In this document: positions 1 to 64,000 of the stretch, piece after piece
Numbering within the stretch: position 1 is the first letter of the stretch
How the letters are laid out: each line of letters starts with the position of its first letter
Assembly (NCBI GenBank): GCA_964036195.1
Contig: OZ038450.1
Coordinates: 10,108,701-10,172,700, forward strand
DNA length: 64,000 bases
Direction: 5' to 3'
Source: Sphaerolaimus hirsutus
Taxonomy: Eukaryota > Nematoda > Chromadorea > Monhysterida > Sphaerolaimidae
Notes under the pieces: generated by a model
What the model was told of the DNA's origin: nothing
Databases searched by the model: none
What the model saw: the letters and a program-made list of their open reading frames with translations, nothing else
Program-made: the position numbers and the translations under genes

Positions 1-512
1 CATAGCGTTTATGGAACACAAAGAAATTCAAATTTTAGCCTAAACATCCGTTTAAAGAGACAGGAAATGATTCATGAGAGCATACAGAACAGCGCCGTTC
101 TATTTTCTCGTCAACTTTTTTACCCGCCGTTCTATTGGAGGCTGTCGTTCTATTTTTTTCACTAATCTTTTTCACACATTTTTTTTGAAAATAGTGTTTT
201 TAATAAAACATGAACAACATTTTAAATACAAAGCATCAATTCAAACAAAACCAAATGTAAAAACAACCCTGAATCAGTTCTGAACACCTCGTATGTTCTC
301 ACCACACATTTTTCTAATAATTTTGTGTTTTGGCACTGTCCCAACGTAATTTCTACCCGCCGTTCAATTGGAGGCTGCCGTTCTATTGTTTTCGTGAGTG
401 CAAAAGCGTGCCAAAACCTGCCGTTCTATTGGAGGTATGCCGTTCTATTAGAAGAAATATGGTACACAATGTAAAAACACCTTTTTGTTGTTTTGAACCG
501 TCAAAAACGGAG

Positions 513-710
513 CGCAGTCCCAGACCCTGTTAAGTGTTAAAATAAGTAAAGTGCCATTGTCATGTAAAATGTCAATCGAAACAAAAAAAGCTTTATTACT
601 GAACTTTGCATGAAAATTGTCACTTTACTTATTTGTCATGGCAATTGACACTTCGCATAATATTTTGTATTAATTTGACACTTTAATTTACAGGGTCTGG
701 GATTGGCACC
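513..710 (-). mobile_element. Foldback element, introner-like family (copy A)
   Basis: Inverted ends GCAGTCCCAGACCCTG on the left and GGGTCTGGGATTGGCACC on the right enclose a near-palindrome of GTAAAGTGYCA-type words. Written on the minus strand it starts GGTGCCAATCCC, like the copies inside genes. No clean target duplication is visible. It lies outside any recognised gene. Confidence 0.75.
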
Positions 711-3700
711 CGGACAACATGAGTCGACATAATGTATTCATCATATTGTTACAACGTATTTACTTTTACTCGATAAATACGTATACTCGAGTACAGAGTA
801 AATATGTGTACGGTTTCTGTGAAAAAGTTTCCGTACTCGCATTTTTAAGTACTCGAGTACAGAAAACGTATTTCTGATAGGCGTTTATAAAGGTAGGTTT
901 TTTCAAGGCATGGAAGGGGGAAAAGCCTGAAGAAACGCTAAAAATAGAGAAAAATAGCAAAAAAGGTGTTTATAACATCATATATCGCCAAAAACATAAA
1001 ATTTGAAGGTGAAAATGGGCAAAAATTAGTGATTTTGAGTGAAAATTTAGGGCTTGTTGTTGTTGTTTTACAACAAGGACTTTTAACAACACATTTCCTG
1101 TTCGTTTTTCCCACAGAAAATGTAGAGTTATCGACGTTTTACTGGATACAGACAGCATGGCGTTTTGAGTATAAACGTCATTGAATGGGCCAATTGTCAT
1201 ATCATGATTCTTAGTAGAGCAACTTCAGTTTTTCCGATAATTTCTTAAAAAGGAAATTTCAAAGCACTTAAGTGCGTGTAGGTAAATTCATATTAACAAT
1301 ACACGACGCTAGGGCCGCCAGTAACATCTAATCTTGCAAGAGACACTTTGCCTTGATTGAATTAGTTCTAATTAGGTACTTATTTTGGTTTACATATCTC
1401 AACACATTAATATTGTCACATGCACACAATGAATTGTGATGAGTCAAAAGAAAAACAAAAGAGTGAATCGACTCACAAGATTTTCAAATGAACAGGGCTA
1501 TTTTCAGACACAATTTATAGCTGGATGGAACAAGTGTTTACACTTTCACAAGAGGAAATGTTTTAAGCCAAGCCTCCCCAGTAAAATATAAAAAAACATT
1601 ACTAAATTTGAAAATGTTAAAGCATATTTATAGTGTCGATCGAGAGCAAGAATCTTTGATATTTTGATATTTTCGAAGTCAACAACATATTCAGTTTGTC
1701 AAGTGCGAAAAAGTGACCACCCTAATGAAAGGCATTATGTTTGAACCAGAGCTGATAAAGCGTTTTACATTGAGCTACCTGGAATCATGGGTCTCGAATG
1801 GGGGGGGGCAAACCCCCTCAAATCGCTCAAATCTATGCCGTTGGCAAATGTTTTCGCTATTAAACTCTAAATCAGTCATCTACATACCTATCTGGAGTGA
1901 TTTATGAGAAATTTTGCGTATTTTGAGTGGGTTATGCAAAGAAATACGGTCTTTTATTTAGTGACAAAAATCTCCTGTTGAAAAATCGTTTTTCTGTCAT
2001 TGCTAATTTATTTGACGATCCAAACAGCACGTGAAAATAACATGGTAAATATAATTGATTCTAAAAAGCTGAAAACGATGGTATTTTTTCCGACGTCGAA
2101 ACACTTCGAAAATACATTTAGGTACGCTTTTTATGCTGTCGTTGGGATTAAAAAATACGTTATGGTTCAGTATAAATACTCAAAAATCTGAATGTATTTA
2201 CACTTACGTTTACGCTTTCCAAAAATACCAGTATTTTAACAACTCTGGTTCGAACTGGGGAGAAAACTCTTCTTAGTCAACTCAGCACCTGTACTTTGTT
2301 GTCGTTGGCTTGATAATACTGGAATGTCACAGAACAACAACACTCCACTTATTTCCCATCCATTTCACATCCTGCTAACATGTCACACCTTGCTCATCAA
2401 AACTTTTTTCAAAACGAATTTTCATCACAACTGAGCAACGAAATATCGTTAACGAGCTTCGCTAATAAATAATTCAATTTAAAAAATAAATCTGATGAAA
2501 ATCATGATCAATGATGAAAAAATCACCATGGTGTCGCCAACGTCAAAGCGAAGAGCACAAGACGCCTTTGCTATCGTGAATTGTCACAGCGATTGGCTGA
2601 GAAATTTCTACGTATACTATGAATCCCTGAAGAAACAGACCACACAATGATGACGTTACCGGACTTGAATTATCGTGTCTAACAACAATGCACAAAATAG
2701 AAATATATTCACCACTTTTATGCAAAATATTTATACTCCGCGGACAGCGCGCTGTGCATTTTTATGGGGGAAACACTCCATTATGATGTCATTGTTAATA
2801 CATCAACATTGTTTCAGAGAAAACGAAAAACGTTTCAGGAAAAATCATTCGTCGCTTGTATTTACGCGAATATTACATATTACGCGAATTTACCTTATTC
2901 TTTCCTAAATATTTTTTAAAATGAAAGTACGATAGTAGGATACATAAGTATCCTACTAGACTAAGACATAAATAATTTTAGATGCATACTTTGCAGTCCG
3001 CCGAATATACCTAATCATAAAACTGAAGTGGGAAAAATTAGATATACGCTTTTCACGTTTTACACAATTGGATATATATTATTATAATAGTATTATTTAT
3101 ATTAGTATACTCCGGTTACTTTACACCCTGCACGCGTGGTTCCCACTGGAAGTGTGCCAACAGTGGTTAACGCGTCCGAGTTTCATAAAAAATGACAAAA
3201 TTGATTGTTGTTATAATGTTATTCATTAACATATTCACATCGATGAATTTTTTTCATATTTTTACGGAAATCGCATGATTTAATAATCATTGGCACGCTT
3301 CCAACAGGAGACATAAATCAGTGCGAGGGCAGAGTATCATGTACGCCGAGTATATAATAGTATCAGACACTTTTCAAAACTCAAGGGGTAATTGTGACGT
3401 TTTTCCTGCATCCAACAGCAAAGTACTGTATGTATGACAATGTCAGCGACATGAGTAAGCAACAAACAAATGAGGCGTTCACTTCACCATGGATGTTTTT
3501 TGTTCCTGTTTAAATGCATTTTGTGGACAGGCCAGAGCTTCCATATATGATGAGAACAGTGGCTTCAAATTCTACACTTTTTTATCAATATTTGAAACTT
3601 AACGACAGTCATCAAGTAAGTCCAATGGACATGTATAGCTGGCAAAGAAATGGAGAAAAAGTTAAAATGCTAAATAAATTTTTTTCTCGAAGTGGATATT

Positions 3701-3774
3701 TTGGGCTTATCAACTAGGTATTAGAAGTAGACGCCTCAAATATTTATTCTAAATACGTTACACATAAACTGGTA

Positions 3775-4407
3775 TACTCCAGTGACGTTACACCTTGCAG
3801 CGTGGTTCATATTGAAAGCGTGAAAAAGCCATTTAATGCATGCGATTTATAAAAAAAGTTGAGAAATTCATCGCTGTTATAAAGCCGGAATTAGAGCTCA
3901 GCGTCGATTCGACGTGAAATGACGACGTAAAATGACGTTGTAAAATTAATTACACGAGTGTGGATCATGCTACGGGTCTACAATTTTCTAAGGATAATAT
4001 ATGAATCAATACCTAAATCGTGTCCAATACTGAGTGTTATCAGCCACAGCTAGAGCGAATTGAAAAATTCAATTTTTATCATTTCACGTCATCATTTTAC
4101 GTCAGGGAACTAACTTTATATTTCACGTCAACGGTTAAGGTATTGATTCATATATTATCCTTAGAAAATTGTAGACCCGTAGCATGATCCACACTCGTGT
4201 AATTAATTTTACAACGTCATTTTACGTCGTCATTTCACGTCGAATCGACGCTGAGCTCTAATTCCGGCTTAACGTTCTAAGTAAACGTATTTACAAAAAT
4301 GTATTTTTTCACATTTTCAAAGAAATCGCGTACTTAAATTATGTGGGCACGCTTCCAATGTGAGACATAAATCAGTGCGGGTGCAGGGTGTCATGTCACC
4401 GAAGTAT
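3775..4407. mobile_element. TATACTCC-type MITE carrying a nested insertion
   Basis: The left end TATACTCCAGTGACGTTACACC and the right end, read in reverse complement (TATACTTCGGTGACATGACACC), form imperfect terminal inverted repeats next to TA. Related copies with the same internal words (GCACGCTTCCAACRTGAGACATAAATCAGTGCG) lie near 3107-3360, 24690-24940, 25190-25440 and 59465-59700. The copy is split by the foldback element at 3883-4269. Confidence 0.65.
3883..4269. mobile_element. Foldback element with near-identical long arms, TAA duplication
   Basis: Starts AGCCGGAATTAGAGCTCAGC and ends with its reverse complement. Arms of about 130 bp (3883-4014 and 4136-4269) are almost identical inverted copies separated by about 120 bp. 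TAA flanks both sides (3880-3882 and 4270-4272), matching the 3-bp TWA duplication of PIF/Harbinger-type elements. There is no coding capacity. Near-identity of the arms suggests a young insertion, here nested in an older MITE. Confidence 0.8.
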
Positions 4408-4432
4408 AGTTCACTCAGTGTGCTCTTCCATC

Positions 4433-5537
4433 CATAGTTGTTCAAACGTATTTACGTTTACTCGATAAATACGGATACTCGAGTACTGCGTCAATACGTT
4501 TACGTTTTTCCCCTAAAAAAATACCAGTGCTCACTTTCTCGCGTACTTTATGAAAGTAGGCGAGTACAGAAAACGTATTTCAAACAGGCTTTTTACGCTT
4601 TTCAAGGCGTAAAAAAGGAGAGAAATGTGAAAAGTAGGGACAAAATATCCAAAATATGATAAAAATAGGCAAAAACACATTACCTAAAGTCGGCAGACGT
4701 ATCGCCCTACAAACATTTGCGTCAATCTCTCCAGTGGAGAGTGCATGACGGCATTAGGTATTGTGACGCAATATTTTAACCATTGGAATAGATCAGTCAC
4801 GTATCATTGCCCTTATCCCAGTTACCAGTTGTGTATTATACAAATGAGAGTGAAAACTGAAAGTTAGCTAAAAATCGTTAAAATTTTCTTTGCTTTCCCA
4901 ATTTCCACCTTCATAATCGCTATTTTTGTTTATATACATGGTTATATAGCTATTGTGAGCCTATTTTATTCATATTAATAGCGGATTTCAAAATTTTGGC
5001 CGGCTGCAAGTTCTCTTCTGTTGGAATGGAGCCAACAAATGAAAAATAAAATAAAAACAAAAACGGTAGTTTGAACGGTAAAACGGTAGTTTGAATGGTC
5101 AAATTCTTTACGAGCAACGTTGAAAGTGTAGATAACTAGGGCGTGGCACGCATGGACGCAGCGAAACGTCCATTTTTCGTTTAATATGATTTTCTTTTTC
5201 AATTTCTAGCGTCCGCGTGGGACACAAGTTTCGTTGTTTGCTCTATTCACGAGCGAATTCTAACTCTCCGATTTTGTAGGGTGAAATGTCCGCCGACTTT
5301 AACTTGTGAATTTGATGGTGAAACATTTTGAAAATTAGTGACTTTAAGCGAAAAATGTGGAAATCTTTCTCAAAAATACCCACTTTTCCGTTTTCCGGGG
5401 ACAAAAGTAATTTACTCTCGTTTACTCATGAGTAAAAGGAAAAAATAAATACTATACGTTTTCTGTACTCACATGTGAGTAAAAAATAAATACTTTACTT
5501 AATAATACGAAAAATTTCAGTACTTTTAACAACTACG
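4433..5537. mobile_element. Non-autonomous hAT-like element at the stop codon of the channel gene
   Basis: The ends CATAGTTGTTCAAAC and, in reverse complement, CGTAGTTGTTAAAAG form terminal inverted repeats. The 8-bp flanks are CTTCCATC (4425-4432) and CTTCCAGC (5538-5545), seven of eight identical. The subterminal sequence is rich in CGTATTTACGTTTACTCG-type words shared with the elements at 19366-19851 and 22485-23222. No transposase frame is present. Its right end provides the TAG stop (5533-5535) of the minus-strand channel gene. Confidence 0.8.
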
Positions 5538-8500
5538 CTTCCAGCCATTCAAGAATGAATTCTTCCAGAGGCCGGTTCTGGGGCGACGTGATCAGATAAT
5601 ATGTCCAGTAGAATATGTTGAACAGCACGAACATGGTGGGGAAAGCGATGCTGGACAGCTTGTCGATGCGCAGCGCCAGCTCGTCTTTGAAGGCTTGATC
5701 GCAGTGCTGCGGCGCTTTGGCTGCGCGCGGGGCGGGTGAACATTATGAAGGCAGTGAAAAAACCGTCCAGTATAGAAGGGGCATTGGCAACGAGGAAATT
5801 CCGCAAAAAGTGAAATAAAAAGTGAATGGTGAAGTGGAAAGTGATGTGAAAACGATAAAAACGTAAAGGATGAATTCTGACTTCGAAAGCATTGTTTCTG
5901 ATGACGGTAATGATGATTTGGCGGGAAACGTGCGGATTTTTAGCTTGCGTCGGAACTGTGTAATTGAAAATCAATTCAAATTCTATTTAAAAAACCTCGC
6001 TTCAAAATTTCACTTTGCTTTTCACTACCCTTATTACTTCGCTTTTCACTACGCTTTTCACTTCACACTTCACACTTCACTTCACTTTTTGCGGAATTGA
6101 TCCCAGGGTTGTTTTTTTGTTCAACACGCACTTCAAACAAATGACAAACCAGGCGGCAAAGTGTTGCACATGCACAGCAGACGGCACAGGGAAGGGCAGC
6201 ACACGTTGATGCCTCTCACGGGCGGAGAGGTCATCACCGTGGTGGGCAGCGGCGCGACCGTGTTGTACGGCAGCATCGTTGGCGCGGCGTAGGCCATGCT
6301 TACGGGCGCCTGGTGCGCGTCGGCCATCAGCTGCCCACCCATGTGCGGCACGCTGGTGCACATGACGTATCGTCCGTCCTGAAACGATGGCACGCGGACT
6401 AGGGTTTTATGCAGCCCTACACCTACAGTGCACTTCACGGGGCAGTCCCAGACCCTGTAAGTGTAAAAAATTCTGTAAAATGTCATGTGTCATGTAAAAG
6501 ACCTTGTAAATGTCATGTGTATGTAAAGGACACTGTAAAGTGTCATATGTCATGTAAAAGATCATGTAAAGTGTCATGTGCATCCACATCGTATTGCATT
6601 GTATCCAAATCTTTCTTTTGGACATAGATTTAAGACAAGATTTAAATACGATACAATAAGATTTGGATATGACACTTTACAAGATCTTTTACATGGCACT
6701 TGACATTTTACAGGGTCTTTTACGTGACAAATGTCAATTTACAGGATCTTTTACAGGGTATGGGACTGGCATCAGAACCACACAAATCAATAACCTGGAG
6801 CATCATGTGTACGCTGGCGGGTTGCGAGGGCGGCCACGCGTGCTGCATGCACGAGCACGGAACGCCGTGGTACTGCAGCATGTGCTGGTGCATGGCCGCG
6901 TGCTCGTCCGTGCCGAGCTGCTGCCGCTGCGGCTGTTGGTGTAGCGGCGGCGGCGGCCCTTGCGTTAGAAGGCCGTAGTGAGTCGGCGGCTTGTTGCTGT
7001 AGGCGGGCGGCGTCATGCCCAAGCCGGGCGGCCGGTAGCCGTAGTCATTGGGGCCCGTCCACTGGTGGCTGAGGGTGGCGGTGTGCTGCGCGCTCATGGG
7101 CTGCGTCATGACCACCGAGTTCATGTTCAGCCCGGCGCTGCCCATCGGCGATGAGAAGGCCCCCGGCGTGCCGACCGTCGTCCGCGCCTGCGCGTTTGCA
7201 TAATGCACCCAACCGCGATGAAAACACTTAAATAAGTGCGGTAAAAAGCACCATGGTGCTGGTGTACGGCTGCTGGACAGGGTACGTGCCGTACATGGCC
7301 GCACAAGGGGCCGCATTGGAGGCGGGCGTCTGCGTCTGAGGCGGGCCGACGCTACGACTGCGTTGCGTCGCCGAGCTGTTCACCGTGCCGCATTGCTTGG
7401 ACACGCCGCGACGACGCAGTGTGCTGTTGTCGGTCGACATGTGCTCCCCGATGTTGCCATCCTTCACGTCCTAGAGGTTTGCAGAGTGAAAATGAGATAA
7501 ATACTAAATATTCCTTAAATCATCGAATAAGACACCACGGCGGGTTTTTTTCGCCAGGGTTTTTGAAGGGGGAGAGGGGTGTTATTCAAGGAGTAATTTT
7601 TTCCTCAGAAGTATCAGAAAAACATGGACTTGATTCATTGTATGAATTCATTCCGTGAACTCATGCAATCCAGATATTTTGCAGTTCGACAGGGGGGTTA
7701 TTCAAGGGGGGTCTTTATCGAGAATTTGCAGTAATCGAGATCTATCCAGCGTGCATGCAACGCGTAAAGGGTGGTCTACGGCACGCACCTTGGCATGGGG
7801 ATTGTTGTAGTGCATGTTCGCGTAGACGTAGGGATCGTTCTTGCAGGGCTCGCCCACCGCGTGCGCGCAATTAGCGCCGGCGCCTGGGGGAGTCCCAGAC
7901 CCTGTAAACTTCCCTGTATTTAACAATGTCAAATGTCATGCAAAGTGTCAAAAGTCATGTAAAATGCTCGGTAAAATGAAAAACGTGCTTGCCATTTTAC
8001 CCAGCATTTTACATGACTTTTGACGCTTTGATTGACATTTTACATTTTCCAGGGCGTTTTACAGGGCCTGGGACTGGCACCTGGTTGCTGGTTAGTTTTT
8101 CCGGCCGGCGGCGCAGCTGTAGGAGAGTCTCTGCTCAGGAAACCGATGGTGGCGAGTTCTATGAGCGACGCGAACACGAACATCATGCACGACAGCATCC
8201 ACACGTCGATGGCCTTCACGTAGCTCACCTAAGCAATACATACACATTTCATTGGGTCGAGCTCAAGTGCGAAATAAGGATCAGCCAAAAGGTAACTTTG
8301 TTACTGGCCTTTTATAATCGTCACCTAAAGAACAGGAGTCCAGTAAGGTGCTACCCTCACCCCCAAAATGCTCGAGCTATCACTCTATTCTAGGCTCCGC
8401 TCAACTATTTATCTATCCCGAGGCAAAATTTGTCCCTACTATCCCCCCCCCAAAAAAAAATTAAGCTTTTTCCCCCAGTGGAGCGATTTAAATACTATCA

Positions 8501-11500
8501 ATGTGAAGCCCTGCAGCCGTCCAAATCTACAAAACCCCTCGTAGAGAGTTTCAGAAATTATAACTCCAGCGACATTACACCTTACAATGAAATCTACCAT
8601 ATCAGAGAAATACACATACTATAAATATACTATACTATATATACATTGAATAGGAAAACCAGAGAAGTACAGAGTGGGGTAATTCAGACCTACGCTCTAG
8701 ATTTCGAATAACTTGTCACTGGGTGATCGGAATAACGTGAAATTTTAGGTCAACATTAACAAATAAATAGGAAATGATCCCAGAAAATATAGCTGTGATA
8801 GATCTACTCGTTCTCAAGTTATTCATGCAAACGCGTAATTGTCACTTTACCACCACTCCGTGATAGGTTTCAAACGGCATCCACTTTTCGGGACCCGGAT
8901 CGGGATTGGGATTGTTTTTTCAATTTTCTCTCTTTTTATTCGCAGTGGCATGCCAAAATGCGTGCTCGCGCACCACTAATCCGCATTACCGATAAGGAAA
9001 TATGCAGACGCTTGCGTAATTGGTTGTAAAGCAAGGTGGCAGTAAAGCGAAAAATTGTGTGTTTGCATAAATAACTTGAGAACGAGTTGAGCTATCGCAG
9101 CCATATTTTCAGGGATCCGTTCCTATTTACTTGTTAATGTTGACCTAAAATTTCACGTCGATCCGACCTTCCAGTGACAAGTTATTCGAAATCTAGAGCG
9201 TAGGTCTAAATTGCCCCACCCTGTATGTCGGTCGAGCCACGTGAATTATTTACAATAAATTGAAACGTGACACCGTGAAATTCAAAAATAGGTAAATGGC
9301 AAAAAACTTCACAAACTCTTGGAAGATTTCTGATGATGTTGCCAAATTGGAATGTCATCGCCAGCAGAGAATTCACACCGAGCATAGTGCGCGCGGGAAT
9401 CGACTTGGTACCCAGACAGAACGATATCCATGCTGAACAATTAAAGTCAGTCAGACTGAAAATATTGCAGAGTTTTGTGGGTCTAATCTGGTGGAACTTA
9501 CATATGAAGATTGTAAGAAATGTGGGAAGGTATGCTTGAAGTATGTACCAGCCAAATCGCCTTCGAAAAACATAGTTCTGCTTGAGCTCGTGCCACATGC
9601 CGGCGGGGAAGGCCTGCGCGGCGAAGAAAAGTTGTGAACGAAAAAAAAGAATAGGCGATTCTGTTTACTTCCATATCTTCCAAATTTACTGTGTGCCTGT
9701 AGTCATGTAAACCGGCTAGTCATGTAGAACCGTCATTCATGTATTGTAAAGGTTTGCACAGCATGGGGGATTAGCACAGGGGTTAACATGATTAGTAGAG
9801 TACATAGCACAAGCCGCCGTGTGCAGTCACATACTTTTTGTTCCTTTTTCGGTGATACCACTCAAAAAAATTTCAATTTCATAAATCAGCTGTTATGCAT
9901 TTGAGTTTTCCAATTTCTCTTTAGCTGTATCACCAAAACAGCGACAAAACAATGTGAGTGCCCATGCTAGGTACTCTACCAATTATGTAAACCCGTGCTA
10001 ATCACGCATGCCATGCGTATCCCTCCTAAAATACATGACTGGCGGGTTTAGGTACATGACTAGCGGGTTAACATGACTAGTATGCCTACGTCAGCGCAGC
10101 AACCATCACAGTGGGTCAATACGAATAGGTAAATATGTGTGATAGTTTCTAAAAAACGAACCCCCTCGACTTGTCTGGTGTAAATTTTCACCAGAGCATA
10201 ATCGGCCAGCTCAACCTTTTCCCTGAGAGTGACCACGCCCACAGAGGTCCAGTCCATCTGCACCTCGGCCGTGTTGTAGTTGAAGCTCTCGAAGACGAGT
10301 TCGCACTGGACCATGTCGAAGGGGAACGTGGTCAGGTCCATCGTGCACGGGCCCGTCAGTTTCAGCCGGTAGTTTGTCCATATCGTGCTGCGCGAGTGGG
10401 GCGCTCAGTTGAATCGGATCACACAGGGTGGTTACACTGAGCGATTTGCACTTTTCGTCCCACGGGTTTACATTCACATGCTTACAATGTGATTTATAGG
10501 AAGTGGTCGCCAATGGGGGGTAACCCCCAAACCGCCCAGCTATCTATTTATCGCAGAGACAAAATGTTTGGCTACTATCCTTTGACTCCCCCCCCCCCCC
10601 AATCGGTCAGCTATCTAAATAGCTACCTGGAGCAATTTTAGAGAAAATATACCCAAATTTTTGCTGAACACCGCTGATTTTCATACCTTTTTATGGATTT
10701 TTCCCTCCAAAAGCACTTATTCATGTGTTTAACTGCCTATATTAGCGATTTTTCTCCCTTATACTTCCTTCTACACCTTGAATATTGATTGATAACATTT
10801 TATTGATAACACACCTTGATATATATTGAACCCCCGCGACCCCCCCCCCATTTTTTCAGCTATCTATCCCTCCGGAGGAGCGATTTGCTAACTATCCAAC
10901 CCCTAGAGAGTCAAAATCAACATCACTCACCCGTTTGGGTATATCATAAGGAAGATGTTTGGAAAAGGCGATTCGTGTATCTGAGCAAACTTAGAATTGA
11001 CGAAACACGAGTTTGGTGTCCAGAGCCTTTTGAGCACGTCATTGTTAAGCGAGAGGTTTTTCTTGCACGGATTCATGTGCTCATAAGACAGGGCCGGGTC
11101 GAGCCACAGCTCGCTGATGTAAATATCCAATTTGAAGTCGGATGTAATGTCGGATATCGTTGTCACCTCTTGCACCCACACTTCTACCGCGACCTGTGGG
11201 GTTTTATTCGAGTAAAGAAAATATTTCACGAATAAAATCGGAAGTCCAGAAGGATAGGTAGTTCAAAGACAGACCTTGACCCGGCCGCCGGGCACCCTGT
11301 GTCTATTGTAGCCCTGCATGATGTCCTCCAGAATGGACGTGTCATTGGCGCATCCAGCGCTGCCGCCGTCATCGGTGTCTCTTTCGGACCGCTGCAAGGG
11401 GTCGTCGGCGCCGCTCGCAGACGCCGGCGGCAGGTCGCTGCGAGTGCACGTTCATGTTAAGTTTGGTGCCCATGCCCAGTATGGACGTAACTGAGCGACA

Positions 11501-11778
11501 AACATGAATTTGTTGACGGGCCGCCCGAAAGGACCCTTGACCAGCTGCTCCGGCTTGGCCATCTTTTCGGCCACCGTGTGCTGCAAAGCTTTCTCCATCC
11601 TGCCCCAATCGCTGTCGCTGATGTCGTCCACTTGACTGGCATCGACGTCGCGCTCCAGATTGGTACTCACTGGAACTGGTACGGGCGGCTGGAAATGCGC
11701 CGCGCTGGGGTAATTTGCGTTGTCCAGCGAGCGCGCCACCTGGCCACAGAGGCACCACCACGCCAACAACATGAGCAT
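5533..11778 (-). CDS. Cys-loop ligand-gated anion channel subunit (12 exons)
   Basis: Exons on the minus strand: 11778-11504, 11437-11275, 11193-10931, 10387-10162, 9613-9502, 9432-9317, 8228-8081, 7883-7789, 7470-7252, 7187-6795, 6378-6150, 5720-5533. Every junction is GT-AG and phase-consistent, giving about 808 codons. The start at 11778 opens a signal peptide ([12 protein letters not shown]). An extracellular domain follows, with a Cys-loop (C248 and C262, 13 residues apart, containing FPFD), then M1 (about 327-346), M2 preceded by a PAR motif (359-361) typical of anion channels, and M3 (from about 390). An unusually long Pro/Gln/Met-rich M3-M4 loop of about 350 residues leads to M4 (about 770-790). 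M2/M3 resemble nematode acetylcholine- or amine-gated chloride channels, but the ligand cannot be told. Intron 7 is exactly a transposon, and the stop codon lies inside another. The last loop exons have the least certain boundaries. Confidence 0.88.
6440..6772 (-). mobile_element. Foldback element, introner-like family (copy B, expanded)
   Basis: Read with the channel gene, it begins GATGCCAGTCCCATACCC and ends GGGTCTGGGACTGCCCC, with a long palindromic interior. At about 333 bp it is longer than its relatives. It fills most of the intron 6379-6794. The frames on both flanks stay open right up to the element (left after the DLCGSD residues, right from VKCTVGVG), so it may have landed in or beside coding sequence. 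I model the intron as 6794 to 6379 because those sites agree in phase, but other GT and AG sites nearer the element are possible. Confidence 0.75.
7188..7251 (-). other. Short intron (64 nt) of the channel gene
   Basis: Donor ATG|GTGCTT and acceptor CGCGCAG|GCGCGG join two open frames in phase 0. It is one of several 64-81 nt introns in the window (also 11438-11503, 11194-11274, 9433-9501 and 62165-62236). These set the usual size of introns not invaded by transposons. Confidence 0.75.
7884..8080 (-). mobile_element. Introner: foldback DNA element acting as an intron (copy C)
   Basis: The element proper is 7888-8079 (192 bp), a near-perfect palindrome. Its ends, read with the gene, are TGCCAGTCCCAGGCCCTG and GGGTCTGGGACTCCC. 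It is flanked by an identical 5-bp duplication CCAGG on the gene strand (CCTGG at 7883-7887 and 8080-8084). The first copy plus the element's T gives CCAG|GTGCC, a donor. The second copy gives CCCAG|G, an acceptor. Removing 7884-8080 joins phase 1 to phase 1 and restores the uninterrupted pre-insertion sequence. Without removal the frame meets a stop inside the element (ORF end at 8040). Splicing is inferred, not observed. Confidence 0.85.
8670..9223. mobile_element. Tc1/mariner-type MITE with long inverted repeats
   Basis: The ends CAGAGTGGGGTAATTCAGACC and, in reverse complement, CAGGGTGGGGCAATTTAGACC are flanked by TA (8668-8669 and 9224-9225). The inverted arms extend for well over 100 bp. 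No transposase frame is seen. It lies in the intron between the M2 and M3 exons of the channel gene and accounts for half of that 1088-nt intron. Confidence 0.8.
9695..10090. repeat. Inverted-repeat element with CATGACTAGCGGGTT subterminal words
   Basis: Words of the type ACATGACTAGCGGGTTAACATG occur several times at the right end, and in inverted form (CATGTAAACCGGCTAGTCATG) at the left. They enclose a second inverted pair around GATTAGCACAGGGGTT. It occupies most of channel intron 4 (9614-10161). No clear target duplication was found. Confidence 0.55.
10508..10905 (+). repeat. G/C-run and CTATC-rich dispersed repeat
   Basis: Contains a run of GGGGGGTAACCCCC type, C-runs followed by AATCGGYCAGCTATCT, then GGAGCGATTTTNGCGAAA and a tail of AATCGCTATTTT-type words. 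The same order of words recurs at 1790-1990, about 21225-21385, 50640-51800 and 63628-64000, and inverted at 47655-48075 and 49085-49280. Here it lies within channel intron 3. Confidence 0.65.
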
Positions 11779-12309
11779 GTTCTGCGAATTAAAGTGGAAT
11801 ATGGAACTTTGATTTTTCCATTTTTCTTTACCGTATTCGACTTACATACAGTAGACGGAACGAGGAGTGAACGGGACGTCCGATAGGCGCCATGTCGACA
11901 GCCGTTGCGACGCATTGGGCAGCGGGCAGCGCCTAGCGCCCGCGCAGCGACCGAGACTCGAAACCCCGAACGACGCTCTGCGGCGGGATTTTAGAGTCGG
12001 CGTGCGACAAAAGAAACAAAAGAAGCTGCGCGTGAAAGATGGCCCGCGGAAACCGGCTCAGAGCGGTTGTTCTCGGGCCAGCTGACTTTGCATGCGAGTG
12101 AGCATGCCGCCAGTCGATCGCGCGCCCAATTCAATGGGCGCCCGACACAAAGCAGTGCGCCGCGCGGCCGGCAAAAAGACAAAAGCGTACGGCGCAACGG
12201 GGGCGCGGCGCGTTATTCAAGCGGCCGTGCGGTTGACGACCGCAGAGCGGCGGTTGGGACGCGGCAGGAGACACGCGCGGATGCACTTGGACAGTGTTAT
12301 TTTAACACC
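11779..12309 (-). promoter_or_regulatory. GC-rich 5' flank of the channel gene
   Basis: From about 11860 the base composition rises sharply, with many CG dinucleotides, unlike the AT-rich flanks. It lies directly upstream of the signal-peptide exon. No TATA box or defined site can be pointed to. Similar GC-rich blocks lie upstream of the MADF gene. The open frames inside it look like chance products of the composition. The promoter role is inferred from position only. Confidence 0.4.
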
Positions 12310-12317
12310 GCCACGAC

Positions 12318-13098
12318 CAACGATGGGTAAGTTCTCCAGGAAAGAACACTTTCTGTGTTTTGAGTTTTTCAAAAATGAACACCTGTGTTTTGAGGGGTTT
12401 TTTGCAATAAAAAACTGGACTAACTCTGTTTTTATTTCTGTGTTTTTGCTAAAAACTTGAGTTTTTTCATAAAATGCAATTTTTTACCCAAATGCAGTGT
12501 TTCAATGCAAAAAGTGGTTTTCTCATTAGAAATTACTTTGTGCATGTTCAGGGGGCACCAGAAGACCCTGAAAGATGTGCTGAAAAATGTAAACAGTTGT
12601 GTAAAATGTCAAATTTAATTTTTTTACCGGGTGCATGGGATTTTTGATGACATTTTACTTTACTGTTTACTCTTCACATGAAATTTTACAGGGACTGTGA
12701 TTGATACCATATAAACATCACTGTACCAACCCACCTATCATTCAAATGTAGGAAAAAGCACCACAAAAATCAACAACATGTCCACATGGTCAACAAAATT
12801 GAAAGCAGGGGTCTTCAATGGGACGCTGGGTGTAGCCCTCAAATCGGCCAGCAAACTGTTGATCTATCACTGGTTATCCATATTGCTATCTATCGAGACC
12901 AAATTACTGGAGACCCCTGAAGCCCTGATAAAATGCACATTCCATATTTTGTTCAGAAGATTACAGCAGTATTCCTCAAATCCAAGGAAAAAACTTTTAA
13001 AAAAACTTTTCTGTGTTTCCGTGTTTCTGCGTTTCCGTGTTTCTGTGTAAACCAATAACACAGAAACTCAAATTGTTTCTGTTTTTTTTCCATCGTTG
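12318..13098. mobile_element. Non-autonomous hAT-like element (CAACGATGGGTAAG family)
   Basis: Starts CAACGATGGGTAAGTTCTCC and ends TTTCCATCGTTG. The flanks GCCACGAC (12310-12317) and ACCACGAC (13099-13106) match at seven of eight positions. The interior is rich in TTTCTGTGTTTTGAGTTTTT-type words. It carries a nested introner-family copy (12551-12708) and a fragment of the CTATC-rich repeat. A sister copy is at 55534-56365, and a fragment of the family lies near 35660-35760. Confidence 0.75.
12551..12708 (+). mobile_element. Degraded foldback element, introner-like family (copy D)
   Basis: The ends GGGGGCACCAGAAGACCCTG and, in reverse complement, GGTATCAATCACAGTCCCTG resemble the family ends but carry several changes, so this copy looks older. 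It is nested in the hAT-like element at 12318-13098 and is not in a recognised gene. Confidence 0.55.
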
Positions 13099-13944
13099 AC
13101 CACGACAAGCATTACCCACCGCGGGGTGTTGTTGTTCATGGCTGCCTAGCGCATAAATGTGGCCCAAACATCTTTATTCGAAACTGGGTGATTATTTGGT
13201 AATATGCTCGAAATTGTTGAACTAGTACCTTATTAAAAAACACAATACCTATGCATATTTGCAACGACAAAAAACTGTACACAGAAAATGCAATACCAAA
13301 CCTTCTCCCCCCTGGGCCTTAACTATGCTTGGCTAGCGGCTCAAATACGTTACATCAATACTTATAAAAAAGTGCCAGCCCACGATTGTATTTTTAAACA
13401 AAACAGGGATTGTCTCGATAGGAATTCACATACTTCACTGCATAGAAATGCTCCTCACGCGATAACTCTCTGGGGGCGTGATCGTGATGTGATGGTTATG
13501 TGCGCGGACAAGCTTATGGATTTGCACATGCAATATAACTTCGTTGAAAAACTTTTTCATGTCGAAAAAACAAGCTTTCTTTTGAGCAGCATCGTACTGC
13601 TCATTAGGTAGGTGTTGATCTCCAAAGGTCGATCAGTCTAAAAACGACATTTACAGGAGATCAAAATTTTAGGCATGTTGTCTGCAAGCGATGCTTGTGC
13701 TAAACGTCTGCTCGCTCGCTACTCATTGCGATACGATAGTCCAATTTTAGTAAATATTGTGCAAGAGTTTACCTCTGCTTTTAACACATTTAAATACATG
13801 GCAGTTGTATTCGTTTTCCGCAAAAGGGTGGATTTATCAACTTCTTGCCTGATAAAAAAATATCTCAAGTATCAACGATTCAATGCAGAACAAACAGCAT
13901 TGAAAACATCAATCGGCTATCTTTTTGTCAATTTGGTTTAGCAT

Positions 13945-15595
13945 ATCCTAAAGCATGCACACCAATATGCAAACGGGGGAAAACCAAAATCAAAGTGTGC
14001 ATAATGCAATCAGGCATAATACAAGCAGTTTTTGCGCATAATCCAAGCACTTAAGATGGAAAATCCACTCACTTTTTGCACTGTAGACTACAGCATAATC
14101 TTAATAGTCATAATAAGTTAAATTTATGCATAATCCAAGTAAAATTTAGGCACTCTGGTTAGTGATGTTAAGGCACCGGGGCACCAGTGCCCCGGTGCTG
14201 GGCACAGAAGGGCACCAGCACCGGTGCTGGTGCGGTGCCATTGCAAACTTCAGAGGTGCCATGCCGGTGCCGGTGCCATTTTTTTCAGAATAGCACAGGT
14301 GCCGGTGCGGTGCGGTGCCATTTTTTTGCTGGTGCCAAAGGTGCTAGCACCAGGTCCAAAGTAAAAGGCACTGGAAAAGGCACCGGCCAAGGCTTCATGT
14401 GCTGTGCAATTTTGTCCATAGTATGTGCTTATTCATATTTCAAAAAAACAGCAATATATTTACCCAACCGCCTATTTTTTGCCTATTTTGTAAACATCCC
14501 ATCAAATAAATATACCTACTGTGAAATCCATTATACCCAATACGTGATCTGATGAGCGAATCTAAAATTTTGTTGAATTTTGAATCATTTTTATTTTTAT
14601 ATTTCTCTTACTTTTTTGCTCAAAATTTGTTGTTAGTTTATGATCTCTGTACAGCAACGACTCCGATCAGTAGGCAATAGTGGCTATGGGCATTGTAGTG
14701 AATAAAATATTTTGTAATTGCTTGAAAAAAGTGATCGCCACATTATTCTGATCATTTTAAGTGCTCAACCATCAAAATCGATTGAAAATTCATGGATATA
14801 TGCACTTCCGAATTTGTGTCCACTGAGAAACTGCCCGATATTTACTTCTGAAATTTCAGCCCAGTGCGGTGCCTTTTGGTGCTAGCACCGGCAACCCGCC
14901 GGTGCCCTTCAGGGCTGGTGCAATTTTTTTCCGAATGGCACCGGTGCCGGTGTGGTGCCGTGCCATTTTCTGGCCGGTGCCCCAGGGTGCCAGGTGCCCT
15001 TTTCATGCGTTGGCAAAGGTGCCGGTGCGGTGCGGTGCCATTTTTCCTGGTGCCTTTAACATCACTAACTCTGGTTTATTCATGTTTGTTTATCTGTAAA
15101 TTACAATAAAATCTGTACACACATGAAATATGGAACAACTGTGTAAAGTTTAAGTGTAGGTCAGTGACAGTGGGGTATATTCATGTAGATGGCAGGTTCA
15201 AAGTTTATTTGCCAATTGCAGAACTCTAACTATTACACATATGTGATGCAATATGGTCACATGCACTGTCACATTCTGCAAGGCTTATGTTTTTGATTGC
15301 ACCACCATCCAACAAAAAAAGCAACATTGCAAAGTAAATATTGAGATACAGGACAATTGCAGTGGGTTAGATGAAAAATGGTTGGATTATGCTGCACTTT
15401 TGTTTGAATTTTGCATAATTTTTGCTTGGATTGCACCTGATTTTGGGTGGAAACTTGTGCTTGGATTTTGCCGCACATTTGTCTGGATTTTGCAACACTT
15501 CTATTTCGAATTTGCCTATTTTGTGCTTGAATTATGCTTGATTGGATTATGCACACTTGGATTATGATGCAGGCTCATGCAAACGCCTTCACATA
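13945..15595. repeat. Element with GCTTGGATTATGCAC subterminal arrays
   Basis: Repeated words of the GCATAATCCAAGCA type lie near 13970-14150. The inverted form, GCTTGGATTATGCAC, recurs about six times at 15385-15570. Such inverted subterminal arrays are typical transposase-binding layouts of DNA transposons. The copy is interrupted by the hAT-like element at 14160-15067. Exact ends were not fixed. Confidence 0.5.
14160..15067. mobile_element. Non-autonomous hAT-like element with GGTGCC tandem repeats
   Basis: Starts TAGTGATGTTAAGGCACC and ends GGTGCCTTTAACATCACTA. It is flanked by a perfect 8-bp duplication ACTCTGGT (14152-14159 and 15068-15075). Both ends carry dense GGTGCC/GGTGCGGTGCC tandem arrays in inverted orientation (about 14171-14380 and 14870-15055). 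No transposase frame is present. Confidence 0.88.
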
Positions 15596-15982
15596 ATGTT
15601 TCTTCTAGGACGGTCATTGTAATGGATATGTATGATAAGATTGCGTGGGCCCGCGTGCCGCCCGGCTCAATGCCTCGCCGGACACAATGCACTCGGCCGG
15701 GTAGTGGCGCAGCTTTCAGCGCAAAATCAACGGTCAAATGGACGCGGCGAGTGGGAAAGTTTGCCAGACCAAACGTTTTTGGTTACATCGTAATGACGGA
15801 GCGAATAAGTGCCAGCATTAAGCGACGGTCGCATACGGGCCGTCACGGAAAATTATGATGCATATTCAAGAATGGAAGTAGTGCATCGCGAAAACATCAA
15901 AGTTCTCATGTGGCTAATGCTACTAAAATTTCGTCGGGTCTGGTACACGCATCACCAAAATCTAGGGTTATAGTGTGTACTA

Positions 15983-16413
15983 CCGTATTTACTCGAATAG
16001 TTCCCCCGGGGAATTATTTTTTCGAGACTTTTTTGAGGGGGGGAACTATTCAAGGGGGCAATTATTCAGGTGGGGGAATTATTTTTTTGTAAAATTTTTT
16101 CAATCATTTCATTGAATGAAACATTCATCATTAACAAAAAGACATACCATTATTGTTCAAATTCAACAACAAATACATCATTCCATTCTGATGCTACACA
16201 GATGGTGTGATGCATTTGCATTCGATGACAAGACGCTGCTCATTTGCTTGGTTTGGCTTCATCGATCGTTTTTAAGTATGTGTGGTGTTTTTCTTGCATC
16301 AGTGGGGGGAGATTATTCGATTGGGGGAATTATTTTTTCCTCACTCGCGTAACAGGGGGGAACTATTCAAGGGGTAACTATTCAAGAGGGGGGAACTATT
16401 CGAGTAAATACGG
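15983..16413. mobile_element. TA-flanked MITE, CCGTATTTACTCGAATA family
   Basis: Starts CCGTATTTACTCGAATAGTT, ends with the inverted form AACTATTCGAGTAAATACGG, and is flanked by TA on both sides. Subterminal words are GGGGGAACTATTCAAGGGGG. Other copies in the window are at 22807-23032, 25446-26250, 29334-29462, 52498-52913 and 53760-54168, with diverged pieces near 7510-7725, 17915-18000 and 18230-18560. There is no coding capacity. Confidence 0.8.
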
Positions 16414-16717
16414 TATGTATAATATGTAGGTGTTTTTTGTTCGCGTGGCAAACGGGTCAGATTTTGAGCTCCACTCACATTGCCAACAAACTTCTGCTCG
16501 GATGTCTGCATGCATTGCACTCATAAAGGCAATTGGTATGCGTTGCACTGCATATAGCATACCAAAAGAACAAATTGTTTTTAACCAGATTTAAATATCA
16601 AAGTGAAACAAATAGTGCAAATAACTAAACCAACTACACCATAGAAAAGTCCGTGTCGAAAATTACCCCGGTCATGATATCAGATAAATGCATGACTCCC
16701 TATGTTTCTATCAAAAC

Positions 16718-17693
16718 GCATTTTTGTCATACAAATAAGTTTTGCATATTTTTCTGCCTATTTGTCAAACAGAATATTCGTCATACACGCGGGCAATTTG
16801 CCAGTTGGTGAGGGCAGTTTATCATGGGATTAAGTTTCAAGTGCAGACAATTCGTCATACAAACAGAATATTTGTCATACTGCAAGGTATGGCGCTTTAT
16901 TCAAAGGAGTATAGGTGACAATATAAATATCTCCCATAATACCAGGTATTGAGCAGTTCATTGAAAAGAGAAAAGTGTGATAGTAATTGTGGGAATGTGT
17001 GACAATTTTACAATTTTATATCTGAATTCTATTTTAAGAAATATATTATTTAGATATATTTGAGTTTATATAGTTCCTGAAGGGACAGTCTCCATTTTAT
17101 TTTTCAAAATTGCATTTTAAAGTCTAATGATGACACTGTACTAATACAACTTTTCTGATATTTTATTTACTCTATCAATATACAGTGGGGGTGAAATTTT
17201 CAGATTTAAATTTACCAAAAAATTTTTTGTACAACCAGAACCAAATATACAATGCCTCTTCCCACCCCACCCATGCAATGTGAACTTTCAATGAAAATTG
17301 TAAAATTAGTCAAAATTGCAGTTTCTAATTTGTGGTGAATCTTAACTTCAAAAATACAATGATAATACTAGAACACACCTACACTTTACACACTAATACC
17401 ATTTATTTTATAATTCCCTCACCTGTTTAAGGTTAAAGTTCCTCATACATTTGAGGATTATCCTGTTGGGATTTATTTACACATGCCAACAGAGGTACAC
17501 AAAACCAGCATAAGATACAATATGATAAATCTTAGGTCTGTATTTAGCATGAACAGCTGCCCTATACTTTGTGGTATGACGAATATATACCCCCCTTATG
17601 TTAAATATTCCGCTGTGTATGACAAAAATTCCGCCAAACTGGCAAATTTATTCGTATGACAAAAGCACCGTCAAACAGACAAATATACTAGAA
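16718..17693. repeat. Element with TGTCATAC/GTATGACA subterminal arrays
   Basis: Words of the TTTGTCATACAAATA type repeat at the left end (16720-16880) and in inverted form (CGTATGACAAAA) at the right end (17570-17665). Both ends also carry GGCAAATTT/TTTGCCAGTT. The layout suggests a DNA transposon with binding-site arrays. The interior is AT-rich and has no recognisable protein. Confidence 0.5.
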
Positions 17694-17812
17694 AAGCAAA
17701 TGCGCGATTTAATGAATAGGTATTTGCCCAAATGCATCCATATTCGAAAATAGCTCAAAACACATTTTTAAATGCAAGTAAATTTGGGTCCTTTTGGAAT
17801 GGAACCTCGATG

Positions 17813-17871
17813 TTGTGTTGTAGTAGTTGATTGAACTTACTACACAATTGTTCAATCAACTACTACAGTAG
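17813..17871. repeat. Short perfect hairpin (GTAGTAGTTGATTGAAC)
   Basis: GTAGTAGTTGATTGAAC and its exact reverse complement GTTCAATCAACTACTAC face each other across a loop of about 13 nt. Related single arms appear near 27210 and 56825. It is probably the end of, or a whole, tiny foldback element. Confidence 0.6.
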
Positions 17872-19365
17872 GAATTCTGACCGGCTCTTCAGGAACATCT
17901 AATACCATATACCTTCGAATAAGACCCCAGTGCAGTTATTTTGTCAGAAGAAGTTTCTGAGTGGGAGTTATTCAAGGGGGAGCTTTTCTTCAGAACTTAA
18001 AAACTTACACTTTATTGTAAGAATACGCTCTGTCAACTCATGTAATCCAGGTTCAACAAAAACAAAAAATTGCATATATATTTATTATGTATCAGTTGCC
18101 CTGCCGTAGGCATCCATTCCTCCCTGTATTTTCATTTAATGCATTTGCATTTGATGAATTAGCCCAGTCATATATAGCTCAAAGTAGTCTGTCTGACTTC
18201 ATTGATCATTTTTATAATTCTTGCAGTATCTAGGGGGAGGGAATTTTTTCAAGAGGAAATGTTATTTTTCCCCTCCTGGTCAACATGGGGAGTTAATCAA
18301 GGTGGCGTTATTCAATGGGGGGGGGGCTTTCTTCAAGAGGCTGCTTATTCAAGTATATATGGATGTATTTACTTTTGGAAAAAACTGCAGATTGTGGACT
18401 TACGCACTTTCTCCAGAATGACATGGACCAATTTGCTAACTTTACTCCTGAAATGTGCAAAACTACCGTATTTTCTCGAATAAATCCCATGTGGTATGAT
18501 TTTCTCATCAGACCTCTGTAGTGGGGAGCGTATTCGTCGGGGAATTATTCAAGGGCAGTAGTTATCATTTTGTCAAAATGTTTATGTTTCTATCTACTCA
18601 TTTCTATCAACTTCATAAACGAAACAACAAGCCATTTTTGTTCAAATTCGACACAACCAATTGATCATATGCCTGAACCGGAACGTAGGAATTTGTCAAG
18701 GAAGGGGAATGCGGTATATGTGATGTCAAAGCTACACTTAACTCGGTAGTCATAGATTTGGACTGGAGCATGTGTACTTTTGGAATGGGACTCTTCAATT
18801 ATAATAAAATCACGAAAATATATAAAAATCTTAGTTTTTGTACTTTTGAAATTTTTTTGAGAATGTAAATAGATCTCCTGATATTTTTGGAATGCTAGCT
18901 GCTACATCGTATGCTATGAGTTGCATAATGAAAGAGGCCGATACAGAGCAAGTTCTATGGGAAGGATTGGCAATGAGCGTACACATTCAATTGGCCGCTA
19001 ATGTAACTTTTTCTTAATAAATTAAATTAAATTTAATACACTGAAATTACCGGACAATTTTAGCGTATACCTAATATGAATGAAGTACCTTGAGAATAAA
19101 TGTATGTATCATATAACGACACGTAAAAACAGCTGTAAAACATAGTTTACCTGCGCAACAATCACCTAATGTAACAACCAGTGCAAACTTTTCACGCAGT
19201 CGCCCGGCTCAGCGGCCCAAAATAAGGCGAATATTTATGAATCGGGCGGAAGCAACTCGCAGCCGGGTCCATCAGCGGGCACTCACGGCCGGAAGCGGTA
19301 TCGATTCACACATCGCATCCGCGGCCGGGCGGCCGGTCGACCAAAAAGCGAAACATGCAGCCGAG

Positions 19366-19851
19366 CATAGTTGTTTAAATGCGTATTTACTTTTACTCAA
19401 AAAGTACGCATACTCGAGTACCGAGTAAATACGCATACGCATACTTTGAAAAGACTGTGTACTCGCCTATAAATATGCTTACTTTTTGTACTCGAGTACA
19501 GTAGAGTAATTTTTATGCGTACAGAAAGAGTATTTTTGCCATTTGAGACCTCCGCTTTTCATAAAGGATACTTAGTAATAGAAAGATAAATAACACCTTT
19601 TTGTTGTCCAGGGTAATCATTCATAATACTTTTTCCAGAAAGAAACGTTCAATTTACTCGCTTTTACGCTTTCCTGAGAAACAATACTCACATTTACGCT
19701 TTCTGGAAAAAGGTACTTTAGTCTCATTCCCACACAAGTAAATTAAAATAATTTTTACTTTACGCTTTCTGTACTCGGGGGTTGAGTAAAAACAAAATAC
19801 TTTACGCATATGCATACTTGGAAAAAAAGTTCGGTACTTTTAACAACACTG
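19366..19851. mobile_element. Non-autonomous hAT-like element (AGTTGTTTAAA family)
   Basis: The ends CATAGTTGTTTAAATG and, in reverse complement, CAGTGTTGTTAAAAGTAC are flanked by a perfect 8-bp duplication CAGCCGAG (19358-19365 and 19852-19859). The subterminal regions are dense in GCGTATTTACTTTTACTC words. It is the same family as 4433-5537 and 22485-23222. Confidence 0.88.
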
Positions 19852-20151
19852 CAGCCGAGCCGCGAGCCAGCAACGCATGACCGCGCCTGTACAACTTTCG
19901 GCTGCACTGATGGATGCTTGATCACGCAGCGCAGTGATAACTCATTCCTACCGCTACCGATGTGAAGCTATTTGCAAAACTGCCGCTGCGGTCAGCCGCG
20001 CTAGAATGCCGGCTTTAGGTCACGCTCAGTCTGAATTGCCTGGCCCCCTACGCTCCAGAAATACGTGACAAAGTTTACTTTGCACATGACCACAACAGAG
20101 AATTTGCATAATTATGCTGGGTCCAAAATGACCAAATCTGTCGCAGAACAT

Positions 20152-20945
20152 ATGGGGAGTTTCATTCCAAAAACTCATATATCCACAATTTTCAAGGTTT
20201 CAAAATCGCATTTTAAAGTTTGTCGATGGCCCGACGGCGCTTTGTTTGGGCGAATAAGCTTGCCTTGAACTTTCCAAATAGATACGACATTTCTCTACAT
20301 TTTTGGCACCACAAATTGTGTTGGCCAGGAAATATTGAGGGAGTTATGTGAGATTTTGTCAATCACCCAAAATTGGGAACAAATCTGAACATTTGAAATT
20401 AAATGTTAAATAACAGTTTAACGGTGCATCGTAGGCAAAAACGAATCACACGATTGCAAAGCCCGTGTCTAAAAGTACCTCTACCTAAATTTTCAGATCA
20501 AAATATACACGCAAATTTGATTTATAGTGCAAAATAGATTTGTAAATTCACGTATGCATTTTTGGAAATGAAACTTTATTTTGTATGGGAATTCCGGCCA
20601 GCTCTTCGCAACCGCTCCGAAGCACGCGTGCATTTTTGGAACTGAAACTTTTTTTGGATACGTGCATTTTTGATATGAAACTCCGGCGGTCTGAGATGGA
20701 TTTATGCATTTTCGATGTGAAATTCCTGTTTTTCATAAGGGACTGGTCATGGATATGTGAACTTTCGATGTGAAAATTGCGATTTTTTGAAAATCGGTAC
20801 CACTGTATCTCGGGAACGAAATGGACTATAACGCAGATTTTTTTTTTATGTGAAAAACTATACGTGGAGGTCAAATCCACGCTTAACTCGATTTTTCTGG
20901 ATTTGGCGCTTGTGAACTTATGGAATGGAACTCCCCATATACGCA
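20152..20945. repeat. Inverted-repeat element, ATATGGGGAGTTTCATTCCA ends
   Basis: ATATGGGGAGTTTCATTCCA at the left and TGGAATGGAACTCCCCATAT at the right are inverted copies. In between, a TTTYGATGTGAAATTCC-type word recurs several times. No coding sequence and no clear target duplication were seen. Confidence 0.5.
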
Positions 20946-22184
20946 ACGAATACAGTGCGATGTCATTTTTACCATGAATAGGGATGGAAAAAGCGCTTTT
21001 TTTCAATAGCCCCGCTTTTTACAAAAAAATGTCCAAACATTTCCAAATTTGTCATTTCACACTCAAAAAAAATTGCACCTCACAGCAGTGCAGCCTGGTC
21101 TTTGTGACATTTTTGCCCATTTTAACCTTCAATATCATTGTTTTTGTTTAACTACCTATGTGCCTTTAAGTGCAATTTTTTAAAGCCATGAACCATGTTT
21201 AAGCCATTTTGAAATATTTTCCCTGTTGCTGCTTCTATACCTTGAAAACCCTATTATATTGTACCCCCCGGCCCCGAACAACCCCAAGAACTTTTATAGC
21301 AGCCTATCCCTCTGAAGGAGCAATTTACTATCTATTTGATCCCCCTAAGGAGTTCTTTACATGACTGAGTTCCTAAATCATGACCCCTGTGTATCAGCAT
21401 AGTTAAATAGATCGTTTGAGTGCTAGGGGTAGATAGATAGCCAAGATTTTAGTGAGGCTTACGCAGACCCACAACTGTTCAAACCTAACCACAATATTGA
21501 AAACTTTTTGGAAAAATTTTTTTGCCCAGCATTTTTTACAGCGGTAACCTAACCCTAACCATGAACATTCTGGAAGAACCCAAGGAGAGCGAAAAACAAC
21601 GGACACTACATAGTTGCAGCTTGAAATGGTCACAAATACACGTTCTCGACAACGAAATCTTTAATGAGAACACATTATAAAAGAAACTATTGTGGACAGA
21701 GTCTACTCAGAGCAAAACATGGCGTGTGATGCGTCGGTAAACTGGCTGTGTGCGCGTGAAGCGGCACGCTTTCACCGGCTTCCACGCGCTACCACCAGCT
21801 TTACAAAATTCATGGTAAAGTGACTTTCGAATGCTTCACCAAACTTCACAACCAGCTCACAAGCACTCAAAACTGTGGAAGACACTTTCCAGGTGCTAGT
21901 GGTTCCACGCACATCCCCAAGATATAAATGCATATAACGGGCGTGCACTGCTAAAATTCGATAATTCCACAATTTCGAAAATTGAATTACGCCCGGAAAC
22001 GATATCCAGAATTGGCCCAGCACATTTGTACCATTTTCCTATTTTTTCTACGTTACTTGTCTCTTCTTTAAAGTTTCACATTTGGAACACAATGGAGAAA
22101 AAAATTCTAAAAATCACCAGCAAGAAGTCGATGAGACTTTTGTGGAATTTTTTTATTATTGCAAATTTATTGGGGCCCTTATAA

Positions 22185-23585
22185 GTCCACTTGTTGATAA
22201 GACTTCTGCTAGGTAGATGCTATTTTGTTCCTGTCCAAATGCATTTTGTGGAAAGGCTACTGCTCACATTTTTCACTGTATAATCCCTGTATTTTCAGAA
22301 AATTACTTTAAAAATAAATAAAGTACTTTTTCACTGTATTTTCAGAAAATTTTTCACCGTAAAATCAACATTTGGAACATTACGATAGACAGTAAGCTAG
22401 CCCAGAGAAATGGAAATGAAGTTTCAAAATGTCATTCTGTCAAAATCAACCTTCTTGGAGAAAACAACGATGTGACGTAGAGGCCAGAGTTGCGAAAGCG
22501 TATTTACGCTTACCCGAAATACCCGGGTAAATGGGTATTTATACTTACGCTTACGCTTTCGTAAAATACCCGTATGCTTTATTACGCTTTCCCGGCGGAA
22601 ATACCCAGGTACTAAAAGCGTAAATTTTTTTCACGCAACCCAGTTTTACGCTTTTGAAAAAGGACGAAAGGAACCGAAAGTGATTGAGAAAGCATACAAA
22701 AAAACGTGTCTGCGCTAACGGAGTGAAAATAGCGGCACATGTGCAAATTGTGTCGTCTAGCAATATCGTGGCTTAGGATAAGGAATTTTGGGTCAGATAA
22801 TGGATACCGTATTTCCTCGAAATACACCCAGGGTTTTTCTCAAAGTGCAAAATATAAGCGTCTAGGTATACACTTACATAAGTATGTACCTATTAACCTA
22901 GTTGATATAAGCCCTGTCTTAATATAACTCTGTATACTTTTTAACGTGTGTTTCGCATTGCACAGATACCAAACTGCAGTTTTTGGACATTATTAGAGAC
23001 ATTTTGGGTAGGGGTATTTTGAGTAAATACGGTAATCCGATAATCTGATGCTCAACAGCAAGAGCACCTTGTAAAACTTTTTTTTACGCTTACGCTTTAT
23101 TTTATGCTTTCCTAGGTATTTTAAAAATACCTTACGCTTTTAGTATCCATACCCATAATTTGGAGAGTGTATTTACGCTTACGTTTACGCTTTCCAAAAA
23201 TACTGGTATTTTAACAACTCTGGTAGAGGCCTTCAGCTTAGAGGCCGCCACCGTTTTTTCTGTTACTGAATGCACACTTTGCATGAAAATGTACCACATA
23301 AGTATGAATCAACAATAAAGCCCTCCACTTTTAACTGTTGATAAGTCAAAAAAGCTGATTTTAAGAATATTGATCTTCAAGTTTACCTATTTACACTTCT
23401 CTTCCAGCAATGCATGTTTAATGGCATTGCTCGCTGAGTCTACCTTAAAGTTTCGAATGTAAATAATAATGTGAAAAAATTTTGACTGCAGCTTTCAACA
23501 TATAAATATGGGAGCAGTGGCTTTTCCACAAAATGCATATGGATAGGAACACAAAAGCATCTAGCAGACATCCAGTAGACTTATA
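22185..23585. repeat. Inverted-repeat element hosting a nested hAT-like insertion
   Basis: Left-end words (TTTTGTTCCTGTCCAAATGC and ATTTTGTGGAAAGGCTACTG) recur inverted at the right (CTTTTCCACAAAATGCATAT and GGATAGGAACACAAAAGC), with AAGTCCAC/GTAGACTT beyond them. The interior is interrupted by the element at 22485-23222. A diverged piece with the same words lies at about 3500-3560. Confidence 0.5.
22485..23222. mobile_element. Non-autonomous hAT-like element with a nested MITE
   Basis: Starts CAGAGTTGCGAAAGCG and ends TTTTAACAACTCTG. It is flanked by a perfect 8-bp duplication GTAGAGGC (22477-22484 and 23223-23230). Subterminal words are CGTATTTACGCTTACGCTTT. A CCGTATTT-family MITE is nested at 22807-23032 with TA on both sides. 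Confidence 0.88.
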
Positions 23586-25445
23586 GCCTGTGACAAAATT
23601 TTTGTTTCCTAAAAAATTGTTGTTTCTAAAAAATTTCTGTTAAAATTTCCTTATGGGTAATTTATGTAGTGATCGACTTTCAGAAATCAGTGTCCACAAT
23701 GGATTTATCTACCCTGTTGCTGGGGATTTACCACAACAGTGTGCTTGTCAGCTTTCTGCTGAATACAGCGAGCATGGTCTTATCAACTCATTGCTGGATA
23801 GTTTTTGAAAAGTGTTCCTGATTGTCCCAAAAGTCTCTGTGGACACAGAAATATTGTAAACCCGTGTTTCCTTGAACAAATACCGAAATCTAAAAACTTC
23901 TCGATCAGTGCATTTTCTTTAATACCTTGACACTTTTTGGGCACGCGTGGTGGGCTAAATGGCACGCATGTGCTGCAGCAATTTTTCATGAGCTCAGTGA
24001 ACTCGGAAGGCGCGTGTTGTGCATTTAGCACATGATGTTCTCTGGCAAACAATAGCGCCGCAGTTCGCCGGTTAACCAAACAAAGTGCACCAGCGCAGAC
24101 ATGCACTGTGCAATGGCATAAAAGCATTGTATAAAAAGTTGTGCCGGATGTATGCTGAAAACCCACGCCGGTCGATCAACTCCGTCTCTCTGCTCGCACT
24201 TTGCGGATGCCGGTCGAGATGGTCGCGATAATGGAATTTTGCTGCTAAAACGACCACGTAAAATCCTTCACTTCCTGCCAAAAAAAACAACCTTTCAAAC
24301 ACAGCCGTTTTTACCACATAGATATTCCACACTAGTCATAATGCCGAGTGAATGCTGAATGGAAGTCAGAAATTAGAACTCGTAAAACTCTTCGTTGCCG
24401 CACTACCGCCAGTGCAGATTCCGGAGACAATTCTGAGCGTGACAAATAGCAATTCGCAGGACAATGCAACGACCACTGCGCGCCAACCCAAAGAAACGAT
24501 GGAAGCAAAAAGCAACACAAACATGGCCCGCCGGCGGAGCCATTTAGCGTAGAGCAACGACCATTTTGCTAATTGCATGGGCCATCCATCGAATCGTCTG
24601 CGACATGCGATGGCTGCAGCCGCCCGGCTGCCGCAACGTGTCTTCCGAGTGACTGCGATCACTCCCATTTACGCGCTAACGCCATATTTATGTACCCCAG
24701 TGACTTTACACCTTGAATGCGTGGTTCACATTGGCAGCGCGCCAATGGTATATAACGCAAGTTATTTTCACAAAAAGTAGAAAAATTCATTGCTGTTTTG
24801 ACATTATATGTGAACGTATTCACAACAATGGAATTTGTAAACTTTTTACAAAAATTGCATGCTTTAATTATCATTGGCACGCTTCCAACGTGAGATATAA
24901 ATCAGTGCGAGCGCAGAGCACAGAGTCCGCCGAATATAGCTGCAGCAATCAAACGGAATCAAACGAAAACTGACCAGGAACCAACTCAAAAACACCGATT
25001 CCAAAGTCAAAATGGACTAACCGCCATTTAGTTTACAAAAAAACCATCCACGGCGCCAGAAACAAAATCCACAGATAAAATCCAGAGAGACTGTAGGACA
25101 TCATCTGCATAGGTAAATAAATGTATAAGATACGTGCAATAAAAATACACTGCATTAATTCGAATAATTCCGGAAAATGGTGCTGACACATTTACTCCAG
25201 TCACTTTACACCCTGCACGCGTGGTTCCAACTGAAAGCGTGCCAACTTTTTTTTACCCATGCAATTTTCATAAAAATTTGAAAAAAGTCACCCCTGTTAT
25301 AACGCTGTACGATAACTCATTCACAACAATGATTTTTTCATGTTTTGTACAAACATCGCATGCTTCATCAGCATTGGCACGCTTCCAACGTGAGACATAA
25401 ATGAATGCGAGGGCAGAGTATCATGTCCGCATATTACATGATGTG

Positions 25446-26250
25446 CCGTATTTACTCGATATACCTCCAGGGCCCGGGGTGGGGGGTATTGTTTCGGAGT
25501 GCAAATTTTTGGCAAGTAAATCGAGGGAGAGGGATTTCATGGGGGGGAGCTATTTTTTCATAAGCTCGCACAGACCTGGGGCCAGATTTAATACTCCCTA
25601 CAGATTTGTAGGGTAGGGCGTACGCCCGACAGATTTTTTAAAGTTTAGCCGCATCGACGCACATGCACAGAGAGCAAGGCGGTTCGTAAAATATACGAAA
25701 CCATCCTTTAAGGTTGCCGATATTGCAATATGACGTATATCACTTCGATTTTGGCTCGGAAATCACGATTTCGTCATTTCTTGACCGTCTGCCAATTCGT
25801 TTTTTATTTTATTTTGTCGGGCGGGTTACTCGCATAGGTCACGCTTTTGTGTAGTCAGGTGGTCACTTTTTTAGTGTTCACTGTCTGCAATCGAAACCAT
25901 GAGGGCAGCGACAAGAAAGAAATGCATGCACGAGCGTACAAAAGCGCGACTTATGCGAGTAACCCGCCCGACAAAATAAAATAAAAAACGAATTGGCAGA
26001 CGGTCAAGAAATGACGAAATCGTGATTTCCGAGACAAAATCGAAGCGATATACGTTATATTGCAATATCGGCGACCTTAAGGGATAGTTTCGTGTATTTT
26101 ACAAACCGCATTGCTCTCGGTGCATGTGCGTCGATGCGGCTGAACTTTAAAAAATCTATCGGGCGTACGCCCTACCCTACAAATCTGTAGGGAGTATTAA
26201 ATCTGGCCCCTGGGGTTTTTTAGAGTGGGGTGTATTTGTAGGAAATACGG
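25446..26250. mobile_element. CCGTATTTACTCGA-family MITE carrying a nested foldback
   Basis: The left end CCGTATTTACTCGATATACC and right end GGAAATACGG bound the copy, and the interior G-runs match the family. Most of its length is the inserted foldback at about 25573-26215. Confidence 0.6.
25573..26215. mobile_element. Foldback element with arms of about 270 bp
   Basis: GGGGCCAGATTTAATACTCC at the left and its reverse complement at the right begin inverted arms of about 270 bp with only scattered differences, separated by a centre of about 80 bp. CCTGG stands at both edges and may be a 5-bp duplication, although the GC-rich junction makes the exact ends ambiguous. No protein is encoded. Confidence 0.75.
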
Positions 26251-26652
26251 TATACAAATGTGTGACCTATTTATGCTGCAGCTGTAGAATACATGTTTCT
26301 AACTATATTGTCCATGCAGGCAATTTCAGATTGAAGGTTTTTCGAAGGGGTTTCTTTTTTCTTTGCCCGCTTGGCCTGACTGAGGAAGAATCAGAGAATA
26401 TTTTAGCCTATTGCAATCTTAAATGAAACTTTATTGCCTCCACTATCCTTTTATCGAATTTAGACCCCCTTGAAAAACTCCCCCGTTGGCCGAGTGAGGA
26501 AAAATAACTGCCACTCTGTGATAGGTGGAAAAGATGTTAGGTCAATCTAAAAACAATCAATGAAGTTAGACAGACCAAATAAAGCCCAATTAAATGGGAT
26601 TTTTATTTTTTTTATTGATTTTTACTCCGCCCCAAGTGAAATCTGGCTAAGT

Positions 26653-26745
26653 CACTTGGCGTGGAGATACCCCCAGGTGTTGGAAATGTTTGCCAATGCT
26701 AATTGGCAGCACCTAGAGGTATCTCCACACCAAGTGGTTTAGCTC
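26653..26745. repeat. Imperfect hairpin
   Basis: CACTTGGCGTGGAGATACC at the left faces GGTATCTCCACACCAAGTG at the right, with CAGGTG/CACCTA further inside. It is a small inverted repeat of unknown role. Confidence 0.5.
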
Positions 26746-27431
26746 AACTCCACTTTGCCGCTGAGTTATCACTTGAAATTATTTAAAAATCCCACTTTGA
26801 AAAAATCCCATTAAATTTGACCGGTTCTTTTTGGGCGTCAGAGACGTGCAACTGGGCCAACTTTCTGGCCAAACCAGAGAAAATCACAGGACAACCAACC
26901 TTCTAGTCGAGTGAATTTTTCGACACGTTACGCGGTGAGATAACACTGGCCAGCATTGCCATGCATTCTTTCGCGGTTGCATGAATATCACTACAGACGG
27001 GTTCAGTTGCCTACAGATGTTCAGCAAATTATTTATGTGAGTATAACAAATAAATGGTAGGTCTGTGAAATAAAGAAGCTATGGCTAAATGTAGCCAGGA
27101 CAACGGTTGCGGTGGATTTTTCAGACATGTAAATATAAACGTCACCCATCTATATATCTCTAAATTTTATTTGTCAAAAGTACCGAACTTCTTTACGCAT
27201 GTGTAGTAGGTGATTGAACCTATTATACCGAGTGGAGCCTTACTTTGCACAGAATCCTACCATACTGGAATGAACAAAATCTTGTGATAAATTTCGTAAT
27301 AAATTATTCCATAGCAAAACGAAATATTATGATGTAACAACTGCATAATTTTTGGTTCACAAATAATGCAGATGAGTTAAATATGGTAGGTTTCCATGCA
27401 AGGTGTTATGTCCGCCGAATAGGTATACAAC

Positions 27432-28106
27432 TAGGGTTGGCCGATGTTTTTTTTTAAACGTTTTTTTTTTTTTTAACGTTTTTTTTTTTAAACATGACGT
27501 CCGAAATGTTTTTTTTTTTAAAAACATCGGCCGAAATTTTTAGTACTAAGCACTAGGTATTTTGCAAAATTTTTGCGCGCAAGCGCGCAATTTCACACAC
27601 AAATTGACATTGGTGGTTGTTTTCATTGGTTTTGTTGCATTTTTAGTATCAAAACATCCATTTCTATGTGCTACCATGGGTGAATAAGCCGACATATGTT
27701 GCTGTAATATATAATATTGAGGTAATGTGCTTCCATGTACCTCCACAGTGTGTAACTTCACTCCCAAAGTAACAACCTCCTTTTATAACCTTGTTTGATC
27801 ACCATTCCGTGCCAAACTTTACCTGAAGTCACGAACATTCGACTATAAGGCGGTATACGAACGATATGTTGACAAAAAATGGATATTTTTGACACAAATC
27901 ACCACTTGTAATGCTATCCCATGGCTCCACAGCCATTATATGGTCATATTTAACATCACAGAGTATTGTCAGTGTCTGATATACCTATATATGTTGACAC
28001 TAGGTCATATCTGGAAGCTTTTAAAAAAAACGTTTTTTTTAAAAAAACAACGTTTTTTTTAAAAAAAAACATCGAGTTAAAAAAAAACGTTTTTTTTCCA
28101 ACACTA
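27432..28106. mobile_element. Non-autonomous hAT-like element (TAGGGTTGG, poly-T arms)
   Basis: Starts TAGGGTTGGCCGATG and ends TTTCCAACACTA. It is flanked by a perfect 8-bp duplication TATACAAC (27424-27431 and 28107-28114). Both ends contain blocks of T or A runs separated by AACGTT. A relative with shared interior words is at 52276-53400. Confidence 0.88.
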
Positions 28107-29333
28107 TATACAACACTCTGTCAAGGAACACTCCTCAATAGGTTCACCAAATATTCAAAAGTATATACTGTAACTACATTAATTTTTCCTAGGATATGCA
28201 GTGAATCAACATTCAAAATACGTTTTCTGTACTTAGATACTATCAAAAAGTACACGTAAAAGCAACTACCTAGGTATGTACAGGTACTTTTTGATGGTAC
28301 GTCGACGTTCTCTACTCGGTACTCGAGCATACGTATCTTTTGAGTAAAAGTAAATACGTTTTCGCTACTGTGACTTTTATGTCCATTTTGTATCTTCATT
28401 AGGTAATCAATACAAAAAGACGCGAGAAACTGTAACAATATGACATTGATATTTACAGTATGAGACCAATGAGTGTCGAAAATGACGAGTCCAATGTTTG
28501 GTAGGTTTCGATGAAAAAAAATGAAAAACAAAAATACAACCAACTAAAAACGTTTGTAGACACCTAAGTTCGAATTATACACAGAAGAAACGAACAAAAA
28601 TGACTGAAACTTGACTCATCTGTACACAAAATTGCAGGACGAATATCAAACGACCAGTGCGCACGAGCCAGTGGTTTAAACATTATCGTTTATGTATTCA
28701 GTAAATTGCACCCCTTACCAACCGAGATAAATTTTTAATTGAAATTTGCAAAAAGCAGTATTTTAGTTCTGGTTATTTTAGAGTAGGAATAGGAAAAATT
28801 AATTTTGTTCAAACTGCATAAGTTTTTCAAGTGATTTTTCAATATAAAATCTGTTGAAAAATAGAGTACCATCCCTAGTTAGGTTGGAGGAGCAGATTTG
28901 GGAATATCATAAATACTTATAAATAAGCCAACATCATTAAAATATTTTGGTAACCACTGCCAGCGTGGACTGGCGTAAAATGCAAATATGTGCGACAAAA
29001 ATTGAATTAAAACGAGGAACAGGGAGTGCAAAATTGTTAGAAATAAAACACTTGCATAATGGATCAAATCAGATGAAACTTTACATCGGTGGAACCCGTA
29101 CTCATCTACAGTGGAACGAGAAACTGACCAGTGCCGTTGTACGCAATTTTATTGCACGAAAGTCTATGGTATCGAGATGAGCGATATCGTCCAAAAAACG
29201 AGCGGCCCATATTTACACAGTAGGCTACAAACGGGGTCCTGAATTCAGACTCCCTGCCAAGTTTCCACCGCGCATTTTATCCCGAACTTTTTCTCAGAAA
29301 CTCTACGTCACGTAGAAGTAATGATAGTACCTA

Positions 29334-29462
29334 CCGTATTTACTCGAAAAATTCCCTTGGGGGATTATTTTTCGCCAAACTTTTGAGGGGGGCGGGGGAC
29401 TATTCGAGGGGGAATTATTATTTCAACAAAAGTTTCAAGGGGGGTTATTCAAGTAAATACGG
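29334..29462. mobile_element. Short CCGTATTTACTCGAA-family MITE
   Basis: A compact 129-bp copy running from CCGTATTTACTCGAAAAATT to TTCAAGTAAATACGG, with TA on both sides and internal GGGGG-rich ATTATT words. It is the cleanest small member of the family in the window. Confidence 0.8.
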
Positions 29463-29887
29463 TACTTAAATTAGCGCACGTTTTTGCATCAGCGAGGTAC
29501 CCCAAAACGAAAAAGTCCTGCCAACCCGGCCCGAAAATTATTGTTCATGCTCCAATCCCGATCCCAAATACCGTTTGAGCCGTAAATAATAAATATGTTC
29601 AGATGATGAATCATAAATCGGAGAAACTCCTTCACTCGTAGTGCGCATGTTGTAAATGACACGAAATTAACACAATCTCTTCTTTGATAAAACGTTTGTC
29701 ACACCGATCTGACTGCATACTTTGCAGTGAATGTTACGATATTTGTATGAATAGAGTCACATTATAAATTATTCGTTGGAGAACAATTTTTAAAATTTTT
29801 GGAACCTCATTCAGATGGCACATGGTAGATTTCAGTGTAAAATGTGCAGTCAGCGGACTATGTATCATTAAAACTGTTGAAAATCAC

Positions 29888-32800
29888 TCAAAATCCGGAC
29901 AGGTCCAACTTGCCGTTCGTCTGCTGCAGTTGGGCTAAGCTGTGCAACTGGCGCAGCTGCAGCGCGGCGGCCGTCTGCTGCTGGTGCTGTTGTTGCTGCT
30001 GTTGAGGGACCGCCTGGCCCGCGTTGCCAGTGGCGGCCGCGGGCGCACCGCTGCCGCCGGTCAGAGCTGCCGCCGCTGCGGCGGCCAACAATAGCTGCTG
30101 GGTGTTGGCGTCGCCGCCGAACAGCATCGACACGGACGAGTCCATCTGCGTCTGCTCTGACAGCGCCGCCTCGGTGAGCACGCGGTTGATGCGCACCTTG
30201 GCCAGTTCGCGCGACGTGCCGCTCAGCCGCGACAGACACCCGCTCACAGTGCGGCCTGCGAGGAAAATATATGTCCATTGGGTCTATCAAGTTGAGGTTG
30301 GGAATGGTGATAGAAAAGGAATTGGTGACGGGAAGTGTGTCACTATTGCGGTTGCCAAGCGTATTGTGCCTACACACACCGTGACTTCGTGTGAAAACTG
30401 AAATTTTTTCAAATGCAAATTAAAAATCACGGTTGAATGATTTTATTTAATTTAAATTTGAGTTTAAATAAATGATAGTTAAACTTTGAAAATTTGAAAA
30501 CTAAAACACATAAAGCATACAAAATGAGTCGCCATGTGGCCATTTCAGTTTTCACATCAGTCACGGTGAAAACTAGTGTGTGTAGGGCCATTATAGTAGT
30601 TGAGTGAAAGTTCATGGGATTTTCCATTGATTCGACAGCGAAAATCGCGATACCTGTTGGATTACGGGTTGTAACCCGACCCTATTGTACCGGTACATGC
30701 AATTTGGAGGTTGAAACATCACGACAAGAGTTGACAGGCCTGACAAGTTTTTTCCAGCTTTGATGTGTGGAAACTTGCGCAGTCAATCTGATTTTGTACG
30801 TCACAAGTAAACTCCCTTGTAATATGACAAGTCAAGTGACACGTAATTTTGAGGAATTTTCACTTACAAGTTTATTATCACAGATATAAGAATTACCATA
30901 TGTAACAATTCGTCGTTTGTACTTTGTACTCGTTTGTCACTTATCACGATCATCATTTACATATTTACCACCAGAATCACGTTGGCAGTAGAATTAGCCA
31001 TTTATTTAAAACGCACAGGTAAATGCACCAAAAAAACTTGTCGCAGTCTGCAATTCCATCCCAAACCTAAACCGAATAAAATACCAACCAAATGCAACGT
31101 CGTCGTCGCTCACAGACGGCCGCGACTGCTGCTGCTTCGGCTGTTGCTGCCGCTGCAGTTTCTGCTGCTGCTGCGGCTGCGTCGCGTCGATCACGTCAGT
31201 TGGCACCGCGCCAAGCATGCTGGCCAACTGCAGCCAGGCGGACGCGTCGCCGCCCTGCCCGCTGCCCGTCTGCTGCGGGTTGCCCGACTGGCCGGCCAGA
31301 GACGACAGGATGGCGCCTTGCAACATGCTGTCCAGGCCCAGTGAGTTCGTGTTGCTGTTGTTGTTGTTGTTGATGTTGTTTGCCGCGTGGTTCTGGTTCT
31401 GAAATGGAACGGTATAAACTGAACAGACAGATCGCTACACAATGAATGATACCATATTTTGATGAATGAAAGGTCACATGAAAACTGTGTTAAATTTACC
31501 CGAAGTGGAAGCAATGTGATAAATATGATGAGAAAAATCTAATGTTTTTCCTTTTATTCAGATGGTTTATGGTAGATATCATTGTAAGGTGTGCTGTGAG
31601 TTGCCTTATAAATGGGGATATTCGCTGTCAGACACTACACGAAGGAAAAGAACGAACCTGTTGACTCTGTTGGCAGGCGGTGACCAGTGCGAGCAGCGTG
31701 CTCAAATCGTTGCTGCTGCTCGCCGCCGCCAAGCCGTTTTCATTGTTCACTGCGGCCGTCGTGGCATCCATCGCGGCGCTGCCAGCCTATGAGCGCGTTC
31801 AAATAATCATATTTGCTTCAAGTGGCGGACAACTTCAAAGCAAATATAAAGTTAACCAAACTCCGAAGAAAAATTCAACTAAAAAATGACGTGACGTGAC
31901 GGTAAATATGCATTTAACTGACATTATGCATCTCAGCGGTGCGCGGGCGCTTAGCAGCAACGGGCGTATCTGGGGAGTAAGAAGCAGCGACGGCGGGCAA
32001 TGCGGGGCTGTTCGACGCCGCCACCGAAGTCTCTGTCGTCGTCGAATCGTTGTCATTGCTGCAAAAAATGGCATTGACATTGCAACAGATGGACAGTAAA
32101 CGGTCCACACACACACACAAAACACTGGCTAAAGGACGCACTTATTGTTGACCATGGTCGGCGCGTCCGAGTTGGCCGCGGACCACGCGCTGCCGACCAC
32201 GGACCGCAGGAACTCCAGACTAGAGTAGAAGGGCCAGGTGGTGCGACGGCGCCGCTTGCCGTGCTTGACCTCGTCGCGGACGCAGCGCGTGAACGAGTCG
32301 CGCAGCTGCTTCCAGCACCGCTTGGCCTCGTCCACGACCACCGTGTGCATGGGCGCCACCGACGCGTCGGCGTTGAGCGCGGCGCACACGTCCTCCCAGG
32401 CCTGCTTGGCCGCCTCGCGGTGCTCGCGCTGCTGGCCGACGCCCGCCGACCGGGGATTCCAGATCTCGGGGCGCAGCTTGATCTGCGTTGGGCGATTGGT
32501 TGATTTGGGAACTCGGCGGCCACGATGGCGGCCCACGCACTAGTTGACACGTGTGTCAACTGGCTTCTGTCAACTCAGATTTCGGCTTCACATGTCACAG
32601 GAAAATATTCCAATGCACTTACCGTTATGGCGCTACGCACACTGAAGCCGAAATATTCGGCATACGCACGTTTTTGACAAATGCCGAATTAAATGCTGAA
32701 TAGAAAAAAACTTGCTGAACTCAAATCGTCCGTACTCTTGAAAATTAGGCGGTTTGTCAATTCAGCATGTATTTCAGCATTCAAAAGATGCGTACACTTT

Positions 32801-33322
32801 TTCATGCGGAAACCATTCGGCAAAATCAAATGAAATGTTGAATGCTGATAACGCTCAAATTCGTCCGAATTCGTCCGAATATCGTGCGCACGTTTTCAAA
32901 ATTCAATATGGCAGCCCCTAAAATGCCGAATTTAAAACGTCTGAACGGCAATTTTTCAATTCGGATTCGGCAGATGAAAACGTGCGTATGCCGAATATTT
33001 CGGCTTCAGTGTGCGTAGCGCCAATATTCATTTTTCAACATTGCCTCGTGCGCATTTGGAGATAACTCGGCAACACGTGAAGCCGAAATCCGAGTTGACA
33101 CAGACCAGTTGACACACATGCGTCAACTCGTGTGCGGGCAGTCACGACACCGCTGAAATAAAAGCGTACCTGTTCAATGAGCGCCACGCGGAACTCTGTC
33201 GAGTTGATGTCGAGCGTCGTGGTCGCGCCATTGTGAATGTCGCTGATGACCGACTGCACGATCTCCTCGGACACGGGCGTGGACGCGTTCGAGCCGCATT
33301 CTTTGTCCGCCTCGTCAGACAT
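29888..33322 (-). CDS. MADF-domain protein with Q-rich C-terminus (6 exons)
   Basis: Exons on the minus strand: 33322-33170, 32482-32142, 32058-31923, 31786-31658, 31398-31089, 30255-29888. All junctions are GT-AG and in phase, giving about 478 aa. An acidic N-terminus (MSDEADKECG) leads into a MADF-type DNA-binding domain at about residues 45-165. Its marks are LIEQ followed by RPEIWNPR, then AAKQAWEDV, CWKQLRDSF and WPFYSSLEFL, the spaced aromatic pattern of the family. Ser/Thr/Ala-rich and Gln-rich segments follow, ending LDLSGF. MADF proteins are usually sequence-specific transcriptional regulators; the target here is unknown. Codons are GC-rich. An upstream in-frame ATG (33409) exists, but its peptide looks like untranslated sequence, so I start at 33322. 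Intron 1 is almost wholly a foldback element. The end of exon 5 was chosen by phase over a stronger-looking GTGAGC. Confidence 0.82.
32531..33139. mobile_element. Nested foldback element filling MADF intron 1 (CTAGTTGACA family)
   Basis: The outer ends GCCCACGCACTAGTTGACAC and, inverted, GTCAACTCGTGTGCGGGC share AGTTGACAC and TGTGTCAACT words. Inside, a second long inverted pair (GCGCTACGCACACTGAAGCC and GGCTTCAGTGTGCGTAGCGC) points to a second nested foldback (about 32630-33024). Relatives lie in introns of two other genes (50267-50439 and 61208-61432) and at 56633-56776. Confidence 0.75.
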
Positions 33323-35865
33323 TGTTGAGAGTAGACACGCGATTAGAGTTGCTAGGTTGAATAAAGTAGCGATGTTCTGCGTGAAATTCGTTGAATTAGT
33401 TGGAAACAATGCGCGAATCAGGGCAGAGGCGGTGGGAAAGCGGCTCTACGGGCGGCGAGCTTTTAGGGCACGCATTCGGAAGGAGCGATGAATGAGGCAG
33501 AGACAACGCCGGCGCGCCGAAACGCAGTAGTGAATACGGCATCAGCGGCGTCGGTTGGCACAGCGCGTCGCACGCGCCACGGGCACTGCTGCAAATATCA
33601 GAGCGGCGCGCATGCGCCAGAGTGGGCGACGCGGCGCGCTGCCGTGCCGCCGCCAATGAACGGGTGCGGGCGCGCATGCGTGCGGCCCGGTGGGGCGGCA
33701 GCTGCGACGCGCGGGTCAGCACCTCCCGTGCGCCGCCGCCGCGGCGGCACCATCGGCCGAGGGGAGGCGGACAGGCAACGCGAACTGGTGCAGCCAAGAG
33801 CGCCATCGTCGGGCGCACACGGGCCGCCGCCGCCGCCGCGCAGCAACCCAACGAGCGACTCCGGCCGGCCGGCGCTCAAGCTGCTGCGCCGCGCGCGCCG
33901 CGCCCGCCCGTCAACATCACATATGAATGCATATCACATACGGTCCCAAAACGACATTTTTTAGAAATTGCTCAAACTCCTCAATGTGAATTTAACTGCT
34001 TAGGGCTACATTATGAAGTGTTTAATTTTTTGACAATTGGTCAATGATATTCACCTTCTTTCTGAACATAAAGAATAACTTTCTTCAAAATAGACACCTG
34101 AACAAACAGTCAAGTCTGATCTTCAAATGATGTTAGTGTCCACAATATACGTAATCTGACTTCACTGAAAATTTTGTATAAAAATGTGAACATTAGCATA
34201 TCTTTTGACATGGTAATGTTCATAGTTAGAAATTACAAATGAACGCAGGGCATAATATCACCAGGGACGCTCATACGAAAAAATCATTACACTCCGGCCT
34301 TTGAAACAAAAATAACACACATTTTCTAGGCCACTATAAGCAGCGACTGAACCAAATTACAAATCAATACTTCAAAATAATCACGCATCCCAGCCAGTTC
34401 AAAACAGTATGCGAAAATGCACGCGTATGTGTTTCGCACCGAACTCTCCCGCTGGGTGCCTAGCCGCAGGCCGCCTCACGGCAGCGCGGGCGGCCGCGAC
34501 CAAGCGCTCAGCGGCCGTGTCATGCCGTCGCGTGGGCGGAAAAGTTTCGGTTCTACGATCGACATCGATTGATCAATGGATGGTCGTATACTACCACAGA
34601 TTTATCAACAGTTGTAGCTCGATGTTAAAGGCGTAAAACGGGGAAGAACCTGAGTTGGAATAGACGGGAGGAACGTAGATCCCGCAACGGAGAGTTGGAG
34701 CAGAGAAACCGGAATGGACTGGTTTGCGGTTTGAACCTTATCCGGCCGTGTGGCGTAGGGACGGCACGCGGCGCGGCGGCACCACGGCAGCTATTACCAT
34801 TACCCGTGGCGGTCTTTCGGCATTGGCAACGCCAGTGTCGTGAGAGCGGCGCGGCGGCACGGCGAAGCGACCGCGCCGGCGGCCACGCGGCGACAGAACC
34901 TCAATTGGGCGCGGGTCAGCGCCGCCACGGCAGTCGGTTAGCAAACGACGCGCCGCGGCCACAACGGGCGGATGCGGGCAATCATGCGGCTCAGCCCCAT
35001 AGTCGGGCGCCGGCCGCCGTTAGGCCGCCCGGTCGCATGCATTGCCGATGCACGGCGACGCATGACTGGCCCGGTCGCCCGCCGCGAGGCGCATTTTACT
35101 TGATGCGTTTTCATTCTCGCGTTTCACCCTTGGCGCTGCGGTCACGGCATTTTTAGGGAAAACATCGATGGATCGGTAGTAGTCGAGACTCTTTACGTAA
35201 TGTTGGTAGTTTGTGCGCATGAAGTACCGGGAATTGTGTGTGCATAAAAACAACGCCACAGCCAGAAATGATAAGCCGCACACTGGGGCCGAACAGCCAG
35301 CCGTGCAAACGCACGTGGTAGAAACGGGCATGAACGCGTGGCCGGCGCGAGCGCAGCGACGCCGCCTCGCATGGAGCGCGCCGACGGCGGCGCCAACGGT
35401 GGCGGCACTTGGCGGCGGCGGCAGCGTCAACACACACGGGGCGAGCGGACGCGGGCCCGATTGCGGCTCGGGCCGGCCGCCGCGCATCTGGGACACATGG
35501 CGCGTCGCCTGCCGCCCGCCGTCCCCGCGAAGCCGAGGGGCCGCCGGTGCGCGGGCGTGACGCTCTACGCTAGCCGCGCTCTTTGTCCGGTGGTCAACGC
35601 GCACATGGCAGAGCCCACATGGGCGAGCTTTAGCTAGAGGTACGCTTAAACACACTAAGTTGTTAGTTTTACAAAAATGAATACCTGTGTTTGAGTTTTT
35701 TAGCGAAAAAAACTTCAGTAAAATAAAATAAAACTGTTTTCATTTCTGAGTTACATTTGAAAACTTTGTTATACTCGGCAGACACGATACTCTACAAACA
35801 GACGGCCAGCCGAGAACTTATGAAAGACGTGATGACGACGACGTGATGACGTCATGAAGACGACG
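33323..35865. promoter_or_regulatory. GC-rich blocks upstream of the MADF gene
   Basis: Two CG-dense blocks (about 33420-33920 and 34430-35640) flank an AT-rich gap. The first directly precedes the MADF start and probably holds its promoter and 5' untranslated region. The second has long open frames on both strands (for example 35020-35655), but their low-complexity R/A/G/P composition matches chance reading of GC-rich DNA, and no domain is recognisable. It could be another promoter or an untranslated exon. From about 35640 there is a fragment of the CAACGATGG hAT-like family. Confidence 0.4.
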
Positions 35866-35874
35866 ATGGTGAGT

Positions 35875-35878
35875 AGGG
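35875..35878. repeat. Target-site duplication (AGGG) of the LTR retrotransposon, left copy
   Basis: AGGG precedes the 5' LTR and is repeated at 43435-43438 directly after the 3' LTR. Four bases fit a Ty3/gypsy integrase. Confidence 0.85.
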
Positions 35879-36017
35879 TGTTAGATTTGGTGATTTACGC
35901 ACAACTTTGTGATTTCCGATTTACAGCTATTTATGTTTTGGTAAGGCGTCCGCGCGGGTACTCGACGCACTCACCGGCACCCAATAAATCCACAAAACCA
36001 CTCTGACACACCCTTCA
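35879..36017 (+). repeat. 5' LTR (139 bp)
   Basis: Starts TGTTAG, ends CTTCA with canonical TG...CA tips, and contains AATAAA near the 3' end and a CTATTTATG TATA-like stretch. By direct comparison it is identical to the 3' LTR at 43296-43434, which points to a very recent insertion. Confidence 0.95.
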
Positions 36018-36035
36018 TGGTGGACGACCTGGCTG
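36018..36035 (+). other. Likely primer binding site
   Basis: TGGTGGACGACCTGGC begins immediately after the 5' LTR. TGG complements the CCA tail of a tRNA and sits where minus-strand priming starts in LTR elements. The tRNA was not identified. An ATG formed by the last LTR base plus TG opens a short frame of about 40 codons, out of frame with the gag ORF. Confidence 0.55.
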
Positions 36036-36062
36036 AGAACTTCATTTCCCAGCAGTGGAGGG

Positions 36063-39000
36063 ATGCCGGACAGCCAAAACTCTTCGTCGTCGATCGAGTC
36101 GGTTCCGCGGCGGCACACACGTCTGCACCCTGTGAATAATGTGCCAAATTATCCGCCCGGAACCCATGCACAACGCTGCCACGATATAGCAGCTCTCGAG
36201 CGCGCTGAGCGCGCTAACCGCACACTACACCCCGTACCCAATGTCCAATCCCTGTCAAGCCCTGACCCCCTCTCAACTCACTCGGAGGCAGAGGCTTCGC
36301 AGGCAGTCTCTCGTTTCCGCGTGGTGACCAATTCTGGCCATCGAAGGCGCCACCAGTTTGGTCGACAGCATCGCGCACTCCCCTCGCCCCGCCACTGCGC
36401 AGTCCCAGCCACCATCGCCGACGTGGTTGCGCCAGTGCACCTGTGTTTCCGCGTTCAGGTGAACGAATTCTTTGCCTCGCTGGCGTCGGAGGCAACCCCC
36501 AACCCTCAACCCCCTACCCGCGACACTACGACAGTGCTTACTGCCGCACCTCTGCCGGGTCTGAACCCCCCACCCCTGTCGTCTAAGCCACCCCCTGGCT
36601 TGAACCCCTTACCCTCCTCGGCTACCGCGACAATGCATACTGCCGCGCCACCCCCAAACTCACAAACCGTGCTGGTCGACGCCCATTCGTCGGGCGAGCC
36701 AAAACCCCCCAACCCCCTGGATGACACCCCAAACCCCCCATCGGTAACCCCCCAACCATTCGGTGCGTTTTTTGGTGGCGATGTGTGGCAGTATTGGGCG
36801 TTCATGAAGCCGCACATTTTCGAGAAAATTCCTGTCTTCTACGGGACATCGGAAACGTTGACATATGGCGAATGGTCGCGCTTGGTGAAGCAAGCGGCGA
36901 GTACGCTACCTAGCGAAACTTTGCGTACCCCCTTTTGGTCTGAAATTTTCGCGTCAAAGCTGGCAGGCGACGCGTATCGTGTTTTTGTGACGCTAATCCC
37001 CGACGACAAAGTACGCGACCATGCATTTGTCCTAACCCAGTTGTCGCACGTGTTCAAGTCCCCCTCAAAAGCGTATACTTATCTAGAGTGGGAAAACGCG
37101 TCGATGACGCGTAGCGAAACATTTTTGGACTTTTATTTGCGCTTAATGTCGAAAATGCCTGTCGAATTGGTCGAGTCGAGGCGCGACGACAAAGGCGTCG
37201 TGGAGCGCCTGATTGCAGCGAAATTATGGTCACGTTTTGACGAAACCAGATTCGATCGGTTCGTGGTCGCCCATTTCCAGTCCGAATTTGTGCGTTCCCC
37301 CGTGCCCATAGCAGAGATGGCTCAGCGAGTGGACGAATATTTCAAGCGTGTGAAAAAAACCGCGCCGGCTAATCCTCGGTCCCTACAGATGCCCGCCGCG
37401 AGGGCCACGCCCACTCCGAGGTCGTTTCGTTCGCTGTTCCCACCGAGCGACCCCGTTTGTCCCCGACCTGGACACGGCGGACATCGTGTCAGCCAGTGCC
37501 GCATGAATTTGCGCGACCTACCCGATAAACCGACACCTCCTGCGCCATTTGGACCTTTAGCAGATAAGTCGGCCGGATTCGGTCAGGTTAAACGCTTTGG
37601 GCCAAACACTACCCACGATAACACCCCCCCGCGACCGAGAACTGCCGACGCGAGAGCGGCCCAACCAACGGGTTCAGACGTTGAGACTCTGACAGCCGAT
37701 TTGGCGGCTTCTAACCTGGAAGAAGAAGCGCCCTACGAGGTATATTGCAACGAGTTTCGCAACCGGCTAGTCAAGCTGTATGAGGAGAGCCCCGGTGAGT
37801 TCGAGGCTTGGTCAACAACGCCCTCGGTTGTCGACTTTTTCTACTCCTCCCAGAAACTTGCGACACGCGCGTCGCAGAGTGGTTCGATCAAGTTTTCCCG
37901 ACATCTGACGACGAGTGCGACAACGACTACCAGTGAAACAGTAGTAGGGGGGAGTACTAAAGGCGGAATGTGTGCTTTATCGGTCGTTGGCGACGACCAC
38001 AAGCTGTGTATACGAATCGCTCCCAATAACGGCCCTCAAGTCCATGGTTTGGTAAAAATCGAAGGGATACCTTGCAAAGTTCTGCTCGATTCAGGATGCA
38101 CGCGCTCGTTGATACCTTTGGTTTTGCTCCGTCAACTGTCTCAACGTTTGGGTTCCGATTTGGAAAACAAATTGATCGACACCGGTTTTAAGATGCGGAT
38201 GGTGAGTGGCGAAACTCAAACAGGCGCATTGAAAGAATTGCAACTCCATATCGAGCACATTTCCCCTTTTGATCATGTGGCACGCCGCGTTTTAACTACT
38301 TTTTTGGTGAATATGGTACCTGGAGCTTTGGACGAAATTTTGCTGGGCACTGACGTCATGCCTTTCTTGAAGCTTTCCTGGCTGATCCCGCTTGAAATGG
38401 ACAAATCGGCACAGTTTAACCTCCCATCCCAGCCTGAATTGGCATTAAAGACCGAGCAACTGGAAAAGCGCTTCAATATGCTTTTTAGAGAGGATGTCCG
38501 GAACTCGAAGCCAATCTATGTGGCCCCAGGTAAGGCTTTCCACTTATCTGTGAAATATCCACGAAAACCCGGCCAGGTATCCCATTTAGCATGGCGAAAA
38601 ACGATGGCAATCTATAGCAATGTCGAGGTACCAACCCACTTGACCATGTACAACACTGTTGCGTCCTTTTTGGATCGGGACAAATTGCACCTCACTTTGT
38701 TTAACCCACATTCGTTCCCCGTCAACGTGCCACCGAACACCAAGCTGGCCGATTGTGAAATTTACAGTCAAACGGCCTGTTTGAAACCAGGATTTTCCTT
38801 TCCCCGCCTTTTCGGGGATGACAAAGCATTAGCGGCCTTCGGGATCGTCAAAGTTCCCACGTCGGGCCGAGGCACTGCCGCAAAGGCAATTGTCCTTCCA
38901 ACTCCACCCCCATCCGACCACGATTCGCCGGTGTCCGAGGCGGACGATTTTCCCACGACACCGGAGGGACGCTTCAAATTTATTGTCGAGAATTTGCAAT

Positions 39001-39329
39001 CTAAAAATCGGATAGACCTGCCTCCGGAACACCAGAAAACTTTTGAAAAACTACTATTCGAGTTCCATGATATATTCGCATGCAGCGAATATGACGTGGG
39101 GTGTACCCCGTTGGTCTCCCACAAAATCGAAACCGATCCGAACCACCCTCCAATCAAACAGGCGACTCGATATGAAGCAATGCGCAAACGTCCATTCATT
39201 CACAAAGCGATCGCCTCAATGTTAAAGGAGGGGATAATCGAACCGTCCGACGGCCCGTGGGCGAGTCCGATCACGATCGCGCCCAAAGGCACTGACAATT
39301 TCAGATTTGCGTGGATTTCAAAGCCGTGA
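36063..39329 (+). CDS. gag: Retrotransposon ORF1: gag, aspartic protease, start of RT
   Basis: 1088 codons. The N-terminal 230 residues are Pro/Ser/Thr-rich. A gag-like region follows (about 235-460), including AFMKPHIFEKIPVFYG and a YLEWENASM/FLDFYLRLM stretch. A zinc-knuckle-like CPRPGHGGHRVSQC (about 465-478) lacks the second Cys of CX2CX4HX4C. The aspartic protease shows LLDSGCTRSLIP (about 673-684) and later ILLGTDVMPF. The frame then runs into the RT fingers (YEAMRKRPFIHKAIASMLKE, GPWASPI) and stops at TGA 39327-39329 within the RT domain. I start at 36063, the first ATG giving the long frame. An RT domain ending here cannot be functional without a frame change into ORF2. Confidence 0.9.
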   Translation: MPDSQNSSSSIESVPRRHTRLHPVNNVPNYPPGTHAQRCHDIAALERAERANRTLHPVPNVQSLSSPDPLSTHSEAEASQAVSRFRVVTNSGHRRRHQFGRQHRALPSPRHCAVPATIADVVAPVHLCFRVQVNEFFASLASEATPNPQPPTRDTTTVLTAAPLPGLNPPPLSSKPPPGLNPLPSSATATMHTAAPPPNSQTVLVDAHSSGEPKPPNPLDDTPNPPSVTPQPFGAFFGGDVWQYWAFMKPHIFEKIPVFYGTSETLTYGEWSRLVKQAASTLPSETLRTPFWSEIFASKLAGDAYRVFVTLIPDDKVRDHAFVLTQLSHVFKSPSKAYTYLEWENASMTRSETFLDFYLRLMSKMPVELVESRRDDKGVVERLIAAKLWSRFDETRFDRFVVAHFQSEFVRSPVPIAEMAQRVDEYFKRVKKTAPANPRSLQMPAARATPTPRSFRSLFPPSDPVCPRPGHGGHRVSQCRMNLRDLPDKPTPPAPFGPLADKSAGFGQVKRFGPNTTHDNTPPRPRTADARAAQPTGSDVETLTADLAASNLEEEAPYEVYCNEFRNRLVKLYEESPGEFEAWSTTPSVVDFFYSSQKLATRASQSGSIKFSRHLTTSATTTTSETVVGGSTKGGMCALSVVGDDHKLCIRIAPNNGPQVHGLVKIEGIPCKVLLDSGCTRSLIPLVLLRQLSQRLGSDLENKLIDTGFKMRMVSGETQTGALKELQLHIEHISPFDHVARRVLTTFLVNMVPGALDEILLGTDVMPFLKLSWLIPLEMDKSAQFNLPSQPELALKTEQLEKRFNMLFREDVRNSKPIYVAPGKAFHLSVKYPRKPGQVSHLAWRKTMAIYSNVEVPTHLTMYNTVASFLDRDKLHLTLFNPHSFPVNVPPNTKLADCEIYSQTACLKPGFSFPRLFGDDKALAAFGIVKVPTSGRGTAAKAIVLPTPPPSDHDSPVSEADDFPTTPEGRFKFIVENLQSKNRIDLPPEHQKTFEKLLFEFHDIFACSEYDVGCTPLVSHKIETDPNHPPIKQATRYEAMRKRPFIHKAIASMLKEGIIEPSDGPWASPITIAPKGTDNFRFAWISKP

Positions 39330-41740
39330 ACCTAATTACGAAAATTGATTCATACCCGCTGCCACGAATTGGCGAATTGCTGTCGGAATTGTCGGGAAAA
39401 ACCATTTTTTCCGCCGTCGACATCAGACACGGCTATTATAATGTGCCGTTGACCGACGAAGGGTCGAAAGAGCGAACTAGTTTCGTGTGCAGTCTCGGGC
39501 AGTACCGCTACACACGCATGCCGTTCGGTACAGTGAATGCCGGTGCTACTTTCCAGCGTCTCATGACCTTAATTATTTCAGGTTTGAACGAGGATCCATC
39601 AAAACCGTGGTGTAAAACGTACATTGACGACGTTTTGGTCTGTAGCGATACGATCGCGGCCCATTTGATCCACCTTCGCCGCCTTTTTGAGCGCTTACGC
39701 TGGGCAAATTTGCGAATGCAACCTGCCAAATGCCACCTATTTGCATCCGAGCTAAAATATCTCGGACACCAAATTTCGGCTGACGGCATTTCCCCGGCCC
39801 CATCTCGCGTGGCCGCCATGACCGACCAGCCGAAAGTGCACACTAAACAGGACCTCCGTCGTTTCTTGGGAAAGTGTGTATACTATAGCCATTTCATCCC
39901 CAATTTTAGCCAACTTGCGGCCCCCTTGTACGCCGCGCTTGTCGGACATTTTCCAAAATTTGGCACGACCCCATTCGAGTGGACAGAAGACATGCTGACC
40001 GCCTGGGATTCGCTCAAGTACCTCATTTCCCATCCCCCCATATTGCGACACCCGCTGTACGATGGTCGCGGATTCATTCTAGAATGCGATGCGAGTTCAG
40101 TGGGTTTGGGCGCCGTCCTGTCTCAAAAAGCTGACGATGGAACGATCCACCCAATTTCATTCATTAGTAAAAGACTTTCCCATCCACACACGAAATTTTC
40201 CGCTGCAGAGCTCGAAAGCTTGTGCATCTGCTGGGCGATCCGACGGCTCGCCGATTTTGTCGAGGGGCAGGATTTAACGGTGTACACCGACAACAGCGGA
40301 ATACAACAGATTTTACGCAGCCCGGCGCACAGTAAGCTCGAACGTTGGGCACTCTTTATTCAGGATCGCGTGACTCGCTTCATACACAAGCCCGGTTCCG
40401 CGAATCAAGTGGCTGACGCGCTTTCCCGCAACCCAATCGACCAACCCGAATTCGCAGACGACTTGAAAGTTCCCACTGAAATCATCCGCGGGATGGCCGC
40501 CTTTCCGACCGTCGCCCCACATGTTTCGCAGAACACCAGCCCGATCGAGAATTTGGACTCGAGCCATGTCCATTGGCGAAACATCCAGCGTAACGACCCC
40601 GAGCTTTCCTCCGTGATTTCCTCGATCGAGGCTGGATCAGCCCATCGAGACGCCATCATGATCGATGACGTCTTATATTACAAGTCGCCACTCAAACCAA
40701 CGCGGTATGCGATTTGGCCCCCGCGCCCTTGGCAACAAGCATGCCTCACCCAAGCTCACATGGGGATATATGCGAGCCATGGCGGGCAATCGCGCACTCT
40801 CCACCTGCTTTGCGAGTACTTTGCTTGGCCAGGGATGAAAGACGACATTTTACAATATTGCCAGGCTTGTACCCACTGCATGGAAGCGAAACCCCATCCG
40901 TTACACCCGTCACCGACAGGATTTGTTGAAAGCCCCAGTCAACCCTTTGAAGTGCTACACATCGACGTTTTACACATTGAACATTCGCAGAGGAATTCGA
41001 AAGTTTTAGTTGTCGTGGATGCTCTCACGCGATACTCTGTGACTCACATTTTACCGTCCCTCAACGCCGCCTCAGTCGCTAAAGCGATTTACCGACATGT
41101 TTTTCTGGTTTTTGGCGCTCCGAGGGTGATAATTTCTGACCGTGGCACTGAATTTTGCAATACCGAGTTCCGAGCCATGTGTGAATCGTTTGGCGTGAAA
41201 CATTCCACGACGCTGGCACGCAACCCTGAAGCAAATGGGATCGTGGAACGAACAAACCGCCAGCTACGGGCCATGCTGCGCGCCTGCATGCATGATTTTC
41301 CACGCCATAGCTGGCGCGAATTGTTACCGATGGCGACGTTACGCCACAACATGGCGATGAACAAAACTACCGAGTGTTGCCCATTTTTCCTTGTGCACGG
41401 TTTCTTACCACATTGGAACCTATTTTTTACCGCGGCCCGAACTTTGAATCCCACCGACGCTCAATCGATGGCGAAAACGCGCAGCGACCACAACCGCTCT
41501 GGCTACAAGCGTTTTTTCGACCAACCTGTGCATGTGAACATTCGCGAGGGTGACGAGGTGATGCTTCGCTTGTTCCCGAGCGACCATTGGTCACCAAAAT
41601 TTTCAGGACCGCACGTCGTAACAGAGATACAGGGTCCCAACTTGATTTTGAAAACTATGGATTCAAGTGGCGTTGTTAAAGCCCCAATCCGACGCGTTTG
41701 GCGCTTGCCTCGTCCATTTCCGCAACATTCCGACCTTTAA
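39311..41740 (+). CDS. pol: Retrotransposon ORF2: RT remainder, RNase H, integrase
   Basis: About 809 codons in the -1 frame relative to ORF1, overlapping it by 19 nt. It has no credible own start, because the first codons already lie in the RT domain (VDFKAVN, then SYPLPRIGELL). Visible marks are the RT active site YIDDVLV; RNase H with ILECDASSVGLGAVLSQ, the acidic AELESL and VYTDN, then VADALSRNP; an integrase HHCC zinc finger (HGGQSRTLHLL, CQACTHC); and a D,D-35-E-type core with HIDVLHI, ISDRGTEFC and NPEANGIVERTNR. The C-terminus has a GPY/F-like segment (FSGPHVV). All catalytic acids looked for are present, so the only visible defect is the frame junction. Confidence 0.93.
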   Translation: MDFKAVNLITKIDSYPLPRIGELLSELSGKTIFSAVDIRHGYYNVPLTDEGSKERTSFVCSLGQYRYTRMPFGTVNAGATFQRLMTLIISGLNEDPSKPWCKTYIDDVLVCSDTIAAHLIHLRRLFERLRWANLRMQPAKCHLFASELKYLGHQISADGISPAPSRVAAMTDQPKVHTKQDLRRFLGKCVYYSHFIPNFSQLAAPLYAALVGHFPKFGTTPFEWTEDMLTAWDSLKYLISHPPILRHPLYDGRGFILECDASSVGLGAVLSQKADDGTIHPISFISKRLSHPHTKFSAAELESLCICWAIRRLADFVEGQDLTVYTDNSGIQQILRSPAHSKLERWALFIQDRVTRFIHKPGSANQVADALSRNPIDQPEFADDLKVPTEIIRGMAAFPTVAPHVSQNTSPIENLDSSHVHWRNIQRNDPELSSVISSIEAGSAHRDAIMIDDVLYYKSPLKPTRYAIWPPRPWQQACLTQAHMGIYASHGGQSRTLHLLCEYFAWPGMKDDILQYCQACTHCMEAKPHPLHPSPTGFVESPSQPFEVLHIDVLHIEHSQRNSKVLVVVDALTRYSVTHILPSLNAASVAKAIYRHVFLVFGAPRVIISDRGTEFCNTEFRAMCESFGVKHSTTLARNPEANGIVERTNRQLRAMLRACMHDFPRHSWRELLPMATLRHNMAMNKTTECCPFFLVHGFLPHWNLFFTAARTLNPTDAQSMAKTRSDHNRSGYKRFFDQPVHVNIREGDEVMLRLFPSDHWSPKFSGPHVVTEIQGPNLILKTMDSSGVVKAPIRRVWRLPRPFPQHSDL

Positions 41741-41941
41741 TATTCCTTTAATCTTCAATTTGAATGTTTTTTCAATTTTTCAGAGAATTTTTTCCATTAT
41801 CACGCACTTTCCGTCCCCGAGTAAACGTAAATACTTACTAGTTTCCGTGCGCACGCACATCCGAAATTTTTCAATAAATAAATTCGATGGGGCACACTCA
41901 TCCATAAATCTTCATCGAGTCAACAGGCAGAAAAATCGAAA

Positions 41942-43240
41942 ATGGCATACCCCAACCAGTATCCAGTGCAGCACTTTTACCCCCCACAGGGATACCCCTC
42001 GGTGAATAATTTCCCCCTACCCCTATTTTATATCCCACCACGCCATGGAATACATGACCACCCCCCTTCGCAGTGCCATGGGCATTGCAACTGCAACTCT
42101 ATGCCCCGTCCGTTGATGGCGAGTGCCGCGGTTCCCCCGCCAACGCTCATTCCGCGCTTCTCGGCACCTACAAACACGCCCTCGGTTCGCTTACCGTGGG
42201 CGCCCCCTCGCCTTGGAGGCAACTCGCGCTGGCCCGCGCGCGGGCGCGACACCGAGCGCCGCTTTGTGCCGCGCAACATCAGCCCAGTTCGCGTGGCGCG
42301 TTCCCCGGCCGCCAGCCGACGCACGCCGCCCCGCAGCCGCTCGGCACGCCGCCGCACCCGCGATGGTTCTCGGGACCGCCGCCGCCCTTCTACCGCCCAG
42401 TCGCGCCGCTCCAATCCGGTTCGCATGGCGTGTGGTTCGTGGGCGTGCACCGATCCCCAGTGTGGCCCATGTATAGATTACCTGCGTGGGATTTTTGACG
42501 AATTGCGCGTGTCGCGCAGCCGTTGCGACCCCCTAAAGTGGCCCCACTTGTACCCCCCTGTCTTAAGGCTTCGTCCCGACCCCCTATTGAAGATTGATTT
42601 TCGAAAATTGTGTAACCCACCCACTTTTCAGACCCATCGCGCTGCGCAGCCTCAGCGCACCGTCCGTGTACCGGCCCCGGCACCTTCGGTCCCGGTCCCG
42701 GCCCCTTCGGTCCCGGTCCCGGCCCCGGTTCCGGCCCCAGTCCCGGTCCCGCCGAAACACGCGATCCCAACACCGAAACATGCCATCCCGACGCCCGAAC
42801 CCGACGCATCTCTCTCGGTTCGTTATCCCACGGCACATCTTTCCATTCCCCCAGTCTACCCCGTTATGGTTCCCCACGCACCAACACCCGCGGAACATCC
42901 ATCAAGCCCACCGGCCCGAAACCCTAACCCGAATCCACAACCCGAAACTACCCCCGCCCAGGCTCAAATCAAAATTCTCGAGGACTCACTGGCGACCGAG
43001 CGCGCGGCGCACGCCGACACAAGGGCCAAACTCACCAGCCAAAACAAGACGCTTGACGACCGCCTCCGCATATGCTTGAAGAAACTTGCCGCCGCCAATG
43101 GCGAGTTGCGCGCCAACGAGCAACTCCTTGGCGACGACGAGTCAGCCCCTAGTCCATCCATTTCCCCGTCGGGTAGTGCCGAGCAGGTCAAGTCTTCGGG
43201 GGGGGAAAATTTGCTGCCACCGGAATTTGAAAATATGTGA
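41942..43240 (+). CDS. Retrotransposon ORF3 after the integrase, unknown function
   Basis: 432 codons, beginning MAYPNQYPVQ, in the position where errantiviruses carry env. It has no signal peptide or membrane segment, so it is not an envelope protein. Order of segments: a Pro/Tyr/His-rich N-terminus with CHGHCNC; an Arg/Ser-rich basic region (about 95-155) such as RSRSARRRTRDGSRDRRR; a Cys-rich patch CGSWACTDPQCGPC (about 161-174); Pro-Val-Pro-Ala repeats (about 240-275); and a C-terminal predicted coiled coil (about 340-400, ILEDSLATERAAHADTRAKL). The make-up suggests a nucleic-acid-binding or structural accessory protein, perhaps a second gag-like product. No family was recognised. Confidence 0.8.
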   Translation: MAYPNQYPVQHFYPPQGYPSVNNFPLPLFYIPPRHGIHDHPPSQCHGHCNCNSMPRPLMASAAVPPPTLIPRFSAPTNTPSVRLPWAPPRLGGNSRWPARGRDTERRFVPRNISPVRVARSPAASRRTPPRSRSARRRTRDGSRDRRRPSTAQSRRSNPVRMACGSWACTDPQCGPCIDYLRGIFDELRVSRSRCDPLKWPHLYPPVLRLRPDPLLKIDFRKLCNPPTFQTHRAAQPQRTVRVPAPAPSVPVPAPSVPVPAPVPAPVPVPPKHAIPTPKHAIPTPEPDASLSVRYPTAHLSIPPVYPVMVPHAPTPAEHPSSPPARNPNPNPQPETTPAQAQIKILEDSLATERAAHADTRAKLTSQNKTLDDRLRICLKKLAAANGELRANEQLLGDDESAPSPSISPSGSAEQVKSSGGENLLPPEFENM

Positions 43241-43282
43241 TAGAATGAAAATTTTTGAAAAAAGTGAATTTTTGATTCTTTT

Positions 43283-43291
43283 TAAAGGGAG
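43283..43291 (+). other. Polypurine tract
   Basis: AAAGGGAGA ends four bases before the 3' LTR, the usual position of the plus-strand primer. Confidence 0.65.
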
Positions 43292-43295
43292 ATAT

Positions 43296-43434
43296 TGTTA
43301 GATTTGGTGATTTACGCACAACTTTGTGATTTCCGATTTACAGCTATTTATGTTTTGGTAAGGCGTCCGCGCGGGTACTCGACGCACTCACCGGCACCCA
43401 ATAAATCCACAAAACCACTCTGACACACCCTTCA
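43296..43434 (+). repeat. 3' LTR (139 bp)
   Basis: Identical to the 5' LTR, with TG...CA tips, and followed by the AGGG duplication at 43435-43438. Confidence 0.95.
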
Positions 43435-43691
43435 AGGGTGTCAACAAAAACTTTTTGGCGGAAAACGGAAACGGAAACAGAAAAAAATTTGCACTTGCCG
43501 GAAAACGGAAACGGAAAAAAATCTCCACCTGCCGGAAAACGGAAAAATGAAAGCCCGGAAAACGGAAACGGAAAAATTTGCTGAAATTATGCCGTAAACG
43601 GAAAAAATTTGCTGAAATTTTGCCGGAAACGGAAAAAATTGCAGAAATTTATCCAGAAATCAAAAAATTTGCAGAAATCTTGCTAGAAATA

Positions 43692-44007
43692 AACACCTTC
43701 CCGGTCACGTCCGGCACCCTATTTTTGATTGTACTTGTGACACCCTATCTCCAGTTCTAGGGCGGGCCAGAAGCTGAAACTTGGGGGAGATATTGGCGCA
43801 ACCCCCCTCTACCTCGCATGAATTAGGGGGGTCGCGGCGACCCACCCTGAGAGGGGTTGCCGCGACCCCCCTAATTCATGCGAGGTAGAGGGGGGTTGCG
43901 CCAATATCTCCCCCAAGTTTCAGCCTCTGCGGCACCCTAGAACTGGGTATAGGATGTAAGAAGTAAAATCAAAAAATGGGTGCCGGACGTGACCGGGAAG
44001 GTGTTTA
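43692..44007. mobile_element. Foldback element with long inverted arms inside the hAT-like element
   Basis: AAACACCTTCCCGGTCACGT at the left faces its reverse complement at the right (ending GGGAAGGTGTTT). The arms include AACCCCCCTCTACCTCGCAT and its inverse, leaving a centre of only about 20 bp. AGAAA-type bases occur at both edges but a duplication is not certain. In RNA it would form a very stable hairpin. Confidence 0.75.
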
Positions 44008-44933
44008 GAAACAATTCACATAATTGAGAACCTGCATGCATGTTTACCAGTTTGGCTGAAACAGAAAACAAAGAATTGAGCCAGAAAATGAAAAAAAGTT
44101 GGAAAAACAGACAATTGAGCTGGAAAACGGAAAAAAGGCGGAAAAACTGAAATTTTAGCCGGAAAACGGAAAATGAGCCGGAAAAACGGAAACGGAAAAA
44201 AAATTAGCAGCCGGAAAACGTAAACGGAAAAAAATTTGCCTGCGGAAAGCGGAAAACGGAAAGTTGACACCCTAATGGTGAGAGATGATGACGACGACGA
44301 AAGTGATCACGTCCTGATGGAGTGTTTCCTCCGGAAAAATGTACGGCGTAATGTCATCCGAGTATACTACGCTTTGAAATACTGTCTTTACACAGAAAGT
44401 GAATGTCCTGGGTTTGATTCCCGATCAGGCGACGCAACATTTTTGTACTTCTTTTGGTGCCGCGATTGCGTACCATGTGACGAGTCCACAACATGCTCCT
44501 GAGCAATTGGTTTATAAGTATTTATGAATCGAAATATTTACCAATTGTTGTTTGCCTGATACAGTTTGGTCCATCATGTTTTTCTTCCATTTTGTCATTT
44601 TGACTGTTGTAAACCTTGTTAAAATCACTTGTACCATTCACATTTCAGTAAAGAGATAATCAACCAAGTTTTGTAATCACAATATGCCACTTCAAATAAA
44701 TATGCTTTGCTATACCAAAAGCAAAATATTGAAAATATAAAAATATCGATATCGAATATTGACTATGTTTGTAATATCGAATGTCCAATATTCATACGAC
44801 AGTCAATATCATATCGATATCAAATATCGTTATCAAAAAGTCATATCGTTTTAACCCTACACAAAACTTCCCCCTCCAAACGATGAATAATAGGTATTTA
44901 TTGCACAAGGACGTACGCAGGGGGAGGGAATCC

Positions 44934-46376
44934 CGATCGGTAACCTTCCCGATCGGTAAGCTCTCGATCGGTAAGCCAAAGTATGGCGATCGGTAAGCCA
45001 AAGTGTGTCGATGGGTAAGCCACAGGCAATTTTTATTTTTGACTCGATCGGTAAGCCACAGTGTATCGATTGTTAACCCGACTATCTCGATTGGTAAGCC
45101 GCGAGCGTACATACGTGTAATACATGTATTGTTTTTTACCTCAGTAATTATTCCATGAGGCAATTATGACTGGGCGCTTTTCATCAAATGTACAAACTGC
45201 AAAGAAAGAAGTAAAAATACGCGGCGCCAATGTGTACATAATCAAATCAGAATAGAAAATCAAATTTTCAACCCGGGTCACATTTCGGGTCATGTTCCGG
45301 GTCGCATTCCGGGTCCAAAAAATAAAAAAATATAGATATTTTTCAATATATGAAATTTTCAACCCGGGATTAATTTATTGGCCTGCAATTAATGCCTACT
45401 TCTTAGTTCGATAGCCAACAAAGTTTTTCGTGTGTCTACGTGTCAAGGAAGTGAGTTACTAGTTAAACTCAATATTTATGCCATTTTTTGGCTTGCACTT
45501 ATTTTAAGTGACTTTCAGTGGGTAAGCCGCCGTTCCGTGGACGCGGGGGTGGACAACATAACGTGCAGCCGAATTTCAAACGTGCCAGGATGGCTTCCGC
45601 GACGAATAGCCCCTCCGGGCATGGCCAGCAGAAAGTTGGTGTTTTCTCATTTTTATTTTTTCGGAGGTTTTCGTTGCACTTGTGCCTATGTAAGTTTTGT
45701 AGATGGTACTAAGTACCCATTTGTGTTCATGCTGATTAGTCCCGCACAAAACTGGGGGCAGGTCCATGAGTGGGGACGAAACCTGCAAACTTTTCATATT
45801 GTGTAAAAAATATGACCCGGAACATGACCCGAAATTGGACACGGGTTGAAATTTTGATATCCCGGGTTGTTATTTCCAACACCTATTTACTGAATAAGTG
45901 TTTGAAATAACAACTCGGAATATCAAAGTTTCAACCCGGGTCACATTTCGGGTCATGTTCCGGGTCGCATTCCGGGTCCAAAAAATATAGATATTTTTCA
46001 ATATATGACCCGGAACATGACCCGGGTTGAAATTTTGATATCCCGGGTTGTTATTTTTAACACTTATTGTTATTTTTTGGAATGGGGGAACAAAAGATAA
46101 CTCCAGCGATGGGGGTGTGGACACATCGCCGAAAAGTCTACTATCTGGCCGCCGCATCTAATTACTCCATACGTATGTATGTATGTATGCGTGTGGTATG
46201 TTTGTATTGCGGTATACCGATCGAGACATTGGCTTTACAATCGATATACCATGGGTTACCAATCGAGATACTTTGTTAGACTTTGTGTGGCTTACCCATC
46301 GACACACTTTGGCTTACCGATCGACATACTTTGGCTTACCGATCGAGAGCTTACCGATCGGGAAGGTTACCGATCG
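44934..46376. mobile_element. DNA element with arrays of CGATCGGTAAG sites in its inverted ends
   Basis: The left end carries CGATCGGTAACC, CCCGATCGGTAAGC, TCGATCGGTAAGCC and GCGATCGGTAAGCC in series (44934-45095). The right end carries the same series inverted (about 46215-46376). Both tips abut a CGCAGGGGGAGGG-like sequence (44917 region and 46388 region), possibly a target duplication. Internal GGGTCA/TGACCC-rich blocks (45268-45320 and 45800-46065) form a second family with inverted layout. No transposase was recognised. Long inverted ends with repeated sites recall MULE or Foldback elements. Confidence 0.7.
45519..45633 (+). CDS. Possible captured RGG-like exon inside a DNA element
   Basis: After an acceptor-like TTTCAG an open stretch encodes GKPPFRGRGGGQHNVQPNFK followed by about 20 more residues rich in Ser, Gly and Gln, then GTTGGT as a possible donor. 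Base composition is richer in GC than its surroundings, and the peptide resembles an RGG/Gly-rich RNA-binding segment. No flanking exons were found. It could equally be transposon-encoded or chance. Confidence 0.25.
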
Positions 46377-47553
46377 CTATACTCTCCGCAGGGGAGGGGG
46401 GACCGCTCCCCTTCCCGGGCCAGACATAAAAGGTGCCAGGATTTTATAGCGACTCTGTAGGCAATTATCAAAAATTTTGCCCGTTATCCCGATATCGATA
46501 ATTAAAAGATATCCCGCAAACAATTCTTTCATCAATATTTTATGTCAACACGGGCACCATGTATAGCACAGTAAACGATGGCGCGAACGCCAATCTCGCC
46601 ATAGCGCGGCACCCACAATTGGCGAAGAAAACATTTTTATATCGAGCTGTTTCATTAAACTACATAGCTTCACGATAAAGTCATTCTTTGTCAAGATGGC
46701 CCAAAATAGTCAAAATCTTGGGCACACAAAAAGCTTATATAAGTCTTTTACCCCGTTTTTGAGCGGGGGACTGCTTGTTTGCGAATGCCGACGAACGAGG
46801 GAGCTATTACTCCGATGAAACATAAATGTTGCGGGTTTGGTGATCTACGCTACTACTCAACTATTCATATCTGCCCATATACTGTAGGAAATACCGAGGA
46901 AATACGGTATGTACCTCAATGGCTTACCCTATAGTCTCAACCAAAAAGTGTATAACTAACTCATCAGTACTTCCTATTTAGGGATCACACAAATAAAAGT
47001 GGCACATCAGGCTGTTGGGAAAACGCCCCTTAAAACGACACTAGCGCAAAGCTGCCGTATAAAAATTGTATTTGAGACCAAAACGTTGCGGTGATAAGAG
47101 AATTCCTTGCTCGCTCAGGTGTGGCTATGAAATTTTCCACGCAAACTATTTTGCACGTTTCAAAAATTACGTTCAGATTGCACCCACCCAAATATTTATC
47201 GGAGTGAGTGCCCTCAGATCAGAACTGAATGATGAATGAACTGAACTTACCTATACAATTTTACTGAGGAGGTATTTAAGTTGGAGGTGGCTTAGAAAAC
47301 TTTGAATGAAAACACATTGTAAAAAGAAAAAAGGTTCCAAACAAAAGGTATAAATGATATAAGAATAACTGTACCCCCCCCCCCCCGCTGAGCAAGCATG
47401 TCCCTCTATTTCATCTAAATAAATAAAAGAATAACACACACTCACAAAAAATTCAACCGGAATTTCAGCAATTCCTGAAAGTTTCATATCTTGCCCATCT
47501 ATGTAGCTCTTCCCTATTTAGCTAATCCATAAATGCCTATAAAAGGAGTAAAA

Positions 47554-50500
47554 ATGGGTTTATTCAGCCGAAAAAAGTCCCACTCCGACGTGGCCTCCAC
47601 TGCGAACGTGTCGACCAAACAAAATGACCGTGAGTTGCTTATTTCACCAGGGGTCTCCTTGATTATGACCCTCCGGGGGGGGGGGGGGGGTGGATAGATA
47701 GATATTTATAATAAAAAATAGCTGGAACATTTGGGGAGGGTTGGGGAGGATTGCGGGGGTTCGATATATACCTAGGCTTTTTCAAGGTGTAAATATAAGA
47801 AAAGGGAGAAGAATCGCTAAAAAGTATGTGTAACATAGCTCAAAATAGGTAGAAAATATACAAGAACATAAATATAATATTAAAGGTAGCTGACAATGGG
47901 CAATAAGGAACATAAACTAATGATTCGAGGTGAAAATCTATAAAAAAGTTTAAACATTTGCCAAAAAAAGTAGCCAAAAAATTTGCATTGAATTTGCATT
48001 CAAAAATTGAATGAATAGATAGCTGGGCAGATTTTGGGGGTCCCCATTTGGTTACCCCCATTGGAGACCCCTGTATTTCACACATGTCCACGCCACCATG
48101 CACGAGTCAGTGTGCCGGGCGCAGCGCCGGTGATCAGCATGTTCATGTTGGGCGACGGCAACGTGGGCAAGACGGCCGTCATACAGCAGATGCAGAAGCT
48201 GTGCGTGCTCACGGCGCAGGGCAGCAACGGGCCCGACGACGCCGCCTTCGCCATGTACGACCAATTGTGGCGGGAAGAGATCACCCCGTTCGGCGAGGAC
48301 GAGCGCCGAGCGCTCACGACCGCCGTCCGCCAGCACGTGCTCAAGCTGGCCGCCATACTCATCGAGGTATGTATTGGTATGGTGCATGAGTTTTTGCCGT
48401 TTCCGGATCGTTTCACATTGGAGCGTCCATAATGATGAGTGGGATTTCAGACGGGTTATATAAGCTGGCATTAATCAAAGTGTAAAATTTTACTGTGAAA
48501 TTGATCAGGTAAAAGTGGATTCAGTCCTAATCCATCTCTCAATAATGTCCAAAACTCTACATGCACGGACCACCATTTACAAAGTTTTAGATTTTTCTGT
48601 GAAATACCAATGATCCTTTATCAGTTGAGCATAAAGTTGGTGACGTTTATAATCATCTACTTTTATGTAATCAATTCGCGCTAGACTTTTATTCATGAAT
48701 TTTACATGCAGCTGTAATTCCAGCTCATATACCCCACTGAAACATCACCATTCAGGACGATCCAATGGGAGACGATCCTGAAACGGCAAAAACTTTTGCA
48801 CCAAGCCAATACTTGTGGGTCATTTACTCGGCCGCTCAGCATGGCTTAGGGTTGGGAAAAAATCCGATTTTTTAAGCTGCCCGATTTAAAAAAAAAAAAA
48901 CATTTAAAAATCAGTCATATTTTTCTTTGAAATCACGTCAGGGGACTAAAACCTATAACTTATGCACACTTATGCTTTCTGTGGTAATAAAAAATAAAAA
49001 ATTTATAATTACTGTCAAGGGTTTAGTGGATTTGGACCCCTATGGGGGGTCATCATACAACGTAAATCGCTTGTTTTTGTACATAGTAAAAGTAGATAGC
49101 TGGCGATTTTTTTTTTTGGGGGGGGGGTTCGAGGGATAGTAGCCAAAAAATTTAACTTGGGATAGATAGATAGCTGAGTGGCACCGGGGATAGATAGATA
49201 AATAGCTGAGTGGCCCCGGGGATAGATGAATAGATAGCTGGAGCGTTTGGGAGTGGGGTAACCCCCCAACCACCAATACTGAACCTCTGATTACTGTATA
49301 ACTTTAGAAAAGCTTGAAATTTGGTCATATTCAATTTGAAAATTATTTGTTTGTTTAAAAGTTTGTTTTATTTGCTATTTGAATCACATTTCATCGACCA
49401 TTTGCAATTTTGTCGCAGAAATTGCATGTTCGTGTTGAGAACACAATATAAATCATCCATGAACATGCATTTGCATTAATTTCATCATCGTTTGGATCAC
49501 CCGCAAACACTCACAGCCTACCTTACACACTTAAAAGCACACAGAAAGGGATGCTACACCACCAAATTAGCTCTAAAAGCCATGAAAAAGCAACCGATGT
49601 ATTGCGTGCATGATTTTTTTTTTGCATTTTACCTAGTGCACGCGTACAAAAATTTTTCCCAGCGATATTTTTTATCGGACCAGGTGTTGCGATTTTTTAA
49701 ATAAAAAATCGCTTGCCAACCCTAGCATGCCGTAGACAGCAAACAAGCACAGAGTATCTGCCTCGCAGCAAAGCGCCCGCTTCGGCTACACGTACTCGTC
49801 GCCGCTGCACACCGAGTGGGCGCGCCGGCTGCACGAGGCGTCGGGCCACTCGAACACGGTGCACCAGCGGCAGGTGGTGTTCACCGGCGAATCGGCCCAG
49901 CAGATGGCGTCGCTGTGGAACGAGCCGCACGGCGCCTGGGCCAAAACGGCCGCCAGGGCCAACGAGTTCTCGCTGCCCACCACCGCCGACTACTTTCTGC
50001 AGGACGACACGCTGATGGTGAGCTCGCTGACTCGACTTCTACCCAAATGTCGCTGCGCACACCACAGTTCACCCATGACATTTTTAAAGATTAAGCAAAC
50101 TCATAAATCAGTATTGAACACATTTAAGTTTACTGGAATGAGTTAGTTTTACTCTCTGTCAACCGTAGTTGACGAACACCAATTCCAGTAAACTCGAATA
50201 ACTTTCAAAGTTGATTTGTGTTTACCAAATTTTAAGTTTACTGGCAGTAAACTATTGTGTGCAGCGCCATTGGCCAATCACACGCTAGTTGACATCGACA
50301 CCAAATGTCAACTGGTTCCGTTCCCAGTTCAAAGCTTGCGTTTGAATGTCGTTCACTGGCTCGTCAGCAAGCTTTGATTCGGGATCGGCACCAGTTGACA
50401 TTTGGTATCGATGTCAACTAGCGTGTGTGGGCCCAATGGAAACATAACTACCACACAGCGGCAAGTAACAAAGTTTTGTCAATCTAGCGCATCGCCGCCG

Positions 50501-53500
50501 TCGAATACTTACCGTCGATAGATGACATCATACACGCCAGAACGCCGACGCAAGGGTCGCCCAAAACGTACAACTTTGAAATTAACGGGCGCAGATTCTC
50601 TATACACGATGTAGGAGGACAACAGGCTGAACTAGTTAGTGTGATTGACGTTTTCAGGAGGTGTCTTGGGGGTACATGTGTACCCAGGGGTAGGAAAGGG
50701 GGGTGATACCCCCCACCCAAACCGCCCAGCTATCTATCTATCCAAGTTCTATCTATTTATCCCGCAGGCACAATTTTGGGCTACTATCCCGTAAACCCCC
50801 CCCCCCCCCAATCGGCCAGTTATCTACCTGTCTGTAGCGATTTTTGCGAAACACGACCCAAATTTTCGCTCAAAATCGCTATTTGTCATACTTTTTTATA
50901 CATTTTCACCCCCAAAATCACTATTTTATGTGTCTAACTGCCTATATTCAGTACTATATGTACTAAATACACGCAGTTTTCACTTACTTTTACCGATTTC
51001 TCACTTCTCTTCCTTATACACCTTGAAAAAGCCCATATATCGAACCCCCACAACCCCCCCCCCAAAAAAAAAATTTTTTTCTAGCTATCTATCTATCTCG
51101 GAGGCCGCTCAGCTATCTATCCAACGCCCCGGAGGCAGGGGTTCAGTATGGGGGGTTGGGGGCGGTGACCCCCCCCCCCAAATCCGTCAGTTATCTATCT
51201 ATTCCGGAGGCCGCTCAGCTATCATCTACCCCGGAGGTAATTTTTTGGCTACTATCCCCTAAACCCCCCCCCCAATCGTCTAGCTATCTATCTATCTGGA
51301 GCGATTTTTGCGAAATTTTACCCCGATATTCACTCAACATCGCTTATTTTCATACCTTTTTATAGTTTTTCACCTTCAAAATCGCTAGTTCATGTGTTTA
51401 TTGCCGACTTTCAGCTATTTTGTGCACTATATTTTGAGCGGTTTTTCACCTACTTTTAGCGATTATTTTCCATTTTCTTCCTTCTATACGTTGGAAAAGC
51501 CTATATATTGAACCCCCGCGAACCCCCCTCCCCCCCCCAAATTTATTTTTGCTATCTATCCCACCGGAGGAGCGATTTACTATCTATTAGGTTGGAAAGA
51601 AAGTTGTGTCAGTTTTTGGGTTATTGTGTTTGCTGGTGCGGCTGCGGCTTGGGCGACGGTTCTGCTTTGGCCGTTTCCCACAAACAAAAGTTCACAGTTG
51701 AACACCACGGCTCCGCTCTGCTTCGTTTCTACAAACTGACACAACTTTCTTTCCAACCTAATATATGAACCCCCGGAGGGGTCGAAATCCGCTAGACCCC
51801 TGCCCGGAGGGTCAAAATCTAGAATACCCCTGTGTGAACCCAAATCAAAACTTGTTCAACCATTGAATATGTATCTGAAAATGAATCAGCAGAGGGAATC
51901 GATTGCACAGAAAAGAGTGGGGGCGTCGTATTTGCCCGGTTGGCTCAAGTGCGTGCGACGGAACAACCCGCGCGGCACCTACTACATTCTGTTCGTGGCA
52001 GCGCTGTCAGACTACAACCAGCCCAACGCCGACAAGGACTCTACGTTATTACAAGACAGTTTCTGCATGCTGCAGGTGACGCCTTTTTATTAGGTTGTCA
52101 ACTAAGTAACATTTATTTTTTTCGATCACACATACGCAAAAAATTAAGGTTACTTAGTTGACAACCTAATACACGAGAGATACTTTGGCATACTGAGAAC
52201 TGTACCGTATTCTTATGAATACAGCGACGTGATAAATTGCGCACCAAAACGACAGTGATGGCAATGCAATGTGACTAGGGATGGCAAAAAAATGTATTTT
52301 AACGAACTTTAAAAAAAAAAAAAAACAACAACATTTTTTTATACTTTTTTAAACATTTTTTTCAAGTTTAAAACGGTTTTTTAAAAGCTCCCAGATATGG
52401 TTATGGGTCAACATATACAGGTATATCAGACAATTGCCAGTACTTTGTGATGTTATATAGCCACAGAATGGCTGTGGAGCCATGGGATAGCATTAAACCG
52501 TATATCCTCAAATAAGACCCCAGGGGAGTTATTTTTTCATCAGAGTTTTTGAGGGGGGAGTTATTCAAGGGAGGGAGTTATTTTTCCTCAGAAAAATTGG
52601 ACTTAATTCATTGTATGAATGCATTCTGTCAACTCATGTAATCTAACTATTTGACAGTTCAACAACAATAAAAAAGTGTGTATACACTGTGTACACGCTA
52701 TGTATCCACTGTCGCTGCCATACGTTTACATTATATTGTATTTTCATCGATCATTTTTGTAAAATATGTAGGATATTTTTCATTCAGAGGGGGGAGTTAC
52801 TCAAGAGGGGGAGTTATTCGCGGGAGGGAGTTATTTTTTCGTCAAGAGTTTTTGAGGGGGGAGTTATTCAAGGGGAGGAGTTATTCGAGGGGGTCTTATT
52901 CAGGGATATACGGTAAGTGGTGATTACTGTCAAAAATATCCATTTTTTGTCGACTTGTTACGTATATCACTTTTTGTCGAATGTTCGTGACTTCGAGTCA
53001 AGTTTTGCATGGAATAGCACTTATTTAAGGCTATAATAGAAGACTAATCCATTGACAGTGATACTGATGGATCACATTGTAGAAGTATGTGGGAGCACAT
53101 TGGCTGGATATTATATGCTACAGTAACATATCACAGCTTATAATTACACAATAGCATAACAAATGGAAGCTTTCACACTAAAAATGCCTCAAAACCAATT
53201 AAAACAATCACCAATGGTAAAGTGTATGTGAAATTGCGCGCTTGCGCGCAAAAAAATTGCAAAATACCTAGTACATAGTACAAAAAAATTTGGCTGATGT
53301 TTTTATTAAAGAAAACGGTTTCGATGCCTCTGTTTTTTTTATAAAAAAAACTTCTTTTTTTAAAAAAAGGATGGTTAAAAACACACACCGGCCATCTCTA
53401 AATGTGACCGGAAAAAAAGAAATTTATATTCTTTATCCAGATGAGATGTGGCAGGTTAACTCATGTCACTCTAAAATGTGCTATCAGTGCAAGCAAAGGC

Positions 53501-55435
53501 ACAACAATGGTGCATTAGCGGAAATAAATCAAAAATCAACATTTTTCAGAACCTGCTGCAAAGTTGGGAGCTGAACGATGTGCGCTACATAGTGTTCTTG
53601 AACAAAACCGACGTGTTCAACGAGCGCGTCACCCGCCTGCGCGACATCGACAGGTACTTCGGCGCGGCGTGAGTTTCTGCTTATTTTCTATTTATCGAAG
53701 CAGAGCAAGGGCGGAAAAGCGCAAGGAATGGGGAAGTAATAATGATGTTTGGATGACTACCGTTTTACCTCGAATAAACCCCCCTTGAATTAACCCCCTA
53801 AAATTTCGCTAGGAAATAAAAAATCCCCTCAAAATCATCCCACCTAAATTGAGTGTAAAGAGAATGTACACGACAAATACCGCGGTTTGTGATCTGTATG
53901 ATGCAGAACACACGTTGAAAGCAATGACTGAGTGACGTTAGGTCAGGGTTTATGCTAGTTATATACGTCACATCTACATCTACAAATAGATAAACACATC
54001 TACATCTACATAAATGTTTGATTTTACTACGTCTGAGTATGTGGAATTTCAGAAAATTTCTGGCGAAATAATAGACCCCCTCTCGAATAAGCCCCCCTCG
54101 AATTAACCCATCCTAAAAATTTGCTGGGGAAAAAATAGCCCCCCTGGGGGTACTTCGAGATAATACGGTACATTGATTCAAATTGACATCTAAACGAGGG
54201 TAAATTTACGTTCAATCGGCAATCTTGATAAATCTCTTTATTTCTACACAATATAAACAATAGCAAATAGGGATATCCAAATGGATTAGATTCAGTCGGA
54301 TAGATTATTAGATCGAACAATCCATCCACCATATTCTCGAAATATCTACTTCGCGGCGCGCGGCGCCGCCACCACTCAGTAAAGTTATACTCGACAGACA
54401 GCACAACTAGTATGGAAACCTACCGTAATTTTATGAATAAAATGTTGCAAAAATTTCATAATTAATTATTCCATAGTAAAAACGAAATATAATGATTAAA
54501 AACCTGTATAATTTTTGGTTCATTATTCAGATGGGTTATGGTAGTTTTCATACTAAGTGTGATGTCCGCCGAGTATACCTACATGTACGCAACTCGCAGG
54601 GAGAAGCAGTCGAGCAGCGCGGCGCGGGCGGACACGGTGGCCGACGACAGTCGCGAGCGCATCATGTCGCACCTGGCCGAGATATTCAAGCACTGCCCCA
54701 TTTCGCCCTATGTCAAGTGGGTCAGACGGCGGTTTAAAGCGGCCAGCTTACCTAGTTAAAACTGTGAGACGACCCCTCCCACGGCACGGCAACGCCAAAA
54801 TTGTGACTTAGGCTCCCTAGACAAGTAGATCCGGTCGACACGTAAATAGAACCGGTCGACATCTATTTCTACCCGATCGACATGTATCGGGGTCGTACGT
54901 GTCCAGCGGGCAGGGCAGTAAAAAGTTATCACTTTGCACTTTTGGACATTTAGTTTACATTTTCGTCACTAAAAAACTGAAAAGTGAAGAATAAATAGTG
55001 ACTACTTGTCGATACATGTCGAGCGGGTCTAAATATAGACCGGTTAGAAATACATGTCGCCCTGGTGCCAATCCCTAGCCCTGTAAAGTGTAAAGTAAAG
55101 TGTCAAATGTAAAGTCAAATGCAAAGTAAAGCGTCAATTGTCATGCAAAGTTCAGTAATAAAATCTTTTCTTTTTGGTTTTGATTGACACTTGACTTTGC
55201 ATTTGACTTTACATTTGACACTTTACTTAACACTTTACAGGGCTTGGGACTGCCCCCAGGTCTACGTGTCGAGCGGAGTTAAATGTTCACAGGCACAGAA
55301 AAACTCAATATTCCAGCTGTGCCATACAGGTGCACGTGCGCCACGGACACGCAAGTCATGAAGACCTTGCTGGCCGCCTCCATCGACTACACATTAGAAC
55401 ACGCATGGCAACTCACCGGCGGCCCGGTCGTCTGA
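47554..55435 (+). CDS. Divergent heterotrimeric G-protein alpha subunit (9 exons)
   Basis: Exons: 47554-47629, 48125-48366, 48756-48818, 49769-50017, 50488-50634, 51911-52075, 53550-53668, 54600-54716, 55330-55435. All are GT-AG with matching phases, giving about 427 aa. The start MGLFSRKK offers Gly2 for myristoylation. The P-loop is GDGNVGKT (35-42), closer to Ras-type loops than to the usual GAGESGKS. The helical domain follows (to about 205). Switch I keeps the catalytic Arg and Thr in RTPTQG (228-233), and switch II is DVGGQ (251-255). The nucleotide-base motifs NKTD (332-335) and TCATDT (395-400) are present. The C-terminus ends GGPVV and lacks the usual CGLF/YNLV-type tail, so receptor coupling may differ. 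Exon 3 is the least certain. Several introns hold transposons. Confidence 0.87.
47655..48075 (-). repeat. G/C-run and CTATC-rich repeat, inverted copy, in G-alpha intron 1
   Basis: A G13-type run, GATAGATAGAT and the words GGGTTACC/GGGGTCTCCAAT appear in reverse order compared with 50640-51800. It covers most of the intron 47630-48124. Confidence 0.6.
48847..49724. mobile_element. Non-autonomous hAT-like element inside G-alpha intron 3
   Basis: Starts TAGGGTTGGGAAAAAATC and ends TCGCTTGCCAACCCTA. It is flanked by GCATGGCT (48839-48846) and GCATGCCG (49725-49732), six of eight identical. Subtracting the element and one duplication leaves a 64-nt intron (48819-48846 plus 49733-49768), the size of other uninvaded introns here, which supports both the insertion and the exon 3 donor. 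It contains a CTATC-rich fragment at 49085-49280. Confidence 0.75.
50267..50439. mobile_element. Foldback element in G-alpha intron 4 (CTAGTTGACA family)
   Basis: CACACGCTAGTTGACATCGA at the left and TCGATGTCAACTAGCGTGTG at the right are inverted, with ACCAAATGTCAACTGGT and its inverse further inside, and CCATTGG/CCAATGG at the edges. It ends 48 bp before exon 5. Confidence 0.75.
50640..51800 (+). repeat. G/C-run and CTATC-rich repeats, several units, in G-alpha intron 5
   Basis: Two to three units of the family in series, each with C-runs, GCCAGYTATCTATCT, GGAGCGATTTTTGCGAAA and a TTTTCACCYYCAAAATC tail. It fills almost the whole intron 50635-51910 and is interrupted by the mariner-type MITE at 51587-51761. 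Confidence 0.65.
51587..51761. mobile_element. Mariner-type MITE (175 bp), TA duplication
   Basis: Starts TTAGGTTGGAAAGAAAGTTG and ends with its exact reverse complement CAACTTTCTTTCCAACCTAA, with TA on both sides (51585-51586 and 51762-51763). TTAGGTTGG tips are typical of mariner elements. Confidence 0.85.
52090..52170. mobile_element. Tiny mariner-type MITE (81 bp) next to the exon 6 donor
   Basis: TTAGGTTGTCAACTAAGTAA and its exact inverse form the ends, flanked by TA (52088-52089 and 52171-52172). It begins 14 bases after the GT donor of G-alpha exon 6. Confidence 0.85.
52276..53400. mobile_element. Non-autonomous hAT-like element in G-alpha intron 6, with nested MITE
   Basis: Starts TAGGGATGGCAAAAAAATG and ends GGCCATCTCTA. 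It is flanked by a perfect 8-bp duplication AATGTGAC (52268-52275 and 53401-53408). Poly-A/T arms and interior words match the element at 27432-28106. A CCGTATAT-type MITE is nested at 52498-52913. Confidence 0.88.
53760..54168. mobile_element. CCGTATTT-family MITE in G-alpha intron 7
   Basis: Runs from CCGTTTTACCTCGAATAAAC to the inverted end ATAATACGG, with TA on both sides and C-rich CCCCCCTTGAATTAACCCCC words in its subterminal parts. Confidence 0.7.
55066..55255 (+). mobile_element. Foldback element, introner-like family, in G-alpha intron 8 (copy E)
   Basis: Read with the gene it starts TGCCAATCCCTAGCCCTG and ends GGGCTTGGGACTGCC, 190 bp, and is palindromic throughout. It is preceded by CCTGG (55061-55065) and followed by CCAGG (55256-55260), so it offers G|GTGCC on its 5' side and CCCAG|G on its 3' side, as in the channel gene. 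Here it lies inside a longer intron (54717-55329), so those sites are not needed for coding. Confidence 0.8.
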
Positions 55436-55533
55436 TCATAATTGATATGTCAATGTTTCAACGAAAGCACTCGTGTACGAGTAGACAGCTGTTGCGGATA
55501 TTAAAGGTGTCAATCACGATAAGCTGTCGTATG

Positions 55534-56365
55534 CAACGATGGGTAAGTTCTCCAAAAAAAAACACTTTCTGTGTTTTGAGTTTTTCAAAAATGAATACCT
55601 GTGTTTTGAGTTTTTTTATCGAAAAAAACTTGAGTAACTCTGTTTTTATTTCTGTGTTTTTTCTTAAAACTCGAGTTTTTTGAGTTTTTTTCTTAAAAAC
55701 TCAAGTTTTTGTCCAAAAAACTCGAGTTTTCCCCCAAAAAATTCTGATTTACAGCATTTTGATGTGGAAACAGCGGTTTTCTTATAAAATATTGGTTTTG
55801 CACATGTTTTAACCCCACATAACATAGGTATTTATGTGTATTCATTCAACTCAAGTGTCGAAAAAGTCCATAAAAATGTCCTCAATGAGGACATCCACCC
55901 ACATCACAACCCCAGCATCAACAAAATGCTCACAAACGACAATTTACACAGTACTCCAAAATTCTTCAATGGATGTGCACTGTATGGAAGACTACAGAAT
56001 TGATTTGAACTACAACTATATTTAAACATGTCCACCAGGAGATGTGCATGCCATCTTTAATATATTTTTGGTTCCATCATAAAATATGAATACATTATGT
56101 ACATATTTACATGCTATACATGCATATCTTATCTTGTTTAACTGAATTCATGTGCGTTCTGAAAATGTGTTCAACCACTTCGCTGAAAAAAACTCAAAAA
56201 ACTTTTCTGTGTTTCCGTGTTTCTGTGTTTCTGTGTTCTCCAAAAAAAAACTCATTTGAGTTTTGAGTTTTTCAAAATTTGTGAGTTTCCGTGTTTCTGT
56301 GTAAAACAAAAACACAGAAACTCAATGAGTTTCTGTGTTCAATTTCTGTGTTTTTTCCATCGTTG
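55534..56365. mobile_element. Non-autonomous hAT-like element (CAACGATGGGTAAG family) behind G-alpha
   Basis: Starts CAACGATGGGTAAGTTCTCC and ends TTTTTTCCATCGTTG. It is flanked by a perfect 8-bp duplication GTCGTATG (55526-55533 and 56366-56373). The interior repeats TTTCTGTGTTTTGAGTTTTT words on both arms. It probably lies in the 3' untranslated region of G-alpha. Confidence 0.88.
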
Positions 56366-56632
56366 GTCGTATGCACTTGGATCTGTGAGCTGCGCATAGT
56401 ACAAAGTAAAAAAAACAACTGAAAACTAAATACGATCGCCGCGCACGGACAAGTGCATCAATTGAGCTTTTACGCGAAAATAATATTACACTATTTTTTC
56501 CTAAACGTATTTTTCATTTTCGTGGCACGCTTCTTCAATATTCAAGAAAATACACCAATTTTTATAGGCATGTGTTTTGGGAGGTTTTCAAAATCTGCGA
56601 TAGGTATAGCGGGTGATGGATGCCCAAAAATG

Positions 56633-56776
56633 GCGGCCCGCAACTAGTTGACAGCTGGTGGCTGGCACCAATGTCCTTAACAAAGAAGTCACGCTAAATC
56701 GAAGGAAACACAATCATCACCAAATTTCGAATTTTTAGTACGCAGCACGCAACTCGTCAACTAGTGTACTGGCCGC
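56633..56776. mobile_element. Foldback element (CTAGTTGACA family)
   Basis: GGCGGCCCGCAACTAGTTGAC at the left and GTCAACTAGTGTACTGGCCGCC at the right are inverted, enclosing about 100 bp. The tips match those in MADF intron 1. Confidence 0.65.
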
Positions 56777-57323
56777 CAATTCCGCGCACATAAATATACC
56801 TGACCAAATAACATATCTTTTGAGTGTAGTAGTTGTTTGAATAGATAAAAGTTTGTCAATAAACTAAATACTACAGTAGGAAGCCTAAACAGTAGAAAAG
56901 AACGGCGCGCAGCAAAATAAGCCAAAAAAGCACACCCGCATTTTTTAGGATCCGAGGCGGATTAGAATCGATTGGGAACCCTATCCAACCTCAAACTATG
57001 TATTTACGATTTAGAACATATTTATATTTATTAGGTTGACTGGGGCATCCAGCAACCTTTGAGTGTGTGTTAAATTAAGAGGGCATAGGCACGGTAACCG
57101 AATATTGTCAGTAGAAGCATTGGGAATGTTTGTACAGAATTGAAAAAAGTTAAACAATGTGAATCAATTTCAGTGATCGTGAATCGCGATTGACAAATTT
57201 ATTTTGGGATATAATTCTAGTGATAATATTATGTATATGCGGTGGAAAATTTATATGTATATAAATATCTATATGTACAATAAAGTAAAGAATATTTTCA
57301 CCTTATATCACATCAATGATTTA

Positions 57324-60300
57324 TCACATCCAAACATTCACAATAGCATCAGCACCCGCGGTGGCCACGAAATATCTACCGGCAGCATTGAAAGTGATCA
57401 TATCTGTGATAGCATCCGTATGCCAGCCGTCCATCTGAAAAGGTGCAACCACGACAATTAAAGAAAATAAATCAGCTCTTTATCGAAGTCCCTTTTCCAC
57501 TACTTTTTACTGAACTTGTCATTAATTTAAGTTGACTCTAAACATTGTGTCTGCGGTCGCAATTAAAAAAAATCTTTTAATGGCGGTCACCACAATGGAA
57601 CGGAAACCGATGTTTTCTTCGACAAGCTGAAAAGCAAATGACTTGGCCAATTTTGAAGAAAACGCTCAATCACAAAGGAAACGTCATACTGCACAAAAAC
57701 AAAAGAAAATGATAAATATTCATCAAAAAAATACAGCATCCACTCACACTGACTGCAGCATCGGCTAAAACGGCGGCGCCAGCTGCCAGAGCGTCCGTGG
57801 CGTCGCCAGTGCCGCTGGGCGGCAGGTCGGTCTCGCACAGAACCGACACTAGGGTTCAAACGGGACCGCGGTCCCGGTACATGGTTCGGCAAAAAGTCGG
57901 GACTGGGGCGATCCCGGTCCCGGTCCCGGTCCCGACACCCCAGTCCCGGTCCCGGTCCCGGTCCCGACAATTCAAAAAAGCCAGTCCCGGTCCCGGTCCC
58001 GGTCCGGACCACCCAGTCCCGGTCCCGGTCCCGGTCTGGGAATTTTGTAGTGGTCCCGACAAGGGATGTAGAAAAATGTATTTTTAATGACCTTTTCAAA
58101 AAATTTGCCAGAAATGCCACTTTTCTTAAGATTATGTAGGCACATCTGAAAAAAATTTGTGCGCGAGCGCGCGAATACCCACCCAATGATTACATGTATT
58201 TTTCTGTAATAAAACAGCGTTAGAAAGGTCCCCAACACGATTCTAGTATGAAATATTTATAGGTATATAAAGATACCTAGATAGTAGACATTGGCGCCAA
58301 TGCCAGCGCCAATACTGCCATGGCGTTGGCGCTTACAAATGGCTCTATTTCTTGACTATAGGGCCAAAATTGAGGGGGGGGGGGCATTACTTGAATAATG
58401 TTCCAAGAAAGGGCTAATACATTGAGCGTGGTCCTTCACACAGTGGAGGTGTGTGGAACAACATTGGCCGGATATTATGTACCAATAGGTTCAAACGAGA
58501 CCGTGGTTCCGGTACATGGTCCGGCAAATCCCAGTCCCGGGACCGACCCCCCAGTCCCGGTCCCGGTCCCGGTCCCGACAATTGAAAAAAGCCAGTCCCG
58601 GTCCCGGACCCGGTCCCGACCCCCCAGTCCCGGTCCCGGTCCCGGTCCCGACATTAGAAAATTTCCGGTCCCGGTCCCGGTCCCGGTCCGAAAAACTGGT
58701 CCCGTTTGAACCCTAACCGACACCCCATCGACCGAATGCTGGTTGTAGACTTTGCGCACTTGCTGCCGCCCGCCGTGCGACAAACTGCCGCCGGCAGCCG
58801 GCGCGTGTGACAAGCGAAACGCTAGCGATGCGGACGCCTGCCGTGTGGATTGATGCTTAGGAGGTCACGATGTGGATTGTTTTTTTTGAGTGTATGCAAA
58901 AAATAAAAGTATATAAAATTGATGAGAAAATATTTTTTAATCAATGATAAAATAAATCAGTGAAGCAAAATTTGCAGCACGATCCCCGGTTTGCTACAGT
59001 TTCCGTCTCGCTTACAGCTTGCATTGGGTTTTGTGCATGACAGGTCAAATCCAGTTTTTCAATTTTTGCATGCACCAATTTGACAGCGGAACAAATCAAA
59101 AGTTGAATGCGACCGGATTACTCATGCATTCAGTTTCCAATTGCCATCACTGAGTACCCACCTCAATAACAAAAAGTGCTTGCGAAAGAGTAGTTGCAAG
59201 CCATCAACATACCAGCGGACGATTGCTCGGCGGCGCTGCGAGAACCCCCGAATTTCGTGTCAAGTGTGGATTCCACGCGCGCAGAACGGCTGCCGTATCG
59301 CCAGTGTAGATCGTGCTACTTGGCCAGCTGTCAATGGTGCTGTTATGTCCACCAACCCGGCGACCGAACGTGTTCGGTAGCTCGCACATGGCAGTTGTCG
59401 CCAGTGTGGAGGTCTGCATACAGAACACCTCGGTTGAAACAAAATAAATGCATATATTGTATGTATTCTCCAGTGAGATTACACCTTGCACGCTGGAATC
59501 GTGCCAACCATATTTAAGGCTTGCGATTTTCATGTAGAGTTCAAAAATTCATTGCTGTTATATTATACATAAACGTATTCACAACAATGATTTTTTATTT
59601 TTACAAAAATCGCATGCTTTAATTATCATTGGCATGCTTCCAACCTGATACGTTAATCGGTGCGAGTGCAGAGCAGAGTATCAAGTCCGCTGAGTATATC
59701 TGCACTGATACGCTGCGTACCTTGCCGTAAGACAGTGGCGGGTTATCACTGGGCCAAAGTGCACAGGTTCTCTGGCCAGTCTCCAAATCCCATCTGGCCA
59801 ACTCGCCGTTGCCCACCACCGAGCACCAGAGCGCCGCAGACGCAGAACGAGCGCCAGCCGAAGCAGACTCCGCCCACAAACGCGACACGCATCGCCCGTT
59901 CGGGTGAGACACCGTGTTCACTGGTAGTTGGAACCTGCGAGTCGTTGAAAACGGGGTCGTCGCGAAATAATACTATTTTCCAGCCATAGCGCCCTAATTT
60001 AGTCCAGTCCTACTGCGCGGACAGCGCGCTGTGTCACAGATAAAATATTCAAACAAAACTCCAACCGACCTAACATCCCACAGTATCATTTTGCCGCTCA
60101 CGGTGCCAGTGCACAGCCACCGGGCCTCGATGGGGTCGACGGCCATGGCGGACACGAGGCCGTGGTGGTCGTTGTGCCGCCACCTCCAGATGGGCACGGA
60201 ACTGGGCGCGCGGACGTCCCACGCGAGCACGCTGCCGTGCTGCGTCAGACCCACCAGCGGCTCGGTGCTGCCCCCGTCCGACCACGAGTAGAGACTGTGC

Positions 60301-63300
60301 ACGAACCCTGCGACCAGGTGACATGGTTGATTTTTCAAGGCTCCAAATTAGGTGGCCATGACACACCGTCCAGATAAGGGTCGGTGGCAAAAGACACTTC
60401 TGCTTGCCGCATGTCGCCGAAGGGAACCACGTGCACCTGCCCCGTGTCGGCGGCACACGCGAACCGTTCGCCGTCGCGCAGGGCGCACATCCCGCGCACG
60501 CGGTGCGTGTCTACAATGAAGTGATTAATTACCTTGACAGACTCAGCCCTTAACTGGCATCATGCCAAATGCAAAAAAGCCGAAATGAGGTACCTACCAA
60601 AAGCGCCGTACACTGCGGCGGCTTTGGTAGCTAACGATCTGCCTTCGAACCGCCGCCCGTCCCACAGCAGCACGCGGCCGTCGGCGCTGCAGGACAACAA
60701 GTACCGGCCGTCGGGGTGGGCCGCCAATCTTGGAAGGGTGCAAAAGATGATTGAAAGGGCGAGCAATTGAGAGTTGGGTAATAAACTGGCAGTTCTAACT
60801 AGGGTTGAAAAAAAACTTTCAAGACAACGTTTTTTTAAACAAGAGCATAGTGACGATTTCTGCCAGAAAAATTATCTTTATATCAACCCGTTACATATAG
60901 TATTTTATCGAATGTCCACGACTTCTACAAAGGCAATGAGACACAGAATAGTCTTCAAGAACACATCGAGAGTGACACTCCTAATGTCACCACAACATTC
61001 CACTAAAAATACCACAAATCCACAACTATGCAATTGCGCGCAAAACTCTGGCTATTCAAAATTCTGACTCTATGTAATTCACCGGTAAACAGCTTTACTG
61101 TGCTGTCTGAGGTGGGCTACCAAATGTCCACTGAAGGTGCATTGCGAACTGGTCGGCGCATTGTCCACGTCGCCCTCTGAAATATAAAAATTACAAGTAA
61201 AATAATGGCGGTCCACACTGGTTGACACATGTGTGTCCACTAGTCTGTGTCAACTCAGATTTCGACTTCACGTGCTGCGGAGCGATCTTCCAATGCACTC
61301 GCAAAAGTATTTCCTTTTCAACATTGCCGCACGTGGATTTGTAAATTGCTGTGCGACACGTCAAGCCGAATACTACAGAATTGACCCAGGCGAGTTGACA
61401 CACACACACATGTCAATTAGTGCGCGGGCCGTCAATGCACAACAAAAACAGGTACCACACGATTCCACGAACCATCCTCGGGGGCATCAAGCGTAGCCCC
61501 ATCGCTCAGCCATTGGTCCCGTTTGTGTTCAATCAATGCATTTACCGCCGCGTCGCAAGATAAAACTGGAAAAAAAATCAATTGAAAATGGCGTTACATT
61601 ACTAGACAAATGTGAACTAATAATTCGTAGGCACACCTGGCTTATCAGAAAATACAACTTTGTCCACGTCGATGGACACGGCCTCGTCGAACACGTCGGC
61701 CGCCTCGCTGGCCTCCTCCACGGTGGCGTTCACATTGGCGCCCTCGACGGCAGTCGCCCGCTGTTCTACGGGCGCGTCCGGCGGCAGGATCTGAGCAGCG
61801 GTAGCTGCCGCGCCACCGGTCGGCTGCCAGTCCACCTGAAGAACAGTTTAGGATTGAAAATTGAGAACATGGAATTGAGAGTATATTTACAGGGCTTGAG
61901 ATTTGGTCACGCTATCGCTGTAAATAAGATGGAAGCATCCTTGTATGCAGCGAATCCCACTTTGCTGTTTACTTTTCCGCCAAACGGCATGAACTCACCA
62001 TGGCCGCTTTCATTTCGTGCTCGACTTGTCTCAGCTTGCGTTTCTCCAACGTGACGCGATGCATGGCTAGGTCGGCCGACCGGCCGGACCAAATTTGCGC
62101 GCCGGACGCGTCGGCGCGCGGTCTGAGCACCACCACGCCGCAACCGCTGCTGTTGGGCGAGAGACTGCGGGAAAAAACATTAGTTTCAAGAAATGCACAT
62201 TCTATTCGAATAGCCTTTGCCAAAAAATGCGACCACCTAGCCAGCTGCTTCTCTCTGAGTCTGACCAGAACGTCCCTGAGCGCCCAGTAGGCCGCCTCAT
62301 CCTGGTGACTCAACCCAGCGTTCTTGAGCATGCCGTACAGGCTGGCCACGGCGGGCTTGGTGGACGCGTGCTGCTGTCTGGGCGCCACGCCGGCGGCGCT
62401 CTGCGCGCCCGCGTTGGTAGAGTCTAGCCGCCGCAGCAGCAGCTCGTCCGAGAGGTAGTCCATCAGGTCGGCCGTGTGCGCCGATGATAGAGATAACTGC
62501 CACACGGCGCGGGCCAATGGACGCCGGGCGCAGCGGATTGTGAGTGACTGCGATTGACGGTATGGATGTCTTAATTAAGACACCTTGTTACATCGGGATA
62601 AAAAGTTTCACTTGGAGGTGAGGCGTCAATTCAAAGGTGAGGTGTGAAATCAAAAATGTTTTATCATCGACATCATGGCCAAATTTAAAGATGGTAAAAG
62701 CGACATGCCTAGGGCCCGAAACTCGATTTTTTTCAAACTCGAGTTCGAGTCGCATCCCCAAATTTTTTCCGGTCGAGTCAGCGAGTCGAGTCGGGCGAGC
62801 CAGTGAAAAGTCGAGTCGAGTCGAGTCGAGTTCGAGCCCTAGACATGCCTCTTCAATAAAAGCACTGTGTACAGTATATAGTTTTTGCGGAAGGAACAAG
62901 TTCGTTTTGTAACAGTGGGGGTTGAATGTTAAATAATCGATAGACTTAAAACTTATTTTACATTTAAAGTTCGATTAACATGCCTCTTCCCACCTCACGC
63001 AAGCAATGTATTTCAATTTCCGAGTGAAAATAAAAAAATTGATGAATGTCATTTTCTGTTTGTGGTGGGAACGGTGTTTCTGGTGGTGCAAACCCCACGC
63101 AATTCAAAAGGTTATAGCAGGGGTTAGCAGCCAAGAGGGGAGTCACCCCAACCAGGGCTATCTAGCTACCTATCTATGCTGAAGCCAGAGATTTTCCAGG
63201 ATTTTTTCAGCGGGAAATCGTACTGACCGGATTGTCGAATTTGACGAGCGTCTGCGCCAAATAGGGCATGAACAACGGCATGACCTTGCAGTGCACATCA

Positions 63301-63558
63301 GCGACGTTGAGCGATGCCTGCCAGGGAGAGCCTTGCAAAGTAATGTCTATGATATATAATCCACTTGACCAATACCTGAGACGCTTCAAGCAGTTTTGCC
63401 AGTGCCAAACGAACAGCGCGGTTAGGATGCACCAAAAGTGGGGAAACATCCTTCAGCAAATCACATAGTGTGTGTCTCTGAATAAGATTACTGCGGCATA
63501 AAGACGCCATGCAGCGTATGCAAGCGATCTGCACAGATTCCTCTGCATCGCGGATACC
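57324..63558 (-). CDS. VPS15: VPS15/PIK3R4 C-terminal part (HEAT and WD40), one exon split by a transposon
   Basis: Exons on the minus strand, all GT-AG and in phase: 63558-63376, 63317-63228, 62547-62237, 62164-61999, 61835-61637, 61565-61473, 61176-61083, 60728-60598, 60510-60367, 60307-60070, 59934-59721, 59413-59213, 58837-58716 plus 57841-57748 (one exon, interrupted), and 57434-57324. VPS15 is the pseudokinase scaffold of the class III PI3-kinase (VPS34) complex on endosomes and autophagosomes. The first two exons are HEAT-like (DAEESVQIACIRCMASLC, VADVHCKVMPLFMPYLAQ), followed by a linker helix region and WD40 blades (SCSADGRVLLWD, TGTVSGKMILWDVRFQLP, SVVGNGELARWDLETG). The end AIVNVWM* matches the last blade. 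The kinase domain is outside the window. The interrupted exon may disable the last blades. Confidence 0.88.
57850..58715. mobile_element. hAT-like element inserted in a VPS15 coding exon
   Basis: Starts TAGGGTTCAAACGGGACC and ends GGTCCCGTTTGAACCCTA, 866 bp. It is flanked by a perfect 8-bp duplication ACCGACAC (57842-57849 and 58716-58723). Both arms contain dense CCGGTCCCGGTCCC tandem repeats (57897-58045 and 58536-58690). Removing the element and one duplication restores an uninterrupted 72-codon exon in frame. Read through, the coding frame enters the element and stops at 58475 after a Gly/Thr/Asp-Arg repeat peptide. Confidence 0.88.
59465..59700. mobile_element. TATACTCC-type MITE in a VPS15 intron
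   Basis: The left end TTCTCCAGTGAGATTACACC and right end AGTCCGCTGAGTATA, with GGCATGCTTCCAACCTGATA inside, match the family described at 3775-4407. It lies between the exons 59213-59413 and 59721-59934. Confidence 0.6.
61208..61432. mobile_element. Foldback element in a VPS15 intron (CTAGTTGACA family)
   Basis: GGCGGTCCACACTGGTTGACAC at the left and, inverted, GTCAATTAGTGCGCGGGCCG at the right, with GTGTCAACTCAGATTTCGAC inside as in MADF intron 1. It fills most of the intron 61177-61472. Confidence 0.7.
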
Positions 63559-63627
63559 CTTCGTATGTCAGTTGGGGTTTTTAAACGTGTTTTATACATG
63601 TGGCATCTTTCCCACCCATCACAGGGG

Positions 63628-64000
63628 GGGGGGTGGTATTCGAAGGGGGGGCAGGGGTCTCGAATGGGGGGGGGGTTGGGGGGGGGGTTACCCCCCCCCC
63701 CCCAAACCGCCCAGCTATCTATCTATCCCGGAGGCCGCTCAGCTATCTATCTATCCCGGAGGCAAAATTTTGGGCTACTACCCCCTAAACCCCCCCCCCA
63801 AATCGCCCAGCTATCTACCTATCTGGAGCGATTTTTCAGAAACTATACCCTAATTTTCGCTCAAAATCGCTATTTTTCATACCTATATATAGATTTTCAC
63901 CTCCAAAATCACTGGTTCATGCGTCTAACTGCCTATTTTCAGCTATTTTAAGTACTATATGCTCTTGTATACTCATTTTGAGCTATTTTACACCTACTTT
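63628..64000 (+). repeat. G/C-run and CTATC-rich repeat running off the window
   Basis: Long G- and C-runs (63630-63705), repeated CCCAGCTATCTATCTATCCCGGAGG, then GGAGCGATTTTTCAGAAA and an AAAATCGCTATTTTTCATAC tail continue to the last base. It lies upstream of the first visible VPS15 exon, presumably in an intron. Long G-runs also make assembly here uncertain. Confidence 0.65.

Follow-up and report, generated by a model that had tools for sequence, protein, structure and literature searches.

A palindromic CWG-targeting MITE as a predicted introner in the nematode Sphaerolaimus hirsutus, with a candidate GT-TG intron class

We describe a palindromic element of the Sphaerolaimus hirsutus genome that is, with high probability, a non-autonomous NuwaI-type (PIF/Harbinger) MITE behaving as an introner, with GT-AG introns and candidate GT-TG introns as its predicted outputs from a CWG target. 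One copy, in the 64,000-nucleotide stretch of DNA analysed here (the window; contig OZ038450.1, positions 10,108,701 to 10,172,700), is a predicted intron whose removal restores the reading frame of a channel gene. Many similar element-introns are predicted across unrelated genes of this one genome, and the likeness between them reaches near both splice borders. The target triplet is the source of the acceptor, CAG giving GT-AG and CTG giving GT-TG, and a large share of copies would seem to need a non-canonical 3′ splice end. The best reading of these sequences is a new introner family with a large, predicted GT-TG class.

The window element and its host gene

The window gene encodes a Cys-loop channel on the minus strand, with exons at about 5.5-11.8 kb. 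The features that concern the element are as follows.

8081..8228, minus strand: upstream exon, M3 segment of the channel (Pfam Neur_chan_memb)
8081..8083, minus strand: upstream copy, CAG, of the 3-bp target duplication; exonic
7884..8080, minus strand: predicted GT-AG intron of 197 nt, the element plus one CAG duplication; frame kept on removal, phase 1
7887..8080, minus strand: palindromic MITE copy, 194 bp (family consensus 192 bp)
8079..8080, minus strand: donor GT, element bases 1-2 (GT in 40/40 copies examined)
8068..8080, minus strand: 5′ terminal inverted repeat, GTGCCAGTCCCAG
7887..7898, minus strand: 3′ terminal inverted repeat, CTGGGACTCCCC (consensus CTGGGACTGCCCC, minus one G in the window copy)
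7884..7886, minus strand: downstream copy, CAG, of the target duplication; source of the acceptor AG
7789..7883, minus strand: downstream exon, M3-M4 loop (judged by eye from an open frame and splice signals)
6439..6772, minus strand: second family copy (L046), 334 bp, CTG/GTG flanks, within a larger, ordinary intron of the channel gene

With ^ marking the splice junction, the gene strand reads CCAG^GTGCC at the donor (8080/8079) and CCCCCAG^G at the acceptor (7884/7883). The intron splits a codon after its first base, and the joined translation (...TNQQPGAGAN...) continues in an unbroken frame; the frame of the upstream exon, when read into the element, meets a stop codon inside it. An earlier note on this DNA had pointed to the palindrome, the GT-AG dinucleotides, phase 1 and the restored channel frame, all of which are read directly in the window. 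The note had also taken CCTGG, present at both 7883-7887 and 8080-8084 (CCAGG on the gene strand), for a target duplication of 5 bp. This length is wrong and we dropped it: the compared copies share only a 3-bp CWG flank, so the window element is 7887-8080 and its duplication is CAG, with letters 4 and 5 of the repeat contributed by the element end and by the target sequence.

The foldback is made of inverted-repeat blocks at 7925-7978/7993-8046 (91% complementary) and 7891-7916/8050-8075 (85%). Folded as RNA, the intron reaches -109.7 kcal/mol (z -16.65), a value equalled by none of 200 shuffles. The fold leaves the first 5 nt and the last 7 nt unpaired, which would keep both splice sites free at the base of the long stem.

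Pfam Neur_chan_memb matched the joined exons at 7.9e-08 and the upstream exon alone at 3.7e-08, and the match stops short of the exon junction; judged from the proteins of relatives, the insertion site is in the variable M3-M4 loop. Among the best 120 of 549 channel relatives, most have at least 50% identity over 50-86% of the query (the top one 69% over 71%), and those of the 120 with a species in their printed name were all recognised as nematode, many of them LGC-50. The acceptors of the other exons of this gene, read by eye, end in AG. In the second family copy the first base of the element is changed from G to A. The window also holds other foldbacks, one of them (8668-8840 and 9053-9225, 173-nt arms 88% complementary) in the intron just upstream of the window element, and further long inverted repeats at 25575-26213, 3882-4270 and 43690-44007 (arms of 276, 140 and 154 nt) belong to other foldback families.

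A large family with unequal ends

We searched the genome (348,482,957 bases in 762 contigs) with the window copy, which gave 2,507 first-look candidates, and scored 40 of them. For the scored copies other than the window one, top matches were 82-86% identical and mostly near full length; two short extra matches were also among the scored results. A 26-bp 5′-end pattern with at most 2 mismatches was found at 3,751 + 3,616 = 7,367 genomic sites (0 + 0 for the reversed control), and since the GGGGC end can match this pattern too, copies are fewer than sites. A genome-wide family was marked as inference in the earlier note; it is now supported by the end search and by the sense copies in conserved exons described below.

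A consensus built from 93 copies (175-205 bp each) measures 192 bp and is nearly its own reverse complement, the palindrome being broken only at end positions 2 and 4 and at one inner pair. It begins GTGCCAGTCCCAG and finishes CTGGGACTGCCCC, and this other end read inwards is GGGGCAGTCCCAG. Conservation of the ends was read from 40 unique copies, picked by similarity to the window copy (45 loci fetched, 5 repeats dropped). At the donor end G1, T2 and G3 are present in 40/40, position 4 is conserved in 36/40 and position 7 in 25/40. Five further positions are invariant in 40/40, namely 8 and 13 at the 5′ end and three at the 3′ end, so the constancy of GT may partly reflect transposition.

End pairs were asymmetric in 125 copies, GTGCC-type in 10 and GGGGC-type in 5, and most copies of the last two kinds are poor matches. 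Four good copies (L067, L068, L071 and L072) have GTGCC-type sequence at both ends and surroundings with low coding scores. Symmetric-ended copies were considered as a control and dropped, these good ones being too few to count. Length variants with intact or nearly intact ends form subfamilies (L049, 142 bp; L054, 165 bp; L063, 152 bp; L064, 142 bp; L066, 245 bp), and all five have long joined open frames. As regards a viral carrier, a 21-bp piece of the element end had 0 matches in viral contigs, a collection from which near records may be missing.

Copies in conserved exons

Host genes were named by Pfam or PDB matches of the flanks, translated after removal of the element and one duplication. 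The homology test set of 112 copies yielded 78 sense and 70 antisense flank pieces, the remainder having missed the threshold for score or for length. In the sense pieces Pfam gave 14 member-family matches, to 12 families, against 0 in the antisense pieces; two of the 14 come from tandem PRPF8-like copies, and a single member may match two families. Thus, the exon copies that can be identified lie GT-first relative to the gene. Copies with CTG on both sides were placed in the following genes.

EFTUD2 (L078), CTG/CTG: 84 residues aligned, no gap over the junction
Aspartyl aminopeptidase (L081), CTG/CTG: 79 residues aligned, no gap over the junction
Laminin beta-1 (L090), CTG/CTG: 88 residues aligned, no gap over the junction
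BCKDHA (L073), CTG/CTG: junction within a gap-free stretch
Oscp1 (L053), CTG/CTG: profile match spans the junction
SLC23-type permease (L074), CTG/CTG: profile match spans the junction
ESS2 (L017), CTG/CTG: matches Es2 and a solved ESS-2 protein; gaps further upstream, none at the junction
Presumed SLC25A3-like carrier (L031), CTG/CTG: Pfam carrier match over residues 48-84 of the joined piece only

The last of these, presumed to be SLC25A3-like, had no PDB match. Among CAG copies, junction-spanning Pfam matches were obtained for an Ion_trans channel, a TSP1 repeat, an ABC transporter and Oscp1. The CTG/CTG joined pieces L036, L065 and L066 (3 of 10 joined pieces) and the joined pieces L023 and L018 (2 of 10 in another set) had no Pfam match, and a DnaJ match (L015) stops short of the junction. 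These sense copies in the same genome, which break conserved exons with the geometry of element plus one duplication, support the family as genome-wide. The proposal of the earlier note that a palindromic DNA transposon is itself a complete intron is likewise supported.

Two arrangements were seen in passing. The Oscp1 gene carries two element copies, one CAG/CAG and one CTG/CTG. On C1 near 22.17-22.19 Mb, the neighbouring stretches L106 and L107 each hold the same PRPF8-like (PROCN) exon with a CAG/CAG copy; their downstream flanks are identical, their upstream flanks differ, and a third CAG/CAG site lies in between, which looks like tandem duplication with deletion.

Coding context was also scored by codon usage, with a score that is partly circular in having been trained on 8 Pfam-matched loci of the same copy set, which takes in 40 copies fetched for exact ends. 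By this score, 28/43 CAG/CAG copies are in coding surroundings (18 sense, 10 antisense; 15 neither), as are 20/40 CTG/CTG copies (18 sense, 2 antisense; 20 neither), against a background of 27/228 other CWG sites in the flanking sequence of these loci. Several sense exons proved by Pfam score nearly equally on the opposite strand, these exons being GC-rich. The score is therefore ambiguous in such exons, and we rejected coding scores alone for strand assignment and judged strand by Pfam on the sense and antisense flanks. Among the 68 copies whose sense score passed the cut, the element contains a stop in 67 when read in the best sense frame.

Target triplets and the 3′ boundary

Genome-wide, three classes of exact full copies (upstream/downstream triplet) comprise 158 copies: CAG/CAG 82, CTG/CTG 53 and CTG/CAG 23. 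The earlier note had overlooked the CTG copies: 76/158 have CTG upstream and 53/158 have it on both sides. The 40 similarity-picked copies comprise CAG/CAG 16, CTG/CTG 7, CTG/CAG 5, CTG/CCA 2 and ten singletons. In this sample AG stands at the 3′ boundary in 20/20 copies with upstream CAG, and in 10/18 with upstream CTG, where it arises by substitution or a shifted border (8/18 are without it; Fisher p 9e-05). A looser copy set contains one CAG/CTG copy versus six CTG/CAG copies, and a sample with perfect 5′ ends (28 paired copies) contains nine CTG/CTG, six CAG/CAG and no CTG/CAG copies. Some copies are flanked by CGG, CAT or other triplets rather than CWG.

We considered CTG copies as a younger class, an idea unsupported by divergence from the consensus. 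Median divergence is 8.5% for CTG/CTG (n=20) versus 8.1% for CAG/CAG (n=20) among exact copies, and 7.4% (n=9) versus 6.4% (n=16) in the similarity sample. Divergence of the CTG/CTG class is not the lower of the two, and so this class is not simply young.

In these CTG/CTG genes, the sole register that offers a GT donor has TG as its 3′ end. We lean, with some reserve, towards the view that one transposon mints both GT-AG and GT-TG introns depending on the middle base of the target triplet, that the spliceosome takes TG regularly, even in genes that encode components of the spliceosome itself (EFTUD2 and ESS2), and that CTG copies later mutate to AG.

A different account, possible though doubtful in our estimation, accepts the CAG copies as introns and has the CTG copies unspliced, harmful or polymorphic, or spliced at other AGs with small deletions, a GT-TG class being absent. 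The presence of AG in 10/18 CTG copies fits this account, since it implies that TG is at least inferior. The position of the first downstream AG bears on it in both directions. In 4/8 CTG/CTG genes this AG lies 12, 15, 18 or 33 nt on, in frame with the loss of residues, so that an in-frame deletion could replace TG splicing there; in 4/8 it lies 8, 10, 16 or 17 nt on and the frame is lost, and ESS2, the SLC25A3-like gene and BCKDHA have no in-frame AG among those listed (at most 4 per gene, within 60 nt). The class is also large, with 53 exact CTG/CTG copies against 82 CAG/CAG, its median divergence is not below that of CAG/CAG, and its copies lie in sense orientation in genes such as EFTUD2 and ESS2, which are essential genes.

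Removal might instead occur in DNA, with a domesticated transposase cutting exonic copies out of the soma rather than out of RNA. PIF/Harbinger elements can excise precisely, ciliates remove IESs from somatic DNA, and such a process would account both for CAG and CTG copies in exons and for exact removal with one duplication. It should be orientation-blind, yet the exon copies that Pfam could identify lie in sense orientation (14 matches versus 0), and it leaves unexplained that AG was gained in 10/18 CTG copies and lost in 0/20 CAG copies; we consider it very improbable. Least credible of all is that the window element is an ordinary MITE within an older intron and matches the splice sites by chance, for although the longer family copy at 6439-6772 does sit in an ordinary intron of the same gene, the window intron and element coincide at both borders and the identical geometry recurs in unrelated conserved exons.

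A proposed route from insertion to intron

In the introner reading that we prefer, the MITE would insert at CWG and duplicate the triplet, with a NuwaI transposase as its putative mover. Both ends were once probably GGGGCAGTCCC, one of them having become GTGCCAGTCCC; the simplest reading of this change, and of the order in which the ends diverged, is that mutation of a GGG-type end to GTG created the splice donor. The GTGCCAGTCCC end would set GT right after the duplicated triplet, making one orientation spliceable. The intron would then consist of the element plus one duplication, CAG^GT...CAG^ for a CAG target and CTG^GT...CTG^ for a CTG target. We infer removal by the spliceosome, which would restore the target exactly, so that insertions into coding exons may be tolerated and copies may persist.

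A CAG target would yield a canonical intron immediately. The CTG class would use TG as its 3′ splice site, or be poorly spliced. Such introns may be tolerated enough to persist, and in many of them the downstream triplet would since have mutated to one containing AG.

Relation to known systems

Introners derived from non-autonomous DNA elements, often with terminal inverted repeats and target duplications and present in many copies, are described in PMC9860276. The introner in Fig. 2C of that work carries its 5′ splice site and takes its 3′ site from the duplication, as does the family described here. This family differs from those introners in drawing its acceptor from a CWG triplet, so that one element would give two intron classes. 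According to PMC9860276, among animals and land plants introners occur in only two groups, both of them animals, with copepods named; neither 'nematod' nor 'Harbinger' occurs in its main text.

The 3-bp CWG duplication is common to our family and to the NuwaI group of PHIS (PIF/Harbinger) in animals, whose terminal inverted repeats usually begin GGG (PMC4482050). The section on NuwaI hosts names 12 bony fish, a beetle, a crustacean, a mollusc and an anthozoan, and a nematode is absent from that section. In our family the 3′ end (GGGGC) is of the GGG type and the 5′ end (GTGCC) is not.

In human genes, TG has been described as an alternative 3′ splice site of U2-type introns, verified in 36 genes (PMC2374985). 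In those genes TG is an alternative, whereas the predicted class described here would have no other exact site. As far as our searches show, the nearest parallels for non-AG ends defined by triplets or repeats are those in Fritillaria and Amoebophrya. The tunicate Fritillaria borealis has AG-AC/AG-AT introns and a divergent U2AF (PMC13326754). The likeness lies in a YAY triplet, often before the 5′ site and nearly always at the intron end, and in a non-AG 3′ end; our family differs in combining a GT donor with CAG or CTG. Introner elements of Amoebophrya (PMC7789003) resemble ours in their hairpin inverted repeats, direct repeats of 3-5 nt across the borders with the exons, and non-canonical ends. 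Their splice sites vary widely and a family-specific inverted repeat was not detected in that report, whereas the present family has fixed ends and its identifiable exon copies are sense.

A full-text literature search returned no report of a nematode introner among the matches listed, judged by title and the start of the abstract, and PMC9169325, on nematode introns, discusses the lack of success in tracing gained introns to their source sequences. As far as these searches show, the nematode host, the NuwaI/Harbinger signature and the predicted twin GT-AG/GT-TG output are new.

The origin of new introns is an old question, for which few sources have come from animals, nematodes included. With 158 exact copies in three acceptor states and a clear target, this family makes the birth of introns, the tolerance of bad 3′ sites and their repair directly testable. 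If the proposed route is true, the whole path from an insertion to a canonical intron would be legible in one genome.
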